NCBI RefSeq assembly: GCF_014217805.1
Contig: NZ_CP055156.1
Span: 5,710,585-5,774,584 of the forward strand
Length of the DNA stretch: 64,000 nucleotides
Direction: 5' to 3'
From: Adhaeribacter swui
GTDB taxonomy: Bacteria > Bacteroidota > Bacteroidia > Cytophagales > Hymenobacteraceae
Notes under the pieces: model-generated
Told to the model about the DNA's origin: nothing
The model's database searches: none
What the model saw: the letters and a program-made list of their open reading frames with translations, nothing else
Shown: positions 1 through 64,000 of the stretch, in pieces
Position numbering within the stretch: position 1 is the first letter of the stretch
How the letters are laid out: each line of letters begins with the position of its first letter
Program-made: the position numbers and the translations under genes

Positions 1-854
1 CGGGGGATGGTCAATCCGGATTCGTCGGTAACGGCATCAATTAATTTGTTTACCTCGGTGGCTTTTTCGGCTTCGTTTAATTTTTCGAAAGAAACGGCTA
101 AGTTCCGTAAGGCCCGTTTTACAATATCCAGGTTAGAGCAAGGTTCGTAAAAAATATCTACCGGGTGCAGGTTTAATTGCAAAATATACGAATCGATGTC
201 GGTTTTAGATAAAATTAAACCGCGGTTATACACATTAATATAAAACTGATAATTATCCTTTTTATAAGTCAGAATAAATAAATTGGGCAGGTTAACGCCG
301 TAAACGGGTAAGCCTAATTTTTGGGCTATGGTCAGGTATATAACGCACAAAGTTAAAGGATTACCCCGTTGCGTTTCCAAAGCCAGGTGCAACATGGAGT
401 TGGCTGGCGAATGAAAATTTTTGGTATTGGCCGAAAATTTGTAAATCCGGAATAAAACGTGATTCAACGCCTTAATCTGGTCGTAGGGGTGCATATCTGG
501 TTTTATATGTAACCAGGCTTCGTAGTAAATTTGGTCCAGCGTTTTGTTGATTATTGCCAAGTCGGCGTCGGGGTATTGGTAGGTATTTACCAGCCACATG
601 CCTTCGATTAAGTTTTCGGCGCCGCTTTTCCGCCAATTAGCCAGCCGGTTGGTCAACGACTCGTATTGCAGCTTATGTATTAAATCTTCAATTTTTTTCT
701 GTACATCGGGGTTAATGCTTTCTTCCCAGTGTTCTTCTAAAAAAGGAATTACCGGCTCACCCAACGACACCAATTTATCTTCAACGTGCACCGCAATTTC
801 CTGGTCTTCGTCGTCTAATAAAGATATTAAAGCTTTTATTTCTTGATTTGTCAC
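1..854 (-). CDS. SirB1/transglutaminase-like family protein, C-terminus beyond window
   Basis: The reading frame runs off the left edge, so only about 284 N-terminal residues are visible. The start is GTG at 854-852, because an in-frame TAA lies four codons upstream and no ATG is available. The order of features resembles the SirB1 family (transglutaminase-like core 2): an acidic helical N-terminus (DDEDQEIAVHVEDKL), a block around GMWLVNTYQYPDADL, then RGNPLTLCVIYLTIAQKLGLP and VYGVNLP, the usual core of this family. The family's biochemical role is poorly known; protein-protein or peptidase-like functions have been proposed. The gene lies 194 bp downstream of the carboxylase gene, with heptamer repeat arrays in the gap, so co-transcription is uncertain. 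The family call is from motif memory only. Confidence 0.75.
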   Translation of the reverse strand, partial: MTNQEIKALISLLDDEDQEIAVHVEDKLVSLGEPVIPFLEEHWEESINPDVQKKIEDLIHKLQYESLTNRLANWRKSGAENLIEGMWLVNTYQYPDADLAIINKTLDQIYYEAWLHIKPDMHPYDQIKALNHVLFRIYKFSANTKNFHSPANSMLHLALETQRGNPLTLCVIYLTIAQKLGLPVYGVNLPNLFILTYKKDNYQFYINVYNRGLILSKTDIDSYILQLNLHPVDIFYEPCSNLDIVKRALRNLAVSFEKLNEAEKATEVNKLIDAVTDESGLTIP

Positions 855-863
855 TCTTACAAA

Positions 864-897
864 TTAATTATGAATTAAAATTAGAAATCAGAAATAA
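864..897 (+). repeat. Heptamer repeat array, left arm of an inverted pair
   Basis: On the plus strand the units are TTAATTA, TGAATTA, a 6-base AAATTA, GAAATCA and GAAATAA. The array faces a second array in inverted orientation at 1010-1044, and together they bracket about 110 bp of other sequence between two minus-strand genes. Confidence 0.6.
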
Positions 898-1009
898 ATC
901 CAAAGTTTCTTATTTCTGACTGTACTAACAAATTTATCAATGCACCGCGTTTCCTTTTGCGGCTTTACTTAAAAGAATTCTGGTTGATTTATGTTTAGGG
1001 AACAGGCGC

Positions 1010-1044
1010 AAATTTCTAATTTTTAAAATTTAATTTCTAATTTA
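1010..1044 (-). repeat. Heptamer repeat array just after the carboxylase stop codon
   Basis: Read on the minus strand, five consecutive 7-mers follow within a few bases of the stop codon at 1049: TAAATTA, GAAATTA, AATTTTA, AAAATTA and GAAATTT. The period of seven is exact across all five units. It is the partner of the inverted array at 864-897. Confidence 0.65.
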
Positions 1045-1048
1045 TTTC

Positions 1049-2683
1049 TCAGGTTTGAATTACGCCCACATTAAACGCTTTTTCTAGCGGAGCTTGATTG
1101 GCGGCGGCAATGCCCATGGATATTACCTGGCGCGTTTCCAGGGGATCAATTATGCCATCTACCCACAAGCGGGCTGCGGCATAATACGGCGACAGTTGCT
1201 CGTTGTACGTGGAAGTAATTTTTTCTAAAAGTTCTTTTTCGGCTTCGGGGGTAATGGTTTCGCCTTTACTTTTTAAAGAAGCAACTTGTATTTGCAATAG
1301 CGTGTTTGCCGCAGCGGCACCACTCATCACGGCCATTTGCGCGGTAGGCCAAGCGAATATTAATCTGGGATCGTAGGCCTTGCCGCACATGGCGTAATTG
1401 CCGGCCCCGTACGAATTGCCAATGATAATGGTAAGCTTTGGCACCACGGAGTTAGCCATGGCATTTACCATTTTAGCCCCGTCTTTAATAATACCGCCGT
1501 GTTCGGCTTTGCTGCCTACCATAAACCCGGAAACATCCTGCAAAAACACCAAAGGAATTTTCTTCTGGTTACAGTTCATAATAAACCGTGCTGCTTTATC
1601 CGCCGAATCGGAGTAAATAACGCCACCCATTTGCAATTCGCCTTTTTTAGTTTTTACTATTTTGCGTTGGTTCGCAACAATGCCAACGGCCCAACCATCA
1701 ATCCGGGCCAACCCGCAGATTAAAGTTTGCCCGTAAAGCTCTTTGTAAGGTTCAAATTCCGAATTATCTACCAGGCGATAAATCAGCTCCATCATGTCGT
1801 AAGGTTTTACCCGGTCGGCGGGCAAATAGCCGTATATTTCCGCAGGATTTAATTTGGGTGGCAAGGGTGCAACCCGATTAAAGCCGGCTTTTGGGGGCTC
1901 CCCTATTTTATCAAAAATATTGCGAATAGCGTCCAGGCATTCCTGATCAGTTTTAAACTTATAATCCGTTACCCCAGAGATTTCGGAGTGGGTGGTAGCG
2001 CCGCCCAAAGTTTCGTTATCTACCGTTTCGCCAATGGCCGCTTTAACCAAATAAGAACCCGCCAGAAAAATAGACCCGGTTTGCTCCACAATTATGGCCT
2101 CGTCCGACATAATGGGTAAATAAGCGCCTCCCGCCACGCAGCTCCCCATAATGGCCGAAATCTGAATAATGCCGCTGGCCGACATAACCGCGTTGTTTCG
2201 GAAAATACGGCCGAAATGTTCTTTATCCGGAAATATCTCGTCTTGCAAGGGCAGGTAAACGCCGGCGCTATCTACCAAATAAATAATGGGCAATTTGTTT
2301 TCCAGGGCTATTTCCTGGGCGCGTAAGTTTTTCTTGGCCGTAATCGGAAACCAGGCACCGGCTTTAACACTGGCGTCGTTGGCCACTACTACGCATTGCC
2401 GGCCTTTTACGTACCCAATTACTACAACTACGCCTCCGCTGGGGCAACCGCCGTGCTCCGGGTACATGTTTTCGCCGGCAAAAGCGCCAATTTCCAGGTA
2501 TTCCGTGGAGCTATCTAATAAGTAGGCGATGCGTTCGCGGGCGGTTAATTTCCCTTTTTCGCGCTGCGCCTGCAGCCGTTTTTCCCCGCCGCCCAGGTAT
2601 ACTTTTGCCAACCGGTTTTTTAGTTGATAAACCTGCTGCTTTAAAACATCTTCATTTTTAAAAAAATCGATATTTTGATCCAT
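1049..2683 (-). CDS. Acyl-CoA carboxylase carboxyltransferase (beta) subunit, methylcrotonyl-CoA carboxylase-like
   Basis: The 544-residue product is a biotin-dependent carboxyltransferase subunit, which moves CO2 from carboxybiotin to an acyl-CoA in the cytoplasm. The N-terminal GGGEKRLQAQREKGKLTARERI block and the two crotonase-fold halves (about 30-280 and 285-535) are typical. The segment GNSYGAGNYAMCGKAYDPR is closest to methylcrotonyl-CoA carboxylase (leucine breakdown) rather than AccD or plain propionyl-CoA carboxylase. Length fits that family (about 535-560 residues). There is no biotinyl domain and no biotin carboxylase gene in the window, so the alpha subunit must be elsewhere. The start ATG sits 20 bp beyond the terminator hairpin of the mlaD operon, so the gene probably has its own promoter. 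Substrate assignment is inference. Confidence 0.88.
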   Translation of the reverse strand: MDQNIDFFKNEDVLKQQVYQLKNRLAKVYLGGGEKRLQAQREKGKLTARERIAYLLDSSTEYLEIGAFAGENMYPEHGGCPSGGVVVVIGYVKGRQCVVVANDASVKAGAWFPITAKKNLRAQEIALENKLPIIYLVDSAGVYLPLQDEIFPDKEHFGRIFRNNAVMSASGIIQISAIMGSCVAGGAYLPIMSDEAIIVEQTGSIFLAGSYLVKAAIGETVDNETLGGATTHSEISGVTDYKFKTDQECLDAIRNIFDKIGEPPKAGFNRVAPLPPKLNPAEIYGYLPADRVKPYDMMELIYRLVDNSEFEPYKELYGQTLICGLARIDGWAVGIVANQRKIVKTKKGELQMGGVIYSDSADKAARFIMNCNQKKIPLVFLQDVSGFMVGSKAEHGGIIKDGAKMVNAMANSVVPKLTIIIGNSYGAGNYAMCGKAYDPRLIFAWPTAQMAVMSGAAAANTLLQIQVASLKSKGETITPEAEKELLEKITSTYNEQLSPYYAAARLWVDGIIDPLETRQVISMGIAAANQAPLEKAFNVGVIQT

Positions 2684-2703
2684 AGCAAAGGGTTAAAACG
2701 TAA

Positions 2704-2727
2704 AAAATCCGCTGGAAAGCGGATTTT
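2704..2727 (-). terminator. Rho-independent terminator of the amiC-mlaD operon
   Basis: A 10-bp stem (AAAATCCGCT paired with AGCGGATTTT) with a tiny loop. On the minus strand the downstream arm runs into six T residues. It lies 80 bp after the mlaD stop and just before the carboxylase start. Confidence 0.8.
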
Positions 2728-2807
2728 AAAAAATTTAGCTGCTTAATTTAAGAATAAGAGCGAATAAAATTTTTAAATTTTTGCTTTAAGCTTTGCTGCG
2801 TTATTCC

Positions 2808-3821
2808 TTATTTATTTCGCACTTCGCCTACCACCCCGGTATTTTCTACGGTATTTGCGTTGCGCACTTTATCCGCTGATTTTACATTATCGGCTTGTTT
2901 TACTTTGGTGCCGCCCCCAATTAAAGAAAAATGCACATACCGTTTAGGATTCGCTTTTAAATCTTGCAGCAAAGCGTTGAGGCTTTCAGTAGAAGCGTTC
3001 ATGTTGCGGTACAACGAATCGTCGTTCATAATTTTGCCCAACGTGCCGCTATCCTGGTTAAACTTCTGGATCATGGTTTGGGCTTCGGCTACCGTGGCAT
3101 TTAACTGCCGTACCGTGCTGTTAATCGGCGTATTTTTTAAAGTATCGGTAATCTGGCTTAAGTTGCTGGCCAACCGGCTAAACTTTTGCTCGGTAGTTTT
3201 TAAAGAACTGGTTAAATCGGCCATGTTCGAGGTAATCTGGTTAATGTTGCGCTGGTTGGCGAGCATTAAGTTTTTTACCGCTTCGGTAGTGGCCTGGGTA
3301 TTTAAAATTGTAGCTTGTATACTCCGCTTGGCATCTTCGTTAAAGAACGAATTTAATTTAACCAAAGTAGAATCCACGGTACCCAATACCGGCATAGCTT
3401 TGGCCGTCAGCATATCGGTAATGCTCTTCTCTACGAATGGTTTCAAAGTTTCGCCGCCATTGTACTTTTTAGAATTAGGCCGCAGAAACAAGGTAATAGC
3501 CTTGCCGCCCAGCAAATCGCTGTTCGATAAACTGGCTATCGTAGAATCCCCCACGGTTATATCATCATCTACCGCCAAGGTTACCCGTATTTTGTTATTC
3601 TTATCTTTCAGAATATACATGTCGGCTACGGTACCTATTTTTACCCCGTTTAAAACAATGGGAGCTGATATGTTTAAGCCGTCTACGCTATCGTACTCGA
3701 CGTAATAAGTGGTGTTGGACGAGAAAAAATCGGATCCGCGAAGGAAGGTGTAACCAAAATAAAGCATTACAATGGCTACGATACCCAGTAATGCTACTTT
3801 TATTTCTTTTGCAAATTTCAC
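2808..3821 (-). CDS. MlaD/MCE-domain lipid-transport protein
   Basis: The 337-residue protein has one N-terminal transmembrane helix (about 8-26) and an MCE domain (about 36-115) with YYVEYDSVDGLNISAPIVLNG and the motif GVKIGTV. A long helical region with coiled-coil character follows (about 140-290). This is the architecture of MlaD, the periplasmic substrate-binding part of phospholipid ABC transporters, anchored in the inner membrane. The MlaE and MlaF genes are not adjacent. It is 20 bp downstream of the amidase gene on the same strand, a conserved Bacteroidota pairing, and is followed by a strong terminator. The last about 30 residues form hexapeptide-like repeats (ADNVKS, ADKVRN, ANTVEN), which is unusual and probably disordered. 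The substrate is not predictable. Confidence 0.88.
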   Translation of the reverse strand: MKFAKEIKVALLGIVAIVMLYFGYTFLRGSDFFSSNTTYYVEYDSVDGLNISAPIVLNGVKIGTVADMYILKDKNNKIRVTLAVDDDITVGDSTIASLSNSDLLGGKAITLFLRPNSKKYNGGETLKPFVEKSITDMLTAKAMPVLGTVDSTLVKLNSFFNEDAKRSIQATILNTQATTEAVKNLMLANQRNINQITSNMADLTSSLKTTEQKFSRLASNLSQITDTLKNTPINSTVRQLNATVAEAQTMIQKFNQDSGTLGKIMNDDSLYRNMNASTESLNALLQDLKANPKRYVHFSLIGGGTKVKQADNVKSADKVRNANTVENTGVVGEVRNK

Positions 3822-3841
3822 GCAGTTAAGTTTAGGTTGAG

Positions 3842-4624
3842 TTAGTTTGAGGCTTCGAGTTCTTGCTTGTACTCTTTAAAAGCCCGGTATATGCCTGATG
3901 CAATATACGATTGTCCGGTTTTATCGTTGAGAAATTTTTCTTCTTCGGGATTTGTTAAAAATCCGGTCTCGATTAAAACGCTGGGCATCGCCGATTTCCA
4001 GAGCACAATTAAGCCCGCTTGCTTTACGCCGCGGCTTTTGCGGTTTACCTTATTTTCAAACTGGTGCTCTACTTTTTGGGCAAAACGCAGGCTGTTATCC
4101 ATGTAAGCGCTTTGCCGCAGCGATAACAAAATGTGGCTTTGCGGCGAATTAGGGTCAAAGCCGTCGTAGTTTTCTTTATACCCTTCTTCTTTTAAAATAA
4201 CGGAGTTTTCGCGTTTGGCTACTTTTAAATTCCCTTCGGACGTATGCAGCCCCATGGTAAAGGTTTCGGTGCCGAAAGCAGAGCTTGGCCCGGAATTACA
4301 ATGAATGGAGATAAATAAATCGGCGTTATTTTTATTGGCAATACCTGCCCGGTCGATTAGCTCTACGAATACGTTGCTTTTGCGCGTATAAATAACCTTT
4401 ACTTCCGGTAGGTTTTCTTCGATCAGGTTGCCTAACTGCAAGGCTACTTTTAGGGCAACATCTTTTTCTTTCGAAAATTTACCACTGCAACCGTTATCGT
4501 GGGCGCCGTGGCCTGCGTCAATTACCACAGTGCGCAAGCGGTTATCGCGACGTTTAAGGTTCGTACTAAATCCAGAAAAAACAAAAATCAGGGCCGGCAA
4601 TAAAAATAAAACAATATTTCTCAC
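3842..4624 (-). CDS. N-acetylmuramoyl-L-alanine amidase (AmiC type, Amidase_3)
   Basis: A 260-residue zinc amidase that cleaves the bond between N-acetylmuramic acid and L-alanine in peptidoglycan, usually for daughter-cell separation. An N-terminal hydrophobic segment (about 3-19) exports or anchors it in the periplasm. The zinc ligands can be placed: H39 in VVIDAGHG, E53 in SKEKDV and H108 in ISIHCNSG; the catalytic glutamate is E219 in SVLIETGFL. All key residues are present and the length is normal for a protein with a bare catalytic domain and no AMIN domain. It is the first gene of the operon with mlaD and is divergent from lptD. A matching -7 box lies 38-45 bp upstream of its ATG. Confidence 0.93.
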   Translation of the reverse strand: MRNIVLFLLPALIFVFSGFSTNLKRRDNRLRTVVIDAGHGAHDNGCSGKFSKEKDVALKVALQLGNLIEENLPEVKVIYTRKSNVFVELIDRAGIANKNNADLFISIHCNSGPSSAFGTETFTMGLHTSEGNLKVAKRENSVILKEEGYKENYDGFDPNSPQSHILLSLRQSAYMDNSLRFAQKVEHQFENKVNRKSRGVKQAGLIVLWKSAMPSVLIETGFLTNPEEEKFLNDKTGQSYIASGIYRAFKEYKQELEASN

Positions 4625-4653
4625 GACTTTCGTTACATTAAAACTAATGATCT

Positions 4654-4661
4654 TACCTTTG
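4654..4661 (+). promoter_or_regulatory. -7 promoter box of lptD
   Basis: TACCTTTG fits the Bacteroidota TAnnTTTG box exactly. It directly abuts the opposing box at 4662-4669. No clear TTTG -33 element is visible at the usual distance. Confidence 0.6.
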
Positions 4662-4669
4662 CAAAAATA
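4662..4669 (-). promoter_or_regulatory. -7 promoter box of amiC-mlaD
   Basis: On the minus strand the sequence is TATTTTTG, a match to TAnnTTTG. It lies 38 bp upstream of the amidase ATG and back-to-back with the lptD box, giving a central TTTGCAAA palindrome. Confidence 0.6.
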
Positions 4670-4709
4670 TATAAAAAGCTAATTAATTCTGAACCGTTTA
4701 CCACACATT

Positions 4710-7352
4710 TTGAGGATATACTTCACTCTGGTTTTTGCTTTATCGGGATTGATAAGTGCCTGGGCGCAGCAAACGCCTAACCGGACAACTACGTCCCAAA
4801 CCCCGGAAATAACCGTAGATACGGTTACGGTAAAACAAGATTCGATCCAAGGTGATATTACTACCACAATTAAGTATACCGCTAAAGATTCTATTGTTTT
4901 AAACGTACAAAACCGCTTGGTTAATATGTACAACGATGCCAGTATTGAATATGGTACTATGTCGTTGAAGGCGCATACCACCCAACTGGATTATAAAACC
5001 AACCTGGTAAATGCCATTGGAGCCAAAGATTCTACAGGCAAAGCCATTGGTACACCCTTGTTTAAAGACGACCAGCAATCGTATGAAGCCGAGCAGATTA
5101 GCTATAATTTTAAAACCAAAAAAGGCAAGATCCGGGAGGTAGTAACCAAGCAGGGCGAAGGTTTTCTGCACGCCGAAGTTGTTAAAAAAACCGAAGGCGA
5201 TGCCATGTACGGCATTCATTCAAAATATACCACCTGCGATCTACCGCATCCGCATTTTTACATAAATTCTAGTAAGATGAAGGCCATACCGGGTAAAAAG
5301 ATTTTTACCGGCCCTTTTAATCTGGTATTTGGCGATATTCCTACGCCCTTGGGCTTTTTGTTTGGTTACTTTCCTACGCCCAAAAAGCGCAGCTCCGGAT
5401 TGATTATACCTACTTTCGGGGAATCGAGGCAGCGGGGTTTTTACTTACGGAACGGCGGATATTATTTTGTATTAAACGAAAATATCGATATGCGATTAAC
5501 CGGCGATATTTTCTCGTTGGGTAGTTACGGCGTTCAGTTGCAATCGATGTACATCAAACGTTACCGTTACCGCGGTAATATCAGCATGAGTTTTAGCTCC
5601 AACAAAAGTCCGGTTACATCGGTAAGTGAAGCCAGCATTGGTCCGGGCAACTTTCGCCGGATTGAGCCTAAGTCTTTCTGGATTAGCGCCAGCCACACGC
5701 CCACTAACTTAAGGCCAGGTGGTAAATGGTCGGCTAGTGTAAACGCGGGTACGCAGTTTTATAATCGCCAAAATAACTTTCAGGATCCCCGAAGTGCTTT
5801 AAATAACACGTTTAACTCCAGCGTGCAGTACCAGTTTGCGAAGCCAACCTCGCCTTTTACCTTAACGGCATCGGCTTTGCATAATATGAACACCACTACT
5901 GGCGTCCATAACTTTACCTTACCCGAAGCTACCTTTGCCGTAAACCGCCAAACTCCGTTTAAGTGGTTTCAGAAAAAAAGCACCGGCAACTGGTTCGAAG
6001 ATATTGCTTTGAGTTATAGTGTACGGGCTAGCAATTTAGTTTCTACTCAAATTAATGGTACATCCTTAAGCGGGGTTTCTAATTTAGTGGGTGGCAGTGC
6101 GAACGATACCATTTTAAAATTAAACGGTAAAAATTTTCAAAGAATCTTAGCCAACGCCGATTACGGTATTCAGCATACCTTGCCCATTACCATGAACAGT
6201 TTGCGGTTGTTTAAGTATTTTCAACTATCGCCGGGCTTAAGCTACAACGAAACCTGGTTTTTTAAAAAATTCGATTACAACTACATCAACAACTTAAATG
6301 CCATTCAAATTGACACGACCAAAGGCTTTTACCGGGCTTATTCTTACGCCGCTTCGGCCAGTTTAAGCACCCGGGTGTATGGTACCTATATTATTAAAGG
6401 CAAAAAAATTGAGGCTATCCGTCACTTAATGACGCCCAATATTAGCTACTCATACAACCCTGATTTCTCAAACAAATACACCCGCCGTATCCAGGTGGGC
6501 CGACCCGACATCGAAAATAATATACCCATTCAATACTTACCTATTTACCGTAACTTGTACGGAGTACCCACGTCAATGGAGCAAAGCAATATGAATTTCA
6601 GCTTAACCAACAACGTGGAGATGAAGGTAAAATCAAAGTCCGATACAGCCAGTACCTTCGAGAAAGTAAGCTTAATTGATAACTTAGGTATAACATCGGG
6701 CTACAATTTTGCTGCCGATTCTTTTCAGTTGCAAAATTTTAATGTGCAGTTCCGGACCTTATTATTTAAAAAATTAAATTTATTCTCCAATGCCGTTTTC
6801 GACCCTTATAAAGTGAACAGCAACGGTCGTCGTTTAAATGAATATACCTTAAGTAGTGGCCAGTTAGCCCGCCTGGTAAATGCCAATTTAAACATGTCGA
6901 TGGAGTTAAACCCCGAAGCGCTTAAAAAAGGAGCACAAAACCAGAATCAGCCACCCAGCGCTAACCGGCCATCGCTGGAAACCAACCCTAATTTAATTGC
7001 CGAATACGTAGATTTTAAAATTCCGTGGACTTTGAGTTTTAACTTTACTGCTTCTTATTTTAAAAGCACCCGTTTGAGCGCTAAAGACCAAATTTCTAAA
7101 TCGTTGGGCGTAGATGGTTCGGTAAATTTAACTGATAAATGGAAAGTAACTTATAGTACCGGTTACGATTTCCAGTTTAAGCAAATGACCTACACCAGCA
7201 TTAACATTTACCGCGACTTACATTGCTGGGAAATGAGCATTTCGTGGGTTCCTTTTGGGCAGTACCAATCTTATTCGATTAACATAAATGCCCGTTCTTC
7301 TATCCTGCGCGATTTAAAACTTACCCGCAACCGGGGAATTTACTGGCGCTAG
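4710..7352 (+). CDS. lptD: Putative LPS-assembly protein LptD (outer-membrane beta-barrel)
   Basis: An approximately 880-residue outer-membrane protein: signal peptide (IYFTLVFALSGLISAWAQ), an N-terminal LptA/OstA-like beta-jellyroll region (about 50-200, including YGTMSLKAHTTQLDYKTN and YEAEQISYNFKTKKGKIREV), then a long barrel rich in alternating aromatic residues. This is the Bacteroidota form of LptD, which inserts lipopolysaccharide into the outer leaflet. The start is uncertain: no ATG is available. TTG at 4710 is listed, but CTG at 4689 is also in frame after the upstream TAA (4680) and would add NRLPHIL before the signal peptide. The promoter at 4654 allows either. It is divergent from amiC. 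Confidence 0.85.
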   Translation: MRIYFTLVFALSGLISAWAQQTPNRTTTSQTPEITVDTVTVKQDSIQGDITTTIKYTAKDSIVLNVQNRLVNMYNDASIEYGTMSLKAHTTQLDYKTNLVNAIGAKDSTGKAIGTPLFKDDQQSYEAEQISYNFKTKKGKIREVVTKQGEGFLHAEVVKKTEGDAMYGIHSKYTTCDLPHPHFYINSSKMKAIPGKKIFTGPFNLVFGDIPTPLGFLFGYFPTPKKRSSGLIIPTFGESRQRGFYLRNGGYYFVLNENIDMRLTGDIFSLGSYGVQLQSMYIKRYRYRGNISMSFSSNKSPVTSVSEASIGPGNFRRIEPKSFWISASHTPTNLRPGGKWSASVNAGTQFYNRQNNFQDPRSALNNTFNSSVQYQFAKPTSPFTLTASALHNMNTTTGVHNFTLPEATFAVNRQTPFKWFQKKSTGNWFEDIALSYSVRASNLVSTQINGTSLSGVSNLVGGSANDTILKLNGKNFQRILANADYGIQHTLPITMNSLRLFKYFQLSPGLSYNETWFFKKFDYNYINNLNAIQIDTTKGFYRAYSYAASASLSTRVYGTYIIKGKKIEAIRHLMTPNISYSYNPDFSNKYTRRIQVGRPDIENNIPIQYLPIYRNLYGVPTSMEQSNMNFSLTNNVEMKVKSKSDTASTFEKVSLIDNLGITSGYNFAADSFQLQNFNVQFRTLLFKKLNLFSNAVFDPYKVNSNGRRLNEYTLSSGQLARLVNANLNMSMELNPEALKKGAQNQNQPPSANRPSLETNPNLIAEYVDFKIPWTLSFNFTASYFKSTRLSAKDQISKSLGVDGSVNLTDKWKVTYSTGYDFQFKQMTYTSINIYRDLHCWEMSISWVPFGQYQSYSININARSSILRDLKLTRNRGIYWR

Positions 7353-7359
7353 TAGTTTA

Positions 7360-7408
7360 GAAATTATGAATTAGAAATTAAAAATTAGAAATTAAAAATT
7401 AGAAATTA
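7360..7408 (+). repeat. Heptamer repeat array after lptD (seven units)
   Basis: Seven consecutive 7-mers begin eight bases after the lptD stop codon, with the unit forms GAAATTA (four times), AAAATTA (twice) and TGAATTA (once). The period is exact. An inverted counterpart lies at 7612-7647. Confidence 0.75.
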
Positions 7409-7420
7409 ACGCTTAATATT

Positions 7421-7456
7421 ACGCTTCTTTTACTCCGGTATTAGAAGCGTTTTTTA
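7421..7456 (+). terminator. lptD terminator
   Basis: The stem ACGCTTCT pairs with AGAAGCGT (7443-7450), with a second short TAC/GTA pairing inside the loop, followed by a run of T. Confidence 0.75.
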
Positions 7457-7611
7457 TTCTAAATATTACCACTTTGGTAGAAAAACAGTATTACCTAGTT
7501 ACTAGCTACGCATATGTTGTATGATTAGAACAGCCTGTTTTTAGTTAATAAAACTAAATCTTAAACCAAGTTTTATTTTCTGGTTGAGAAACATCAGAAC
7601 CTAATTTGATA

Positions 7612-7647
7612 TAATTTCTAATTCATAATTTTTTGATTTTTAATTAA
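7612..7647 (-). repeat. Inverted heptamer array upstream of panB
   Basis: Read on the minus strand from 7647 the units are TTAATTA, AAAATCA, an 8-base AAAAATTA, TGAATTA and GAAATTA. This is the same family as 7360-7408 in opposite orientation. Confidence 0.65.
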
Positions 7648-7660
7648 TTGTTACCCTCGC

Positions 7661-8479
7661 ATGTCAGTACACCGAAAAGATATAAAACTTATTACGACTC
7701 ACCAGTTACAGGCCATGAAGGAGCGCGGAGAGAAAATATCGATGCTCACGGCTTACGATTTTTCCATGGCAACTATCCTGGATGGTGCGGGGGTTGATGT
7801 GTTATTGGTCGGAGACTCTGCTTCGAATGTAATGGCCGGGCATACCACTACCCTTCCGATTACTCTGGATCAAATGATTTACCATGCTTCGTCGGTGGTG
7901 CGCGGAGTAAAACGTGCTCTGGTTGTGGTAGACTTACCTTTTGGCTCTTACCAGGGTAATTCTTCCGAAGCCTTGCGCTCGGCCATCCGGATTATGAAAG
8001 AATCGGGCGCTCACGCAATTAAACTGGAAGGTGGCAGCGAAATTAAAGATTCCGTTATCCGGATTTTAAGCGCCGGGGTGCCCGTTATGGGTCATTTGGG
8101 TTTAACGCCGCAATCAATTTATAAATTCGGCACCTACACCGTACGGGCCCGGGAAGAACAAGAAGCTAAAAAACTCCTGGAAGACGCCTTATTGCTGGAA
8201 GAACTCGGCTGTTTTGCCCTGGTACTCGAAAAAATACCTTCAGAATTGGCGCGCCGGGTAGCCGAAGGGTTACGCATTCCGGTAATTGGCATTGGCGCCG
8301 GACCAGCCGTTGATGGGCAGGTTTTGGTGTCGCATGATTTGCTGGGCATTACTAAAGAATTTAAACCCCGGTTCCTGCGCCGGTACGCTGATTTACACGA
8401 AGTAATGACCAACGCAGTAAGCAACTATATTGCCGACGTAAAATCGCGCGACTTTCCGAGTGCTGAAGAAGCTTATTAG
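7661..8479 (+). CDS. panB: 3-methyl-2-oxobutanoate hydroxymethyltransferase
   Basis: PanB uses 5,10-methylene-THF to hydroxymethylate alpha-ketoisovalerate to ketopantoate, the first committed step of pantothenate and coenzyme A synthesis, in the cytoplasm. The 272-residue length is normal. A TIM-barrel signature is visible: MLTAYDFS near residue 28, the metal-binding D52 in LLVGDS, D91 in [11 protein letters not shown]123 in IKLEGG and the catalytic glutamate E190 in LVLEKIP. The start ATG at 7661 gives the usual short N-terminus before [10 protein letters not shown]. It has no pan partner nearby and is followed by a heptamer array that overlaps the last base of the stop codon. Confidence 0.96.
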
Positions 8480-8510
8480 TTGCAGGTTATAGGTTGCAGA
8501 TTACAGGTTT
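8479..8510 (+). repeat. Heptamer repeat array after panB
   Basis: Four 7-mers, GTTGCAG, GTTATAG, GTTGCAG and ATTACAG, start on the final base of the panB stop codon. The period is seven, but the composition is GC-richer than the other arrays. No inverted partner is apparent in the gap. Confidence 0.6.
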
Positions 8511-8564
8511 AAAATTGTGGCATTTATTTCTAAATAGTGCCGAGGAATTATTAGTAATGTGGGC

Positions 8565-8690
8565 AAATGTCGCCTTTGGGGGTGTCCTCACCACCAAAAC
8601 CGAATAGCTCAACAAAAAATTATTTGTATGAGCTTTTTCTGGATACAACTCATTATTAATCTAAAAATGTTAAACAGCTTTAATATAAAT
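8565..8690 (-). repeat. Decayed dispersed repeat, copy 3 (inverted relative to 62.2 kb)
   Basis: The sequence aligns with the reverse complement of about 62190-62312. Shared blocks include CGCCTT-GGGGGTGTC, ACCAAAAC, ATAGCTC-ACAAAA and AAATG-TAAACAGCTT, in the same order and at similar spacing. A 62-codon frame crosses this stretch (8559-8747), but it is poor in coding character and I do not annotate it. Confidence 0.6.
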
Positions 8691-8775
8691 CCTTCTTTTA
8701 TAAAGATTTGTATTGAAGCTGTTGCTTTCCTAAAAACAGGAGAATAAATAACCCAAAATGCTAAATTTTTAAAAA

Positions 8776-9483
8776 ATGCTGGATATTGGGCGGTTGGTTG
8801 TTTACGAAGATAATCACATAATAGTAATAAATAAGCCGGCGGGTGTTTTGGTGCAAGGTGACGAAACCGGGGATGTGCCCTTATCAGAATTAGTAAAAAA
8901 CTACCTGAAAGAAAAATACCAGAAACCGGGCAACGTGTTTACCGGCGTGGTGCACCGCCTCGACCGACCTGTGAGCGGCATTGTTTTGCTGGCTAAAACC
9001 TCCAAAGCCCTGTCGCGCATGAACGAACAATTTCGCAGCAATACCATTCATAAAACGTACCTGGCAGTTACCAGTAAACCGCCAATTTCTAAAGAAGCCC
9101 ATCTGATACATTGGCTCGTAAAAGACGAAAAGCGTAACGTTACCCAAGCCTTCTCCAAAGAAGTACCTAAAAGTTTACGCGCCGAATTAAGTTACCAGTT
9201 CATGAGCCAGGAACAGGAATTTTCTTTAGTTCAGGTTAAACCGGTCACTGGCCGTCCTCACCAAATACGGGTGCAACTGGCCACTCAAAAAAGTCCGATT
9301 GTGGGCGATGTAAAGTACGGTGCTCCCCAACTTTTACCGGATAAAAGCATTTGTTTGCACGCTTTCCGTTTAAACTTTGTGCATCCCGTACGGCAGGAAA
9401 AGGTGGTTGTATCGGCTTTACCTCCATCTACTTTTCCCTGGAATTTGTTTCAACAAAAAATAAATCTGCTGGTTTCGCAATAA
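8776..9483 (+). CDS. RluA-family 23S rRNA-type pseudouridine synthase
   Basis: A 235-residue enzyme that isomerises uridine to pseudouridine in rRNA or tRNA. The catalytic motif HRLDRPVSG carries the catalytic aspartate at about D63, and GRPHQIRVQL near residue 158 is the second conserved block. There is no N-terminal S4 domain, so it is a short RluA-type protein rather than RluC/D; the target base cannot be predicted. The start ATG follows an AT-rich leader with no clear ribosome-binding site, normal in this phylum. It sits downstream of panB but is separated by 296 bp of repeat-bearing sequence, so it is probably transcribed separately. Confidence 0.9.
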   Translation: MLDIGRLVVYEDNHIIVINKPAGVLVQGDETGDVPLSELVKNYLKEKYQKPGNVFTGVVHRLDRPVSGIVLLAKTSKALSRMNEQFRSNTIHKTYLAVTSKPPISKEAHLIHWLVKDEKRNVTQAFSKEVPKSLRAELSYQFMSQEQEFSLVQVKPVTGRPHQIRVQLATQKSPIVGDVKYGAPQLLPDKSICLHAFRLNFVHPVRQEKVVVSALPPSTFPWNLFQQKINLLVSQ

Positions 9484-9545
9484 TGATTTTAATCATATTA
9501 GCTGATTTTTTTTACCAGAATTTTAAAAGTTTATGCTGGGTGTTG

Positions 9546-9553
9546 TAGCTTTG
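9546..9553 (+). promoter_or_regulatory. -7 promoter box of the desaturase gene
   Basis: TAGCTTTG is an exact TAnnTTTG match, 81 bp upstream of the desaturase ATG. The identical octamer occurs at 59089-59096 before the kelch gene. Confidence 0.5.
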
Positions 9554-9634
9554 TGAACTTAAAAGAACAAATACTGTTTTAACTTAAACTCCAATTAAAA
9601 GTAGTTTTAACCTTCCACAATCATTTTAACCAAG

Positions 9635-10369
9635 ATGCCCATTCTTATATTCTTCGTAGTCCACTGGTATTTATCTTTATTTGTACAAACATTTTACCTG
9701 CACCGGTACGCGGCGCACAAAATGTTTACGATGAATCCTTTCTGGGAAAAATTCTTTTTCTTATTAACTTATATTGCTCAGGGTTCTTCGTTTTTATCAC
9801 CGCGGGCTTATGCCATTCTGCACCGCATGCACCACGCTTTTTCCGATACCGATAAAGATCCACATTCGCCGCATTTTTCTAATAATGCCTTTACCATGAT
9901 GTGGAAAACCAAAAACATCTACAACAATGTGCTGCATAACCGGGTAGAAGCCGAAGCCCGTTTTGAAGGTAACTACCCGCTGTGGAATGCGGTAGAAAAC
10001 TTTGGCGATACATATTTCTCGCGGATTGCCTGGGGAACATTTTACGTTTTATTTTATATTGCCTTTGCTACGCAGTGGTGGATGTATTTACTTTTACCGA
10101 TTCACTTTTTAATGGGCCCTATTCACGGCGCTATTGTAAACTGGAGCGGCCATAAATACGGTTATCAAAATTTCGATAATAACGATAAATCACGGAACTC
10201 TTTGTTTTTTGATTTCTTAACCGGTGGCGAGTTATTTCAAAATAACCATCATAAATTACCAAACCGGGTAAATTTCGGAGTAAAATGGTGGGAAGTTGAC
10301 CCTACTTATCCGGTAATCTGGGCCTTGGATAAACTACGTATCATACGCCTAAAAAAAGTACGGGCTTAA
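9635..10369 (+). CDS. Acyl-CoA/fatty-acid desaturase family membrane protein
   Basis: A 244-residue di-iron membrane desaturase that introduces a double bond into acyl chains, using O2 and reductant. The three histidine boxes are in order: HRYAAH (H23, H28), HRMHH (H63, H66, H67) and NNHH (H204, H205). Hydrophobic segments lie at about 3-20, 38-52, 130-150 and 148-165. It is shorter than animal SCD enzymes but normal for the bacterial family. It would adjust membrane fluidity. A clear promoter box and a downstream terminator make it a single-gene unit. The position of the double bond is unknown. Confidence 0.92.
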   Translation: MPILIFFVVHWYLSLFVQTFYLHRYAAHKMFTMNPFWEKFFFLLTYIAQGSSFLSPRAYAILHRMHHAFSDTDKDPHSPHFSNNAFTMMWKTKNIYNNVLHNRVEAEARFEGNYPLWNAVENFGDTYFSRIAWGTFYVLFYIAFATQWWMYLLLPIHFLMGPIHGAIVNWSGHKYGYQNFDNNDKSRNSLFFDFLTGGELFQNNHHKLPNRVNFGVKWWEVDPTYPVIWALDKLRIIRLKKVRA

Positions 10370-10394
10370 TCACATAAGTAAATTTTAAAATTTT

Positions 10395-10432
10395 AAAAAA
10401 GTCTCCTTATTTAGATATAAGGAGACTTTTTT
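10395..10432 (+). terminator. Desaturase terminator
   Basis: A 10-bp perfect stem (GTCTCCTTAT paired with ATAAGGAGAC) flanked by A and T tracts, 30 bp after the stop codon. Confidence 0.85.
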
Positions 10433-10496
10433 ACTTTTAGAGCTTCGTACTGCGGATAAAGTTATACCTCTACCGTTCCAAACTAAATAATACAGG

Positions 10497-11993
10497 GTGC
10501 TTCAAACAAAATCGCGTTTTCTGGTTAGTTACCTGTTAGCCGGTATTCTTATCTTTCTGGTTCAAACGCACCGGCTCTGTCAATCTGGTTTTTTAGATTA
10601 CGATTCTGCCAAAAACTGGCAAATTGTGCAGGAAATTGGGTCCGGCAATTTCGAGCATTTATTTCAACACGCTAGCCCCACTTTTTTCTTGTTTTATGCG
10701 GTTTTCACACCATTCCTGCCGGATTTTCATGCTTTTATCGCCCTTAACTGTATCATTAATGTTTTAGCCATTCTGTTAATAGGCCGGTTTGTAGCGCAGG
10801 TTTTTAAACTTACCGCATTCCAGACTTTTGTTCTACTTTTATTTACCGGATTCTCCGGCTACCTCACCGCTAACGGGCGTTATTTTACCATTGAGGCGCC
10901 TAGTTTATTGTTGTTTGCGTTGCTACTCCCCTTGTATTACCAACGGTTTACGGAACACAGTAGCCGGACATTTCTGCAAGTGGTTGGATTGTTGGCTTTG
11001 GGCCTTACACTTAATTACAAGTTACTTTTGCTTTTTCCGGTAGCCATTCTTCTGGAGTTTGTTTATCAAGATAAAGCCATTAAAAAAAAACACCTGCTTT
11101 ACGCTGCCGCTATTTTGCTGGTACCTTTTATTATTTACGGCGTAGTGGCTTGGCTGGTAGGGTTACCTTTTTACCGTCTTCCGGCGGTTTACTACATCTT
11201 AATTCATAATTATCAGGTTCCGAACCCGGGCGCCCGAATTGGTTTCTTCCACCTTGATTTCACGTTTTACCTGCATTATTTTCTGCGTTTCGAATCGCCC
11301 TTGCTTTTTATGGGCATCCTTTTCTTTCCTGTAATTTATTGGCGGCAGATTTTTGGGCAGGTTCGCCGAGCGCCGGTAAACTGCTACGGCTTTATATTTT
11401 TTATAGTATATCCGCTTTTAACCGGCATGCATTTGCTGCAAAAAGCGCCTAGGGGCTTATTTTTGATTTACAGTTTACTGTATGCCATTGCTTTTATTTG
11501 CGGCTTAAAATTAATTAAAAACCGAGCGTTGGTAGTTGGATTAGTTTGTATCAGCATTGTTTACCAAATCCAAATAGTGCAAAAAGAATTTTACAGGTAT
11601 GCTCCCACCAATTACCCCCGGGTAATTTCTGAATTAAAAGCTAATAAAATAAATAAAGTGGCTACTACGGTTGGTTTAGGAATTATGCCTTTTGCCCAAA
11701 AAGCAAACATTGCCGTTACGCCGGTTTTTAACGAAGAAGAATTAAAATTCTTAGAAAAACATGGTTACCAGTATGTGCTGCTCGATGATTATTACTTGGC
11801 CGCTAATATTTTAAAATTTAAAAATTTAGAAAAATTAGTACCGCTCGCCGCTTGGTCCGAGCCTAGTTTAATGGCGCCGTATTTATATCTCGATCAAAGT
11901 GAATTTGCCGGTTTTTCGTACCAACAAGCATTGGAAGTTCAATGCCAAGCTGTACAGGATTCTGTTCAGTTGCGCTTGCTTCGAATACCCTGA
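10497..11993 (+). CDS. Polytopic membrane protein, probable GT-C-type glycosyltransferase
   Basis: A 498-residue, very hydrophobic protein with roughly ten or more transmembrane helices. The first loop carries LDYDSAKNWQIVQEIGSGNF, resembling the acidic D-x-D-like loop that GT-C enzymes (ArnT/PMT-like, glycosyltransferase family 39-like) use with polyprenyl-phosphate sugars. The C-terminal about 130 residues form a soluble domain. The start is GTG at 10497 preceded by a weak purine stretch; no ATG lies nearby in frame. I infer a sugar-transfer role at the inner membrane from topology and the loop only. Neighbours (desaturase, ribosomal genes) give no pathway clue. Confidence 0.55.
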   Translation: MLQTKSRFLVSYLLAGILIFLVQTHRLCQSGFLDYDSAKNWQIVQEIGSGNFEHLFQHASPTFFLFYAVFTPFLPDFHAFIALNCIINVLAILLIGRFVAQVFKLTAFQTFVLLLFTGFSGYLTANGRYFTIEAPSLLLFALLLPLYYQRFTEHSSRTFLQVVGLLALGLTLNYKLLLLFPVAILLEFVYQDKAIKKKHLLYAAAILLVPFIIYGVVAWLVGLPFYRLPAVYYILIHNYQVPNPGARIGFFHLDFTFYLHYFLRFESPLLFMGILFFPVIYWRQIFGQVRRAPVNCYGFIFFIVYPLLTGMHLLQKAPRGLFLIYSLLYAIAFICGLKLIKNRALVVGLVCISIVYQIQIVQKEFYRYAPTNYPRVISELKANKINKVATTVGLGIMPFAQKANIAVTPVFNEEELKFLEKHGYQYVLLDDYYLAANILKFKNLEKLVPLAAWSEPSLMAPYLYLDQSEFAGFSYQQALEVQCQAVQDSVQLRLLRIP

Positions 11994-12093
11994 TTTTTTA
12001 AATTTTACTCCATTAAAACCTGTGGTAGCGGATAGAACAAAGTAATAAGTAACGCATTAATTTAAAATATTTTAAAATTTTAGAATTAATGTT

Positions 12094-12101
12094 TATATTT
12101 G
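12094..12101 (+). promoter_or_regulatory. -7 promoter box of rpsP-rimM-trmD
   Basis: TATATTTG followed by CA, 53 bp upstream of the rpsP ATG. It is an exact TAnnTTTG match of the TTTGCA subtype. Confidence 0.65.
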
Positions 12102-12154
12102 CACCCTCAAAAAGACGGACGGGTTCCGTCGCTTAACAAAACGTTAATTATCAT

Positions 12155-12688
12155 ATGCCTGTTAAAATCAGACTGGCCCGGAGAGGCCGTAAAAAAGCTG
12201 CCATGTACGATATCGTGGTTGCTGACTCCAAATCACCACGGGATGGTAGATTTATTGAAAAGTTAGGTACTTACAACCCCAACACCAATCCGGCTTCGAT
12301 TAATTTCGACCAGGATAAAGCCTTTACTTGGGTAATGAACGGGGCGCAACCAACTGATACGGTAAAAGCAATGTTATCGTATACCGGAGTGTTGTTCCGT
12401 AAGCATTTGCAAATTGGGGTAGCTAAAGGTGCTTTAACGCAAGAACAAGCCGACTCTAAATTCCAGACCTGGAAAGACGAGAAAGAAGCGAAGATCCAGA
12501 GCAAACGCGACACTTTGAGCCAGAAAAAATCCGATGCTGCGAAAGCTACTTTAGAAAACGAGCGCAAAATTAACGAGGCTCGGGCCGAAGCGCTTCGTAA
12601 GCGGGCTGCTGATGCTGCCAAAGCTGCAGAACCAGCCGCTCCGGCTGAAGATGCCGCCGATGCGCCAGCAACCGAAGAACAAGCTTAA
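12155..12688 (+). CDS. rpsP: Small-subunit ribosomal protein bS16
   Basis: bS16 helps assemble the 30S subunit. The N-terminal about 80 residues have the canonical sequence (VKIRLARRGRKKAAMYDIVVAD and RDGRFIEKLGTYNP). The total of 177 residues is about twice the proteobacterial length because of a charged helical extension (about 100-155) and an Ala/Pro/Glu/Asp-rich tail. Extended bS16 is known in Bacteroidota. It is first in the rpsP-rimM-trmD order seen across bacteria, with its own promoter. Confidence 0.97.
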   Translation: MPVKIRLARRGRKKAAMYDIVVADSKSPRDGRFIEKLGTYNPNTNPASINFDQDKAFTWVMNGAQPTDTVKAMLSYTGVLFRKHLQIGVAKGALTQEQADSKFQTWKDEKEAKIQSKRDTLSQKKSDAAKATLENERKINEARAEALRKRAADAAKAAEPAAPAEDAADAPATEEQA

Positions 12689-12702
12689 TTCTTTTACTTA
12701 CC

Positions 12703-13272
12703 ATGAATATTGATGCCTGTTTCCAGTTAGGTTACATCGTCCGGACGCATGGTATCAAGGGCCAGGTAATCGCTTTTTTTGATGTAGATTACCCGGAAGA
12801 TTACAAAGATTTGGAATCAGTTTTTCTGCTTATCAGCGGAAAACTGGTTCCTTTTTTTATTGACGCCATTGACCCGCAAGCGAAAGGCCGGTTTCTGATA
12901 AAATTCGAAGACACCGATACCATCGAACAAGCCGAAAAGTTAAAAGGCATTTCCTTGTACCTTCCTTTAACGGAGTTACCGGAGCTGGACGACGACCAGT
13001 TTTATTACCACGATTTAATTGGTTATACCATCGTGGATGAAACTTTAGGAAAGCTGGGTACCCTACGGGAACTGTTTGAACTGCCCCACCAAGATTTAAT
13101 GGCGATGGATTACCAGGGAGTGGAAGTGTTAATTCCCGTACAGGATGAAATTATTCTGCGCGCCGATAAAGCCACCCAAACCTTATACGTAAACCTGCCC
13201 GAAGGCTTGGTAGATATTTACATGCAACCCGGCAGCCCCAACGAGGAGGAACGCAACGATGATGCGAATTGA
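12703..13272 (+). CDS. rimM: Ribosome maturation factor RimM
   Basis: RimM binds the 30S head near uS19 and aids its maturation. The 189-residue protein has the expected two parts: an N-terminal RimM domain ([20 protein letters not shown], 7-90) and a PRC-barrel ([17 protein letters not shown], about 97-175, ending with [13 protein letters not shown] and LYVNLPEGL). It starts 14 bp after rpsP and its last 14 bases overlap the start of trmD, indicating translational coupling in one operon. Confidence 0.96.
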
Positions 13273-13936
13273 TATTATCAGTTGCCAACCCGATTTACTC
13301 GAAAGCCCATTTAGCCACTCTATCTTAAAACGAGCGCAACAAAAAGGCATCGTAGAAATTCACGTGCATGATTTGCGCCAATTTGCCATTAACAAATACG
13401 GCCAGATAGATGATTATGCTTTTGGGGGCGGTGCCGGAATGGTTATGATGATTGAACCCATTGCCAAATGCCTGGCTGCACTGCAAGAACAACGCTCCTA
13501 TGATGCCGTGATATACATGACGCCTGATGGAGAAACTTTAACCCAAAATGCGGTAAACCGGTTTTCGCTGTTGCAGAACATTATTATCCTGTGCGGCCAT
13601 TACAAAGGCGTAGATGAGCGGGTTCGGGAGCATTTTATCACGCACGAAGTCAGCATTGGCGATTATGTTTTATCCGGTGGTGAATTAGGCGCGGCTGTTT
13701 TAACAGATGCCATTATCCGGATTTTGCCTGGCGTTTTAAACGACGAATCTTCAGCCTTAACCGATTCTTTTCAGGATGGTTTACTGGCCCCACCCGTGTA
13801 TACCCGACCGGCAGATTACAATGGCTGGACGGTGCCTGCAGTGTTGCTTTCGGGTGATACGCCCAAAATTGAACAATGGCGTTTTGAGCAGGCGATTGCC
13901 CGCACCGAACAACGCCGCCCGGATTTACTTAAATAA
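13259..13936 (+). CDS. trmD: tRNA (guanine-N1-)-methyltransferase
   Basis: TrmD methylates G37 of tRNAs that read CNN codons, using SAM, and prevents +1 frameshifting. The 225-residue SPOUT protein shows the [11 protein letters not shown] substrate loop (51-61), [10 protein letters not shown] (112-121) and the knot segment [19 protein letters not shown] (132-150). Two adjacent ATGs (13259 and 13262) could serve as start; both overlap the end of rimM. It is about 20 residues shorter than E. coli TrmD, as is usual in Bacteroidota. rplS follows after 170 bp with its own promoter. Confidence 0.96.
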
Positions 13937-14029
13937 TTCCAGGAAAACATATTTTTAAATTTTTAAAATTTCAAATTCAACAATCAGAGAATATTCGGCA
14001 GTTAAGTAGCATATTAAAATTTTGCAGTA

Positions 14030-14063
14030 TTTGTGCATTAATGTAAAATATTTTATATCTTTG
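14030..14063 (+). promoter_or_regulatory. rplS promoter (-33 and -7 elements)
   Basis: A TTTG at 14030-14033 is followed after 22 bp by TATCTTTG at 14056-14063, both matching the Bacteroidota housekeeping promoter. Transcription would start near 14070, leaving a leader of roughly 37 bases before the rplS ATG. Confidence 0.7.
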
Positions 14064-14106
14064 CAGTCCGAATTTCGAAGATACGTTATAATCCATTATA
14101 AGAGCC

Positions 14107-14472
14107 ATGAGCCAATTATTAGATCTCATTCAACAAGAATACAATGAAAAACGCGCGAGTATTCCTGATTTCGCGGCTGGTGATACCGTAAACATTCACG
14201 TAAAAATACGCGAAGGTAACAAAGAGCGTATTCAGCAATTTCAGGGAGTTGTTATTCAGCGTAAAAACCCGAACAGCAATGGCGAAACTTTCACCGTTCG
14301 TAAAGTATCTAACCAAATTGGCTTAGAGCGTATTTTCCCTCTTTTATCGCCTAACATCGAAAAAATTGAGGTTATTCGTCGGGGTAAAGTAAGAAGAGCT
14401 CGTTTGTATTACCTGCGTGGCTTATCTGGTAAAGCTTCCAGAATTAAAGAGCGCCGCATGAAAACGGCTTAA
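14107..14472 (+). CDS. rplS: Large-subunit ribosomal protein bL19
   Basis: bL19 sits at the interface of the 30S and 50S subunits. The 121-residue sequence has the family hallmarks: [29 protein letters not shown], the [17 protein letters not shown] block and a basic C-terminus [20 protein letters not shown]. It belongs to the conserved rpsP-rimM-trmD-rplS group but has its own promoter and terminator here, so its dosage can be uncoupled from trmD. Confidence 0.97.
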
Positions 14473-14502
14473 TTAAGTCTATTCAGATAAACGTTGATAA
14501 TC

Positions 14503-14547
14503 AAACAAAAAGCCCTGGTCATTAATTGGCTAGGGCTTTTTGTTTTT
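14503..14547 (+). terminator. rplS terminator
   Basis: A 14-bp perfect stem (AAACAAAAAGCCCT paired with AGGGCTTTTTGTTT), symmetrical in A and T, so it could work in both directions. Confidence 0.9.
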
Positions 14548-14585
14548 AGTAATTGTACGTTAATTATAAACAGAATAATCAAGTG

Positions 14586-14942
14586 ATGTGCGAAGATTGT
14601 TTTCAAGAATTGATTTACAAGTTTCCGACCCAACAAAACTTTGAGGACTTTGAAAATATACTTCAAGAAAAATGTACCGAAGGCAAAATATCAGTTCTTG
14701 ACATGCACAAGACCGATTATTTATCTGCATTTGACTCAAATCTGTATTTTGAATGCAGGACTTGTAAAGAAGTTTGGATTTTGAACACCCCTGATTATGC
14801 TTGGCGCGGCTTCTTTCTTCCAGTAGATAAAGCAATAGAATATAAAAAAGAATCTAATAAACTTGATGAGAAAAGAAGTATTGGTTGTTTAATTGTACTC
14901 ATAATAATTGCAATAGCTATCATCTGGAATTATCTAAAATAG
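14586..14942 (+). CDS. Small Cys-containing protein with C-terminal membrane anchor, function unknown
   Basis: I do not recognise a named family. From ATG 14586 the 118-residue product begins MCEDCFQEL, giving a CxxC near the N-terminus. A second CxxC (ECRTCKEVW) lies near residue 59, and the pair could bind zinc as a zinc-ribbon-like fold. The segment NTPDYAWRGFFLP is followed by a charged helix, then a C-terminal transmembrane helix (CLIVLIIIAIAIIWNYL). A TTG 33 bases upstream is in frame but lies in the terminator region, so I prefer the ATG. By eye its DNA is more AT-rich than the neighbours and it sits between the rplS terminator and the ankyrin gene, so it may be an acquired orphan. Confidence 0.55.
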   Translation: MCEDCFQELIYKFPTQQNFEDFENILQEKCTEGKISVLDMHKTDYLSAFDSNLYFECRTCKEVWILNTPDYAWRGFFLPVDKAIEYKKESNKLDEKRSIGCLIVLIIIAIAIIWNYLK

Positions 14943-15142
14943 AGAAATAATCGATCTCAAATTATATAAAAGCAAAATCATAGCTGACGACCTTGCATGC
15001 TTTATGCACGAAGCAAATTTTTAAAAATTTTCATTTGTGTATCGCTCCTAACCACAACACTTGCCAGTACCTGCATCAATCAGAATAGATAACCCATTTT
15101 GGTTGAAATCGGTATATTAGTATTGCAACGAAAAGCTAAGCT

Positions 15143-15802
15143 ATGTCTAACGAAACTGAAATGCTGGAAGCCGTAAAAGCGGGTAATGTGGCGCAGGTTA
15201 AATCTTTATTATCCGCTGATCCCAATTTAATTCACGCAAAAACCGAAAATCAGATTTCGGTCGTATTATTAGCCGCTTACCAACGTAATCCGCGGTTGAT
15301 AGAAGCGATGTTGAATAGCGCTGATTATGAGCTTGATGTATTTGAAGCCGCGGCTTTAGGTTTGAACGAACGGGTGCAGGAACTACTTACGGAGCAGCCT
15401 GATTTGTTAAATCAATTTTCCCCGGATGGTTATAGCCTGCTTGGTTTAGCCAGCTTTTTCGGCCACACAGATACCGTTAAGTTATTACTGGACCAAGGCG
15501 CCGATGTAAATCAACCTTCTCAGAATGACTGGCAGGTGCCAGCTTTGCATTCGGCGGTGGCTTCGCGGAACCCGGAAATTGTTACTTTATTATTAGAGCA
15601 TGGCGCCGATGTAAACGCTACGCAACAACACGGTTTTACGCCTTTGCATACGGCGGCCCAACACGGCGATGCCGAAATGATTAAACTACTTTTGGAACAC
15701 CAGGCTGATATAAACGCCACCACGCAAGCCGGCGAAACCGCCATGGATATTGCTTTAAAATGCAAACATACCGATGCCGCGCACATGTTTGTTGCCGGTT
15801 GA
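15143..15802 (+). CDS. Ankyrin-repeat protein
   Basis: A 219-residue protein built almost entirely of ankyrin repeats. Typical units are visible: DGYSLLGLASFFGHTDTVKLLL (about 94-115), ALHSAVASRNPEIVTLLLEHGADVN and GFTPLHTAAQHGDAEMIKLLLEH. The N-terminal half has more degenerate repeats. No signal peptide or enzymatic domain is present, so it is probably a cytoplasmic binding protein. A -7-like TAGTATTG with one mismatch lies just upstream. It is convergent with the HhH outer-membrane gene, with about 100 bp between stops. The binding partner is unknown. Confidence 0.88.
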   Translation: MSNETEMLEAVKAGNVAQVKSLLSADPNLIHAKTENQISVVLLAAYQRNPRLIEAMLNSADYELDVFEAAALGLNERVQELLTEQPDLLNQFSPDGYSLLGLASFFGHTDTVKLLLDQGADVNQPSQNDWQVPALHSAVASRNPEIVTLLLEHGADVNATQQHGFTPLHTAAQHGDAEMIKLLLEHQADINATTQAGETAMDIALKCKHTDAAHMFVAG

Positions 15803-15903
15803 AATTAAAATTTTTAAAAAATTTCGTTTTTGGATTTACTATATTACCCCGGTAATACTTTTGCCCATGAACAAAATGAAAGCGGCTACTAAACTTTGGT
15901 TTA

Positions 15904-18036
15904 TTAATTAAAAGAATAGCGCATCTGCAACCGAACATCTTCCCGTTGGTTGCCCTGGATTTCTTCTAACCCGGAGCCAATAGTTTTTTGCCGGCGGTAC
16001 TGGGTGGCTGCGTATTTCACCCAAAAATCCAAGTGCGCGCCCGCCTTAAACTGCGTTAAAAAGTAGTAATGCGTACCGATGCCGCTTAGCGCCGGTACCG
16101 AAAAGGCATAAAGTACATCGCGTTCTATGCTGTATTGCCGGTTATCATAGTCGTCGGTATCGAATAACCCGTACCGGGTACTAAATTGCCACTTTCTTAA
16201 ATCCAGGTTGAGGTCCTGAGCCATAAAATAACCTTGCGTGGCTTTTCCTTCCAGCGTAAAAGTGCTTTTTTGTACCCGCGAGCGCAGGTTCAGTTTAGGC
16301 ATGGGCGTATAATCCAGGTAAAGTAAAAAACTGTGCCGGATGGCCGGACTAACAAAATCTATTTGTTGCGTTATAACCGGCGCATTGCGCCCTTTATTTT
16401 CGGTGCGGAATTGCGCGTAAAGCACCGCGGTTTTCGTGGGTTTGTATTGCAACCGCACCAGGCTTTCGTGCCCCGAAGAAGGCGCATCTACCCGGTATTT
16501 TAACCACGGAAAAGTAAAAATATCGTGGTAGGCGGTAAGTTCCCATTGGGCTAATGGCTTTACTTTTAAGCCAAAGTACCAACCCCGCTCGTTGTTGTTG
16601 CGGGTATTTTCGCCAAAAGCATTGCCATAGAACGAGTGAAAGTTGCGGCCATAATTCCGGTACAGTATGGATGTTTCTACCTGGGCCGACAAACTGGCTA
16701 AAAGGCCGTTTATAGTTCCCCATCCGCCGGATGCGGACCGGGCAGTTTCACCGAAAAAATTTAAATTTTGCCAATTATAGGAATAATGCGTACCTACATT
16801 GGTTAGCTGCTGACCGGTAAAATCGAACTGATTATATTGTCTTTGGAGCGGTTGCCGGGCAGCACTGTATTGTGTGCGCAAGGCAGTTACCCCAATCGTC
16901 AAAGGCGTTTTTTGATCCCGGAAAATTACGTTGCCGCCAATTACCTGTTCGGCTATCCGGTGTTTAGAGTTAATTTCAGTTAAGGTGCGGTGAAAGCCCG
17001 TGGCCTGGATAGAAGAAAAAGAATCATCGATTTCCTCTGTTTGCGTTATAATAGTATCATTGCCAGTTTGCACATTGCCATCCAGGTTTTTACGCGAGTA
17101 AAAGGTTGTTACTTCCCAGGCACCTAATTTATACGTGAAAGCGCCACCCCGGAAAAAAGTGGACTCCAGCACCGACGTATAAGGCCGGATACCCAAATTA
17201 CTTCGGCGTAAGGCAGTAATGGTTTCGGCTCCTTTGCCCACAGCAAACCCGCCGGCCAATAACAATCCCTGGCCAAACTGCACCTGGTAATCGCCTAAGG
17301 CTAGAGTTTTAAATTTTCCTTGATTATACAATTGCAAGTGGGCCGAGTAAAAATCCAGGCCGTAGCGCCGGGTGTTCTTGTCCCAGATCAATTGCTCGCC
17401 CGCATCTTTTTCGGCGGTAAACCCCACGCTATAATCACGGGCGTGGCTGTTACGGTAACGAACCAGGTACTTATTAGGTGAACCCTGGTACCGGGAAGCT
17501 ATTTTTCCGGTGCTGCTGGTATCGGGTACAGTGTAGCCTTTGCGTTGTTGTAAAGTGCGGTCGTACCGAACCAGTAAATATTGATTTTCTTCCTGCCGCA
17601 TCCGCGACCATAAAGGTTTTATTTGGGTGAGCAAGTTACCTTCCGGCACAACCACAAAGGGCAATAATTTATAAATAGTTGGCAAATCAAACCCCGGAAT
17701 AACCTGCAGTTCATAAAGCGTTAAAATTGGGCTATTCTGCTTCCGGTACTCCAAAAAACCATTCACCTGCATGGGCGTTAGAATAAACAAAGACTCCAGC
17801 TCTTCCCGGCTTGTTTTATTTAAATTAATGGGTTGCTGGTAATACTGAATCAAACTTTCGTACACATCTTCGTACTCTTGGTTGGTATTATCGGGCTGGG
17901 TTAAAAGCTCCTGAGCCAGCAACTCCAGGTTTATGGTGGGGCGCGGCATTTCCTGGGCAAAGGAAAAATGACCAGCAAAAATAAGAAAAACCACCAGACA
18001 ACGAACCAGCCATTTATTGCGGCTTATTACTTCCAT
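15904..18036 (-). CDS. Helix-hairpin-helix domain fused to a putative outer-membrane beta-barrel
   Basis: The 710-residue protein has a signal peptide (1-28, ending FSFAQ) and then a ComEA-like helix-hairpin-helix region at about 70-127 (INLNKTSREELESLF, FLEYRKQN, LYELQVIPGF, IYKLLPFV). After this come nearly 600 residues of alternating polar/aromatic strands ending in a C-terminal MRYSFN, a terminal strand typical of an outer-membrane barrel. HhH domains usually bind DNA, so the combination suggests nucleic-acid or protein binding at the outer membrane. Its start overlaps the end of the upstream PorV/PorQ-like gene by 10 bp, so the two are translationally coupled. Such proteins recur in Bacteroidota but I know of no assigned function. 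Confidence 0.75.
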   Translation of the reverse strand: MEVISRNKWLVRCLVVFLIFAGHFSFAQEMPRPTINLELLAQELLTQPDNTNQEYEDVYESLIQYYQQPINLNKTSREELESLFILTPMQVNGFLEYRKQNSPILTLYELQVIPGFDLPTIYKLLPFVVVPEGNLLTQIKPLWSRMRQEENQYLLVRYDRTLQQRKGYTVPDTSSTGKIASRYQGSPNKYLVRYRNSHARDYSVGFTAEKDAGEQLIWDKNTRRYGLDFYSAHLQLYNQGKFKTLALGDYQVQFGQGLLLAGGFAVGKGAETITALRRSNLGIRPYTSVLESTFFRGGAFTYKLGAWEVTTFYSRKNLDGNVQTGNDTIITQTEEIDDSFSSIQATGFHRTLTEINSKHRIAEQVIGGNVIFRDQKTPLTIGVTALRTQYSAARQPLQRQYNQFDFTGQQLTNVGTHYSYNWQNLNFFGETARSASGGWGTINGLLASLSAQVETSILYRNYGRNFHSFYGNAFGENTRNNNERGWYFGLKVKPLAQWELTAYHDIFTFPWLKYRVDAPSSGHESLVRLQYKPTKTAVLYAQFRTENKGRNAPVITQQIDFVSPAIRHSFLLYLDYTPMPKLNLRSRVQKSTFTLEGKATQGYFMAQDLNLDLRKWQFSTRYGLFDTDDYDNRQYSIERDVLYAFSVPALSGIGTHYYFLTQFKAGAHLDFWVKYAATQYRRQKTIGSGLEEIQGNQREDVRLQMRYSFN

Positions 18037-18848
18037 TTAAAAGAAACCGCTAACTGGTGAATACTTCCTAATACTAATTGCTGCCCAAAACCATAATCGA
18101 ACTGCAGCTGTTTTGCCTGAAATCCGGTACCAAAGGAAAACTGCTCGGTAGCGGTAGCTAAGCCGGTGCGCAAGGTAAGTTTTTCGATAATTTTGTACTC
18201 CAAACCTACTTTTATATTCGCCGGATACTCCAGTTGCTTTTCGGCTTCGGTTACTAAAAGCACTTGTTTGATGGGCCGGTACGAAAGCCCTGCCCGCATC
18301 ACGGTAGGTAAGCGTTCGTCCATAAAATCAGAGAGTTTCGCTTGATTTAAGTTAAAAATAGACGCGCCAAAAACTAAGTGCGGGATAACTTCGGATTGGC
18401 CGCCAAAAGATAGGACAACTACCTTTTTACTACCCAATTCGGCAACGCGGGTTTGCAATATATCTGCCTTTATACCCAGGTTTACCGTACCCAACCGGTG
18501 ACCAAACCCCAAGCCAATTTGTTGTTCGTTATACCATTCGTCGCCAAACCGCGAAGCATCTACGCCCCATACACCCAGCTTTTTAGTGGGAAAAACTGCT
18601 TGCAAACCCGCCGTAGAAAAAGCCGCAATATTAAACCGGTTTTCGGCAAACACTCCAATTTCGGCCTTTTTTAAAGCTGCAATTCCGGCCACATTGTTCC
18701 GGATAGCCCAAACATCCGATAAAGTTACCGCCGCACCCGATAAACCGGTAGCTCTGGCTCCAATCGGAAAAGGGTCATGCGCAGCAAACGTTTCGGAAAA
18801 TTTAAAAATTAAAAAGAAACAAAAAGTTAATCGGGTAAAAACAACCAT
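18027..18848 (-). CDS. PorV/PorQ-like outer-membrane protein
   Basis: The 273-residue protein has a signal peptide (about 1-22, ending ETFAA) and then the hallmark opening of PorV/PorQ/UPF0164 barrels: DPFPIGARATGLSGAAVTLSDVWAIRNNVAGIA. This FadL-like family forms 14-strand barrels; PorV shuttles T9SS cargo to the attachment complex. Many strands with GLG and LGIKAD patterns follow, ending FKWK. It is coupled by a 10-bp overlap to the HhH-barrel gene and likely acts with it. It could be a PorV paralogue rather than the T9SS PorV itself. Confidence 0.75.
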   Translation of the reverse strand: MVVFTRLTFCFFLIFKFSETFAAHDPFPIGARATGLSGAAVTLSDVWAIRNNVAGIAALKKAEIGVFAENRFNIAAFSTAGLQAVFPTKKLGVWGVDASRFGDEWYNEQQIGLGFGHRLGTVNLGIKADILQTRVAELGSKKVVVLSFGGQSEVIPHLVFGASIFNLNQAKLSDFMDERLPTVMRAGLSYRPIKQVLLVTEAEKQLEYPANIKVGLEYKIIEKLTLRTGLATATEQFSFGTGFQAKQLQFDYGFGQQLVLGSIHQLAVSFKWK

Positions 18849-19194
18849 ACTGTACTTTTAAAATCGAACCTGAAGTATGATAGCTTTCTAAAACTAAATG
18901 CCTAACGGAAGAAATTTGCCGTTAGGCGTTTAACTTCTATTTTGATTCTTAAAAATCAAATGTTTAAAAAAGTAAAAAGCCGGAAGTACCTGGACAATAT
19001 TGATTTAACCGGATGAACACCTTATTTTTAAAACTGATGATCATAATATTAAACCAATAATAATCCAGTAATTAATGTCTAAATACAGGTGTCTTTTTAC
19101 TTATCAAAATAGAAATAAGTAGTTTTACAACAGCTAAAAAGGCACGCCGCCGCTTGATTTTTGGTTGTAGAAGAAGGAGTTAGATTGGTAAACG
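18849..19194. other. Divergent intergenic region with orphan hairpin
   Basis: The 346-bp gap separates two genes that start outward. It contains the hairpin at 18900-18927 and otherwise AT-rich sequence without a convincing frame. No exact -7 box was found for either gene. Confidence 0.5.
18900..18927. terminator. Orphan terminator-like hairpin
   Basis: A perfect 9-bp stem (GCCTAACGG paired with CCGTTAGGC, 10-base loop), extended by A/T flanks. It lies in a divergent gap where neither neighbour needs a terminator. T tracts on both sides are weak. Confidence 0.5.
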
Positions 19195-19413
19195 ATGAAG
19201 ATCTTACAATACTTTTTATTAAGTTTAGTTTGGGTGTATCAGCGGGTGCTCTCGCCTTTAAAACCGCCTAGTTGCCGGTTTACTCCCACTTGCTCCGAAT
19301 ACGCCGCGCAAGCCTTGCACAAGCACGGCCCTATTACCGGTACTAAATTGGCCATCCGGCGATTAGCCAAATGCCACCCTTGGGGTGACAGCGGCTACGA
19401 CCCGGTGCCGTAA
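19195..19413 (+). CDS. yidD: Membrane protein insertion efficiency factor YidD
   Basis: YidD is a small inner-membrane-associated protein thought to aid YidC-dependent insertion. The 72-residue product shows the family signature: [17 protein letters not shown] amphipathic helix, then [15 protein letters not shown] with conserved cysteines and the C-terminal [13 protein letters not shown]. An AAGGAG-like ribosome site lies about 17 bases before the ATG, unusually clear for this window. It is not next to yidC, rnpA or rpmH here, as is usual in Bacteroidota. Confidence 0.95.
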
Positions 19414-19708
19414 CTAACCTAAAATATTAAAAATTTAAAAAATTGCGTTAACCAACCTTGCGTAGATTTATCTCATAATAACTTTATACTCCAACTTATT
19501 TTCCAAAAGTTAAACTAGCACTATGCTTGGTACCGCAACAAACGTGGCTTTACCAGAAGTTTAACCTTTTTAGCCGGAAAATTTTCTTTTTGCAGGTTTT
19601 CAGATAAGGCAATTTATCGTACCATAACAAGCTTAAAAATGTTCTATTTCGGAGATAGCTCCTGGCTATAACTACATGGAACCCAATAAACTTACAGTAC
19701 TAAAATGC

Positions 19709-20581
19709 TTACTTTACCGAATTGGTTAAGGGATTGACGTAAGTAGGTTTTGTGATAGCCCGGACCAAAATAAATAAGCCAATTATGATTAATGGGATAC
19801 TTAATAGTTGGCCGATGTTCATGCCAATGGTATTTAGCAAATAGTCTTCTTTATCTACCTGGTTTTCTTTCAAAAACTCGTAAACAAAGCGGAGGGAAAA
19901 CAAGATTACCACAAACAAGCCAAATAATAAACCGCGCGGGGTAAGTGATTTACGACGGTTCCAGAGAAAATACAAGAAAAGGAAAAGTAAGAAACTGGAT
20001 ATGGATTCGTATAACTGAGCAGGATGGCGCGGCTGCAAAGAAGCTTGAACTCCGTTTATAATTTCGTGATTTCTTTCGAATTTAAATGCCCAGGGCAAAG
20101 TGGTAGGTTTGCCAATAATTTCGGAATTAAATAAATTACCTAATCGAATAAGCGCTCCGCCCAAAGCCACCACAATCACAATCCGGTCCAAAACCCATAG
20201 ATAATCAAATTTATATTTGCGGCTGAATAAAAATAGCGAAAGCAAAATACCAATAGTGGCACCGTGACTGGCCAAGCCGCCTTCCCAAATTTTTAATATC
20301 CGGATGGGGTCACTTAAATAAACTTCGGGCTCGTAGAATAAACAATGGCCCAAACGGGCACCCAGTACGGTACCCACAATCATATATAAAGTAATTACAT
20401 CAACGTCTTGCTCTGTGCGGCCTTCGGCTTTATAAATGCGGGTTAAAATACGTTGCCCAAAAACAAAACCCAGGGCAAATAACAAACCGTACCAGCGCAA
20501 AGCAAAAAATCCAAAATCAAATATTTCCGGCGAAACATTCCAGACAATAGGGTTCCAGAGTAAAACGTTGGTTGAGATCAT
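19709..20581 (-). CDS. lgt: Phosphatidylglycerol-prolipoprotein diacylglyceryl transferase
   Basis: Lgt transfers diacylglycerol to the lipobox cysteine of prolipoproteins in the inner membrane. About seven transmembrane helices are present, with the signature RLGNLFNSEIIGKP and YGLLFALGFVFGQ early on; H is present in LASHGATIG and the substrate arginines are visible. A longer frame could begin at 20611, but the promoter box at 20599-20606 lies inside that extension, so I choose the ATG at 20581 (290 residues, MISTNVLLW). It lies downstream of nadE but is separated from it by a hairpin. Several lipoproteins in this window are likely substrates. Confidence 0.95.
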   Translation of the reverse strand: MISTNVLLWNPIVWNVSPEIFDFGFFALRWYGLLFALGFVFGQRILTRIYKAEGRTEQDVDVITLYMIVGTVLGARLGHCLFYEPEVYLSDPIRILKIWEGGLASHGATIGILLSLFLFSRKYKFDYLWVLDRIVIVVALGGALIRLGNLFNSEIIGKPTTLPWAFKFERNHEIINGVQASLQPRHPAQLYESISSFLLFLFLYFLWNRRKSLTPRGLLFGLFVVILFSLRFVYEFLKENQVDKEDYLLNTIGMNIGQLLSIPLIIIGLFILVRAITKPTYVNPLTNSVK

Positions 20582-20594
20582 AGTAAATAAGTAA

Positions 20595-20630
20595 GCGCCA
20601 AAATTACACAATTTAAGGTAATCTTGGCGC
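20595..20630 (-). terminator. nadE terminator hairpin containing the lgt promoter
   Basis: Two 13-base arms (GCGCCAAGATTAC and GTAATTTTGGCGC on the minus strand) pair at 12 of 13 positions with a 10-base loop, then a T-rich tail. The lgt -7 box TAATTTTG (20599-20606) is part of the 3-prime arm. Confidence 0.65.
20599..20606 (-). promoter_or_regulatory. -7 promoter box of lgt
   Basis: TAATTTTG on the minus strand is an exact TAnnTTTG match. It lies only 18 bp upstream of the chosen ATG, so the leader would be very short. It overlaps the hairpin at 20595-20630. Confidence 0.55.
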
Positions 20631-20664
20631 TATCTTTTAAATAAACCAAAAGGCTAGTTTTGCA

Positions 20665-22548
20665 TTAAAAATCAAGTTCTTCCTGAAAACTGCCGCTTAA
20701 TATCGGGAAACGCAGCCAGCTACGTGGGTCTAAGTTATAATCATCGAGGTGGAAAGAAGGCGCATAGCGTTCGCGTTTCCATTGATTACGCGTCCAGAGG
20801 GTAAAAAACCGTTTAATGTGCATTTTTAGCAAATCATCTGGTTCTACGCCGCGCATTTTTTCAAAAACCTGTTTGGGCGACAATCGTTCGTAAAAACCGA
20901 GCCGCTCTATTTGATTTAATATTTTGTAAGGCATCAAATCTTTTTCGTCGGTTTGGGTTTGTTCTGCGGGCCGTAACTCAGCGGTGGGTTGCAAGGCATT
21001 TACAAACCGCAAACCCGAGTAGCCTAGCTCCCGTTCGGCCCACACCAGCCATTGTCTTAAAAAATCCTTGTCAATACCAGCTAGCGGCGAAATACTGCCG
21101 GCGGTGTCACCATCCATGGTGGCATAACCTACGGCCGCTTCGCTGCGGTTAGAAGTAGCCATTAAAAGCGAGTTATTGATGTTTGCCAACATCCAGATAA
21201 CGGGAGCCCGCACCCGGGCCTGAATATTTTGTAGGGTAATATCGTCGGTTTCCCAGGTAAGTTTGCGGCCAATTGAGTTTTCTATTTTCTCGGTATATCC
21301 GGCCACTTCATCATCGATAAACCAATGGTAAAAAGTTGCCCCAATGGAATCAGCCAATCCTTTAGCCGAATTAAAAGTATCTTCGGAAGAGTTGCGGGAA
21401 GCCTGATAAGCCGTAATAAGTAATCGCTTAGTTACCGCTTTAACCTGTTCCGATTCGGATAAGGTCTTATAGTGACTAATTTCTTCGGCGGTAAATACAT
21501 TGAGCTTGGCGGCAAATTCGTCTAGTCCGATTTCACAAACCGCCCGACGAATCATTTCGGCAACGGCAATGGCACAGGCGCAGGAATCGGCACCGCCGCT
21601 TAATGATAATACAAAACCTTTGCTCCGGCTTTTGCGCAAGTAGTCGAATAAGGCTAAAGTTATAGCCGAAATAAATTCTTTAATTTCGTCGATGGGTCCG
21701 AGTTCCGTTATGGTTTCGGCGGTTGGTAGTGGTTGCGCGAAGTTTACCTCCGCCGACTCTACATCCACATTTTTAAAGCTGAGTAATACGTTCCGGGTTA
21801 TTAAGTTACCATTTTGGGCAATTAAAATTTCGCCATCGTAAATCATGCGGCCGGCTTCGTTACCCAGTAAGTTTACGTACAAGTAAGCGCATTTAAACTT
21901 TTTGGAGGCATTTAAAACTAATTTGTAACGCAAATCGGTTTTGCTCATGGCAAAATGGCTTGCACTCGGGTTTATAATTAAGTGTACCCCCTTGGTTAAA
22001 TGCCGACCAGCAGGCCGGTCTTCGTCCGAACGCCAGGCATCTTCGCAGATTTCAAAAGCAAACTTAACTCCTTGTTCTTCATAAATAATATCCCCTACCT
22101 CATACTGTTGGCCGTTCTTTTCAAAAGTATGGATGATGTTAGCGGGCCACGAGGTAAACCAACGCGGCTCATAATGCACGCCATCGTTGGCCAGAAATTG
22201 CTTCGCCGTAAAGCCAACTATTTCCCGGTTTTTAATAACGCAGGTGGTATTATAAATATGATTATTTAACCGGAGGGGTAAACCAACGCATACTACAATG
22301 TTAGCGCACCATTCCTTTACTTCCAGTAACTTTTCAAAAGCTACTTCTGGCAACCACGAACTCAGGAACATATCTTCGCAACCGTAGCCGGTTATGGCTA
22401 ATTCGGGTAAGCATAGTATTTCTACGTTCTGCGCTTGCGCCTCGGTTATGGCTCTTTTTATATTGGTTAAGTTATTCTTCCAATCCAGGGGAGTTTGGTT
22501 TAGTGCCGCTCCCGCAATTTTAAGACTTGTCTTCATGGGTTCTTTCAA
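20665..22548 (-). CDS. nadE: Glutamine-dependent NAD+ synthetase
   Basis: The last step of NAD synthesis, amidating deamido-NAD with ammonia channelled from glutamine. The 627 residues comprise an N-terminal nitrilase-type glutaminase (glutamate in LCLPELAITGYG near 48 and the nucleophile cysteine in FAFEICEDAW) and a C-terminal NAD synthase domain with the PP-loop LSLSGGADSC (about 315). The length suits the two-domain form. An alternative start at the fourth downstream codon (MKTSLKIAG, 22536) is at least as likely, since the family usually begins close to LKIAGAALNQT. A near-match -7 box (TATTTTTC, minus strand) lies just upstream. Confidence 0.95.
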   Translation of the reverse strand: MKEPMKTSLKIAGAALNQTPLDWKNNLTNIKRAITEAQAQNVEILCLPELAITGYGCEDMFLSSWLPEVAFEKLLEVKEWCANIVVCVGLPLRLNNHIYNTTCVIKNREIVGFTAKQFLANDGVHYEPRWFTSWPANIIHTFEKNGQQYEVGDIIYEEQGVKFAFEICEDAWRSDEDRPAGRHLTKGVHLIINPSASHFAMSKTDLRYKLVLNASKKFKCAYLYVNLLGNEAGRMIYDGEILIAQNGNLITRNVLLSFKNVDVESAEVNFAQPLPTAETITELGPIDEIKEFISAITLALFDYLRKSRSKGFVLSLSGGADSCACAIAVAEMIRRAVCEIGLDEFAAKLNVFTAEEISHYKTLSESEQVKAVTKRLLITAYQASRNSSEDTFNSAKGLADSIGATFYHWFIDDEVAGYTEKIENSIGRKLTWETDDITLQNIQARVRAPVIWMLANINNSLLMATSNRSEAAVGYATMDGDTAGSISPLAGIDKDFLRQWLVWAERELGYSGLRFVNALQPTAELRPAEQTQTDEKDLMPYKILNQIERLGFYERLSPKQVFEKMRGVEPDDLLKMHIKRFFTLWTRNQWKRERYAPSFHLDDYNLDPRSWLRFPILSGSFQEELDF

Positions 22549-22774
22549 CGAAAAATATACTCGCCAAGTTAAGATAAGTTTTAAAGAAGTCTTTTATGCT
22601 AATGCATTATTGGGCTATCCTGATGAAAGAAGTAGGATTTTTTTAAATTTTAAAAATTTATGATAAATAAATTGAACGCAACCTTCCCGTGAATCACGCC
22701 ATGCTTCCGGCTTGTACTACAGAACTAAAGAAATGATTATTGAAAAAATTTAAAAAAGAAATACCAGAAACGGC

Positions 22775-23494
22775 TCAAGATACCTGTAGCGCAATTAAGC
22801 CTTTTTCTGCGGCAGCTTGTTCAGCCTTTTTCTTGGAATAGCCCGTACCGGAAGCAATGGGTTGCCCATCAATGGTTACCTCGGAGGTAAACTCTGTAGT
22901 ACTACCAGATTGCTTTTGGTTAATAATATCAAACCGGACTACTTTATTCTGCGATTGCGCCCACTCGATGAGTTTAGATTTAAAATTTTTAGTAGTGGAT
23001 ACTAATTCATTTAAATCAAAATGCGGCTTAATGAGTTTATCCAGGATAAACCGCTTGGTTTCGTTGTAGCCTTTATCGAGGTAAATAGCCCCTACCAAAG
23101 CTTCTAAAGCATTCCCATTAATAGATTTATACCGCGCTAACTGGCTGGCCTGATCTACTTTAACTAAGGTGTTAATGCCAATCCGGATGGCAATGTGATT
23201 TAAAGATTCGCGGTTAACTATGCGCGAACGGATCTCTGTAAGAAAACCCTCGTCTTTATACGGGAATTTTTTGTAAAGAAAATCAGCAATTACCGCCCCC
23301 AGAATAGAATCGCCTAAAAACTCCAGCCGCTCATTGGTTTGGTGCCGTTCGCTCCCTTGGGGTTTGCCAAAAGATGTATGCGTTAGGGCCAAATGGTACA
23401 GGCGCATATTACCCGGCGTAATGCCGGTTACGCTGTAAATGGCCTTATCCAGGCCCTTGTTAAAACCAAGTATATTGCGGAATAATCGTAACAC
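22775..23494 (-). CDS. rnc: Ribonuclease III
   Basis: RNase III cuts double-stranded RNA in rRNA and mRNA processing. The 239-residue protein has the endonuclease domain (about 25-160) with the signature NERLEFLGDSILG (E58, D62) and a C-terminal dsRNA-binding domain (about 168-238, KKKAEQAAAEKGL). The second catalytic block reads GNALEALVGAIYLD, where E131 is present but asparagine 128 stands where many enzymes have a metal-binding aspartate. It is the last gene of the acpP-fabF-rnc operon, 24 bp after fabF, an arrangement common in Bacteroidota. Confidence 0.95.
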   Translation of the reverse strand: MLRLFRNILGFNKGLDKAIYSVTGITPGNMRLYHLALTHTSFGKPQGSERHQTNERLEFLGDSILGAVIADFLYKKFPYKDEGFLTEIRSRIVNRESLNHIAIRIGINTLVKVDQASQLARYKSINGNALEALVGAIYLDKGYNETKRFILDKLIKPHFDLNELVSTTKNFKSKLIEWAQSQNKVVRFDIINQKQSGSTTEFTSEVTIDGQPIASGTGYSKKKAEQAAAEKGLIALQVS

Positions 23495-23518
23495 CTAATT
23501 CAACCAAGCACTAACCAC

Positions 23519-24766
23519 TTACTGTACCTTCCGGAAAATAACCGACGTGTTGTGCCCACCAAAACCAAAAGTATTGCTAATGGCTACGTTCACTGCCCGA
23601 GTTTGTGCTTTATTAAAGGTAAAATTTAATCCGGGATCAATGGTTTCGTCGTTGGTAAAATGGTTGATGGTAGGCGGAACAATACCGTTCTGAATGGCCA
23701 GAATAGCAGCTACTGCCTCAATACCACCGGCTCCGCCAAGCAAATGCCCGGTCATACTTTTTGTGGAGCTGATATTTAATCGATACGCATGATCTCCAAA
23801 TACTTTTTGGATAGCGGTAACTTCTGCCCCATCGCCGAGCGGCGTACTGGTGCCGTGAGTATTAATGTAATCCACATCTTCCGGGCGAATATTGGCATCG
23901 CGTAGAGCATTTTGCATTACTATTACTACGCCCTCGCCGTTCGGGTCGGGAGCAGTAATGTGGTAGGCATCCGAAGATAAACCACCTCCAATAACTTCGG
24001 CGTATATTTTAGCACCTCGGGCCACGGCATGCTCGTAACTTTCCAGCACTAGAGCTCCAGAACCTTCGCCCAGTACAAAACCATCCCGGTCTTTGTCGTA
24101 CGGACGCGAAGCCGTTAAAGGATCATCATTCCGTTCACTCATGGCTTTTAACGCGTTAAAACCGCCAATGCCCGACTCGGTAATGGCCGCTTCGGAACCA
24201 CCGGTTACTATTACATCCGCCATCCCTAAACGAAGGTAATTTAGTGCGGTAACAATAGAATCGGAAGATGAAGCACAAGCCGAAGTAGTAACAAAATTTG
24301 GCCCCCGAAAACCATTCTTTATCGAAATATTGCCCGATGAACTATCGGCAATCATTTTGGGAATAAAGAAAGGATTGTACCGGGGAGTACCATCGCCACG
24401 ACCAAACTGAATAGATTCTTCTTGAAAGGTTTTTAAACCACCAATGCCCGAGCCCCAGATAACTCCTACCCGGTCGCGGTTTACATTGTCCAGAATGCCG
24501 GAATCAGCAATTGCCTCGTTACTGGCAATAATGGCAAACTGGGTAAACATATCCATTTTTCGTCCTTCTTTCCGATCGAAGTAGTCATCTGGATTGTAGC
24601 CTTTTACCTCACAAGCAAACTGCGTTTTAAACTTGCTGGCATCAAAGCGGGTAATAGGCGCAGCGCCACTCACGCCATTAGATAAGCCATTCCAATATTC
24701 CGAAACAGTATTTCCAATTGGGGTGAGTGCACCGAGTCCTGTTACTACAACTCTCTTAAGCTCCAT
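23519..24766 (-). CDS. fabF: 3-oxoacyl-ACP synthase II (KAS II)
   Basis: FabF condenses malonyl-ACP with acyl-ACP during fatty-acid elongation in the cytoplasm. The 415-residue length is standard. The catalytic triad is complete: C164 in TTSACASSSD, H304 in INTHGTSTPLGD and H341 in SMTGHLLGGAGG. The N-terminus MELKRVVVTGLGALTPIG fits the family start. It lies between acpP (67 bp upstream) and rnc, in the expected lipid operon. Confidence 0.97.
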   Translation of the reverse strand: MELKRVVVTGLGALTPIGNTVSEYWNGLSNGVSGAAPITRFDASKFKTQFACEVKGYNPDDYFDRKEGRKMDMFTQFAIIASNEAIADSGILDNVNRDRVGVIWGSGIGGLKTFQEESIQFGRGDGTPRYNPFFIPKMIADSSSGNISIKNGFRGPNFVTTSACASSSDSIVTALNYLRLGMADVIVTGGSEAAITESGIGGFNALKAMSERNDDPLTASRPYDKDRDGFVLGEGSGALVLESYEHAVARGAKIYAEVIGGGLSSDAYHITAPDPNGEGVVIVMQNALRDANIRPEDVDYINTHGTSTPLGDGAEVTAIQKVFGDHAYRLNISSTKSMTGHLLGGAGGIEAVAAILAIQNGIVPPTINHFTNDETIDPGLNFTFNKAQTRAVNVAISNTFGFGGHNTSVIFRKVQ

Positions 24767-24833
24767 AAGCGAATGTAGAGGGAGGTAAAAATAGAATAAT
24801 TTTAAAAATAGTACTTAATAAAAAAGAAAGGAA

Positions 24834-25070
24834 TTATTTGGCATGCTCTTCCAGGTAGCTGATAGCCTGGCCTACAGTAGCAATGTTTTCAGCCTGATCG
24901 TCGGGAATTGAAACGTTAAATTCTTTTTCAAACTCCATAATTAATTCTACAGTGTCTAAAGAGTCAGCACCTAAATCATTGGTGAAACTTGCTTCGGGGG
25001 TAACTTCCGACTCTTCTACTCCTAATTTATCAATGATTATTGCTTTTACTTTTTCTGCGATTTCTGACAT
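24834..25070 (-). CDS. acpP: Acyl carrier protein
   Basis: AcpP carries growing acyl chains on phosphopantetheine attached to S37 in the motif [15 protein letters not shown]. The chosen start at 25070 ([11 protein letters not shown]) gives 78 residues, the normal length. The frame opens further upstream to 25100, but the promoter box (25098-25105) overlaps that extension, so it cannot be translated from this transcript. First gene of acpP-fabF-rnc. Confidence 0.97.
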
Positions 25071-25097
25071 TTTCTTAGCTTTTTTTGAAATACTGTG

Positions 25098-25129
25098 CAA
25101 ATTAATAGATTTAAATAGACAATTTCAAA
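25098..25129 (-). promoter_or_regulatory. acpP-fabF-rnc promoter
   Basis: On the minus strand a TTTG (25126-25129) is followed after 20 bp by TTAATTTG (25098-25105), one mismatch from TAnnTTTG and extended by CA. Transcription would begin near 25091. Confidence 0.6.
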
Positions 25130-25224
25130 AAAAAATATCTGAATAACTTGTGGAAAAAAGTTTTTCCAATTTTACAGCGAACTATGATTCTGAGTTTTTA
25201 ATTTTAGCCCCCCAAATATTTGTT

Positions 25225-25231
25225 TACCTTG
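25225..25231 (+). promoter_or_regulatory. Possible -7 box for IPExxxVDY-pyk
   Basis: TACCTTG followed by CAG resembles the TAnnTTTGCA promoters nearby but lacks one T. It lies 14 bp upstream of the chosen ATG. Confidence 0.35.
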
Positions 25232-25245
25232 CAGCAAAATTAAAC

Positions 25246-25674
25246 ATGAAAACAATCTGCCTCGACTTAGATTATGATTACGATTTTGAGCTGTTTGGCC
25301 TTGTTTCTTCCAGCAGAGAACACAAATTAGCCTGGGCGCTCAATAATTATCTAAGAATCAGATTAGTTAAGCAAAAAGACATTTATTTTGATTTTTTAAA
25401 TAAAGGCCGTTTGGTAATTTCTAACTACCTACATTGCACTGAGTGCAGCACTTTCCGGCTTTTACGCAATAAATCTGCGGATTTAAGTACTTTAAAAAAA
25501 CCTTTTTTGGCTCCCGACATAAAAGAGTATGATTACTTGCTGCAAATAAACGGCGAGGTAAATGATAAATGGCGGCAGGAGTTAAACTCCCTTTTTAAAT
25601 TTGTGCCTCTCGTTCAATACGTTAAAAAATTTGACCCGAATACTCTTAAGTTCAAGGAAAACCTGATGTTCTAA
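25246..25674 (+). CDS. IPExxxVDY family protein
   Basis: A 142-residue protein found in Bacteroidota next to pyruvate kinase and opposite the acpP operon, function unknown. The family's namesake motif is recognisable but degenerate: LAPDIKEYDYLLQIN at about 88-102, with APD for IPE and YDY for VDY. The N-terminus has the acidic-aromatic stretch DLDYDYDFELFGL. The frame is open back to about 25150, but ATG 25246 matches the family start and lies just after a TACCTTG box. The stop is one base before the pyk ATG, indicating translational coupling. Confidence 0.8.
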   Translation: MKTICLDLDYDYDFELFGLVSSSREHKLAWALNNYLRIRLVKQKDIYFDFLNKGRLVISNYLHCTECSTFRLLRNKSADLSTLKKPFLAPDIKEYDYLLQINGEVNDKWRQELNSLFKFVPLVQYVKKFDPNTLKFKENLMF

Positions 25675-25675
25675 T

Positions 25676-27106
25676 ATGGAAATAACTTTTAATAAGACCA
25701 GAATTATTGCCACTGTTGGTCCGGCCAGTAACCAGTACAGCATGTTAAAAGCACTTGTTATGGAAGGGGTTGACGTGTTTCGTTTAAATTTTTCGCATGG
25801 CAAACACAGCGACCACCAACAAGTAGTAAATACGGTCCGTCAGATAAATCAGGAACTCGGCACGAATGTTTGTCTGATGCAGGACTTGCAAGGTCCTAAA
25901 ATCCGCTTAGGCGATGTAGAAAACGGCATGGTAACCATTCATGCCGGCGATAAAATAAAATTAGTTTGCGATCATTCGGTAAGTACGGCCACCCGCCTTT
26001 CTACTATTTACCTGGACCTGGCCAAGGACGTGAAGCCCGGCGATGCTATTTTAATTGACGATGGTAAAATCGAGTTAAAAGTTTTAGCTACGGATGGTGA
26101 CAAAGAAGTTGATGTAGAAGTAAAATACGGCGGACCTGTAAAACCACGCAAAGGCATCAATTTGCCGGATACCGCAGTTTCGGCTCCGTCCCTTACGGAA
26201 AAAGACGTGGAGGATCTGCATTTTGGTTTAGATAACGATGTGGAATGGGTAGCTTTATCTTTTGTGCGCCGGGCCGAAGACATTCACGAAATTAAGCGGA
26301 TTATTGCGGAGCGCGGTAAAAAAACCATGGTCATCGCGAAAATTGAAAAACCGGAAGCGATCCGGAATATCGATGAAATTATTGCGGTAACCGATGGTAT
26401 TATGGTTGCCCGGGGCGACTTAGGTGTAGAAATTGCGGCAGAAGAAGTACCGATGCTGCAAAAAATGATGATTGATAAGTGTAACAAAGCGGGCAAACCC
26501 GTAATTGTAGCTACCCAAATGATGGAAAGCATGATTACCAATGCCCGGCCAACCCGCGCCGAAACCAATGACGTGGCGAATGCCGTTCTGGATGGTGCTG
26601 ATGCCGTTATGTTAAGTGCCGAAACTGCCGCGGGATCTTACCCCATAGAGACCGTACGGAGCATGAGCCGCACCTTATCTTCGGTGGAGTCGCAGCCCGG
26701 TGTATTTAACAAGGTAATTAACCTGGCACCTAATGTGCAATCGTTTTACAGCAAAATGGTGGTAGCTAACGCTTGCGCCCTGGCCCGCGATACCAACGCC
26801 AAAGCCATTATTTGCATGACTCGCTCGGGTTACACTGCTTTTCACATTGCCAAGCACCGCCCTAAAGCCAATATTTTTATTTTTACGGATAACCGGCAAT
26901 TGCTGCATCAATTAAATTTAGTTTGGGGTATCCGGGGTTTCTACTACGAAGGCGATCCAAATTCTACCGACGAATTAATTACTGATTTCCGGACCGCATT
27001 AATTCAGAACAATTACTTGCAAAGCGGAGATATTTATATCAATGTAACCAGCATCCCGGTGCGGGAGCGTCGTAGCGCTAACACCATTAAATTAAGTATA
27101 GCTTAA
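25676..27106 (+). CDS. pyk: Pyruvate kinase
   Basis: Converts phosphoenolpyruvate and ADP to pyruvate and ATP, the last step of glycolysis. The 476-residue sequence shows the expected blocks: TRIIATVGPAS, RLNFSHG, QDLQGPKIRLG, the active-site IAKIEKPEAI (lysine) with IMVARGDLGVE, and VIVATQMMESM. The C-terminal allosteric domain (about 350-476) is present. It is coupled to the upstream IPExxxVDY gene and ends in a terminator. Confidence 0.97.
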   Translation: MEITFNKTRIIATVGPASNQYSMLKALVMEGVDVFRLNFSHGKHSDHQQVVNTVRQINQELGTNVCLMQDLQGPKIRLGDVENGMVTIHAGDKIKLVCDHSVSTATRLSTIYLDLAKDVKPGDAILIDDGKIELKVLATDGDKEVDVEVKYGGPVKPRKGINLPDTAVSAPSLTEKDVEDLHFGLDNDVEWVALSFVRRAEDIHEIKRIIAERGKKTMVIAKIEKPEAIRNIDEIIAVTDGIMVARGDLGVEIAAEEVPMLQKMMIDKCNKAGKPVIVATQMMESMITNARPTRAETNDVANAVLDGADAVMLSAETAAGSYPIETVRSMSRTLSSVESQPGVFNKVINLAPNVQSFYSKMVVANACALARDTNAKAIICMTRSGYTAFHIAKHRPKANIFIFTDNRQLLHQLNLVWGIRGFYYEGDPNSTDELITDFRTALIQNNYLQSGDIYINVTSIPVRERRSANTIKLSIA

Positions 27107-27130
27107 CTATTTTTAAAATTTTTATAATCC

Positions 27131-27166
27131 AGCCCGGACATCAGGAGTGTCTGGGCTTTCTTTTTT
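27131..27166 (+). terminator. pyk terminator
   Basis: Stem AGCCCGGACA paired with TGTCTGGGCT (one G-U pair), then a T-rich run, 25 bp after the stop. Confidence 0.85.
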
Positions 27167-27196
27167 ATGATCTTTTTCCGATAAGTCATTAAAGTA

Positions 27197-27385
27197 CACT
27201 ATGGCGTGGATTTACTTCCGTGACTTACAATTATAGTAGTAGATTCTCGTTCGCATAGCTGCGACTTCAGCTTTGATGGCTTAATAGAGTTGTTTCATTT
27301 AAAACAAAAAACTCGCTGAACAACAGAACAGTTTAGCATCTATACTTGCACTTGGCTGAAGCTGTTTGTTACATAGTAGGCTGGC
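27197..27385 (+). repeat. Dispersed repeat, copy 1
   Basis: Three modules shared with 62095-62560 in the same order: a hairpin-forming GGCG-GGATTTACTTCCGTG block, ATTCTCGTTCGCA with CTTTGAT, and an about 80-base block whose translation reads KLAEQQNSLAS. In this copy that frame is interrupted by TGA. It starts 30 bp after the pyk terminator. Confidence 0.65.
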
Positions 27386-27505
27386 AAAATTTAAATTTTT
27401 AAAAATTCTGTTTATTGAATAGCAATCCAACCAATATAACTCTAGTGTTAAATGGTGAGCTTTATTTTGTGTTGGTATATATTTTAAAAATTCAGGCACA
27501 AAAAA

Positions 27506-27530
27506 AAGCCTTACTAAAAGTAAGGCTTAC
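27506..27530 (-). terminator. rpsT terminator
   Basis: On the minus strand AAGCCTTAC pairs with GTAAGGCTT across a four-T loop, followed by a run of T. Confidence 0.88.
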
Positions 27531-27560
27531 AAAATTATAGCTAATAAGATCGCTAATAAA

Positions 27561-27821
27561 TTAAGCAGCAGCTAAGGCATTAATGTGTTTAGCCAACTTA
27601 GATTTGTTATTAGCAGCTTTATTTTTATGAATAATATTACGCTTAGCTAATTTGTCCAGCATAGAAGAAACTTTTTTAAACAGTTCCTGAGCTTCAGCTT
27701 GGTCCGTGGTACCTTTTAACTTCTTAATAAAAGTACGGGTAGTTTTTGCCTGATATCTGTTTAATAAACGTTTAGTCTCGTTTGCTCTAATTCTTTTTAA
27801 TGCCGACTTATGGTTAGCCAT
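27561..27821 (-). CDS. rpsT: Small-subunit ribosomal protein bS20
   Basis: bS20 binds 16S rRNA at the base of the 30S body. The 86-residue product has the standard helical, basic sequence: [23 protein letters not shown] at the start and [19 protein letters not shown] at the end. It is monocistronic, with a well-formed promoter 53-84 bp upstream and its own terminator. Confidence 0.97.
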
Positions 27822-27873
27822 GATTTATTAATATTATTTTTAAATATTTATGTCTATTTACAAATTGAGTGTG

Positions 27874-27905
27874 CAAAGTTAATATGATTTTACTACGATT
27901 CCAAA
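27874..27905 (-). promoter_or_regulatory. rpsT promoter
   Basis: On the minus strand TTTG (27902-27905), a 20-bp spacer and TAACTTTG followed by CA (27874-27881). This is one of the two best matches to the Bacteroidota consensus in the window. Confidence 0.75.
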
Positions 27906-28108
27906 CTTAGTTTATAATTTTCTTGTAAGTTTAAGTTAGTAATCTGTTAACCCAGATAGCACCCGCCTTGTTTTTCCGCTTTTGATTTGGGATGTAATGT
28001 AACCAATTTTAGAACGTAAAGGTTTCCTGTTATAATTGTAGCCCGAAAGCAAGGCCCAAAACAACGTTCTCTGGACAAAAAATTAAAAAAACTCAGCATA
28101 GTATCTTC

Positions 28109-29083
28109 ATGCCAGTAATTGAAAGCTCTTACCGGGCACCCCTTTATTTTTTTAACGGCCATTTACAAACTATTATTCCCAGTTTATTCCGCGAAGTACC
28201 CCAAGTGCACTACCAACGCCAGCGCCTGGATACGCCGGATGGCGATTTCCTGGATTTAGATTGGAGTAAAATTAAAACCGCTACCAACACATTAGTTATT
28301 CTATCGCATGGTTTAGAAGGAGATGCCAACCGGCCCTATATAAAAGGTATGGTTAAGGCCATGAACCAGATCGGCTTTGATGCCTTAGCCTGGAATTTTA
28401 GAAGTTGCAGTGGCGAACCTAACAAGCTGCTCCGTTCGTACCACATGGGCGCAACCGATGATTTAGATTTAGTAGTAAAGCACGTTTTAACGCTTCATCA
28501 ATACCACGAAATATACCTGACTGGTTTTAGCATGGGTGGCAACATTACGCTCAACTACCTGGGGCAACAGCCGGAGCAACTACCTGAACAAATTAAAAAA
28601 GCTGCGGTATTTTCGGTGCCTTGCCATATTAGCAGCGCTTCCCGCAAAATGGCGCAATTTGAAAACCGGATTTACATGCAGCGGTTTTTAAAAAGCTTAC
28701 GCAAAAAACTAATCGATAAAACTTCTTTAATGCCAGCTACCATGAACCTGGACGGCTACCACCGGTTACGTACGTTTCCGGAGTTCGACGAACGTTATAC
28801 CGCGCCTATTCATGGGTTTAAAGACGCGCACGATTATTATACCAAGTGCAGCTCCAAACAATATTTAGCCAACATCCGCGTACCAACGCTGCTCGTAAAC
28901 GCAAAGAATGATCCTTTTTTATCGCCGGAATGCTTTCCGGTAGCAGAGGCACAGGCAAACCCGTACTTTTATCTGGAAATACCTCCAGATGGCGGGCACG
29001 TTGGCTTTGTCGAGAATTACCGGCAGAATAAATATTACTCCGAACGCCGGGCAATCGAATTTTTTAAAAAAGGCTTTAGTTAA
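28109..29083 (+). CDS. YheT-family alpha/beta hydrolase
   Basis: A 324-residue cytoplasmic hydrolase of the YheT/UPF0017 (EMB8/ABHD1-like) group. The N-terminal marker YFFNGHLQTIIPSLFR is characteristic. LSHGLEGDANRPYIKG gives the oxyanion region, LTGFSMGGNITLNYLG the nucleophile elbow with serine, and PPDGGHVGFVENY the C-terminal histidine; an acid in NAKNDPFLSPE completes the triad. Physiological substrate unknown; esterase activity on acylglycerols is suspected for relatives. Its stop codon is one base from that of the convergent MFS gene, with no terminator between them. Confidence 0.9.
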   Translation: MPVIESSYRAPLYFFNGHLQTIIPSLFREVPQVHYQRQRLDTPDGDFLDLDWSKIKTATNTLVILSHGLEGDANRPYIKGMVKAMNQIGFDALAWNFRSCSGEPNKLLRSYHMGATDDLDLVVKHVLTLHQYHEIYLTGFSMGGNITLNYLGQQPEQLPEQIKKAAVFSVPCHISSASRKMAQFENRIYMQRFLKSLRKKLIDKTSLMPATMNLDGYHRLRTFPEFDERYTAPIHGFKDAHDYYTKCSSKQYLANIRVPTLLVNAKNDPFLSPECFPVAEAQANPYFYLEIPPDGGHVGFVENYRQNKYYSERRAIEFFKKGFS

Positions 29084-29084
29084 A

Positions 29085-30461
29085 CTATACTGCCATTGGA
29101 TCTTTGCTATCGCGCACGTACAAAACCGAAAGGGCAGCACAAAACATAAAAATACCCGCCAATACGATGGTATAAATGGCCTGACCATGGAATAGCTGCT
29201 TCACCATAATGCCACTGAAAAGGCCGTTTACAATTTGCGGGAAGGTGATAAAAAAATTAAAAATCCCCATGTAAACGCCCATCTTTTTAGCCGGGATGGA
29301 GCCGGACAAAATAGCGTAAGGCATAGCTAAAATACTGCCCCAGGCCAGCCCTACTCCTACCATGGCGAGTATAAGTAACTTAGGATCTTGAATAAAATAG
29401 ATAGATAACAAGCCTAATCCGCCGGCAGTTAACGAAAGGGCGTGGGCCGTTTTGCGACTGGTTGCCCGCACGACCGTAGGAAGAAACAAAGCGTAAATGG
29501 CGGAAACACCGTTATAAATACCAAATAAAATGCCTACCCAATTACCGGCATCGGCATATTGGGTGGAGGCAGTATCGTTGGGTAAAATGTGGTAAACGTG
29601 CTGGGCTACTGCCGGAGTAGCATAAACCCACATCGAAAATAAAGCAAACCAGCTAAAAAATTGCACCAGACCTAACTGCCGCATGGTAACGGGCATTTTT
29701 GAAAAATCGGTAAAAATAGCGGATAAACCTTTGGGTTCTTCGGTAGCCTCGTGGGGATGAAATTGCGCGTGTTCTGCTGGCGCGTATTCCTTGGTAGAAA
29801 TTACCGTCCAGAGAATAGAACCGATTAAAATAATAGCTCCGGTATAAAAAGAATAAACCACATTATCGGGTACCTGGCCGGGCAACGCAGTTTTGGATAT
29901 ACCTAACCATTCGGCTAAAATATACGGCAACGACGAACCTAATACCGCCCCTACTCCAATTAAAAAGGTTTGCACCGAAAAACCATCACTTCGTTGATCA
30001 TCCGGTAAGTTATCAGCTACTAACGCCCGGAATGGCTCCATCGCCACATTAAAAGATGCGTCCATAATCATCAGCATACCGGCACCAATAATGATGGGTG
30101 GTATCATAGCGGCCAGCACGGCCGAGTTAGGCATAATGATTAATGCCAGGGCTGATAACAGAGCACCCGTTAAAAAGTACGGCCGCCGGCGCCCCAAACG
30201 GTTCCAGGTACGGTCGGAGTAATGACCAACAATGGGCTGCACCACCATACCGGTAATGGGAGCCGCCAGCCAGAATAACGATAAATGCTCTACATCGGCC
30301 CCAAAGGTTTGCAGAATGCGGGAAGCATTGCCATTTTGCAGGGCAAACCCGAACTGAATTCCTAAGAAGCCAAAACTCATATTAAATATTTGCCAAAAAT
30401 TTAAGCGCGGCTTCGCTAAAGCGGTTCTGGAAGTAGAAGCGGGTGGAGACAGGGATGCCAT
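29085..30461 (-). CDS. MFS sugar transporter (SLC45/maltose-type)
   Basis: A 458-residue carrier with about 12 transmembrane helices. The sequence IFNMSFGFLGIQFGFALQNGN and the motif GHYSDRTWNRLGRRRPYFL in the second loop are typical of the SLC45-like sugar:proton symporters found beside maltose or sucrose genes in Bacteroidota. It is last in a minus-strand group with GH13, GH65 and beta-phosphoglucomutase genes, so a maltose- or trehalose-like substrate is inferred. An AACCGGTT palindrome (30505-30512) sits 44 bp upstream of the start and could be an operator. A run of charged residues around 225-245 forms the central loop. Confidence 0.85.
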   Translation of the reverse strand: MASLSPPASTSRTALAKPRLNFWQIFNMSFGFLGIQFGFALQNGNASRILQTFGADVEHLSLFWLAAPITGMVVQPIVGHYSDRTWNRLGRRRPYFLTGALLSALALIIMPNSAVLAAMIPPIIIGAGMLMIMDASFNVAMEPFRALVADNLPDDQRSDGFSVQTFLIGVGAVLGSSLPYILAEWLGISKTALPGQVPDNVVYSFYTGAIILIGSILWTVISTKEYAPAEHAQFHPHEATEEPKGLSAIFTDFSKMPVTMRQLGLVQFFSWFALFSMWVYATPAVAQHVYHILPNDTASTQYADAGNWVGILFGIYNGVSAIYALFLPTVVRATSRKTAHALSLTAGGLGLLSIYFIQDPKLLILAMVGVGLAWGSILAMPYAILSGSIPAKKMGVYMGIFNFFITFPQIVNGLFSGIMVKQLFHGQAIYTIVLAGIFMFCAALSVLYVRDSKDPMAV

Positions 30462-30641
30462 TTGTTTGGTTTGAGTAATTGAAACTACATCTTAGATAAG
30501 ATTAAACCGGTTAAATTAAGACAGTTAGGTCTTTCGGTCAGAACCAGGTTAATCTTTCTATAAGATATTGATAAATTTTCATCTTCCGATGCAATGGCCC
30601 TAATTTTACTTTCAGGATACTACTCTACCAACCCCAGTTTT

Positions 30642-32375
30642 TTAAAATTCCAGTATCCAGGCATCGGTTGGGGCAATGTTGATAGGTATGCCGGCTTGAA
30701 TATCTGTTATAAAAATAGATCCACCCGTTAGCAGATTTTTTAAATTTACTTCCTTCTTCACTGCAATTTGTAACTCGTTAAATAACTCCGCTGGCAAATG
30801 CAGGATAGTGGCTAAGGGGTGATAGCGGTCGAAGTTGGCAACAATTAAAATGCGTTGGTTAGTAGTATACCGCAGATAAGCGTACTGCTTGTGCGAGAAA
30901 CCAGGCAGATTGGCTAACTCGTAAAACTGACCAGCGCGAATTGCTTCGTTCTGCCGGGTAACTGTTAAAAGTTGCTGGTAAAAAGCCCGTAAATTTCTTT
31001 GCTCCTCGTTTAGATGTCCGCCGTCGAAAAGGCCATGGTTCATCCATTTTTGGTGCTCCGGAACGCCCCAGTAATCGAATATAGTGGTGCGGTTATCTTC
31101 GCCGCTAAACCCTTCGTTGCCTGCTCCGGGTTCGCCTACTTCCTGACCAAAATAGATCATAACGGGACCCGAAGACAAAGTAGCCGAGATAAGCATGGCC
31201 GGTTTCACCAACCAAGGATTACCCGCAAAGCCTGCCGAAGCAATGCGTTCTTCATCGTGGTTTTCCAGAAAACGTACCATGCGCGAAGAAAAGCCGCGGC
31301 TTTCCTGGCTCCACACATGCGTAATATCTTTCACGTTCCCGTTCCACTCGTCCCGGATTAACCTTTTTAAACCATCGTATAAACCTACTTTATCGTACAA
31401 AAAATCAAACTTACCGGTGGTAAAATACCTGTGATATTCCTGTGGATTATAAGCTTCGGCAATAAAAATAAGATCGGGATTAATTTTCTTTATTGCCGGA
31501 ATAACCCAGTTCCAGAACTCCACCGGCACCATTTCGGCCATATCGCAACGGAAACCATCTACTTCTTTATGAGCCCAAAACTCCAGAATATCCCGCATCT
31601 TAAGCCAAACCGGCGGCACCGGGTCGAAGTAAGTTTTGCGATGATCCAGATAATCTACTCCGTAATTTAATTTAATGGTTTCGTACCAATCGTGGATGCC
31701 GGGCGTAGCCGAAAATACATCGTTGCCGGTAGCTTTAGCCGGAAACTCATCGAAATGCCCATCTTTTAACGGATTTTTATATTCCGGCCCGCCCGCATTA
31801 ACGCCTGCTGGCACCACAAACTGTTGATGCGGTATGTAATAAAAATCATTATGGGGGCTAAAAGCCAAGTTGGTATTATCGTGCGCGCCAAAATCCATTA
31901 CTCCGGTTGGTTTTGCATCGGAGTTATAAGTACGGGCTACGTGGTTGGGCACAAAATCAATAATCACTTTTAACTGGTGCTGGTGGGTGCGACGAACCAG
32001 GGCTTCGAACTCGGCCATGCGGTTTTCAACATCCACGGCTAAGTCCGGGGCTACATCGTAATAATCTTTAATGGCATACGGCGAACCGGCAATGCCTTTT
32101 ACAATATCCGGGTCGTCGGGTTTAATGCCGTAGGCGGAGTAGTCCGTCATAGTGGCGTGCTCCAATACGCCGGTGTACCAGATGTGAGTAGCACCTAATT
32201 TTTTAATTTCACTTAAAGCTATGTCAGTAATGTCGTTAAACTTACCCACGCCGTTTTCATCGCGCGAGCCGTAGTGTTTGTTGGTGGTTTTGGTATTGCC
32301 GAACAAGCGCACCAAAAGCTGGTAAATAATAAATTTATTGTCAACGATCGTTTCTTCGGTGGTATTATAATTCAT
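30642..32375 (-). CDS. GH13 alpha-amylase-family enzyme, cytoplasmic
   Basis: A 577-residue glycoside hydrolase family 13 protein. The conserved regions are in order: VIIDFVPNHV (138-146), GFRCDMAEMV with nucleophile D278, LIFIAEAYN with acid/base E307, and FLENHDEERIAS with D374. No signal peptide is present, unlike SusG-type amylases, so it acts inside the cell on imported oligosaccharides. It may shorten maltodextrins or transfer glucosyl units for the GH65 enzyme next door. The exact specificity (amylase, alpha-glucosidase, transferase) cannot be told. It lies 95 bp downstream of the GH65 gene. Confidence 0.85.
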   Translation of the reverse strand: MNYNTTEETIVDNKFIIYQLLVRLFGNTKTTNKHYGSRDENGVGKFNDITDIALSEIKKLGATHIWYTGVLEHATMTDYSAYGIKPDDPDIVKGIAGSPYAIKDYYDVAPDLAVDVENRMAEFEALVRRTHQHQLKVIIDFVPNHVARTYNSDAKPTGVMDFGAHDNTNLAFSPHNDFYYIPHQQFVVPAGVNAGGPEYKNPLKDGHFDEFPAKATGNDVFSATPGIHDWYETIKLNYGVDYLDHRKTYFDPVPPVWLKMRDILEFWAHKEVDGFRCDMAEMVPVEFWNWVIPAIKKINPDLIFIAEAYNPQEYHRYFTTGKFDFLYDKVGLYDGLKRLIRDEWNGNVKDITHVWSQESRGFSSRMVRFLENHDEERIASAGFAGNPWLVKPAMLISATLSSGPVMIYFGQEVGEPGAGNEGFSGEDNRTTIFDYWGVPEHQKWMNHGLFDGGHLNEEQRNLRAFYQQLLTVTRQNEAIRAGQFYELANLPGFSHKQYAYLRYTTNQRILIVANFDRYHPLATILHLPAELFNELQIAVKKEVNLKNLLTGGSIFITDIQAGIPINIAPTDAWILEF

Positions 32376-32470
32376 AGTTTATCAGGTGCCATTAGCAATA
32401 CGCGCCAGCAAAAGCAAAATGCCTTTTATATAACTGGTACCGGGGCTTTTGATTAGATTTTTTAATTTTT

Positions 32471-34798
32471 TTAATTTGGCGCAGCCTCGTTGGGGTTTAT
32501 TAAAACGGAAGCATTTGCCTGAATGTCATAAGATTTATCGTAAACCCGGAGCGCAATAGCTCTACCGGAAAAATTAGTTAATAAAACCCCTTCCTGGCTG
32601 ATTTCAACATTTAGTATAGCTCCCCGGAACCGGATTTTAAAAGAAAAAGATTGCCACTTGGCCGGTAGAAAAGGATTAAAATGTAGCTGATTATTTCGGA
32701 CCCGCATGCCGCCAAAACCTTCTACCACGCTCATCCAGGTGCCCGCCATGGAGGTAGTATGGCAACCATCTTCGGTGTCGTTGTTGTAATCATCCAGGTC
32801 CAGGCGAGAGGTACGCAGGTAAAACTGGTAAGCCCGTTCTTCGTCGCCGAGTTTGGCCGCCAGAATGGCGTGCACGCAGGGCGATAAAGAACTTTCGTGC
32901 ACGGTGCGGGGCTCGTAAAAATCAAAATTCCGGCGAATAGTTTCTAAATCAAACCGGTCTTCCAGAAAATACATGCCTTGCAATACATCGGCTTGCTTAA
33001 TAAACGGCGACCGCAAAATTCGGTCCCAGCTCCATTTCTGATTAAGTGGCCGGTTGGCGGGTTTTAAATCTTTTACCAGAATATTTTCCTTGTCTAAATA
33101 ACCGTCTTGCTGCAGAAAAATTCCTTGCTCTTTATCCTCGGGCAAATACATATTTTTTAAAATATGCTGCCATTTTGTGGTTTCTGGTTCTTCCTGAAAG
33201 TTAGTACGCTGCACCAGCCCAGCGTAATCATCCGGAGAATTAGCTTTTACCTGCGTAATTACCTCTAACGCATATTCTAAACACCACAAAGCCATGGTGT
33301 TGGTGTACCAGTTGTTGTTTACGTTGTTTTCGTACTCATTCGGGCCGGTTACGCCCAACATCACGTACTGTTGTTTGGCTTTGCTCCAGTTTACCCGCTG
33401 TGCCCAAAACCGGGCAATGCCAATCAGTACTTCCAGGCCGTACTCCTTTAAATAGGCGCTATCTTGGGTATATTGTACGTATCTATAAATAGCAAAAGCA
33501 ATAGCGGCATTCCGGTGAATTTCTTCGAAGGTAATTTCCCATTCGTTGTGGCATTCCTCGCCGTTGATGGTAACCATAGGATAAAGCGCTGCGCCGTTGG
33601 TAAAGCCTAGCTTTTCGGCATTTTCAATGGCTTTTTGCAGGTGTTTGTAGCGGTAAATAAGCAAGTTACGCGTAACCTGCGGATCGGCTGTGGCCAGGTA
33701 AAAAGGTACACAATACGCTTCGGTGTCCCAGTAAGTGGTACCGCCGTATTTTTCGCCGGTAAAGCCTTTTGGTCCAATGTTCAGGCGGGCATCTTCGCCG
33801 GTATAAGTTTGGTTTAGTTGAAATATATTAAACCGGATGCCTTGCTGCGCCGCCGCATCGCCGGTAATGACAATATCACTTTCTTCCCACTTAGCGGCCC
33901 AGGCCTGGGCTTGCTCTTGCAGCATTTGGTTATAACCTTTGCGGGTTATTTTTTGAATCAATGCCCGGCAATGCTCCAGTAGTTTGTCTTTTGGGTAATT
34001 TTCGGAAGATAAGTTAGCGGCAAATTTAAAAATAGTAGTTTCCTGGTTTTGCTCTACGGGCACGGTAACCCGGCTAGCCACGTACTTTTCGCGTTGGATT
34101 GGTTCTGCAGACAGCGCCAAAGGTTGGTCGTTTTGGTACACCTGAAACTGCATACCGGTGCATACTTCAAAAGCCGTTTTCTTTGTCCGGAGGGTAATAT
34201 AAGCGCTATCCTGATATACTTTTTTCGTTACTTCATCCCAGAACTTTTCGTCGTAGTTGGCATCCTGGTTTTTTATGTCGCCATCAATCGCCAGGGTTAA
34301 GGTAAGCTCCCCGGAAAAGTTGAGCGGAGTAATTTGGTAGCAAATAGCGCCGGCTTCATCGTCGGAGATGCTGCAAAAACGTTGGGCGTTTACTTTTACT
34401 TGTTTGCCGCTGGGGAGCTCGGCAGTAAAAGTACGTTGCAAATAGCCTTCCCGCATATTCAGCATCCGCCGGAAATCGGTTACTTGGGCGGTGTGTAAAT
34501 TTAAAGTTTCGCCGGCAATATTTACGTCGATGCTGATCCAGTTGGCGGCATTCAGTACTTTGGCAAAGTATTCGGGGTAGCCGTTTTTCCACCAGCCCAC
34601 CCGGGTTTTATCGGGGTAATAAACGCCGGCCACGTAGTTGCCCAACAGCGTTTCACCAGAATAAGCCTCTTCGAAGTTGGCCCGCTGACCCATTCGGCCG
34701 TTTCCCAAACTAAAAATGCTTTCGGATATTTTATTCAGGTGCGGGTCAAAACCTTCCTCAATAATATTCCACTCATCGGTTTTAATATAATTTTTCAT
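32471..34798 (-). CDS. GH65 disaccharide phosphorylase, maltose phosphorylase-like
   Basis: A 775-residue GH65 enzyme that would split an alpha-glucoside with inorganic phosphate to beta-glucose-1-phosphate and glucose. The N-terminal beta-sandwich (about 10-270) precedes the (alpha/alpha)6 barrel. The catalytic acid E488 is in TGPNEYEN, and the phosphate-binding HESSLSP is at 634-640. KYGGTTYWDTEAYC around 350-363 is a family hallmark. The next genes (beta-phosphoglucomutase upstream, GH13 and MFS downstream) form a complete phosphorolytic route. Maltose is the likeliest substrate, but trehalose and kojibiose phosphorylases share this fold. Confidence 0.9.
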   Translation of the reverse strand: MKNYIKTDEWNIIEEGFDPHLNKISESIFSLGNGRMGQRANFEEAYSGETLLGNYVAGVYYPDKTRVGWWKNGYPEYFAKVLNAANWISIDVNIAGETLNLHTAQVTDFRRMLNMREGYLQRTFTAELPSGKQVKVNAQRFCSISDDEAGAICYQITPLNFSGELTLTLAIDGDIKNQDANYDEKFWDEVTKKVYQDSAYITLRTKKTAFEVCTGMQFQVYQNDQPLALSAEPIQREKYVASRVTVPVEQNQETTIFKFAANLSSENYPKDKLLEHCRALIQKITRKGYNQMLQEQAQAWAAKWEESDIVITGDAAAQQGIRFNIFQLNQTYTGEDARLNIGPKGFTGEKYGGTTYWDTEAYCVPFYLATADPQVTRNLLIYRYKHLQKAIENAEKLGFTNGAALYPMVTINGEECHNEWEITFEEIHRNAAIAFAIYRYVQYTQDSAYLKEYGLEVLIGIARFWAQRVNWSKAKQQYVMLGVTGPNEYENNVNNNWYTNTMALWCLEYALEVITQVKANSPDDYAGLVQRTNFQEEPETTKWQHILKNMYLPEDKEQGIFLQQDGYLDKENILVKDLKPANRPLNQKWSWDRILRSPFIKQADVLQGMYFLEDRFDLETIRRNFDFYEPRTVHESSLSPCVHAILAAKLGDEERAYQFYLRTSRLDLDDYNNDTEDGCHTTSMAGTWMSVVEGFGGMRVRNNQLHFNPFLPAKWQSFSFKIRFRGAILNVEISQEGVLLTNFSGRAIALRVYDKSYDIQANASVLINPNEAAPN

Positions 34799-34990
34799 GC
34801 TGTTTTGCTGATAGGTTTACCGGAACTTAGATTGATTGAACCGAAATTTTTAAATTTTTTAATTTCCGGAGTGCTATTACTGATTTATGCCGAAGCTTTT
34901 GATTTGAGTGCGGCCGTTCAGCCAGGATAAATTTTAAAAAATTGCTTTCGCCGCTGCGTTTTTGTAAGTTAAATTACACTTATCCTGGTA

Positions 34991-35656
34991 TTATATATTG
35001 TCAGCTCCCGTATCCAGCGCTTGTAATTGCGCCAAAGTCATTTCGTGTAAACCACGTATTACCAGGTCAGCTTCGGATAACACTTCCGGCGAGCCAATGC
35101 CTACTACTTTCATGTTACCGGCTTTAGCAGCCTGCACCCCGGCAATGGCATCTTCAAATACTACACAATCGGCGGGGTTTACCTGTAAAGCTTCGGCACC
35201 TTTCAAAAATACTTCCGGATCGGGTTTAGATGCTGTAACGTGATTGCCATCTACCACGGCATCAAAAAGCGGCAAAAGGCCCAAACGCTCCAGAATAATG
35301 GAAGAATTTTTACTCGCCGAACCCAAGGCGGTTTTAATACCGGCTTGCCGGATAATTTTTAAAAATTCCTGCGCGCCCGGCAATATCTCAGAAGGCTCCA
35401 TGCGGTTGATCATGTCCACGTACCACTGGTTTTTGCGGGTAGCTAATTCTGTTTGTTCTGCCGGTGATTTGGTAACGCCGCCCCAACCCAAAATCAGCTC
35501 CAGCGACCTAACCCGGCTCACGCCTTTAAGTTGTTCGTTTTGCTGCTCGGTAAAACCGAAGCCTAATTCGTGGGCGAGTTGTTTCCAGGCGCGGTAATGG
35601 TACACGGCGGTATCTACTATTACGCCGTCTAAATCAAAAATACAGGCTTTAATCAT
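34991..35656 (-). CDS. pgmB: Beta-phosphoglucomutase
   Basis: Converts the beta-glucose-1-phosphate released by the GH65 enzyme to glucose-6-phosphate. The 221-residue HAD protein has the phosphorylated D8 and acid D10 in IFDLDGVIVDT, the cap-domain block VSRVRSLELILGWGG, the ALGSASKNSSIILERLGL serine/lysine motif and the metal-binding FEDAIAGVQAAKAGNM. It is first in the sugar cluster, 192 bp before the GH65 start. Confidence 0.93.
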   Translation of the reverse strand: MIKACIFDLDGVIVDTAVYHYRAWKQLAHELGFGFTEQQNEQLKGVSRVRSLELILGWGGVTKSPAEQTELATRKNQWYVDMINRMEPSEILPGAQEFLKIIRQAGIKTALGSASKNSSIILERLGLLPLFDAVVDGNHVTASKPDPEVFLKGAEALQVNPADCVVFEDAIAGVQAAKAGNMKVVGIGSPEVLSEADLVIRGLHEMTLAQLQALDTGADNI

Positions 35657-35829
35657 TTTGTACGAATGGTTTTTTTTAAGTACTGCACCCTAAAATTTTT
35701 AAATACGGTAAGCGGCTGGCAATATATTAAATAATTTTAATATTTATGTATCACTTCATAGGGCTTCGGGCAAACTGGTATTTAGGGTAAGGGAAGAACT
35801 TGTATTCCTGAAAGCTGACAAGCACTGAT

Positions 35830-36294
35830 TTACTTAACTTTCACGTACTTTTCAATGTTTTCCCGGTTAATGCCGGAGCTTTCTATTTTTTCGATACCGC
35901 GTTGGGTAAGCGTGTCGTTTTTAATGGTGATGGTAAAGGGAAAATCGTGCCCTTCCCAGGCGCGGTCGGAGCAATATTCCAGGTGTTCGGTATACGTGCT
36001 ATCGGTTAAGGAATAACTTCCCCCACCGGCCGAAAACACCGCCGCCGAGTCTTTGCCTTTATTTACGTCGTGTAACAGAAAAGCAAAGTGCGTATTATTT
36101 ATCACTTTAATAAAGGAGTTGTTTCGGGTATAATCGGTAACGGTAGTGTCGCCTTTTTCGATTAAAGTGCCGGTAACTAAGCGCCAGGTACCCACTATGG
36201 GTTTGGTTTCGGCTACTGCGTTTTGTTTTGGCAATTCTTTTCCGCAAGCCACAAACAAAGGGCAGGCCAGTAAAATTAAAGTTCTTAAGCGCAT
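35830..36294 (-). CDS. Lipocalin-like lipoprotein
   Basis: A 154-residue lipoprotein with signal peptide and lipobox LFVAC (acylated cysteine 17). The mature part begins with VGTWRLVTGTLIEKGDTTVTDY and contains FIKVINNTHFAFLLHDVNKG and a strand pair SAGGGSYSLTDSTYTEHLEY, which resemble the small lipocalin-like domains (DUF4488 type) of Bacteroidota. Probably in the periplasmic leaflet or outer membrane. The ligand is unknown. It stands alone between the sugar cluster and the 2H gene. Confidence 0.75.
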   Translation of the reverse strand: MRLRTLILLACPLFVACGKELPKQNAVAETKPIVGTWRLVTGTLIEKGDTTVTDYTRNNSFIKVINNTHFAFLLHDVNKGKDSAAVFSAGGGSYSLTDSTYTEHLEYCSDRAWEGHDFPFTITIKNDTLTQRGIEKIESSGINRENIEKYVKVK

Positions 36295-36520
36295 GGGTCA
36301 ATTCTGGTTTAAGTTTTAGTAAGATGGCGGGGTAAGCTATTGAAAATGGCAGGTTTATTTTCCGTTTTCTATGTGGTAAAGTAAACTATTTGCCGCCGGA
36401 TTACCAGCTATCCGCCCCGGATTAATCCAGAAGTATTTTGCCTGAATTTTTAAATTTTTAGTTTTTTCACCAGAATAAATTTTGGTAAAATTTACGGGTA
36501 TTGCTAAAATCAATTAGAAA

Positions 36521-37225
36521 TTAACCGGGCAATTTAAATACATGCAGCAAGCGTACTTTTTCCTGGCGCTGGTACCAATCATTATAAACCAACTCTAAGG
36601 ACTCGACCGGGAAGGTACCAAAATTATAATGGCGGTATTGCTCTAACAGGTCGGCAAATGCTTCGGAATGGCTGAGTTTTTTTCGAAAACGTACTACGGT
36701 AGCGTGGGCTGTTTGGATGGAATACCGCTTATCAATAGTTTGCTCTAATGTAGAATTTTTAAAATTTTGTCTGAGCTGATCACGTAAATCGTTTAAAGTA
36801 GGCTCGTGTAAAAAGCCTTGAATTAAGACACTCGCGGGTGTAGCCATAATACCTTTAAAATTAATCTCGAATTGCCGGGTATTAGCCAGACTTTTCTGAA
36901 TTATTGCCACATAATCGGCTATTGCAATTTTATCTAAGCTAAAACCCGGGTAACACGAAATAAGCGACATTACCGTAACGTGCATATCCGATTGGCGGTA
37001 GTAATATTGCTCTGGCGCCACAGCTCGCAAAATGTGCAAGAAATCCTGAATCTTGCTTTTGATATAATCAGGCGGTCGGATTAACAGCGTAATACCCCGG
37101 CGGTTATCATCCGGAGAATCTATCGATTCATCTACCTCTACCTGGCCAGCTTGAATTTTAGAAATAGAACGATTATATAACTGTTGGTAATGCTCCTTTA
37201 AATGGGTTGGTGCCTCCATGCTCAT
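36521..37225 (-). CDS. 2H phosphoesterase superfamily protein (2'-5' RNA ligase-like)
   Basis: The 234-residue protein has the two HxT motifs that define the 2H superfamily: HVT at 82-84 and HAT at 174-176, about 90 residues apart as expected. The family includes 2'-5' RNA ligase/cyclic phosphodiesterases such as ThpR and LigT. An N-terminal extension of about 40 charged residues precedes the domain. There are two start codons three residues apart (MSMEAP). Substrate may be a 2',3'-cyclic RNA end or a cyclic nucleotide; no neighbour helps decide. Confidence 0.8.
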   Translation of the reverse strand: MSMEAPTHLKEHYQQLYNRSISKIQAGQVEVDESIDSPDDNRRGITLLIRPPDYIKSKIQDFLHILRAVAPEQYYYRQSDMHVTVMSLISCYPGFSLDKIAIADYVAIIQKSLANTRQFEINFKGIMATPASVLIQGFLHEPTLNDLRDQLRQNFKNSTLEQTIDKRYSIQTAHATVVRFRKKLSHSEAFADLLEQYRHYNFGTFPVESLELVYNDWYQRQEKVRLLHVFKLPG

Positions 37226-37338
37226 TTTTTCATGCTCTTGCCTTATTCTGCAAGCTTTTTAAAACAATAACCCAGCCCGTGAAAACATTAAAACCAGGTC
37301 TAACTGTACGTGCCGGCAGTTGAGTGATTTTTAAAATT

Positions 37339-38403
37339 TTAAAATTTAGGCGAATGTTTTTTGCGCAGTACCAGCCTGGTTCTTCTGATTTGCCGGGTAG
37401 CCAGGTAGTGAATGCGTTCGTTAAACAAAACCCAACCGCCCACGGCTCCTACCAGGCTGCCAATAGTAATGTCGATAAACCGGGCCAGAAATAATTTATT
37501 CGGATCTGCGATCAGCACACTATTAAACTCCGCCAGAAAAATGGTAAGAATTGTGATAAATACCACGGCAACGGCGTAGTTCCGGACTACCAGAAACTCC
37601 ACGATTATTTGCAAAGCCACCATACTACAGCAAATTACCAGCAACGGCGGCTTTAGAAAAATAATAAGCCAGGTAACACCCAGCCCCAGCAACGTGCCCA
37701 CAATCCGCTGGCTACTTCTTAACCAAATATGTTTGGTGGTTACCCCTTGCATAACGGCCACGCACGACGTAGGTACCCAATACGGATTATCTAATTTAAA
37801 TAAAAGCGCAATGGCTAAAGAAAGCCCCACGAATACCCCGAAGGTAATAGATTCCAGCGTGTTGACGTATTGGTTTTTTGGGGTCCAGGTTATATCGTCG
37901 GTTTGGTTCTTTTTAAGAGTAAACAGGCTGTACAGCAAACCCAGCACGCACGAAATCATAGTACCCATGCCCACGTAGCCAATTCTTTCCGGAATTTTAT
38001 CGGGGTTAAATGGCAAACTAATAGCCATAGCCGCTACCATAATAAAAAAGAAGTTGCCGGGCGGGCGCGTAAACCGCAACTGGTACAAACAAAAATGCAC
38101 CCCAAACGAAAAAACGCTTAATATCAAGGGCGCTACCATCGGATGAAAAGAAAAAAGCAAGCCCACCGAAAACGACAGCATGATGCCAAAACCACAAGTC
38201 ATTAAGGTGATCATGCGGTTTACCAGGTTATTGGATTGAATGTACAAAATAACCAACCCTGCCAGTGAAGCCAACTTACCCCCCTCGATGTGATTGGTAT
38301 AATAGCCCACTAATAAAGGAATGCCCACGCACAGTCCGGCCAGAATAGGCAAGTGCCAGGGCCGTTTGGTCGAATTAAAAGTTAAAAACTGCTGCCAGTT
38401 CAC
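37339..38403 (-). CDS. FUSC-family inner-membrane protein
   Basis: The 354-residue protein has two bundles of hydrophobic helices (about 18-155 and 185-335) separated by a short charged loop (KKNQTDDITWTPKNQ). PYWVPTSCVAVMQGVTTKHIWLRSSQRIVGTLLGLG matches the core of FUSC/aromatic-acid exporter proteins such as YccS and AaeB. It probably exports a small aromatic or toxic compound, but the substrate is unknown. No membrane-fusion partner is adjacent. A basic C-terminal tail (RQIRRTRLVLRKKH) follows the last helix. Confidence 0.8.
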   Translation of the reverse strand: MNWQQFLTFNSTKRPWHLPILAGLCVGIPLLVGYYTNHIEGGKLASLAGLVILYIQSNNLVNRMITLMTCGFGIMLSFSVGLLFSFHPMVAPLILSVFSFGVHFCLYQLRFTRPPGNFFFIMVAAMAISLPFNPDKIPERIGYVGMGTMISCVLGLLYSLFTLKKNQTDDITWTPKNQYVNTLESITFGVFVGLSLAIALLFKLDNPYWVPTSCVAVMQGVTTKHIWLRSSQRIVGTLLGLGVTWLIIFLKPPLLVICCSMVALQIIVEFLVVRNYAVAVVFITILTIFLAEFNSVLIADPNKLFLARFIDITIGSLVGAVGGWVLFNERIHYLATRQIRRTRLVLRKKHSPKF

Positions 38404-38567
38404 GGTAAGGTTTATCCGCTGTGTTTTTGTTTAAGCTACCTAGTACGTTTTTAGAACAAATAAAAACAGAATAATTTCGGATTTTTTAATTTTTTGCATT
38501 TTTCAGAAGAAAATAGTGGCCGGTTTAAAAATTACTTTTAGGGTAGCAACAGCACGCGTGTAAATTT

Positions 38568-38960
38568 TTACTTTGCTTGCACGGAGCCCGCACAGCCCTC
38601 CCCTTCTTTTGGGTTGGTTAGCCACTCCCGCAGTTTATCGATTCGTTGACAGGTTAATTCTTCCAGGTAATTTGCCCGGCATACCGGGTGCAGGGAGCCG
38701 TAATAATTACCTTCGCGATCCGGAAACTTCATTCTCAGTTCGGCATCCCGGAACGTAACCCAGATTCTCTGGGAAGCTTTTAAATTGGTAATAAACGGCT
38801 TATCGGCTTTGTACTGACCTAAAATCTTTTTATACACCTCATTCAGTTCCTGGTCGGCTTTCTGGTATTTGGCGTAAGCTTGCTTGTTCATATCGACCTG
38901 GGTTTGCCCGTAGCACACGGTACCCGTTAAGAGCAAGAGAATGGTGAGTAGTTGGTTCAT
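38568..38960 (-). CDS. LprI/DUF1311-like secreted protein
   Basis: A 130-residue protein with signal peptide (about 1-18, ending VCYGQ). The mature part matches the DUF1311 pattern: QAYAKYQKADQELNEVYKKIL, then KASQRIWVTFRDAEL and LEELTCQRIDKLREWL. Cysteines at the middle and end may form a disulfide. LprI relatives inhibit lysozyme, but most members have no tested function. Periplasmic or secreted. It stands alone. Confidence 0.8.
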   Translation of the reverse strand: MNQLLTILLLLTGTVCYGQTQVDMNKQAYAKYQKADQELNEVYKKILGQYKADKPFITNLKASQRIWVTFRDAELRMKFPDREGNYYGSLHPVCRANYLEELTCQRIDKLREWLTNPKEGEGCAGSVQAK

Positions 38961-39152
38961 GTAGCTCTACTTTCTGTTTTAGAAGTAGCATACGTAAAAA
39001 GCTGGTGGGTATTTTCGCCTTACCCCACAACTTTTTAAAGCTTGGCGCACAGGCGGCAAATCAGAGAACAGCCTTTTCATTTTGTATTGCAGCCTATCCG
39101 ATGCAAAACTCTGGCTAGCCGCATTGTTTTTAAACAGGCAGTTATTTATCTG

Positions 39153-39602
39153 CTAGCTCCAGTTTTGCAATTCAATTATATTTCCGTCTCGGTCGGAGAT
39201 ATAAATAAAAGTAAGCTGACCTACCCCGTCTACATAGTTCCGGGATAATTCCCCAATTTTACTAGCCCCGTTTTTTATGGCTAAATCCAATAATTGATGA
39301 ATGTTATCGGTTTGGAAAGCAATATGCCCAAATTCCTTTTTGTTAGGCTGGGGTTTTTCAGTATCAATTATTTCGTCGTATTGGTATATCTCTAACGTAG
39401 GCCCCGTATCGCCATAACCGGGTAAGCGCAAATGCATGCCTTGCAAATGGGCATTATGTACTCCGGTACCTTTATCAAGCCACAGTCCTTTTTGATCCCG
39501 CTGCGGTGGAACAGGCACACAATTAAACACGGTCTGATAAAAACTACACAAAGCTTTCCAGTTAGTGGTAATGATGTTGGTATGTCCGTATTTTACATTC
39601 AT
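39153..39602 (-). CDS. VOC-family (glyoxalase/dioxygenase fold) protein
   Basis: A 149-residue protein with two beta-alpha-beta-beta-beta modules: KYGHTNIITTNWKALCSFYQTVF at the N-terminus (H6 a potential metal ligand), then LEIYQYDEII with a ligand-type glutamate, GHIAFQTDNIHQLL (H), and the closing RDGNIIELQNWS. Three or four metal ligands are present, so it may be an active metalloenzyme. The specific reaction is not predictable. Confidence 0.85.
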   Translation of the reverse strand: MNVKYGHTNIITTNWKALCSFYQTVFNCVPVPPQRDQKGLWLDKGTGVHNAHLQGMHLRLPGYGDTGPTLEIYQYDEIIDTEKPQPNKKEFGHIAFQTDNIHQLLDLAIKNGASKIGELSRNYVDGVGQLTFIYISDRDGNIIELQNWS

Positions 39603-39701
39603 CTATTTTTTTTTCGTAATATGTTTCCGCTGGGTCAGATTTTGCCTTACGGTTGATATAAACCCCGCACCTACTCACCCCAAATTTAAAAATTTTAAAA
39701 A

Positions 39702-40658
39702 TTAAGCTTTCGCGGTCTTTTCCTTTTTTAAAGTAATCAGCAAAATGCCGCTGAGTACAATGGCGGTACCCATTAGTTGCACCACCGAAACCGTTTCGCC
39801 CAGAAAAATATAGGCCAGCAAAATTGTAGAAATCGGGCCAATGCTGCCGATAATGGCGGCGTTACCCGCTCCTACCAACCGAATGCCTTCGGCAATTAAG
39901 TAAGACGGAACCACCGTAGCTACTACTGCCATTAATACACTGTAGCCATAAACTGCCGGCTCGTAGCGCATCAACTGATAGCCGCCGTGGTTAATTAAAT
40001 AATGCAGAAAAACCCCACCCGCCGCCACCGACATGGCGTAAGAATTAAACCGGACAGCACCAAACCTAGGAATTAAAACGCCGCTACCCATCAGGTAAAG
40101 CGCGTAAGTAACGGCGCTGGCAAAAACCAAAAGTCCGCCTTTTACTAAATGTTTACTGGTTTGCACTTCTACGTCGCCGAGCAAGACCAGCAACACGCCC
40201 GAATACGTTAAACCCAAAGCTACGTACTGAATTTTTGTAATTTTTTTACCCAGAAAAATCCAAGAAAATACCACAACCAAGGTGGGATAAATAAACAAAA
40301 TTAAGCGTTCTAAGCCGGCCGTAATGTATTGCAAACCCATAAAATCGAACAAACTGGCCAGGTAATAACCCATTAAGCCGTAAAAGGCCAACAAGAAATA
40401 ATCTTTAGCGGTAACTGGCTCCACCGGCACGTCTTTTTTGCGCGAAAAAAAAGCTATTACCAGAAAAAACGGCAAAGAAAAAGCCATGCGTAAGGCGAGT
40501 AAAGAAACCGAGTCAATGTGGTACTGGTAGGCCAGTTTCACGATAACGGCTTTTGACGAAAAGCATACGGCTCCCAAAAACACCACCAGCGTTCCGGCCA
40601 CTTGTTTCGGATCCAATTTAACTTTAGCGGACGGGTTTAACGTGGGAGATGTTTTCAT
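39702..40658 (-). CDS. EamA/DMT-family transporter
   Basis: The product has ten predicted transmembrane helices in two EamA repeats (about 20-150 and 165-300), with GYYLASLFDFMGLQYITAGLERLILFIYP and the second-half AAIIGSIGPISTILLAYIFLGETVS typical of drug/metabolite transporters. The frame is open to 40769, but the preceding residues look non-family, so I choose ATG 40658 (MKTSPTLN, 318 residues), which gives the usual short N-terminus. Substrate unknown. A hairpin-forming palindrome lies in the gap with the divergent GSDH gene. Confidence 0.85.
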   Translation of the reverse strand: MKTSPTLNPSAKVKLDPKQVAGTLVVFLGAVCFSSKAVIVKLAYQYHIDSVSLLALRMAFSLPFFLVIAFFSRKKDVPVEPVTAKDYFLLAFYGLMGYYLASLFDFMGLQYITAGLERLILFIYPTLVVVFSWIFLGKKITKIQYVALGLTYSGVLLVLLGDVEVQTSKHLVKGGLLVFASAVTYALYLMGSGVLIPRFGAVRFNSYAMSVAAGGVFLHYLINHGGYQLMRYEPAVYGYSVLMAVVATVVPSYLIAEGIRLVGAGNAAIIGSIGPISTILLAYIFLGETVSVVQLMGTAIVLSGILLITLKKEKTAKA

Positions 40659-40862
40659 CGTAAGTAATAATATAAGCCAGAAATACCTGGCCAGTAAATG
40701 TAAGCAGGTGGCCGGTAATGTCCAACGAAGCAGCTTAGTCCTTCCTGATTTAAAAATTTTGCGCTGCACCTGCTTCGGCAGACCTCATCCGGAAAAGAAT
40801 TAAAGCAAGAAAGATAGCTTCTGGCGCAAATACTAAACTTATAAGCTAGCCCTACGTAGCCG

Positions 40863-40883
40863 AACTAGTAGCTTTTACTAGTT
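40863..40883. promoter_or_regulatory. Inverted repeat in divergent gap (possible operator)
   Basis: AACTAGTA and TACTAGTT form a perfect 8-bp inverted repeat with a five-base loop, 40 bp before the GSDH start and about 205 bp before the EamA start. Confidence 0.4.
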
Positions 40884-40922
40884 TCCGGTTTTTTATGGTA
40901 TAAATCCTTTAATTTAAAATAC

Positions 40923-42164
40923 ATGAAAAAAATAAATAAACTAATACTCCTGAGTTTGCTGCTGCTATTTGGGGCTTTTCTTATTTTACAAGCTCGCCAA
41001 AATAAACAAATGGTAAACCCTAGGTTGTTAAACCAACCCGCTAATAATAAAGATAAAGCGGCAGCCGGGGTGCAATTAAAAGTGGCTTTCCCGAACCTGA
41101 CTTTTGAGATGCCCGTGGAATTTGTAAGCTCCCCGGATGGCACCAACCGCAATTTTGTGATTTCCCAGGAAGGCGTAATTCACGTGTTTCCGAACAACCC
41201 GGGCGTAAAAACTACTCAGAAATTTTTAGATATAACCAGTAAAGTAGTTAGTGGCGGCGAGCGGGGATTATTGGGTTTGGCTTTTCATCCAGATTTTAAG
41301 AATAACGGTTATTTCTACGTGAACTATACCCGGGGCAAAGATTTGGAAACGGCTATTTCGCGGTTTCAGGTGAGCAAAAGCAACCCCAACCAGGCCGACC
41401 CAGCCACGGAAGTAGTACTGCTTACTTACGAACAACCTTTTAGCAACCACAATGGCGGCAAAGTAGCTTTCGGGCCCGATGGTTATTTATATATTGCAGC
41501 CGGCGACGGCGGCAGCGGCGGTGACCCACACAACAACGGCCAGAACAAAGCCAGCCTACTCGGTAAAATTTTGCGCATCGACGTTAACAAACCTTCCGGA
41601 AATTTAAAATATTCCATTCCGGCCGATAACCCGTTTAAAGGCAACAAAGAAGGTTACCGCGAAGAAATTTACGCCTATGGCTTGCGCAATCCCTGGCGGT
41701 TTAGTTTTGATAAAACCACCGGTAATTTGTGGGTGGGAGACGTAGGCCAGAATAAAATTGAGGAAGTAGATATTGTTAAAAACGGTCAAAACTATGGCTG
41801 GCGGGTGATGGAAGCCAACGAATGCTTTAAACCCGAAGACTGCGACAAAAAAGGTTATGCCTTACCGGTGCATTCGTACCAGCAAGGCATGGACACGGGT
41901 AAATCCATTACCGGCGGGCACGTATACCGCGGCAAAAAGCTGGCGGCCCTCCAAGGCAAGTACATTTACGGCGATTACGTAACTGGCAACATCTGGACTT
42001 TAACGCCCCAAAGCGGAGGCAAATACCAGAATGCCGCCCTTTTAAAATTAGACGGCAATATTTCGTCGTTCGGCGAAGATGCCAACCAGGAATTATACGT
42101 TTGCTCTTACGGAGACGGCAAGATTTACACCTTTACCTCGGCCAACGCGCAAGCTGCTAAGTAG
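40923..42164 (+). CDS. PQQ-dependent sugar dehydrogenase (GSDH/sorbosone dehydrogenase fold)
   Basis: The 413-residue secreted protein has an N-terminal signal or anchor helix (about 7-22), then a six-bladed propeller. Family blocks include LTFEMPVEFVSSPDGTNRNFVISQEG, GERGLLGLAFHPDF, FSNHNGGKVAFGPDGYLYIAAGDGG (H near 177), NPWRFSFDKTTGNLWVGDVGQNKIEEVD and ITGGHVYRG. These match soluble PQQ glucose/aldose dehydrogenases. It would oxidise sugars in the periplasm if PQQ is available; no PQQ genes are in the window. It ends in a terminator. Confidence 0.88.
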   Translation: MKKINKLILLSLLLLFGAFLILQARQNKQMVNPRLLNQPANNKDKAAAGVQLKVAFPNLTFEMPVEFVSSPDGTNRNFVISQEGVIHVFPNNPGVKTTQKFLDITSKVVSGGERGLLGLAFHPDFKNNGYFYVNYTRGKDLETAISRFQVSKSNPNQADPATEVVLLTYEQPFSNHNGGKVAFGPDGYLYIAAGDGGSGGDPHNNGQNKASLLGKILRIDVNKPSGNLKYSIPADNPFKGNKEGYREEIYAYGLRNPWRFSFDKTTGNLWVGDVGQNKIEEVDIVKNGQNYGWRVMEANECFKPEDCDKKGYALPVHSYQQGMDTGKSITGGHVYRGKKLAALQGKYIYGDYVTGNIWTLTPQSGGKYQNAALLKLDGNISSFGEDANQELYVCSYGDGKIYTFTSANAQAAK

Positions 42165-42480
42165 TTTATTAAATTTTTAGTATTTACAAAAAAGAAGACC
42201 TTATTATGAGGTCTCCTTTTTTGTAAAATATTGCTAAGCTAAATAAAAAGCTTTTCGGCGAGCTCTGCCGCTAGAATTTGGATAATGATTTTTTCTCCAT
42301 ATTCGATGGAACGAGCAACAAGGAATGATTATTCTGTTTAGCGTACTTTTAATATTATTCATAACAGCCAAACTCCCTGCATCATTTTCTCAATCTTACG
42401 TGTTCCAAATTCTTGGTCTGGTTCGTTGCATCAGAATTTAAATTTTTAAAAATTAGCTAAGGGCCCGTTGTTTCCTGCTC
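42165..42480. other. Intergenic region between convergent genes
   Basis: After the terminator at 42188-42222 there are about 250 bp of AT-rich sequence. I find no frame, promoter box or repeat in it that I can support. Confidence 0.5.
42188..42222 (+). terminator. GSDH gene terminator
   Basis: AAAAAAGAAGACCT pairs with AGGTCTCCTTTTTT at 13 of 14 positions, with a T run in the 3-prime arm. Confidence 0.85.
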
Positions 42481-42894
42481 TTATTTCCCGGTCATTAACT
42501 TAAATTTATCCAGATCCAAAAACATGATCGCCCAAAGATGTCCGTCTAAATCTTCTATATTTCTTACTTGCATAAAGCCTTCATCTCTGGTTGAAGCTAA
42601 CTCAGTGCCACCTGCTTTTAAACCATTCTCCATCATTTCATGAAGTTTATCCAGGCTTTCTACAGGAAGGGTAAATGTGGCGATTGTATTCTTTTTTGGG
42701 TCAGCAAGATTTTTCGTGTTTCCGAATTGAAACATTTCGAGAGTCTGTAGCATCACGTAAATCTGGTCGCTCCAAACCATACATTTTTGATCGTCAAATG
42801 TAAATAATGGATTAACGGTAAACCCTAATGCGGAGTAAAAGCCCATTGATGCTTCTACAATTTTTACTGGCAGATTGATAAAAATTTGTTTCAC
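42481..42894 (-). CDS. VOC-family protein
   Basis: The 137-residue protein opens MKQIFINLPVKIVEASMGFYSALGF, typical of the glyoxalase/bleomycin-resistance fold, and closes VRNIEDLDGHLWAIMFLDLDKF. The first metal-ligand position is asparagine rather than histidine, so it may not be a metalloenzyme. It resembles the small lactoylglutathione-lyase-like proteins of soil bacteria. By eye its DNA is more AT-rich than the surrounding core genes, as is the next gene, suggesting a recent arrival. Confidence 0.85.
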   Translation of the reverse strand: MKQIFINLPVKIVEASMGFYSALGFTVNPLFTFDDQKCMVWSDQIYVMLQTLEMFQFGNTKNLADPKKNTIATFTLPVESLDKLHEMMENGLKAGGTELASTRDEGFMQVRNIEDLDGHLWAIMFLDLDKFKLMTGK

Positions 42895-43037
42895 GTTGCT
42901 AAATTTCCAGTATTATACTGCTCTCGCATATTGATAATTAAGAATTGAAATAGTTGACAGCAAGGATCCTCCTTGGTTAAAACGTATTTAATTTAAAAGT
43001 ACTTTCGTAGTTTTTAGGTATGGTTAAGTAATATTAT

Positions 43038-43727
43038 TTATTCAAGCATTATTTTTTCCAAATCACTTTTTTGTCCGCTGTAAAGTTTTAAAAAGTCAAC
43101 TGGTTTATCTGCTATTTTTCGTATTTGTTCGGTGTGATCATGATTCAGACGGTAAATTCTCCCATTTTCGTCAACAGCGATATAATTACCATCTTCCATG
43201 TCCAATATTGTATAGTATGATTTCCCTTTAATCTCTATTTCGAAAGTGTCTTCTAGTTCCATTAAATCTTTCTGCTCTTTTGTTAAGGACTTAAGTGCCT
43301 TTTCAGCGATTTCTATATCTGGGTTCACAAGTGGCAAATGTTCTAATTGTATTTTGCCAATCTTAATGCTGTCCAAATCATATAACCTGTGAAAACTATA
43401 TGGGTTTTCAACTTCTATCCTGGTAAGACTGTCATAGAGGTAATTTAGTTGGAGCGGATAGTATTCTTTTGTTTTTTGGTTAAGTATAAGTATTCCTTTT
43501 AAATTGAAGTGTGTTCTATGATGCCGCATTATTTCGTTATATGCATCAGGTTTGTAACCTCTAGCAACATATATCCCGGCTGGCTTATGCATAAAGTCAA
43601 TACCATAAACCTTTGACATTCCAATTACTTTCTTAAGTTGAGGCAAATCTTCTTGCAATAAGTTAGCAATCTTAAACTCCAGTTGCTCTATGTGTTTCTG
43701 TTTTGTTTTCCTATTGAAAATATACAT
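43038..43727 (-). CDS. Hypothetical protein, no family recognised
   Basis: The 229-residue soluble protein has no signal peptide or membrane segment. Visible segments are MYIFNRKTKQKHIEQLEFKIANLL, a central NEIMRHHRTHFNLKGILILNQKT, a Leu/Glu-rich KSLTKEQKDLMELEDTFEIEIKGK, and ILDMEDGNYIAVDENGRIYRLNHD near the C-terminus, followed by KPVDFLKLYSGQ. The last part is reminiscent of SMI1/KNR4-like (SUKH) immunity proteins, but I would not assert it. It is AT-rich by eye and unlinked to its neighbours in function. Confidence 0.6.
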   Translation of the reverse strand: MYIFNRKTKQKHIEQLEFKIANLLQEDLPQLKKVIGMSKVYGIDFMHKPAGIYVARGYKPDAYNEIMRHHRTHFNLKGILILNQKTKEYYPLQLNYLYDSLTRIEVENPYSFHRLYDLDSIKIGKIQLEHLPLVNPDIEIAEKALKSLTKEQKDLMELEDTFEIEIKGKSYYTILDMEDGNYIAVDENGRIYRLNHDHTEQIRKIADKPVDFLKLYSGQKSDLEKIMLE

Positions 43728-43837
43728 AGAAAATTTCCGTCAACTCATGGATATAACCAATGACATACACTTATGGGTAATATAACAATAGCATAATACG
43801 AATCACCTAAGATTACCCAAAGCATTAAAAATTTAAA

Positions 43838-44899
43838 TTATTTTAATTTTACCCGCATTAAATACATGTGGGCGGTAATGTACAATTCTGTTTGGTCGGG
43901 GTTAAAGGCGCAGTTGGCGGTGGCTTGGCCGGTTTTAATGGTGCCCAGGTGCTTGCCTTCCGGCGAAAAAATAAGAACGCCGCCGGGACCAGTGGCAAAC
44001 AAAATGCCGTCTTTGTTTATTTTAAGCCCATCAGGATTGCCTGGTTCTTTTTTCAACATGTCGGTAGCGTCGAAAAACACTTTGCCGTTGGTGATACTGC
44101 CATCGGGTTGCACATCGTACACCATCCAGATGGCCCGGTCCGGATCGGAGTTGGCTACGTACAATTTCTTCTCGTCTGGCGAAAATGCCAGGCCGTTAGG
44201 CCGGCTCAGTTCCTTCGTAAGTAAATGCACGGTACCATCTTTAGCAACCCGGTACACGCCCTGATAAGGCAATTCTTTAGCCGGATCATCCATGTTTTTT
44301 TCGAGACCGTAAGGCGGGTCGGTAAAGTATAAATCGCCGTTGCTTTTGTACACGGCATCGTTCGGACTGTTAAGCTTTTTACCTTCGTAGCTATCGGCCA
44401 GGGTTACGTATTTAGGTGTGGGCGCATTTAAGGGAGCATCCATGCGGGCCATGCGCCGGTCGCCGTGCTGGCAAAGCACCAAACGCCCATCTGGGTCTAA
44501 AGCTAAGCCATTCGCGCCTATTTCGCCACCCCGGGGCGTCGTACCAGTATAACCCGCTGGCTTTAAATAAACCTGCAAACCGCTTTTTTCGGACCATTGG
44601 TACATGGTATTGGGCGGAATATCGTTAAAAATAAGTTTATTTTCCTGGGGCAACCACAACGGCCCCTCCGACCAGGTAAATCCCCGGGCCAGTATTTCAA
44701 TCTTGGCGCCCAGTTTAATAATATCATCCAGCGATTCGTCTAATTTTTCGATGGAGCCGGTAGTGGTAATGGGAGATTGTGTCATAGGCGAAGTAACCGC
44801 AGTATTGGTAGTGGCAGTGGTGGCTTTTTCTTGTTGCTGGCAAGCGCCAACTACCAGGCTAACTAAAAGCAGAAAATGAAAATTTTTAAAAATGCGCAC
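43838..44899 (-). CDS. SMP-30/gluconolactonase-like lipoprotein
   Basis: The 353-residue protein has a lipoprotein signal with lipobox VVGAC (cysteine 20) and a Thr-rich linker to about 55. Then a six-bladed SMP-30 propeller follows: ARGFTWSEGPLWLPQENKLIFNDI (catalytic-type glutamate), GANGLALDPDGRLVLCQHGDRR, LNSPNDAVYKSNGDLYFTDPPYG and PNGLAFSPDEKKLYVANSD. Such enzymes hydrolyse sugar lactones. With the nearby PQQ-type dehydrogenase it could form an extracytoplasmic sugar-oxidation step, which is inference. Confidence 0.88.
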   Translation of the reverse strand: MRIFKNFHFLLLVSLVVGACQQQEKATTATTNTAVTSPMTQSPITTTGSIEKLDESLDDIIKLGAKIEILARGFTWSEGPLWLPQENKLIFNDIPPNTMYQWSEKSGLQVYLKPAGYTGTTPRGGEIGANGLALDPDGRLVLCQHGDRRMARMDAPLNAPTPKYVTLADSYEGKKLNSPNDAVYKSNGDLYFTDPPYGLEKNMDDPAKELPYQGVYRVAKDGTVHLLTKELSRPNGLAFSPDEKKLYVANSDPDRAIWMVYDVQPDGSITNGKVFFDATDMLKKEPGNPDGLKINKDGILFATGPGGVLIFSPEGKHLGTIKTGQATANCAFNPDQTELYITAHMYLMRVKLK

Positions 44900-45779
44900 G
44901 TTTGTAACAGTTTCTTAAGTGAAAGATTAATCCAAATGTACCATGTATTAAAACTATTCTACGCGTGGGCTGCCCCGCTGAAAGGAGTAGCGCCCGTTAT
45001 TTGTCTGGCAATAATACACGCCGGCAGTACCAAGCCAAAGCCAACATCTTCTTTTAAAACCGTCCCCAAAATAATTGCCAATGGTAAGTATACATATTAT
45101 TAACAAATATTAAAAGCCGCCAAAAGCCCGGTAAAATTTTTAAATTAACCTTTATTTTAGTTAGCGTCGCCGCTTTATTGCGCTCAGCTAAAATTAACCA
45201 GCCACCAGATACCCCAAAAATCAAGGCCTTCTTAATGGATGATAAAAATTTAAATTTTTAAGAAATTAAGAACTACTACGTATTTAACCCTTGCTGCCAG
45301 AATTTTAATTTTACACAGATTTTAGAAGTAAAGCATAAAATTTTTATACTAACCAGCTAAACTTAATGGCTGAAGCAAAATTAAAATTTTATTTAAATTA
45401 TTATATTCTATAAAATTTAATTTATATTATACAATCTAGAGTTATAGCGAGGATTTAAGCCTTATGCCGCTTGCTTGTAAAATCAAAATTTTTAAAAATT
45501 TAAAATCCTGGATTAAACCACAAGATTATGAACATCTTGCAAAAACAGGTTTAAATTTAAATTCCTGATAGGCTTTGTAAAAATTGGTTGTTGCGGCAGT
45601 TGTACTTATTACCGGCGCTTTTTTCAAAAAACAGTGTTAGTAAAGAACAATTTCAAAACTATGCTTTCATATAAAATAGGAATATCCTGCTAAAGGGATT
45701 AACCAAACCTTTTTGGCTGGCCGAAGAATTTTATTGTTTTTTTAATTTTTACTCTTACCCATCTAACCTCAACTAATCT
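44900..45779. other. Long AT-rich intergenic region
   Basis: The 880-bp gap precedes the large TIGR03803-type gene. It holds the SMP-30 promoter at its left end and several copies of the AATTTTTAAAAATT-type palindrome. No frame is convincing; a 75-codon plus frame at 44876-45103 overlaps the SMP-30 start and looks like chance. No clear -7 box for the right-hand gene. Confidence 0.5.
44933..44940 (-). promoter_or_regulatory. -7 promoter box of the SMP-30 gene
   Basis: TACATTTG on the minus strand, an exact TAnnTTTG match 34 bp upstream of the ATG. Confidence 0.5.
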
Positions 45780-48700
45780 ATGGATTTACCTTTAATCAAA
45801 CCAACCTTGTTTTATTTACGCCAAAAGTATCCTTCTATCTTGGGGCTACTTACCGGTAAAATGTACCGCCTGCAGCTTGTCCGGGTATCGGCTTGTCTAG
45901 CATTAATTCTGGGAATAATGGGCTTTAGTTTTTCTCCGGCGCTGGCCCAGGAAGAACTGGTGGGCTTTACCTCCAACGGCGGTCCCGAAGGAAAAGGCAC
46001 TTTGTTCTCGGTTAAAACCAATGGCTCTAATTATTCCATTATTAAAGGCTTTGCCGATTGGGGAAAAACGCCTTACGGCGGTTTGGTTAAAGGAGACGAT
46101 GGCAACTTTTACGGCCTTACTTACGAGGGCGGCACCTACGATTTTTACGGCACTATTTTCCGGGTTACGCCTAAGGGCGAGGTAACTACTTTGCATCATT
46201 TTAATTATGGCACCGATGGAGCCTATCCGCGGGGCAGTCTGGTAAAAGGGCCCGATGGCAATTTTTACGGTCAAACCAGCGCCGGCGGATTAAACACTTA
46301 CGGTACTATCTTTAAAATTACGCCAACTGGTACTTTTAGCGTTATTCATAATTTTAGTTACAATACCGGAGCTAAACCCAATGGTACTTTAGCCTTAGGT
46401 ATAGACGGCAACTTTTACGGCATTACCTATAATGGCGGGACTTATAGCTACGGCGCTATTTTTAAAATTACTCCGGCGGGCAAATACACTGTCCTCCGGT
46501 CGTTAAACTCCACTACTGATGGCGGCAATTCTTATGGTAGCTTAACCCAAGGCAAAGACGGCGCACTATATGGCATGACTTACAGTGGCGGTACTTATAG
46601 CCAAGGCACTATTTTTAAAATTAGCACCAACGGCACTAACTTTAAAGTGCTTCGCCATTTGCAGGGTACCGATGGCGCTTACCCGGACCGTAATAGCTTA
46701 ATGGCCGCCGCTGATGGTAACCTGTACGGGGTTATCCGCGGTGGCGGCACAAATGGCGTGGGCGTTATTTACAAACTAAGTACTGCCGGCAATTTTACCA
46801 TTATTAAACACCTGGATTACCGCGCCGATGGCGGTCGGCCTTATGGTCATTTGATTCAGGGTCCGGATGGCATGCTTTACGGTAGCACCAGCCAAGGCGG
46901 TACGTTTGGCTACGGTACTGTTTTTAAAATGACGACTGCCGGTAAACTAACTGTACTTTATTCGCTGGATAACACGAAAGATGGCGGCTCTCCAACGGGT
47001 GCGCTTTACCGGAACACCGACGGCAACTTATACGGCTTAGCTTCTGATGGCGGAAAAAACTTTTTCGGTACTATTTTTAAAGTTACCCCTACGGGCACTT
47101 TTTCTGTATTAAATAGCTTTAACGGCGCAACGCAGGGCAACACCCTCAGCGGCAATATTGTGCGGGCGAAAGACAATGCTTATTACGGCACTACTTACAT
47201 TGGGGGCACCACTAATCACGGCACCATTTTTAAAGTTTGCGGGGGAGTAACCACGGTGCTGCATCATTTTAATAAAAATACCGAAGGTGGTTGGCCTTTG
47301 GGCGGCTTGGTACAAGGAGCTGATGGTAACCTCTACGGCATGACATCAGAAGGAGGAAATTACAACGGGGGTACCATTTACCGCATTACCACCAACGGTT
47401 CATTTAAAGTACTATATCATTTTAATAGCGCTGTAGATGGATCAAACCCACATGGCGGTTTAATTCAGGGGAAAGATGGTAGCTTTTATGGCACGGCCAG
47501 ATTAGGCGGACCTAACCGGGGAGGTACAATATTTAAAGTTACTTCCGCGGGAGCTTACAAGGTACTCTATAGTTTAAGCTACAGCCCCGATGGCAGATAC
47601 CCCGAAGGAGATTTGGTACAAGGCCCCGACGGCAACTTATACGGTACGGCATCTGATGGCGGTACTTACGCTTACGGCACCATTTTTAAAATTTCGACTA
47701 CCGGCACCAATTTCAAAGTTTTAAAACATTTAAACACCCTGGCCGATGGCAGTGCTCCTTTGGGCGGATTAACCCTGGGGAAAGATGGTAATTTTTACGG
47801 TACTACCAGCTCTGGCGGCAGCACCGCCTACGATGGCGCTATTTTCCGGATAACAGCGGCCGGGGATTATAAAGTTTTAAAACGCTTATCCGGCCCTATT
47901 GATGGAGAAACCCCGAAAGATAATTTAGTGCAAGCCAGCGACGGCAACTTCTACGGCATGACCAGCAAAGGCGGTAAAAACAATGCCGGTACTTTGTTCC
48001 GGATTACGCCGGCTGGATCTTACAGCGTAGTGCGGCATTTTAATATGGCTACCGATGGCGGTACTCCTTTCGGCAGCTTAATTGTACAGCAACCTAATCC
48101 GTTAGTAGCCAAAGCGCAAAGCATTACTACCGTAGAAGATAACGCTAAAGCAATTACCTTGGTGGGCACCGGCGGTTCGCCGCTCACCTACACCATTCGT
48201 TCTAACCCTAAAAACGGAACTTTAAGCGGCACCGGAGCTAACCGCACCTACACACCTAAAGCAAATTTTACCGGTAAAGATAGCTTTACTTTTACCGTAA
48301 GTGTAGGCTGTTTAGTTTCGGCGCCAGCTACCGTAACCATTACCGTTAGCCCCGTAAACGATGCCCCGGTATTGGCTACCATTGGTAATAAAACCGTAAG
48401 CAAAGGCGCTACTTTAACCTTTACCGCCACGGCCACCGATCCGGATGCCGGCCAAACTAAAACTTTTTCGCTGGTAGGGGCTCCAAGTGGCGCTACCATT
48501 CATGCTACTAGCGGGGTATTTACCTGGAAACCTACCGTTAGCGGCAGTTTTAAATTTAAAGTTAAAGTAACCGATAATGGCAGCCCGGCGCTTTCGGCAG
48601 AACAGGCAGTGACCGTAACGGTTACCAACCCGGTTAATCTGGTACGGATAAATACCGGGGGCGAGGCCGTAACTACCCCACTGGGCAACTTTGCGGCCGA

Positions 48701-49370
48701 TGGGTATTTTACCGGCGCTACCAGTATTTCCACCACCACTGCCGATATAGCTGGCACTACCAACGACGCCTTGTACCAGGATAACCGGCGGGCTACTTCT
48801 AACGGCGGCAGCTTTAGCTACAACATTCCGGTTACCAACGGCACCTATCAGGTAAAACTGCACTTTGCCGAAACGTTCCACCCATTGCCTGGCTTGCGCA
48901 AATTTAACGTAACTGCCGAAGGAGCGACCTGGTTAACGAACTACGATATTGTGGCTGCTGCGGGTGGTACAAAAACAGCCGTTGTGGTTAGTAAAAACGT
49001 AACGGTGTCGGATGGAGTAGTAAATTTAAATTTTGTTTCTGTAGTGGATAAGGCTTGCGTTTCGGCGATAGAAATTTTACCAACAGGAACCTTAATAGCT
49101 TCTGAAATTAATAATGCGGCAAACCAAACAGTAGTTAGCAACCTGTATCCAAACCCGGCGGTAAATCAAATAACCGTTTCTTTAAACGAAAACACCACTA
49201 CGTTTAGCGGTGTTATTACCGATAGCCAGGGAAATACCGTTAAAACTTTGAATGAACCGGTTACTAACAACCAGGTAGTACTGAATGTAGCCAATTTACA
49301 ACCAGGCTTGTACCAATTACAGGTACCCTCAGAAACTGGTCTGCAGACTTACCGCTTCATTAAAAAATAA
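45780..49370 (+). CDS. Large T9SS-secreted protein: 14 TIGR03803-type repeats, cadherin/Ig-like and malectin domains
   Basis: The 1196-residue protein has a signal peptide ending ALAQ at 57. About 14 repeats of roughly 52 residues follow (to about 780), each built around GTIFKITP and DGNFYG motifs (TIGR03803-type, probably a propeller or solenoid). Next come a cadherin-like domain (VEDNAKAITLVG...NFTGKDSFTFTV), a putative Ig domain (NDAPVLATIGNKTVSKG), a malectin-like domain (about 955-1105, LVRINTGGEAV to AIEILP), and a T9SS type A sorting domain (NLYPNPAVNQITVSL to YRFIKK). The protein should be exported by T9SS and attached to or released from the surface; malectin suggests glycan binding. 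ATG 45861 is an alternative start giving a shorter signal. Confidence 0.88.
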   Translation: MDLPLIKPTLFYLRQKYPSILGLLTGKMYRLQLVRVSACLALILGIMGFSFSPALAQEELVGFTSNGGPEGKGTLFSVKTNGSNYSIIKGFADWGKTPYGGLVKGDDGNFYGLTYEGGTYDFYGTIFRVTPKGEVTTLHHFNYGTDGAYPRGSLVKGPDGNFYGQTSAGGLNTYGTIFKITPTGTFSVIHNFSYNTGAKPNGTLALGIDGNFYGITYNGGTYSYGAIFKITPAGKYTVLRSLNSTTDGGNSYGSLTQGKDGALYGMTYSGGTYSQGTIFKISTNGTNFKVLRHLQGTDGAYPDRNSLMAAADGNLYGVIRGGGTNGVGVIYKLSTAGNFTIIKHLDYRADGGRPYGHLIQGPDGMLYGSTSQGGTFGYGTVFKMTTAGKLTVLYSLDNTKDGGSPTGALYRNTDGNLYGLASDGGKNFFGTIFKVTPTGTFSVLNSFNGATQGNTLSGNIVRAKDNAYYGTTYIGGTTNHGTIFKVCGGVTTVLHHFNKNTEGGWPLGGLVQGADGNLYGMTSEGGNYNGGTIYRITTNGSFKVLYHFNSAVDGSNPHGGLIQGKDGSFYGTARLGGPNRGGTIFKVTSAGAYKVLYSLSYSPDGRYPEGDLVQGPDGNLYGTASDGGTYAYGTIFKISTTGTNFKVLKHLNTLADGSAPLGGLTLGKDGNFYGTTSSGGSTAYDGAIFRITAAGDYKVLKRLSGPIDGETPKDNLVQASDGNFYGMTSKGGKNNAGTLFRITPAGSYSVVRHFNMATDGGTPFGSLIVQQPNPLVAKAQSITTVEDNAKAITLVGTGGSPLTYTIRSNPKNGTLSGTGANRTYTPKANFTGKDSFTFTVSVGCLVSAPATVTITVSPVNDAPVLATIGNKTVSKGATLTFTATATDPDAGQTKTFSLVGAPSGATIHATSGVFTWKPTVSGSFKFKVKVTDNGSPALSAEQAVTVTVTNPVNLVRINTGGEAVTTPLGNFAADGYFTGATSISTTTADIAGTTNDALYQDNRRATSNGGSFSYNIPVTNGTYQVKLHFAETFHPLPGLRKFNVTAEGATWLTNYDIVAAAGGTKTAVVVSKNVTVSDGVVNLNFVSVVDKACVSAIEILPTGTLIASEINNAANQTVVSNLYPNPAVNQITVSLNENTTTFSGVITDSQGNTVKTLNEPVTNNQVVLNVANLQPGLYQLQVPSETGLQTYRFIKK

Positions 49371-49381
49371 CGAGATAGATT

Positions 49382-49427
49382 AAAATAAAAGAGAGCACCT
49401 GTAATTACAGGTGCTCTCTTTTATTTT
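49382..49427. terminator. Perfect palindromic bidirectional terminator
   Basis: Two perfect 23-base arms centred on GTAATTAC, with A and T tracts at each end. It lies between convergent genes and can terminate both. Confidence 0.9.
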
Positions 49428-49477
49428 TTAAATTTTTAAATAATTAAAATTTTTAAAAATTCATGCAGCCTGCTTTT

Positions 49478-49915
49478 TTAAGAAGCAGTAACAGCGTCAA
49501 ATTTTTCGGTTAATAGATTATTAACTTTATCTACGGTTAAGGGTTTTATAATGTAAGGCGCAGAATAATCGTTGGCGCGCAGCGTATCCTGGGGGTGGGC
49601 CGACGTAGAAAGAATAGCAACAACCGTGTTTCGCTTTATCTTGTCGCCCAGTTTCTGGTTAAAAATTTCCAAAAATTCAAAGCCATCCATTACCGGCATA
49701 TTTACGTCCAGTAAAATTAAATCAGGTTCAAAAAAATTAGGGTCGGCCGGATTGTAATCGCCATTATCTAATTTCTGAAGATAATCCAGAGCACTTTGTC
49801 CGGTCGAAAAAACCCGGATATTCTCAGTTACTTGCATCCGGTTTAATAATCGATGATTTAAAAAGTTGCTGGTTTCATTATCATCGATTAGCAATACTCC
49901 TTTTAACTTTCGCAT
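49478..49915 (-). CDS. Single-domain response regulator (CheY-like)
   Basis: The 145-residue receiver-only protein has acidic residues DD (11-12), phospho-acceptor D70 in LILLDVNMPVMDGFEF, a switch serine/threonine in AILSTSAHP and lysine in PYIIKPLTV. With no output domain it must act by protein contact, for example as a phosphorelay or scaffold partner of a hybrid kinase. No kinase is adjacent. It is convergent with the large repeat-protein gene. Confidence 0.92.
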   Translation of the reverse strand: MRKLKGVLLIDDNETSNFLNHRLLNRMQVTENIRVFSTGQSALDYLQKLDNGDYNPADPNFFEPDLILLDVNMPVMDGFEFLEIFNQKLGDKIKRNTVVAILSTSAHPQDTLRANDYSAPYIIKPLTVDKVNNLLTEKFDAVTAS

Positions 49916-50356
49916 AATTTAAAAACTAAAACACTTATTCGGAAAACCGGCTCGTAAACGTGAGCTTTTACCAAAAAAACCAGCAACCTCCGTTATAAAT
50001 TTTTCTATATTTTATATTTAATTTATTTAAACAACCAAGTGCATTTATTGTATAGCCGAATCCTGTCCTGCATTTTAAGAAATATACTTATTACTAAATC
50101 TACTTGCCATACTTTTTTTGCAGTACTTTTTAGAAACCAAATAAAATAAGAATGTACAATCCTATAAAACAGCTCCTTCCGACTCCGTATTTACACCCGG
50201 TTTCTTAATGAGACTAATACGGAAAAATAAGGTAATTAGATTTGCCGTAAAAAAGTTTTTTTCAAATTAAGACGAGATAGAAAATGGCTGAACCAGAAAA
50301 TAAAAAAGCACTTCCGGAATTAAACCCAAAAGTGCTTTTTTTAAAATTTTAATATT
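49916..50356. other. Intergenic region between response regulator and CysK-like gene
   Basis: The 441-bp gap between the response-regulator start and the CysK/CBS-like stop holds the terminator at 50301-50342 and otherwise AT-rich sequence. No promoter box fitting TAnnTTTG was found for the regulator. Confidence 0.5.
50301..50342 (-). terminator. CysK-like gene terminator
   Basis: On the minus strand AAAAAGCACTT pairs with AAGTGCTTTTT, followed by T, 15 bp after the stop. Confidence 0.85.
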
Positions 50357-51337
50357 TTACTCGATGTAACCTTGCTCGCGCATCCAATCGTCGTTGTAAA
50401 TTTTGGCCAGATAGCGGGTACCGTGGTCCGGTAAAATCACGACCAATACATCGTCCTCCGTCAGGTGTTCGCGGGCATATTCCAATGCGCCGTGTACCGC
50501 CGAGCCGCAAGACCAACCCACAAACAAACCTTCTTCTTTAGCCAAACGGCGGGTCATCAGGGCGCCGTCTTTGTCGGTAACTTTTATAAACTGATCAATT
50601 AAGCTAAAATCTACGTTTTTGGGCAGAATATCTTCGCCGATGCCTTCGGTTTTGTAAGGGTAAATTTCGTTCTCGTCGAAAAAACCGGTTTCCTTGTATT
50701 TTTTAAAAACCGAACCGTAGGTATCAATGCCAATGGCTTTTACAGCGGAGCTTTGTTCTTTTAAATATTTAGAAATACCGCAAATAGTGCCGCCAGTACC
50801 TACCCCGGTAGCCAGGCAAGTAACTTTGCCTTCGGTTTGCTCCCAAATTTCGGGACCAGTGGTTTCGTAATGGGCAGCGGTGTTCGATAAATTATCGTAC
50901 TGGTTCGGGTAAAAGGAGTTCGGTATTTCGCGGTTCAGGCGTTTGGCTACGGAGTAATAAGAACGTTCGTCTTCGGGAGCCACGTTGGTAGGGCATACAA
51001 TAACTTCGGCACCCACCGCCCGCAGAATATCCATTTTTTCTTTGCTCTGCTTATCGGTAAGGGTAAAAATACATTTATACCCCCGGGCAGTTGCCGCCAA
51101 GGCCAGCCCCATGCCGGTATTGCCCGAAGTACCTTCTATAATGGTACCGCCGGGTTGCAGAATACCAGCTTTTTCGGCGTCTTCAATCATTTTAAGGGCC
51201 ATACGGTCTTTCACCGAATTGCCCGGGTTAAAATATTCTACTTTGGCAAGCACCGTGGCTTTTATACCTTCGGTTACTTTATTAAGCTTAACCAGCGGGG
51301 TGCGGCCAATTGCTTCCGTAATATGATTTAAGTACAT
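50357..51337 (-). CDS. PLP-dependent cysteine synthase / cystathionine beta-synthase-like enzyme
   Basis: From ATG 51337 (MYLNHITEAIGRTPLVKL) the product has 326 residues. PLP lysine K43 is in FNPGNSVKDRMA, the cofactor loop in EGTSGNTGMGLA and the phosphate loop in TGVGTGGTI. The C-terminal end IYNDDWMREQGYIE resembles the catalytic core of cystathionine beta-synthase more than CysK, but the regulatory CBS pair is missing. It makes cysteine or cystathionine from serine derivatives. The frame stays open to 51436, but the -7 box at 51401-51408 lies inside that extension, so the long form is rejected. Confidence 0.9.
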   Translation of the reverse strand: MYLNHITEAIGRTPLVKLNKVTEGIKATVLAKVEYFNPGNSVKDRMALKMIEDAEKAGILQPGGTIIEGTSGNTGMGLALAATARGYKCIFTLTDKQSKEKMDILRAVGAEVIVCPTNVAPEDERSYYSVAKRLNREIPNSFYPNQYDNLSNTAAHYETTGPEIWEQTEGKVTCLATGVGTGGTICGISKYLKEQSSAVKAIGIDTYGSVFKKYKETGFFDENEIYPYKTEGIGEDILPKNVDFSLIDQFIKVTDKDGALMTRRLAKEEGLFVGWSCGSAVHGALEYAREHLTEDDVLVVILPDHGTRYLAKIYNDDWMREQGYIE

Positions 51338-51400
51338 GAATTGCGTATTTATCAGAATAAAAATCAGGCAACACCAGACTGATACCGGTTTACTGCCGTA

Positions 51401-51408
51401 CAAAAGTA
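51401..51408 (-). promoter_or_regulatory. -7 promoter box of the CysK-like gene
   Basis: TACTTTTG on the minus strand, an exact TAnnTTTG match 63 bp before the chosen ATG. It decides between two possible starts. Confidence 0.6.
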
Positions 51409-51604
51409 ATTTATTTATTTTAATATAATAAACCACAAGCCGGGTTAGTTCAATTACTTTCTGGTGTTCCGGAATTAAAAAATTTTAAAATTTTCTAAAA
51501 AAAGAGGCAAGCCAAAAAGGGAACCTGGGGTTTAACTTTTTATTTAATTAAAAACCGGCGTAGGTCAAGGGTGGGTAAAATAATCAGGTAAATCCGGATT
51601 TCTG

Positions 51605-51635
51605 TTTGGAGCGGACTTAAAAAAAACTATTTTTG
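51605..51635 (+). promoter_or_regulatory. sucD promoter
   Basis: TTTG at 51605-51608, a 19-bp spacer and TATTTTTG followed by CA at 51628-51635. This is one of the two best consensus matches here; transcription would start near 51642. Confidence 0.75.
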
Positions 51636-51683
51636 CAGCACCTATTGCATCCAACCCCATACCTTTTAATTAAACTTACTAAC

Positions 51684-52574
51684 ATGAGTGTTTTAGTAAA
51701 TAAAGATTCAAGAGTGATTGTTCAGGGCTTTACCGGCTCCGAAGGTTCGTTTCATGCCCAACAAATGATTGAATACGGCACCAACGTAGTAGGCGGGGTA
51801 ACTCCGGGTAAAGGCGGCAGCACCCACCTGGACCGGCCGGTTTTTAATACCGTTGCCGATGCTGTACGCGAAACCGGCGCCAACGTAACTATTATTTTTG
51901 TGCCACCGGCTTTTGCCGCCGACGCTATTATGGAAGCCGCCGATGCCGGTATTGGCGTTATAGTTACTATTACCGAAGGTATTCCTACCAAAGATATGAT
52001 TTACGTGAAGGAGTATATCCGGGATAAACCGTTAACCTTAATCGGACCTAACTGCCCTGGCGTAATTACTCCCGGCGAAGCGAAAGTAGGCATTATGCCG
52101 GGCTTCGTGTTTGCTCCCGGCCGCATTGGCATTGTGTCTAAATCCGGTACCTTAACCTACGAAGCAGCCGACCAGATTGTAAAAGCAGGTTTAGGCATTT
52201 CTACGGCTATTGGTATTGGCGGCGACCCAATTATTGGTACCCCTACTAAAAACGCGGTAGAATTATTAATGAACGACCCCGACACCGACGCTATTGTAAT
52301 GATTGGCGAAATTGGTGGTAACTACGAAGCTATGGCCTCGCAGTACATTAAAGAAACCGGCAACAAAAAACCGGTAGTAGGCTTTATTGCGGGACAAACG
52401 GCCCCGAAAGGCCGCCGGATGGGTCACGCGGGTGCTATTATTGGTGGCGCCGATGATACTGCCGAAGCTAAAATGCGTATTATGGCCGAATGCGGCATCC
52501 ACGTAGTAAAATCGCCGGCCGATATTGGCGAAACTATGGCCAAAGTTTTAAAAGGCGAATCGATCGAAGCCTAA
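51684..52574 (+). CDS. sucD: Succinyl-CoA synthetase alpha subunit
   Basis: Part of the TCA-cycle enzyme converting succinyl-CoA to succinate with NTP formation. From ATG 51684 the product is 296 residues, matching the family. It shows the CoA-binding [37 protein letters not shown] and the phosphohistidine H248 in [10 protein letters not shown] longer frame begins at 51633, but the promoter overlaps that codon, so it is rejected. The beta-subunit gene sucC is not adjacent, as in other Bacteroidota. Confidence 0.96.
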
Positions 52575-52579
52575 ACCTG

Positions 52580-52610
52580 GATGTTAGATGCTAGATTTTA
52601 GATATTAGAC
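52580..52610 (+). repeat. Heptamer repeat array after sucD
   Basis: Units GATGTTA, GATGCTA, GATTTTA and GATATTA, then GAC, starting six bases after the stop. The same unit forms occur at 63124-63165. No inverted partner was seen. Confidence 0.65.
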
Positions 52611-52629
52611 TAAATTTTAATTTTTTTTT

Positions 52630-52661
52630 AAAAGAGATGCTCAAAAGGCATCTCTTTTTTT
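52630..52661 (+). terminator. sucD terminator
   Basis: AAAAGAGATGC pairs with GCATCTCTTTT, loop of seven, then T residues. Confidence 0.85.
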
Positions 52662-52775
52662 ATGCCTTAGGCGCGAAAGAAACTAACCAGATTACTTTAG
52701 CTAAACCTTACAGCCGGTTTAGGGGTTTATATGGTAATTATAAAGAAATTGCAGAATTAAATAACGAATAAAACT

Positions 52776-53252
52776 ATGCAAGATTTAACTGTAACCGGAC
52801 TCGAAAAAAAGAGCAATCAGGAGTTAGCTACCAAGCTTAACGAACTCTTAGCAAACTACCATATTTATTACCAAAACGTACGTGGCTTCCACTGGAACAT
52901 TAAAGGCAGCAACTTTTTTCAGTTGCACGCCAAATTTGAAGAACTGTATACCAATGCTTTAACCCGCATCGACGAAATTGCCGAGCGCATTTTAACTTTA
53001 GGTTATACCCCGCTTCATAGTTTTTCTGAGTTCATTAATAAATCGTCTATTAAAGAAAGCCAGAACCTTACCACCGACCGCGATACCGTAGGCACCACCA
53101 TCGAAAACCTTACTTTACTCATTAAGTTAGAACGGGAAATTTTAAAACTAGCCGACGAAGGCGATGATGAAGGCACCGAAGGTTTAATCAGCGAAGACCT
53201 GAATGATAACGAAAAAAACTTGTGGATGCTAAACGCTTTCCTGAATGGCTAA
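52776..53252 (+). CDS. dps: Dps/ferritin-like DNA-protection protein
   Basis: A 158-residue four-helix-bundle protein. The ferroxidase site of Dps is visible: H39 in VRGFHWNIKG, H51 in LHAKFEELY and acidic residues in TRIDEIAERI. Dps dodecamers store iron and protect DNA from peroxide in stationary phase or oxidative stress. The length is standard and no lysine-rich DNA-binding tail is obvious. It is monocistronic with its own terminator. Confidence 0.93.
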   Translation: MQDLTVTGLEKKSNQELATKLNELLANYHIYYQNVRGFHWNIKGSNFFQLHAKFEELYTNALTRIDEIAERILTLGYTPLHSFSEFINKSSIKESQNLTTDRDTVGTTIENLTLLIKLEREILKLADEGDDEGTEGLISEDLNDNEKNLWMLNAFLNG

Positions 53253-53268
53253 GCATAATTTTAAAATT

Positions 53269-53302
53269 AAAAAAGCGGGAGATTGCTCTGCCGCTTTTTT
53301 GT
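53269..53302 (+). terminator. dps terminator
   Basis: AAAAAAGCGG pairs with CCGCTTTTTT, with extra GAG/CTC pairing in the loop. Confidence 0.85.
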
Positions 53303-53402
53303 TTTTACCTATCAGGGTTGCCTAATTAGCACCTTCATAAAAGATTAAATTTTAAAATCTTATAAATTCCAGCCCTACACTTTAAATTCAAAGTTCCGGT
53401 AA

Positions 53403-54917
53403 TTATTGCACCACTACTTTCTTACTAAAAAAATGCCCGTTACCCGACACGGAAAGTAAGAATACCCCCGCCGGGAAATGCGGCCCCTTTAGTAATTGCA
53501 AAGTATGCTGGGCTTTTTCGGCTACTACTTTACCCAGATAATAACGTTGGCCTACCATGTCCGTTAACTGCACTTCGTAGGTTGTGCCGGGATTACCGGA
53601 AATGGAAATATTTAAAAATTCTTCCGTGGGGTTCGGATATACCGACACGGCAAAAACGGTATTCTCGTTTAAATTAACCGCCACTACTTCGGAGTAGGTA
53701 GTTTGCCCGGCAGCATTGGTTACTTTTAGCCGGTAGTACGATAATCCCGGATACGGTTGTTTATCCTGGGTCTGATACGTATTTACCTGCTGGTTAGCAC
53801 CAGTTCCGTTAAGAGTTGCTACAGCTTCGTAGTGCCTTAAATCCCGGGATTTTTTGATGGTAAACGTGGTTCCGGCGGTTTCGTGCGAGGTTTTCCAGTG
53901 TAAATCTACCCTGCTTTGGTTTACCGTAGCCGAAAATTGTAAAACCCCGATGGGTAACGGAGAATTATTTCCGGACAATGTCCAGGGTGAAAAATTGGTA
54001 ACATCGGGCACCGTAGCTGAATACAAGGTACTGCTTTGGCCGGGCAGTGGTATATCCCAGATTTGGCGGGCGGCATTCCAGCGTTGGGCTTGCAGGAGCG
54101 TTACCTCGCCTACTTCCTCGGGGCTAGCGGTAAAAGTAAGCGTGGCCGTACCATCGGCACCATCCTTATCGATTTGCCAGAAACGGTCTACGGTGTTAGC
54201 GCTGTTGTCTTTGCCATCCCAGCCGTTTACATTGGTTACCCGATCGGGAGTAGTAGGATAAGGCTGGTTCGCCGGGTTTGTAGCGTAGGTAGCTACGGTT
54301 ACATTGCCCACATTGCCCGCCGTTAAGTTAAAAGTAAACGGAATATAAGCCCCCGAACCATTACCAAACGGAAAAACGTGCGCACCCCGAGTATCAGCTA
54401 TATTCCAGATTACTTTACCGGCATTATTGGTTTGTTCGCTTACCAAATACCCATTGGTGCGCGTAATGGCGGCAGTGGCGCTGTTGTTAATGGTTAAAGA
54501 CCAGCCGTTTAAATACAAAGGCCCTTGGCTTAAGGTTAGTGTACCCGTTGTGGCATGTTGTTGCAAAGACAATCCGGCGGCATTGTTCAGAGTAATATTT
54601 TCAAAAATGGTTGGCGCAGAACCCGCTATAGCTTGCCCGGTAACACCGTTAAAAATAACCTGTCCCAGGCCGTTGCGGTTAATAAATACATTGTTGGCGG
54701 CATTATTAATTAAATTACCCGACAAAGTAATGGTACCATCGTTATTTATGGTGCCGCTAGTGTTATTGGCGGTGGCGTTGGTTATATGCCCGTTATTGCC
54801 CGTAACGTTAAAAAAAGCGCCGGTTCCTACCACAATCCTACCGCCGTTATTAACAATGCCTTGCGCCTGCGCAACAACCGGGAATAAAAACGAAAGAAGT
54901 AATTGGATAATTTTCAT
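53403..54917 (-). CDS. T9SS-secreted surface protein
   Basis: The 504-residue protein has a signal peptide (1-19, ending AQAQ), then a beta-helix-like region of short repeats rich in Asn and Gly (GTINNDGTITLSGNLINNAANN). A middle block TLSGNNSPLPIGVLQFSATVNQSRVDLHWKTSHE opens a fibronectin-like domain, and a T9SS sorting domain ends it (SVYPNPTEEFLNISIS to FFSKKVVVQ). Surface-exposed or released. It lies 50 bp downstream of the fibre-like gene on the same strand, separated by a hairpin, so the two are probably co-expressed. Ligand unknown. Confidence 0.82.
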   Translation of the reverse strand: MKIIQLLLSFLFPVVAQAQGIVNNGGRIVVGTGAFFNVTGNNGHITNATANNTSGTINNDGTITLSGNLINNAANNVFINRNGLGQVIFNGVTGQAIAGSAPTIFENITLNNAAGLSLQQHATTGTLTLSQGPLYLNGWSLTINNSATAAITRTNGYLVSEQTNNAGKVIWNIADTRGAHVFPFGNGSGAYIPFTFNLTAGNVGNVTVATYATNPANQPYPTTPDRVTNVNGWDGKDNSANTVDRFWQIDKDGADGTATLTFTASPEEVGEVTLLQAQRWNAARQIWDIPLPGQSSTLYSATVPDVTNFSPWTLSGNNSPLPIGVLQFSATVNQSRVDLHWKTSHETAGTTFTIKKSRDLRHYEAVATLNGTGANQQVNTYQTQDKQPYPGLSYYRLKVTNAAGQTTYSEVVAVNLNENTVFAVSVYPNPTEEFLNISISGNPGTTYEVQLTDMVGQRYYLGKVVAEKAQHTLQLLKGPHFPAGVFLLSVSGNGHFFSKKVVVQ

Positions 54918-54920
54918 AAA

Positions 54921-54966
54921 TCTGTACTTTGGTAAAATCTTAAAATTTAAAATTTTTAAGTACAGA
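54921..54966 (-). promoter_or_regulatory. Hairpin between fibre-like gene and T9SS gene
   Basis: TCTGTACTT and AAGTACAGA form a perfect 9-bp stem around an AT-rich interior. There is no T run after it, so it may tune rather than end transcription. Confidence 0.4.
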
Positions 54967-54967
54967 C

Positions 54968-57900
54968 TTAGTCGTCCATTCTTCGCCAGTTGGTACCATC
55001 CGATATGATCTCGACAGCCGCGCCCATTGCTAGGGAATTGGCTGTTGAGCCACCGTACCCGATAATAACACCCGGAGAAATGGTAAGCGCTCCATTACCG
55101 TGGTTAATTATACGATAGATTCTTCCGGTACACGTGTTTGCTGCTGGTAAATTCCAGGTGGCCGTTCCATTTGTTGTATTTATTACAACATGGTCGTTAG
55201 CAGCTAATGTTACAGAACCAGCGGCAGTTCTTACAGCCATAGTTAAGGAACCATTAACTGATAGCGTAGAATTAGGAGTAGTAGTTCCAATAGCTACGTT
55301 ACCAGCTGTTGTAATTCGCATTTTTTCGGTGCCCGATGTAATTAAAGGTAAATCAAAAGCGGAGGTGGTACCCAAATTACTTACTGCACCTACGGAGTTT
55401 CCTCCTAATGCCCAGGTAGTGGACGCATTGGGTGCAACCCACACAGGCGAATTATTAGCCCCCGCTGATTGTAAAACCTGGCCTGCAGTACCCGCATTGT
55501 TACCAGGCATAAAGGCACCAGTAAGCCGCATATTACCTGTAACTTCTAATTTCTGGGAAGGAGCTATCACACCAATACCCACATTGCCTGCCGGTGTAAT
55601 AATCATTCGCGTAACTGCACCACCTGATGTTGATTCGGCATTAACGAGTGAACTAAGGCTGGCATCATTAAAAGATTGAAAACGGATTTCCTCAGCTACC
55701 ATTCGAATCCGATCCGGGCCATATGTAGTCGTATTATCATTACCCACATAAAAAAGCATTTCCTGCTGTTCGCTGTTATTTACGGGCCTTACTTCTATAA
55801 TCCCATCCGGGTCACCTGCACCACCACTCAAAGTAGTACCATCAAAAGCCAGGCGTCTGGTCCCGCCATTGGGACCTGTTATTCTGATATTTCCGTTAAC
55901 TTCTAATTTTTCCGATGGTGCTGTTAATCCAATACCTACATTACCATCTGATTGAATCCGCATTTTCTCTGTATTGTTGGTGATAAATGGCAAATCAAAT
56001 GCAGTGGTGGTACCTAAAGTATTTAAGGCCGCTACGCTGTTACCGCCTAAAGCCCAACTGGAAGACGCTCCCGCCGTTACCCAAACTGGCGAAGCATTTT
56101 CACCCGCCGATTGCAATACTTGTCCGGCAGTGCCGGCAGTGCCGTTGGGCATAAAAGCACCGGTTAATTTAAAATTTCCTAATACATCTAATTTTTGTGC
56201 TGGCGTAGTAACGCCTAATCCCAAATTACGATTAGCCGTAATCCGCATGGCTTCATTAGCCGGGGCCGTTCCCCCAGTCAGGAAGATCATATCTTTCGTG
56301 GCATTGTTATTTACTAGTAAAAAGTCTTGCCCGGCCGAAAGTAAATACCCATCGTTTGCCTTACCAGTAATAATGGGATTACCTGTTTGATATACGTAAT
56401 TAGAGCCATTAATCCCCATGTTTATAAAGTTTGTGGTTTCAGTTCCATTGTTGGCGGTAGCTACCACATCGGAGCTGGCTTGATTACCCGTTGATGTATT
56501 TTGAATATTAGTTTGAAAGTAAGAGTTTATACTTCCACGTGCCACAATGGCATTTACTGAAGTGGTTGTACCCGCATTTACCAGTAATTTTTCGGGGTTG
56601 GCTCCATTAAAAGTATTAACGCCAATTCCTACATTACCTGCAGCCGATATCCGCATTTTTTCTATATTGTTGGTAATAAAAGGCAAGTCAAAATTGCTGA
56701 TTGTACCCAAAGTTCGGATACCCGTTAGGTTATTTCCTCCGAGTGCCCAATTAACAGAACTACTGGTGGTATTAGGATCGACCCACACTGGTGGGGCATT
56801 AACACCAGCCGATTGTAATACAAAGCCAGCTGTACCAGGTTGGTTATTAGGCATAAAGGCACCCGTTAATTTCAAATTACCAGTTACATCTACTCTTTCG
56901 GTGGGCGTATCGGTGTTTATACCCACATTGCCTTCCGGAGTTATAATCATGCGGGTATTTACCCCTGTTTGGGTTTCGGCATTAGCAATACTGCTGGCCC
57001 CGGCATCATTAAAATTCTGAAAACGTATTTCTTCTGCCACCATCCGGATGCGGTCAGGGCCATAAGTGGTAGTATTATCGTTGCCCACGTAAAAGAGCAT
57101 TTCTTGCTGCTCATTTGTATTTACCGGTCTTAATTCGATAATTCCGTCGGGGTCGCCGCCGCCGCCCCCTAAAGTTGTGCCGGCAAAAGCAATGCGCCTG
57201 GTTCCCGAACTTACCCCGGTTAACCGCATATTGCCATTTATTTCTAATCGTTCGGTAGGTGTTGTTAACCCTATACCCACATTACCACCAGCCTGAATCC
57301 GCATTTTTTCGGAATTATTGGTGATAAACGGAAGATCATGGTTTGAAATAGTACCTAAGTTCCGGATGCCTGGCGTAGCCGGCAACGTGTTTCCTCCCAA
57401 AGCCCAGTTCAAAGAGCTGGTAGCGGTACTCAGATCGGCCCAAACCGGGGCAGTAGCATTGCCCGTTGATTGCAGCACTTGTCCGGAAGTGCCGGCATTG
57501 CCCCCCGGCAGTAAAGTACCTGAAAATCTTAAATTACCGGCTACATCTAATTTCTGAGTTGGCGTCGTAACACCAATACCGAAATTACCCGCACTATTTA
57601 CCACATTAATTGCTGTGCCAGATGCGTTTAGCCATTCGGTTAGGTTAGCAGTTTGATTAACAGAGTTTCCCTGAATAGATAATGGAATACTAGCATCCCG
57701 GGCTCCTTTTACTAAAACCCCCCTGTTAGCGTTGGTACCAGTTCCGCCTGTTGAAAAATTTGGAAAAACTGCTGATTGGCGATCTCCTGTTAAAATAGTT
57801 GTCCAGAAAGAACCCATTTGTAAAGCTTGACCTCCACCACCTTGCCAGAAAATATCTCCCCCATCACCACCAATCCGGAAGTTACCTTGGTTAGCAGTAT

Positions 57901-58366
57901 TTGAAAATATTAGTTGCGCGAGGTCGGTAGCAGCAGTACCGGTGCGGCGGATTTCCAAGTTGTTGCTTACAACCATTTGGTTTCTCGGGTTAGTTACACC
58001 TACGCCCACAAAACCTGAATTATAGTATATATTGTTTGTTCCAGTTTCCAATGACCAGCGACTGCCACTACCTGAAACAATAGGCGTCCAAGTGGTACCG
58101 GTATAATAATAAAAGCCCGGTGCCGTGCCATTAGTTTGGTAAACAAGTAATCCCTGAGCCGGATTAACAATGTTAGTTCGTTGTAATTCCGTTACCCGGG
58201 GTACCAGCATCCCTTTAGAAGTAGAATAAACATCTAAAACTGCCGAAGCATCGGGGGTACGCGCCTCATCACTTATTCCTGTATTTTGCGCTAACAGCAT
58301 TTTGCCACTTATTAGCAGCGGTAACAATAAACCAAGTTTAAGTTTAATAAAATTCATAATAACCAA
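54968..58366 (-). CDS. Fibre-like repeat protein with tail-fibre-type C-terminus
   Basis: The 1132-residue secreted protein has a signal peptide near 1-27 (ATG three codons in is an equal choice of start). It contains five repeats of a module built from GNVGIG, TTPTEKLEVNGN, RLTGAFMP, AGTAGQVLQSAG, NASPVWV, WALGGNSV and DLPFITNNTEKMRI. Similar GNVGIGTTTP repeats are frequent in Bacteroidota surface proteins and resemble phage tail-fibre stalks. The C-terminus (VTLAANDHVVINTTNGTATWNLPA to GTNWRRMDD) looks like a tail-fibre tip or knob. It has no T9SS sorting domain of its own; the next gene does. The repeats are also nearly identical in DNA. No phage genes surround it. Confidence 0.75.
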   Translation of the reverse strand: MVIMNFIKLKLGLLLPLLISGKMLLAQNTGISDEARTPDASAVLDVYSTSKGMLVPRVTELQRTNIVNPAQGLLVYQTNGTAPGFYYYTGTTWTPIVSGSGSRWSLETGTNNIYYNSGFVGVGVTNPRNQMVVSNNLEIRRTGTAATDLAQLIFSNTANQGNFRIGGDGGDIFWQGGGGQALQMGSFWTTILTGDRQSAVFPNFSTGGTGTNANRGVLVKGARDASIPLSIQGNSVNQTANLTEWLNASGTAINVVNSAGNFGIGVTTPTQKLDVAGNLRFSGTLLPGGNAGTSGQVLQSTGNATAPVWADLSTATSSLNWALGGNTLPATPGIRNLGTISNHDLPFITNNSEKMRIQAGGNVGIGLTTPTERLEINGNMRLTGVSSGTRRIAFAGTTLGGGGGDPDGIIELRPVNTNEQQEMLFYVGNDNTTTYGPDRIRMVAEEIRFQNFNDAGASSIANAETQTGVNTRMIITPEGNVGINTDTPTERVDVTGNLKLTGAFMPNNQPGTAGFVLQSAGVNAPPVWVDPNTTSSSVNWALGGNNLTGIRTLGTISNFDLPFITNNIEKMRISAAGNVGIGVNTFNGANPEKLLVNAGTTTSVNAIVARGSINSYFQTNIQNTSTGNQASSDVVATANNGTETTNFINMGINGSNYVYQTGNPIITGKANDGYLLSAGQDFLLVNNNATKDMIFLTGGTAPANEAMRITANRNLGLGVTTPAQKLDVLGNFKLTGAFMPNGTAGTAGQVLQSAGENASPVWVTAGASSSWALGGNSVAALNTLGTTTAFDLPFITNNTEKMRIQSDGNVGIGLTAPSEKLEVNGNIRITGPNGGTRRLAFDGTTLSGGAGDPDGIIEVRPVNNSEQQEMLFYVGNDNTTTYGPDRIRMVAEEIRFQSFNDASLSSLVNAESTSGGAVTRMIITPAGNVGIGVIAPSQKLEVTGNMRLTGAFMPGNNAGTAGQVLQSAGANNSPVWVAPNASTTWALGGNSVGAVSNLGTTSAFDLPLITSGTEKMRITTAGNVAIGTTTPNSTLSVNGSLTMAVRTAAGSVTLAANDHVVINTTNGTATWNLPAANTCTGRIYRIINHGNGALTISPGVIIGYGGSTANSLAMGAAVEIISDGTNWRRMDD

Positions 58367-59148
58367 TGCGTAAGTATAAGGAGTATGTATAAGTTTGATT
58401 TAGATACAAAACTTAAGAGCGGAGTTGATAAAAGGGAAATTAATACCTTAAGTTGATTAACCTACTATCATTATTTTAAAAGTATAGTAATCGGGCAAAG
58501 TATAATCATCAAAATTAAATCATCGACTAATAAGAGCAATTAAATAATTATTGTTGTTTTGCCCACCTGGGTATTGCTTTAATTTAAAGATTGGCTTCAA
58601 ATAATTACTAATGTTTTTAAAGAATGTAATTAGTTTAAGTTTATAATATTTAAAACTTCAAATACACTATTTACAAGTGCAGAAGATTTACTTCGGCTAA
58701 ATTGTTATACCAATTATGGGCATGCCTTATTGATTTTTAACAAGAATGATTTTTAATTTAGAATTATACGAATAACTAGAGTAAAAGTGGTTTAAGTTAG
58801 CGTTAAGCAAATAAAATTTTTATTTATACATCAGGTAAATCTAAATATTTAATCTTAAATTTATATTACATTCCTCCAAGCAAAGCCATTTGCTAGTTCT
58901 TATCCTATGTTCCTGAAAATTTTAGCAGGTTCTACGTTTATTTAAGATTGTACTTCAAATTTAAAAAATTATTGGGGTCGCCTTCTTCTTCGTAAATCAA
59001 CACGATTGATTTTTTAAAATAAGGTCTTTTTATGAAAACTAAGTTTAATATAGCCCAACTTAGGCGTGTTATACATAGTAAGACTATGTAGCTTTGTAGG
59101 TACACAAATGCTTTTAGTTGTTGTTAAACTCTTATTATTAGGATTACC
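58367..59148. other. Long AT-rich divergent intergenic region
   Basis: The 782-bp gap separates the fibre-like gene from the kelch gene. The only element I can support is the -7 box at 59089-59096; the rest is very AT-rich, without convincing frames or hairpins. Confidence 0.5.
59089..59096 (+). promoter_or_regulatory. -7 promoter box of the kelch gene
   Basis: TAGCTTTG, an exact TAnnTTTG match 52 bp before the ATG and identical to the desaturase box. Confidence 0.5.
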
Positions 59149-61923
59149 ATGTCAGAACTTTACTTTTTTAAAAACCGGAATTTTAAAACTAGATTTCCGC
59201 TTATTGGCCGCTTTGTTTTTTTAATGCTGCTACTTGGCCAGGGGCAGTACTCCTGGGCACAATGGACCCGCCAGCAAAAAGCCAATCATACGCGTGCCGA
59301 AATGGTGAATGTATTGTACCAAGATAAAATGTATTCTTTTGGAGGTATTGGCACCTGGCCCATCGTAGAACCAATTCCGGAAGTATACGATCCGGCCCGG
59401 AATAAGTGGAAATCCTTAGCGTCCATGCCTGCCGGCAAAACGGTAACACACCAAGGCATTGTGGTAGTAGATAATAAAATATGGCACATTGGTGGCCGTC
59501 TAGATAATACCCTAGGCCCGCTCACCAGTGAAGTCTGGATCTATGATGTTAATCGTAACAGTTGGGCAAAAGGACCAGAGCTGAAAGACCCAGCCACCGG
59601 TAAACCCATTCCCTGGGGGGGGGGCGGCGCGGCGCTCATCGGGCGTACCATTCACTTGGTTGGCGGGTTTATTTATACATCCTGTAAAAGCGACCAGGAC
59701 CAATATCACTTTACCCTTAACGTAGATAAATGGTTAGCCAACCCGCGACAGACTACCTGGGAAAACAAGCTTACGCCTATGCCCATCAAACGCAATCATT
59801 TCAGTACGATTGTATTTAATGGCAAAATGTATGTACTCGGCGGGCAGTTTGGGCACGATTGCGGAGGCGGTCAGGACCAAAAATATTCGCACGTGTATAA
59901 CCCCTTAACCGATAAATGGACCCGCTTAACCGATTTACCAATGGTTCGCTCGCACTGCGAAGCTAGTACTTTTGTGGCCGACGGAAAAATTTACATGGTG
60001 GGCGGCGATGGTGGTCCTAATAAAGTTACCCGGTTTAATCCGGAAACAAACAGCGGCCGGGGTTCCTGGACCGAGCTACCGGCCTTAACTTTACCGCGGG
60101 CTTTAACTGCTACTTCGGCCAAAGTAATTGGTAATAAATTAATACTGGCCGGTGGTCGGCCATATAACAAACACTTGCCACTTCTGGATACTTATAGTGC
60201 ACCATTCCCCCGCCGCACAACTTACAAATTAGACTTTCTGGAAAATTGCTTTAGCCGCACGGTAGCCGCTGATGAGCCGGTAAAAATTAAAAATTTATTA
60301 TTTACCATGGAGGGAGAAAAAAATTACCGCTTAACTTCCAATGCTGCCTGGCTTAAAATTACTTCCCGCACTACTGGTCGGGCTTTACCTACTGGCACTT
60401 ACGTAGAAGCCACCATTCAGGCAACTGGTTTAGCGGCTGGCTCTTACCAGGCCACCATTACTGCCGAGGGAGTTAAAGAAGGGAGAACTTTTACCAAAGC
60501 TAGTTTTTGCGTTAACTTAAAAGTAACAAAAGGTTCTTCGGTATTAACTATCAAGCAAACGGGCAATGGGTCGGTTACTAAATCGCCGGATAAAGCAACT
60601 TATAAAAATGGCGAAAAAGTGAAATTAACGGCTAAAGCGGCCAGCGGCTACACTTTTGCGAATTGGTCCGGCGATGCTTCTGGTACTAAAAACCCGGTGT
60701 ATATAACCATTAAAGGAAACCAAAAGATTACGGCTAATTTCCGCCGCAAAGCCCCTGAATTAGCTACCGTACGCATTAACGCCGGCGGTGCCACACAAAC
60801 CGTTAACAACATTACATGGCGCGGTTGCCCTACGGGCAAAAATTGTAAAAACTACGTAGAGGGGGGTTATGCCCGAAAAGTAAATCCGGGAAATACCATA
60901 ATGGGCGCGGATTATAACAGCTTAAACCAAGCAATGTATCAAACCGAATGGACCAGTACCCGAACCGGGCCAGGCCGGAATAATTATTTTATTTACCGCG
61001 TACCAGTAAAAAATGGCAAATACCTGGTGCAGCTTTTCTTTGTTGAATCAGATAAAAACGGCTCGAACCAACGCGAATTTGATGTGCGCATCGAAGGCGA
61101 CGTAGTACTACCTAATTTTGATATTTATGCGGCAGCCAGCGGTAAAAACCGGGCCATTGTTCGTAGTTTTCCGGTAACAGTTACCGATGGCTCCGTGCGC
61201 ATTGATTTTATTAATCGGATTGACAAAGCCAAAGTAAATGCCATTGCCATTGTGCCTTACAAAAATGCCGAGTTAAATAAAGAACCCGTAGCTAAAGCCG
61301 GGAATAGCCGAACCGTAACAGCCAACGCATCGGGCTATGCCCCCGTAACGTTAAACGGCTCAGAATCTTATGATAAAGATGGTTACCTGGTTTTACACCA
61401 ATGGTATTTGAACGATAAATTCTTGGGCAATGGCGTTACTTACCCGGTAAACTTAAAGGTAGGCACCCACCAGGTTAAACTTTTGGTAAAAGATAATGCC
61501 CGGGCTATTCACACCGTTACCACTACCATCCGGGTAAAAGCGGCTGCCCAATCCATTAAACCCGATACAATCACCACGATTGTTTACCAGGAACTTAGAA
61601 CAGCAGAACCTACAACCCACGACTCTACTGCCCGGCAATTGCCTGGCCAGGAAACAGGTTTAGCTGTTCACGTTTATCCTAATCCGGGTACATTCGGCGA
61701 TAAAACTACATTGGAATTAAGCCATGCTGCTCCGCAGGAAGAAATTACGGTAAGCCTGTACGATATAACCGGCAAGCTTATTCAAACTGATATTTTAAAA
61801 CCAGATGATTATGGTGTGGCGCGTTTGGATTATCTGCTTACCGATAAGTTTAGTGCAGGCACTTACTTAATCCGGGCTGTGAGTAAAAGTGGTGCAACGC
61901 AAACCAGACTGTTAGTCCGGTAA
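59149..61923 (+). CDS. T9SS-secreted kelch/malectin surface protein
   Basis: The 924-residue protein has a signal peptide ending SWAQ at 38, then about six kelch motifs (40-355: KMYSFGGIGTWP, KIWHIGGR, TIHLVGGF, KMYVLGGQFG, KIYMVGGDGG, KLILAGGRP). A BACON-like sandwich follows (about 365-465), then a divergent InlB/Flg_new-type domain (GNGSVTKSPDKATYKNGEKV), a malectin-like domain (VRINAGGATQTVNN to AIAIVPYKN), a PKD-like domain (ESYDKDGYLVLHQWYLN) and a T9SS sorting domain (VHVYPNPGTFGDKTTLELSH to RLLVR). It shares malectin and sorting domains with the 45.8-kb protein. A run of ten G at 59615-59624 lies in the kelch part and could slip. Probable surface glycan-binding protein. Confidence 0.87.
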   Translation: MSELYFFKNRNFKTRFPLIGRFVFLMLLLGQGQYSWAQWTRQQKANHTRAEMVNVLYQDKMYSFGGIGTWPIVEPIPEVYDPARNKWKSLASMPAGKTVTHQGIVVVDNKIWHIGGRLDNTLGPLTSEVWIYDVNRNSWAKGPELKDPATGKPIPWGGGGAALIGRTIHLVGGFIYTSCKSDQDQYHFTLNVDKWLANPRQTTWENKLTPMPIKRNHFSTIVFNGKMYVLGGQFGHDCGGGQDQKYSHVYNPLTDKWTRLTDLPMVRSHCEASTFVADGKIYMVGGDGGPNKVTRFNPETNSGRGSWTELPALTLPRALTATSAKVIGNKLILAGGRPYNKHLPLLDTYSAPFPRRTTYKLDFLENCFSRTVAADEPVKIKNLLFTMEGEKNYRLTSNAAWLKITSRTTGRALPTGTYVEATIQATGLAAGSYQATITAEGVKEGRTFTKASFCVNLKVTKGSSVLTIKQTGNGSVTKSPDKATYKNGEKVKLTAKAASGYTFANWSGDASGTKNPVYITIKGNQKITANFRRKAPELATVRINAGGATQTVNNITWRGCPTGKNCKNYVEGGYARKVNPGNTIMGADYNSLNQAMYQTEWTSTRTGPGRNNYFIYRVPVKNGKYLVQLFFVESDKNGSNQREFDVRIEGDVVLPNFDIYAAASGKNRAIVRSFPVTVTDGSVRIDFINRIDKAKVNAIAIVPYKNAELNKEPVAKAGNSRTVTANASGYAPVTLNGSESYDKDGYLVLHQWYLNDKFLGNGVTYPVNLKVGTHQVKLLVKDNARAIHTVTTTIRVKAAAQSIKPDTITTIVYQELRTAEPTTHDSTARQLPGQETGLAVHVYPNPGTFGDKTTLELSHAAPQEEITVSLYDITGKLIQTDILKPDDYGVARLDYLLTDKFSAGTYLIRAVSKSGATQTRLLVR

Positions 61924-61948
61924 GTCATCCGTTTTCTTTTTAGAATTT

Positions 61949-61997
61949 AAAAATGACCCTTGTCGCTGCTCTGGTCAGAGGACAAGGGTCATTTTTT
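61949..61997 (+). terminator. Kelch gene terminator
   Basis: A 16-base perfect stem (AAAAATGACCCTTGTC paired with GACAAGGGTCATTTTT), then T. Confidence 0.9.
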
Positions 61998-62094
61998 AAA
62001 ATTTTGTATTTTAGGAATTTAGCTTTGCGGGAGATTTCATAAAAAATCCGGCAATAAACTTCTTCAACAAGTATTAACTTTAAAACAAGTACAT

Positions 62095-62560
62095 CTACTA
62101 TGGCGCGGATTTACTTCCGTGCCTTACTGGTTAATGCACAACAGTTAAAATTCTCGTTCGCACAGTTAGCTGTGTTGCTTTGATTTCTAAGAAGCTGTTT
62201 AGCATTTTGAAATCTACTAATTAAAAGAACCAATTAGAAGCTTTTAGGAGCAGTATTTTGTGGAGCTATCCCGTTTTGGTGATGGAGACACCCCCTAAGG
62301 CGAAGGTTGCCTCTTTTTTATAAATACGAAACAGGTTCTAAGTAAAGTTGTTTGATTGCTGAGGTTGTGTTCTTTTTATCTTGCCCCAAAGTAACAGGGC
62401 CCCACCCCAGAATCAACGAAAAGCAAGGCGCTTAAAACTCGCGGAACAACAGAACAGGTTAGCGTCAACACATGCACCTGGCTCAGGCTATCAGTTGCAT
62501 AGTTGGTTGATAATTATTTTCTACAGCAGGAACGAGTGCTTGTTGCATAGTAGGCCGGGG
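62095..62560 (+). repeat. Dispersed repeat mosaic, copy 2
   Basis: Modules in order: hairpin block GGCGCGGATTTACTTCCGTGCC (about 62102-62123), ATTCTCGTTCGCACAG with CTGTG, a part matching 8565-8690 in inverse (62190-62312), a Gln/Lys-rich block (62395-62510, translation QNQRKA and KLAEQQNRLAS), and a duplicated GTTGCATAGT end (62484 and 62541). The first and fourth modules also match 27197-27385. Confidence 0.65.
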
Positions 62561-62643
62561 TTTATTTTCCTACAGTAAATTTTAAATTTCCTTTCGTTTT
62601 AGTGCTTATATTATGCTCCAATTAAGTTCAAAATAAGATACTT

Positions 62644-63120
62644 ATGAAACCAACCAGCTTAACTTTATTAATAAGTGGATTATTCCTTTCAATTTTAGGC
62701 AATGGTTGTGTTCGTCAGAAAACTGCTGCTTCCGGAAATACGGGTAGTGCGCCGGTTACTGCGGTAGCCGTTAACAGCCCACCCGAAGAACACGCCCAAT
62801 TGAGCGGCACCTGGGAGTACACCATGACCAACGACCAACAAGAACCGGTTAGCGGACTATTAACCATTCAGCGGGGAGGGGCGGCGGGTTATACCGGATC
62901 GATTACGTTAAACGGGTTTCGGTCTGAGAACGAAATGGCCATTAAGAAAGCCCAACTCAACGGCGCTAATTTTATCTACGAAGGCGAAGTTATCACCCCG
63001 GAAGGCAACATTCCTTTCACCTTAATCGGCACCATTCACGGCCGCAACATGACCGGCCAAAATACCGTGGTTTACCGCAGCCAACCCGTTTTATGGCAAG
63101 TAAAAGCTACCCGTAAATAG
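62644..63120 (+). CDS. Small lipoprotein, function unknown
   Basis: The 158-residue lipoprotein has a signal peptide and lipobox GNGC (cysteine 22), a Ser/Ala/Thr linker to about 45, then a compact beta domain opening LSGTWEYTMTNDQQEPVSGLLTIQRG and continuing TGSITLNGFRSENEMAIKKAQLNGANFIYEG. This looks like a small lipocalin-like barrel. Not recognised as a named family. A heptamer array starts three bases after its stop. Confidence 0.7.
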   Translation: MKPTSLTLLISGLFLSILGNGCVRQKTAASGNTGSAPVTAVAVNSPPEEHAQLSGTWEYTMTNDQQEPVSGLLTIQRGGAAGYTGSITLNGFRSENEMAIKKAQLNGANFIYEGEVITPEGNIPFTLIGTIHGRNMTGQNTVVYRSQPVLWQVKATRK

Positions 63121-63123
63121 GTG

Positions 63124-63165
63124 GATTTTAGATTTTAGATTTTAGATGTTAGATATTGGATGTTA
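63124..63165 (+). repeat. Heptamer repeat array after lipoprotein gene (six units)
   Basis: GATTTTA three times, then GATGTTA, GATATTG and GATGTTA, exact period seven, beginning three bases after the stop. Inverted partner at 63240-63260. Confidence 0.75.
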
Positions 63166-63239
63166 GACTAAAATAAAAGATATATATATTTTGACGGATC
63201 TCAATGAACTATATTATTGAAGTTAGTAAGCATCTTTTT

Positions 63240-63260
63240 TATAATCTAAGATCCAACATC
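63240..63260 (-). repeat. Inverted heptamer array before the corA stop
   Basis: On the minus strand GATGTTG, GATCTTA and GATTATA, the inverted counterpart of 63124-63165, starting four bases from the CorA stop codon. Confidence 0.65.
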
Positions 63261-63264
63261 CAAA

Positions 63265-64000
63265 TTAAAGCCACTTTTTGCGTTTAAAATACCATAAGAA
63301 GGTTAGCGATGAAATAACCATTAAGGCCAGCGCAAAGGGGTAACCAGCTTGCCAGGCTAGTTCGGGCATAAATTTAAAATTCATACCGTAAATGCTCGCG
63401 ATAAGAGTGGGCGGCATAAACACCACAGTAACTACCGTAAAAATTTTAATTACCTGGTTTTGCTCAATATTCACCAAACCCAGAAACGTATTCTGCAAGT
63501 ATTCCAGTCGTTCGAAGCTAAACTGGGTGTGTTGCAGCAGTGAGTTAATATCTTTAATTACAATGCGTAAACGTTCTTTTTCCGGCTCCTCCACCTGAAA
63601 ACTCTTCAGCATCGACGAAACCAGGCGTTGCTTATCCACGATACTTTCCCGGATTAAAATGGTATTTTCCTGTAACTCGGTAATGCGCAACAGGTTTTCT
63701 TCCTGAATAGATTTTTCCTTAACTAACTTTCTACTAACGGTATTGGTGGTGCGGGTCAGGTATTCGATAAAGTCGGCGTCGTGGTCAATTTGGGTTTCCA
63801 GGATCAGTAGCCAGATTTGAATGGCTTTGGTAGTGGTGCCTTTTTTAAAAGTTTTTATTTTTCTTACGGTTTCGGCAAAAGATTTTAAATCGGCCCGGCG
63901 CAAGGTAAACAGTAAATCATCTTTTAAAATAAAGGAAACTTGCCGGGTAGTATACGACGCTCCTTCGTACACCACAAAAGCGCTATTGGCCTCAAAACCA
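63265..64000 (-). CDS. corA: CorA-family magnesium/cobalt channel, N-terminus beyond window
   Basis: The frame remains open at the right edge, so about 245 C-terminal residues are seen; CorA proteins are about 310-350 residues. The long stalk helix region (QEENLLRITELQENTILIRESI) is followed by two transmembrane helices and the invariant GMN motif in YGMNFKFMPEL, with the basic C-terminal KRKKWL. It forms a pentameric channel in the inner membrane. An internal GTG near 63975 is not the start. Confidence 0.93.
   Translation of the reverse strand, partial: GFEANSAFVVYEGASYTTRQVSFILKDDLLFTLRRADLKSFAETVRKIKTFKKGTTTKAIQIWLLILETQIDHDADFIEYLTRTTNTVSRKLVKEKSIQEENLLRITELQENTILIRESIVDKQRLVSSMLKSFQVEEPEKERLRIVIKDINSLLQHTQFSFERLEYLQNTFLGLVNIEQNQVIKIFTVVTVVFMPPTLIASIYGMNFKFMPELAWQAGYPFALALMVISSLTFLWYFKRKKWL

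What the first reader, a model, noticed from the sequence alone, without database searches (positions are those of the whole stretch)
7360..7647. Heptamer arrays in inverted pairs filling an intergenic gap (lptD-panB)
Seven exact 7-bp units (GAAATTA, AAAATTA, TGAATTA) start eight bases after the lptD stop, and an inverted array of the same units ends 13 bp before panB. The same design occurs at 864-1044 and 63124-63260. All three enclose 70-200 bp of otherwise unrelated sequence. The period of seven puts stop triplets (TAA, TAG) in all frames. Cyanobacterial STRR elements are also heptameric; I know of no described counterpart in this group. Transcripts across a pair could fold into a long hairpin. 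This could be a mobile-like or regulatory element class.
Basis: partly seen in the sequence, partly recalled or inferred. Interest (0 to 1): 0.7.

Follow-up and report, generated by a model that had tools for sequence, protein, structure and literature searches.

The report
Gene-gap hairpins built from heptamers
The gap between two genes is bracketed by mirror-image runs of a seven-letter DNA word, one case of a frequent hairpin design in this bacterial family whose words change from species to species while the two arms tend to stay matched, which points to a process or function that reads the pairing and not the letters.

Summary
In a 1.2 Mb sample of this genome (Hymenobacteraceae, inferred from panB) 66 of 732 gaps hold period-7 arrays: 87 arrays against about 3 in shuffled gaps. 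They form a few families (AGTCCAT, GTTGCAG/GTAGCAG, GAAATTA, GATGTTA), beside an octamer family of the same design. Arrays sit at gene edges, nearly always in one inward orientation (175 similar pairs to 6), mostly with the same family at both ends; in 20 of 53 stop-edge cases the stop codon is in register with the array. The DNA enclosed at 7360-7647 holds a terminator-like hairpin conserved in sister species. Across species the layout recurs while the sequence changes: downstream of panB, 44 of 47 distinct gaps from two other genera have an inverted pair beyond their shuffles, 30 of them with period-7 arms, and both arms tend to change together. Best explanation: stems made by slippage and kept complementary by template switching between arms, tolerated or used in transcribed gaps. 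Closest described case: G-rich heptamers of Xanthomonas and Nostoc. New here: several families without G-runs, and family turnover with matched arms.

The parts
7360..7408 (+). left arm: seven exact 7-bp units of the GAAATTA family, between the lptD stop (7350-7352) and the terminator-like hairpin
7421..7450 (+). terminator-like hairpin (ACGCTTCT...AGAAGCGT, then T-run) inside the pair; counterparts in G003, G005, G006 and in array-less G004. Not listed by the terminator scan, whose loop limit is 8
7612..7647 (-). right arm: reverse complement of the same family, three clean units then degenerate; ends 13 bp before the panB start
864..895 (+). left arm of a second pair, GAAATTA family, at a gene start edge
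   Evidence: arrays in the orthologous gap of G003, G005, G006
1011..1044 (-). right arm of the second pair, at a stop edge
63124..63167 (+). left arm of a third pair, GATTTTA/GATGTTA family, 3 bp after a stop codon in a convergent gap
   Evidence: gap folds with z -2.9
63241..63262 (-). right arm of the third pair (TAATCTAAGATCCAACATCC)
8480..8512 (+). single array, GTTGCAG family, beginning at the panB stop codon; the orthologous gap carries inverted pairs of other families in other genera
52575..52611 (+). single array, GATGTTA family, straight after a stop codon

Best explanation
These are stem-forming inverted repeats at the edges of gene gaps. Each arm is a short tandem array of 7-bp (sometimes 8-bp) units. 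SHOWN by sequence: arrays concentrate at or within a few bases of stop and start codons; they nearly always read one way inward from both edges; the two ends mostly carry the same family; at the gaps followed across species the sequence differs while the arms tend to stay complementary; folded as RNA, the tested cases give long stems. INFERRED: the tandem units come from replication slippage, and the arms are kept matched by template switching, in which the polymerase copies one arm as template for the other. This lets a whole arm pair change together without needing paired point mutations. The stems are tolerated, and possibly used, because they lie in non-coding gene ends where they leave terminator, promoter and start codon intact. 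That these ends are transcribed, and whether the stem has a benefit to the cell, is not shown.
For: Pairing: both-edge gaps 13 against 1.15 expected; same family in 15 of 20 two-edge gaps of four genomes, permuted mean 5.3, maximum 13. Orientation: similar edge arrays of different gaps are same-inward 175 to 6 in the own sample (four of the six involve one merged palindromic call) and 37 to 0 in three sister species; consecutive same-family arrays within 400 bp, six families by pattern, are inward 22, outward 0, same-direction 3; AGTCSAT pairs in 194 genomes of the order: 7 inward sites in 3 genomes (backwards-read control: one site in one genome), outward 0 of 194. Concerted change: after one and the same stop codon, own and G003 carry a TAGTCCA stem, G005 and G006 a TAGTTGTTCG stem. 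Downstream of panB, 44 of 47 distinct gaps of two other genera have an inverted pair above 10 own shuffles; in 30 an arm overlaps a period-7 call, which shuffles give 0 of 235 times. In Rufibacter-type gaps the 5 bases before ATTGCT[GA] are identical in both arms in 6 of 8 scorable hairpins of 11, with six different 5-mers. Arms match their own partner better than same-family arms of other species (unselected windows: 24 of 35, p 0.008). Fewer arrays in divergent gaps, 8 of 174 against 87 of 812 (p 0.011). Five folded cases have z -2.9 to -10.5. Template switching that creates and repairs stems is described in PMC8794818 (abstract and opening paragraphs).
Against: Inside the own genus the arms of one gap are not clearly closer to each other than to other arrays of the same family (mean fraction beaten 0.62, n 14; poorest for GAAATTA). 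In the cross-species test two of five groups show no excess. A few families shared by many gaps need some spread between loci, which local slippage and switching alone does not give. Five of 20 two-edge gaps carry different families. The shared inward strand is not predicted by a purely local process. It comes with G exceeding C on it (23 of 28 left arrays; C exceeds G in 17 of 26 right arrays), although a milder excess of the same sense exists at the edges of gaps without arrays. Several family members lack the pair after panB: of 26 further family loci, 14 have an inverted pair of score 12 or more above shuffles, and some of those are other repeats. No replication intermediate or mutation event was observed.
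Confidence: 0.45

Rival explanations
1. The RNA stem is directly selected: it bridges the end of one reading frame and the start of the next, as a double-stranded processing site (RNase III type) or as 3'-end protection, and sequence is free so long as it pairs.
For: Recurrence at one gap over genera with matched arms; the gap is 27 bp or less in 14 of 25 loci outside the family, so the stem may sit between two genes that share an mRNA; fewer arrays between divergent genes; very stable folds.
Against: If RNA pairing were selected, G-U-keeping mismatches should beat A-C ones: 60 to 41 (p 0.07) in 43 codirectional pairs, 12 to 13 in 7 convergent pairs, and 43 to 33 (p 0.30) in the panB set (the sets share some gaps). 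At lptD-panB a terminator-like hairpin lies inside the pair, so most transcripts may not hold both arms. In 11 of 25 loci outside the family the panB gap is longer than 27 bp, most without arrays. 666 of 732 sampled gaps of this genome lack detectable arrays.
Confidence: 0.27
2. Non-autonomous mobile hairpins (MITE- or REPIN-like) that settle at stop codons, each family spread by an unidentified enzyme; lone arms are remnants.
For: 87 of 93 edge arrays of four genomes fall into five single-linkage clusters; the same stop codon is followed by different families in sister species; own stop-edge arrays have TAG stops in 14 of 36 against 17.5% in the sample (p 0.002) and the stop codon is in register in 20 of 53 (p 2e-5); parts of one hairpin recur elsewhere in sister genomes.
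Against: 17 enclosed cores share no common core, with only two weak cross-matches; at lptD-panB the pair encloses a terminator-like hairpin that array-less G004 also has; no target duplication was demonstrated and no transposase or RAYT search was made; spacers vary (1 to 179 bp in the panB set).
Confidence: 0.2
3. Arrays are binding sites for a sequence-specific protein or form G-quadruplexes, as considered for Xanthomonas, Nostoc and Beggiatoaceae heptamers.
For: Tandem motif arrays next to start and stop codons; the same edge positions as the G-rich class (PMC4692102).
Against: Different families occupy the same gap in related species; the main families of this genome lack G-runs, so quadruplexes are not available.
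Confidence: 0.05
4. Low-complexity A/T-rich intergenic DNA, coincidence.
For: The GAAATTA family is A/T-rich and gaps are 34.5% G+C.
Against: Shuffles keeping dinucleotides give about 3 arrays against 87; other families are not A/T-only; orientation and pairing rules.
Confidence: 0.01

Closest known systems
GGGAATC repeats of Xanthomonas and GGGGA(C/T)T repeats of Nostoc (Rehm et al. 2015, PMC4692102; abstract, passages and sections 14-16 seen)
   Same: Heptamer arrays in gaps; 70 and 75 convergent inverted pairs in two Xanthomonas genomes; sense strand after stops and antisense strand before starts; overlap with stop codons; scarce between divergent genes; repeat length varies between the two Xanthomonas while the type (single or pair) is usually kept.
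   Different: There a G-rich unit with quadruplex potential; here several A/T-richer families plus an octamer family in one genome, swapped between species at the same gap with both arms changing together. That paper could not identify a role for its repeats.
TAACTGA direct repeats of Beggiatoaceae, Cyanobacteria and five Bacteroidetes (MacGregor 2015, PMC4679880; abstract and passages seen)
   Same: Intergenic heptamer arrays, in the main genome mostly just before start codons; in Flexibacter litoralis one set in reverse orientation just after a stop, which fits the inward rule.
   Different: Other heptamer; described as direct repeats, with one indirect repeat in the main genome.
STRR heptanucleotides of heterocystous cyanobacteria (recalled; Calothrix heptanucleotides are cited within PMC4692102)
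   Same: Short tandem heptamers between genes. In 200 kb of a Trichormus variabilis plasmid, five of the 11 arrays called (one inverted AGTCAGG pair and three AATTCGC-type arrays) follow the inward rule.
   Different: Pairing and orientation are not part of the description as recalled; period 7 did not stand out by count in that plasmid (11 arrays, period 6 gave 13).
REP/BIME/REPIN and MITEs (recalled)
   Same: Small multi-copy intergenic hairpins.
   Different: Arms are tandem 7-mers with no common core sequence; no known end motif or transposase link shown or searched.

Membership tests
G-quadruplex heptamer repeats (Rehm 2015) | G-rich unit with runs of three or more G | tested here: not met
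   Main families AGTCCAT, GTTGCAG, GAAATTA, GATGTTA lack such runs. An Arcicella gap does have GGGATTA-type units (L057).
G-quadruplex heptamer repeats (Rehm 2015) | Convergent inverted pairs close to stop (sense) and start (antisense), scarce between divergent genes | tested here: met
TAACTGA repeats (MacGregor 2015) | Unit TAACTGA | not tested
   TAACTGA was not searched for as such; the members printed for the five clusters do not have that unit.
MITE / transposon-derived element | Shared core or terminal sequence between copies | tested here: inconclusive
   No shared core: 17 cores compared, two weak cross-matches. A recurrent outer TAG was noticed by eye but is also the stop codon.
MITE / transposon-derived element | Target-site duplication and clean empty site | tested here: inconclusive
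   Sister species gaps are too diverged for a clean empty site; strains of one species were not available.
Invertible promoter (phase variation) | Enclosed segment found in both orientations | tested here: not met
   One gap, four species: the terminator-like hairpin has the same orientation in own, G003, G005, G006.
Intrinsic terminator | G+C-rich stem followed by a T-run | tested here: not met
   At start edges the arrays end a few bases from the start codon; the scan lists nothing in the lptD-panB gap (its loop limit is 8), where a separate hairpin with T-run lies inside the pair.
Known RNA family (Rfam 15) | Match at gathering score | tested here: not met
   No match in window 7000-9000; other sites not searched.

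The most novel reading that the evidence does not exclude
A general class of intergenic stems whose sequence is arbitrary but whose arms are rewritten together: a DNA-level copying process (template switching between arms plus slippage) writes matched tandem arrays at gene ends, recurs at the same gaps over genera, and keeps a fixed inward strand. One process could then underlie cyanobacterial STRR, Xanthomonas GGGAATC, Beggiatoa TAACTGA and these Bacteroidota families, so far described as separate repeats.
Probability: 0.3. Interest if true: 0.82.

Novelty: new variant of a known kind. Interest (0 to 1): 0.62.

Why it matters
Intergenic heptamer repeats are described in several bacterial groups without an agreed function (PMC4692102, PMC4679880). 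Here one gap can be followed through dozens of species in which the repeat sequence differs again and again while its two arms tend to stay complementary. That separates explanations which need the letters (protein sites, G-quadruplexes) from those which need only pairing, gives a natural test bed for template-switch mutation in bacteria, and warns that compensatory change alone need not prove a selected RNA structure.

Tried and rejected
G-quadruplex or sequence-specific binding as the general explanation: set aside because families replace each other at the same gap. Invertible promoter: enclosed segment not inverted in sister species at the one gap examined. TA target duplication at stop codons: attractive from register and TAG excess and from one compact hairpin read by eye, but the sister gaps gave no clean empty site. 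RNA wobble signature: tested twice, trend only (p 0.07; p 0.30). Arm-specific matching within the own genus: not shown. The panB arm comparison is biased when arms are picked as the best own pair (32 of 34), so the unselected-window result (24 of 35) is the one to use; its 35 gaps were sorted into five family groups by eye, and related species are not independent. The panB set has 56 gaps, nine of which I added because they looked array-bearing; counts in the summary use only the other 47 (52 loci, less 3 identical gaps and 2 gaps under 60 bp). Of the 44 above shuffles, 30 have an arm overlapping a period-7 call, 1 a period-8 call only, and 13 neither; some of the 13 are other inverted repeats (for example L281, L303), some heptamer-like arms below threshold. 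The 26 further family loci are mixed (14 with a pair of score 12 or more above shuffles), and the period-7 call, tuned to this genome, is unreliable in their G+C-rich gaps. One sampled relative, G020, shows no excess of period 7 in 80 kb (1 array; periods 5-10 give 1-3). Cyanobacterial comparison is qualitative. The period-7 threshold is not calibrated for coding DNA. Gene calls are from a simple script, not from annotation. Literature: searches of the held open-access library; in the lists returned I saw no description of these families in Hymenobacteraceae.

Full report
WHAT WAS CHECKED. The window is G000:C3:5710585-5774584 of a 6.23 Mb genome in three contigs. Its panB is closest to Pontibacter, Rufibacter and Hymenobacter among the named genomes returned, so I place it in Hymenobacteraceae by inference. 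Two single arrays in the window, 8480-8512 and 52575-52611, were not listed.

BEYOND CHANCE. I took 60 even stretches of 20 kb of the same genome, called 906 genes with a simple codon-usage script and examined 732 gaps of 30-1500 bp. With a detector of four consecutive units, set so that shuffled gaps give about 3 arrays for each period, period 7 gives 87 arrays in 66 gaps; period 8 gives 32, period 9 26, the others 5-14. Gene interiors show no excess (155 against 253 in one shuffle). Scaled up, about 340 gaps in the genome would carry arrays (extrapolation).

THE RULES. Edge: 56 of 87 arrays lie within 15 bp of a gap edge against 17.8 expected under uniform placement (maximum 34 in 20,000 simulations). 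Pairing: 13 gaps have arrays at both edges against 1.15 expected. Orientation: a family-free test compares edge arrays of different gaps after turning each to read inward; 175 similar pairs agree and 6 disagree, four of the six from one merged palindromic call; in three sister species 37 agree and none disagrees. Consecutive same-family arrays within 400 bp, for six families given as patterns, are inward 22 times, outward never, same-direction 3 times, over 1.2 Mb own and 0.52 Mb sister DNA. With a strict AGTCSAT pattern in 194 genomes of the order, 7 inward sites occur in 3 genomes (the backwards-read control has one site in one genome) and no outward site; the own genome has none at that stringency. 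G exceeds C in 23 of 28 left arrays and C exceeds G in 17 of 26 right arrays; the edges of 544 gaps without arrays show a milder asymmetry of the same sense. Families: 87 of 93 edge arrays from four genomes fall into five single-linkage clusters; 15 of 20 two-edge gaps have the same cluster at both ends (permuted mean 5.3, maximum 13), five do not. An octamer family (GTTGGAAG and variants) has the same design: of 30 period-8 arrays that are not A/T-only, 18 are near an edge and 18 are in gaps with an inverted pair. Stop codons: at stop edges the gene's own stop codon is in register with the array in 20 of 53 cases (chance about 1 in 7, p 2e-5), and TAG is used in 14 of 36 own cases against 17.5% in the sample (p 0.002). 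Direction of genes: arrays are scarcer between divergent genes, 8 of 174 against 87 of 812 (p 0.011); pairs 2 of 174 against 44 of 812 (p 0.015), own sample and three sister species together. Other sampled relatives: period 7 leads in G017 and G028 (9 arrays each in 80 kb, other periods 1-5) but not in G020 (1 array).

THE GAP GIVEN. In lptD-panB the arms flank, and do not replace, other conserved DNA. The hairpin at 7421-7450 with its T-run has counterparts in G003, G005 and G006, which carry arrays at both ends (the right arms short and read by eye), and in G004, which has none; G007 also has both arms by eye. The array lies between stop codon and hairpin on one side and just before the panB start on the other. 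The RNA of the gap folds with the two arms paired (-69.3 kcal/mol, z -5.4). The enclosed segment has the same orientation in the four species aligned, which argues against an invertible switch. Of 41 window gaps, 9, 17 and 26 could be matched in G003, G005 and G006; arrays there are sometimes shared (7353-7660, 855-1048) and sometimes present only in relatives (2684-2807, in G003 with a weaker version in G005).

TURNOVER WITH MATCHED ARMS. At L144:3135-3309 the own genome and G003 carry a TAGTCCA stem directly after the stop codon; G005 and G006 carry a TAGTTGTTCG stem after the same stop codon. The gap after panB is the best series. In 14 of 25 loci outside the family it is 27 bp or less (all five Dyadobacter: 27 bp); in the other 11 it is 49-432 bp, two of them (Arcicella L057, Mucilaginibacter L062) with clear array pairs. 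In Rufibacter- and Pontibacter-type genomes it holds inverted pairs of ATTGTTG, GTTATTA, AATTACG, GAGTTAT, AATGAGT and TTAGAAA units, or octamers. Of 47 distinct gaps from 52 loci, 44 have an inverted pair stronger than all ten own shuffles and 40 reach score 12; in 30 of the 44 an arm overlaps a period-7 call, which shuffled versions give in 0 of 235; 13 overlap neither a period-7 nor a period-8 call. In 26 further family loci, 14 have a pair of score 12 or more above shuffles, some of them other repeats. In the Rufibacter ATTGTTG group, 8 of 11 hairpins show the reference motif in both arms; in 6 of the 8 the five preceding bases are the same in both arms, and these are six different 5-mers. 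Own-arm matching beats the mean of same-family arms of other species in 24 of 35 cases with unselected windows (p 0.008); two of five groups show no excess. In the own genus this arm-specific effect is not established.

MECHANISM. At these gaps pairing and place persist better than the letters. Sequence-specific binding and quadruplexes are therefore unlikely as the general reason. Two processes fit: selection for an RNA stem, or DNA copying between arms. Selection for RNA should favour G-U over A-C mismatches; the data lean that way without significance (60 to 41, p 0.07; 43 to 33, p 0.30). Template switching can create and repair stems in one step (PMC8794818, abstract), needs no intermediate, and could act across an enclosed segment (inference). 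I therefore put slippage plus template switching first (0.45), a selected RNA stem second (0.27) and mobile hairpins third (0.20). The weak point of the first is the spread of few families over many gaps and their common inward strand. The weak point of the third is the absence of a shared core, of a clean empty site and of a tested enzyme.

KNOWN RELATIVES. Rehm et al. 2015 (PMC4692102; abstract, passages and sections 14-16 seen) describe the same layout for G-rich heptamers in Xanthomonas and Nostoc, including 70 and 75 inverted pairs in two Xanthomonas genomes, and conclude that a role remains to be found. MacGregor 2015 (PMC4679880; abstract and passages seen) reports TAACTGA arrays in Beggiatoaceae, Cyanobacteria and five Bacteroidetes. 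In 200 kb of a Trichormus variabilis plasmid five of 11 called arrays (one inverted AGTCAGG pair and three AATTCGC-type arrays) obey the inward rule, but there is no excess of period 7 by count. Hence: new variant of a known kind, with the multi-family design and the matched turnover as the new part.

Noticed in passing
L125:15364-16267, L144:4620-5402, L149:2730-3835 (own genome), L190:7801-8340 (G003): A G+C-rich dispersed repeat (GCCAAACGAGGCCCGCCGGCCACGAGGC) recurs in gaps of this genus; it looks like a second, REP-like element.
   Followed up: no
window 10380, 11808, 12059, 13951, 49423 and others: Many gaps hold short A/T-only octamer runs (such as AAATTTTT, TTTTAAAA); period 8 is strongly over-represented in gaps (49 against 1.8 in shuffles).
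   Followed up: partly
L152:4304-4502 and L132:18919-19082 (own genome): Heptamer and octamer units (GTTGCAG, GTTAGAAA) occur side by side at the same gap edge, as if unit length slips between 7 and 8.
   Followed up: partly
L166 and L173, after panB: The gap to the next conserved gene is 641 and 726 bp and, read by eye, seems to hold an extra gene, with array hairpins on its two sides.
   Followed up: no
G243: Three panB-like hits in one Pontibacter-type genome, two of them at 70% and 62% identity.
   Followed up: no
L057 (Arcicella MAG), after panB: An inverted pair of GGGATTA-type units, close to the G-rich heptamers of Nostoc and Xanthomonas, in a Bacteroidota genome.
   Followed up: no
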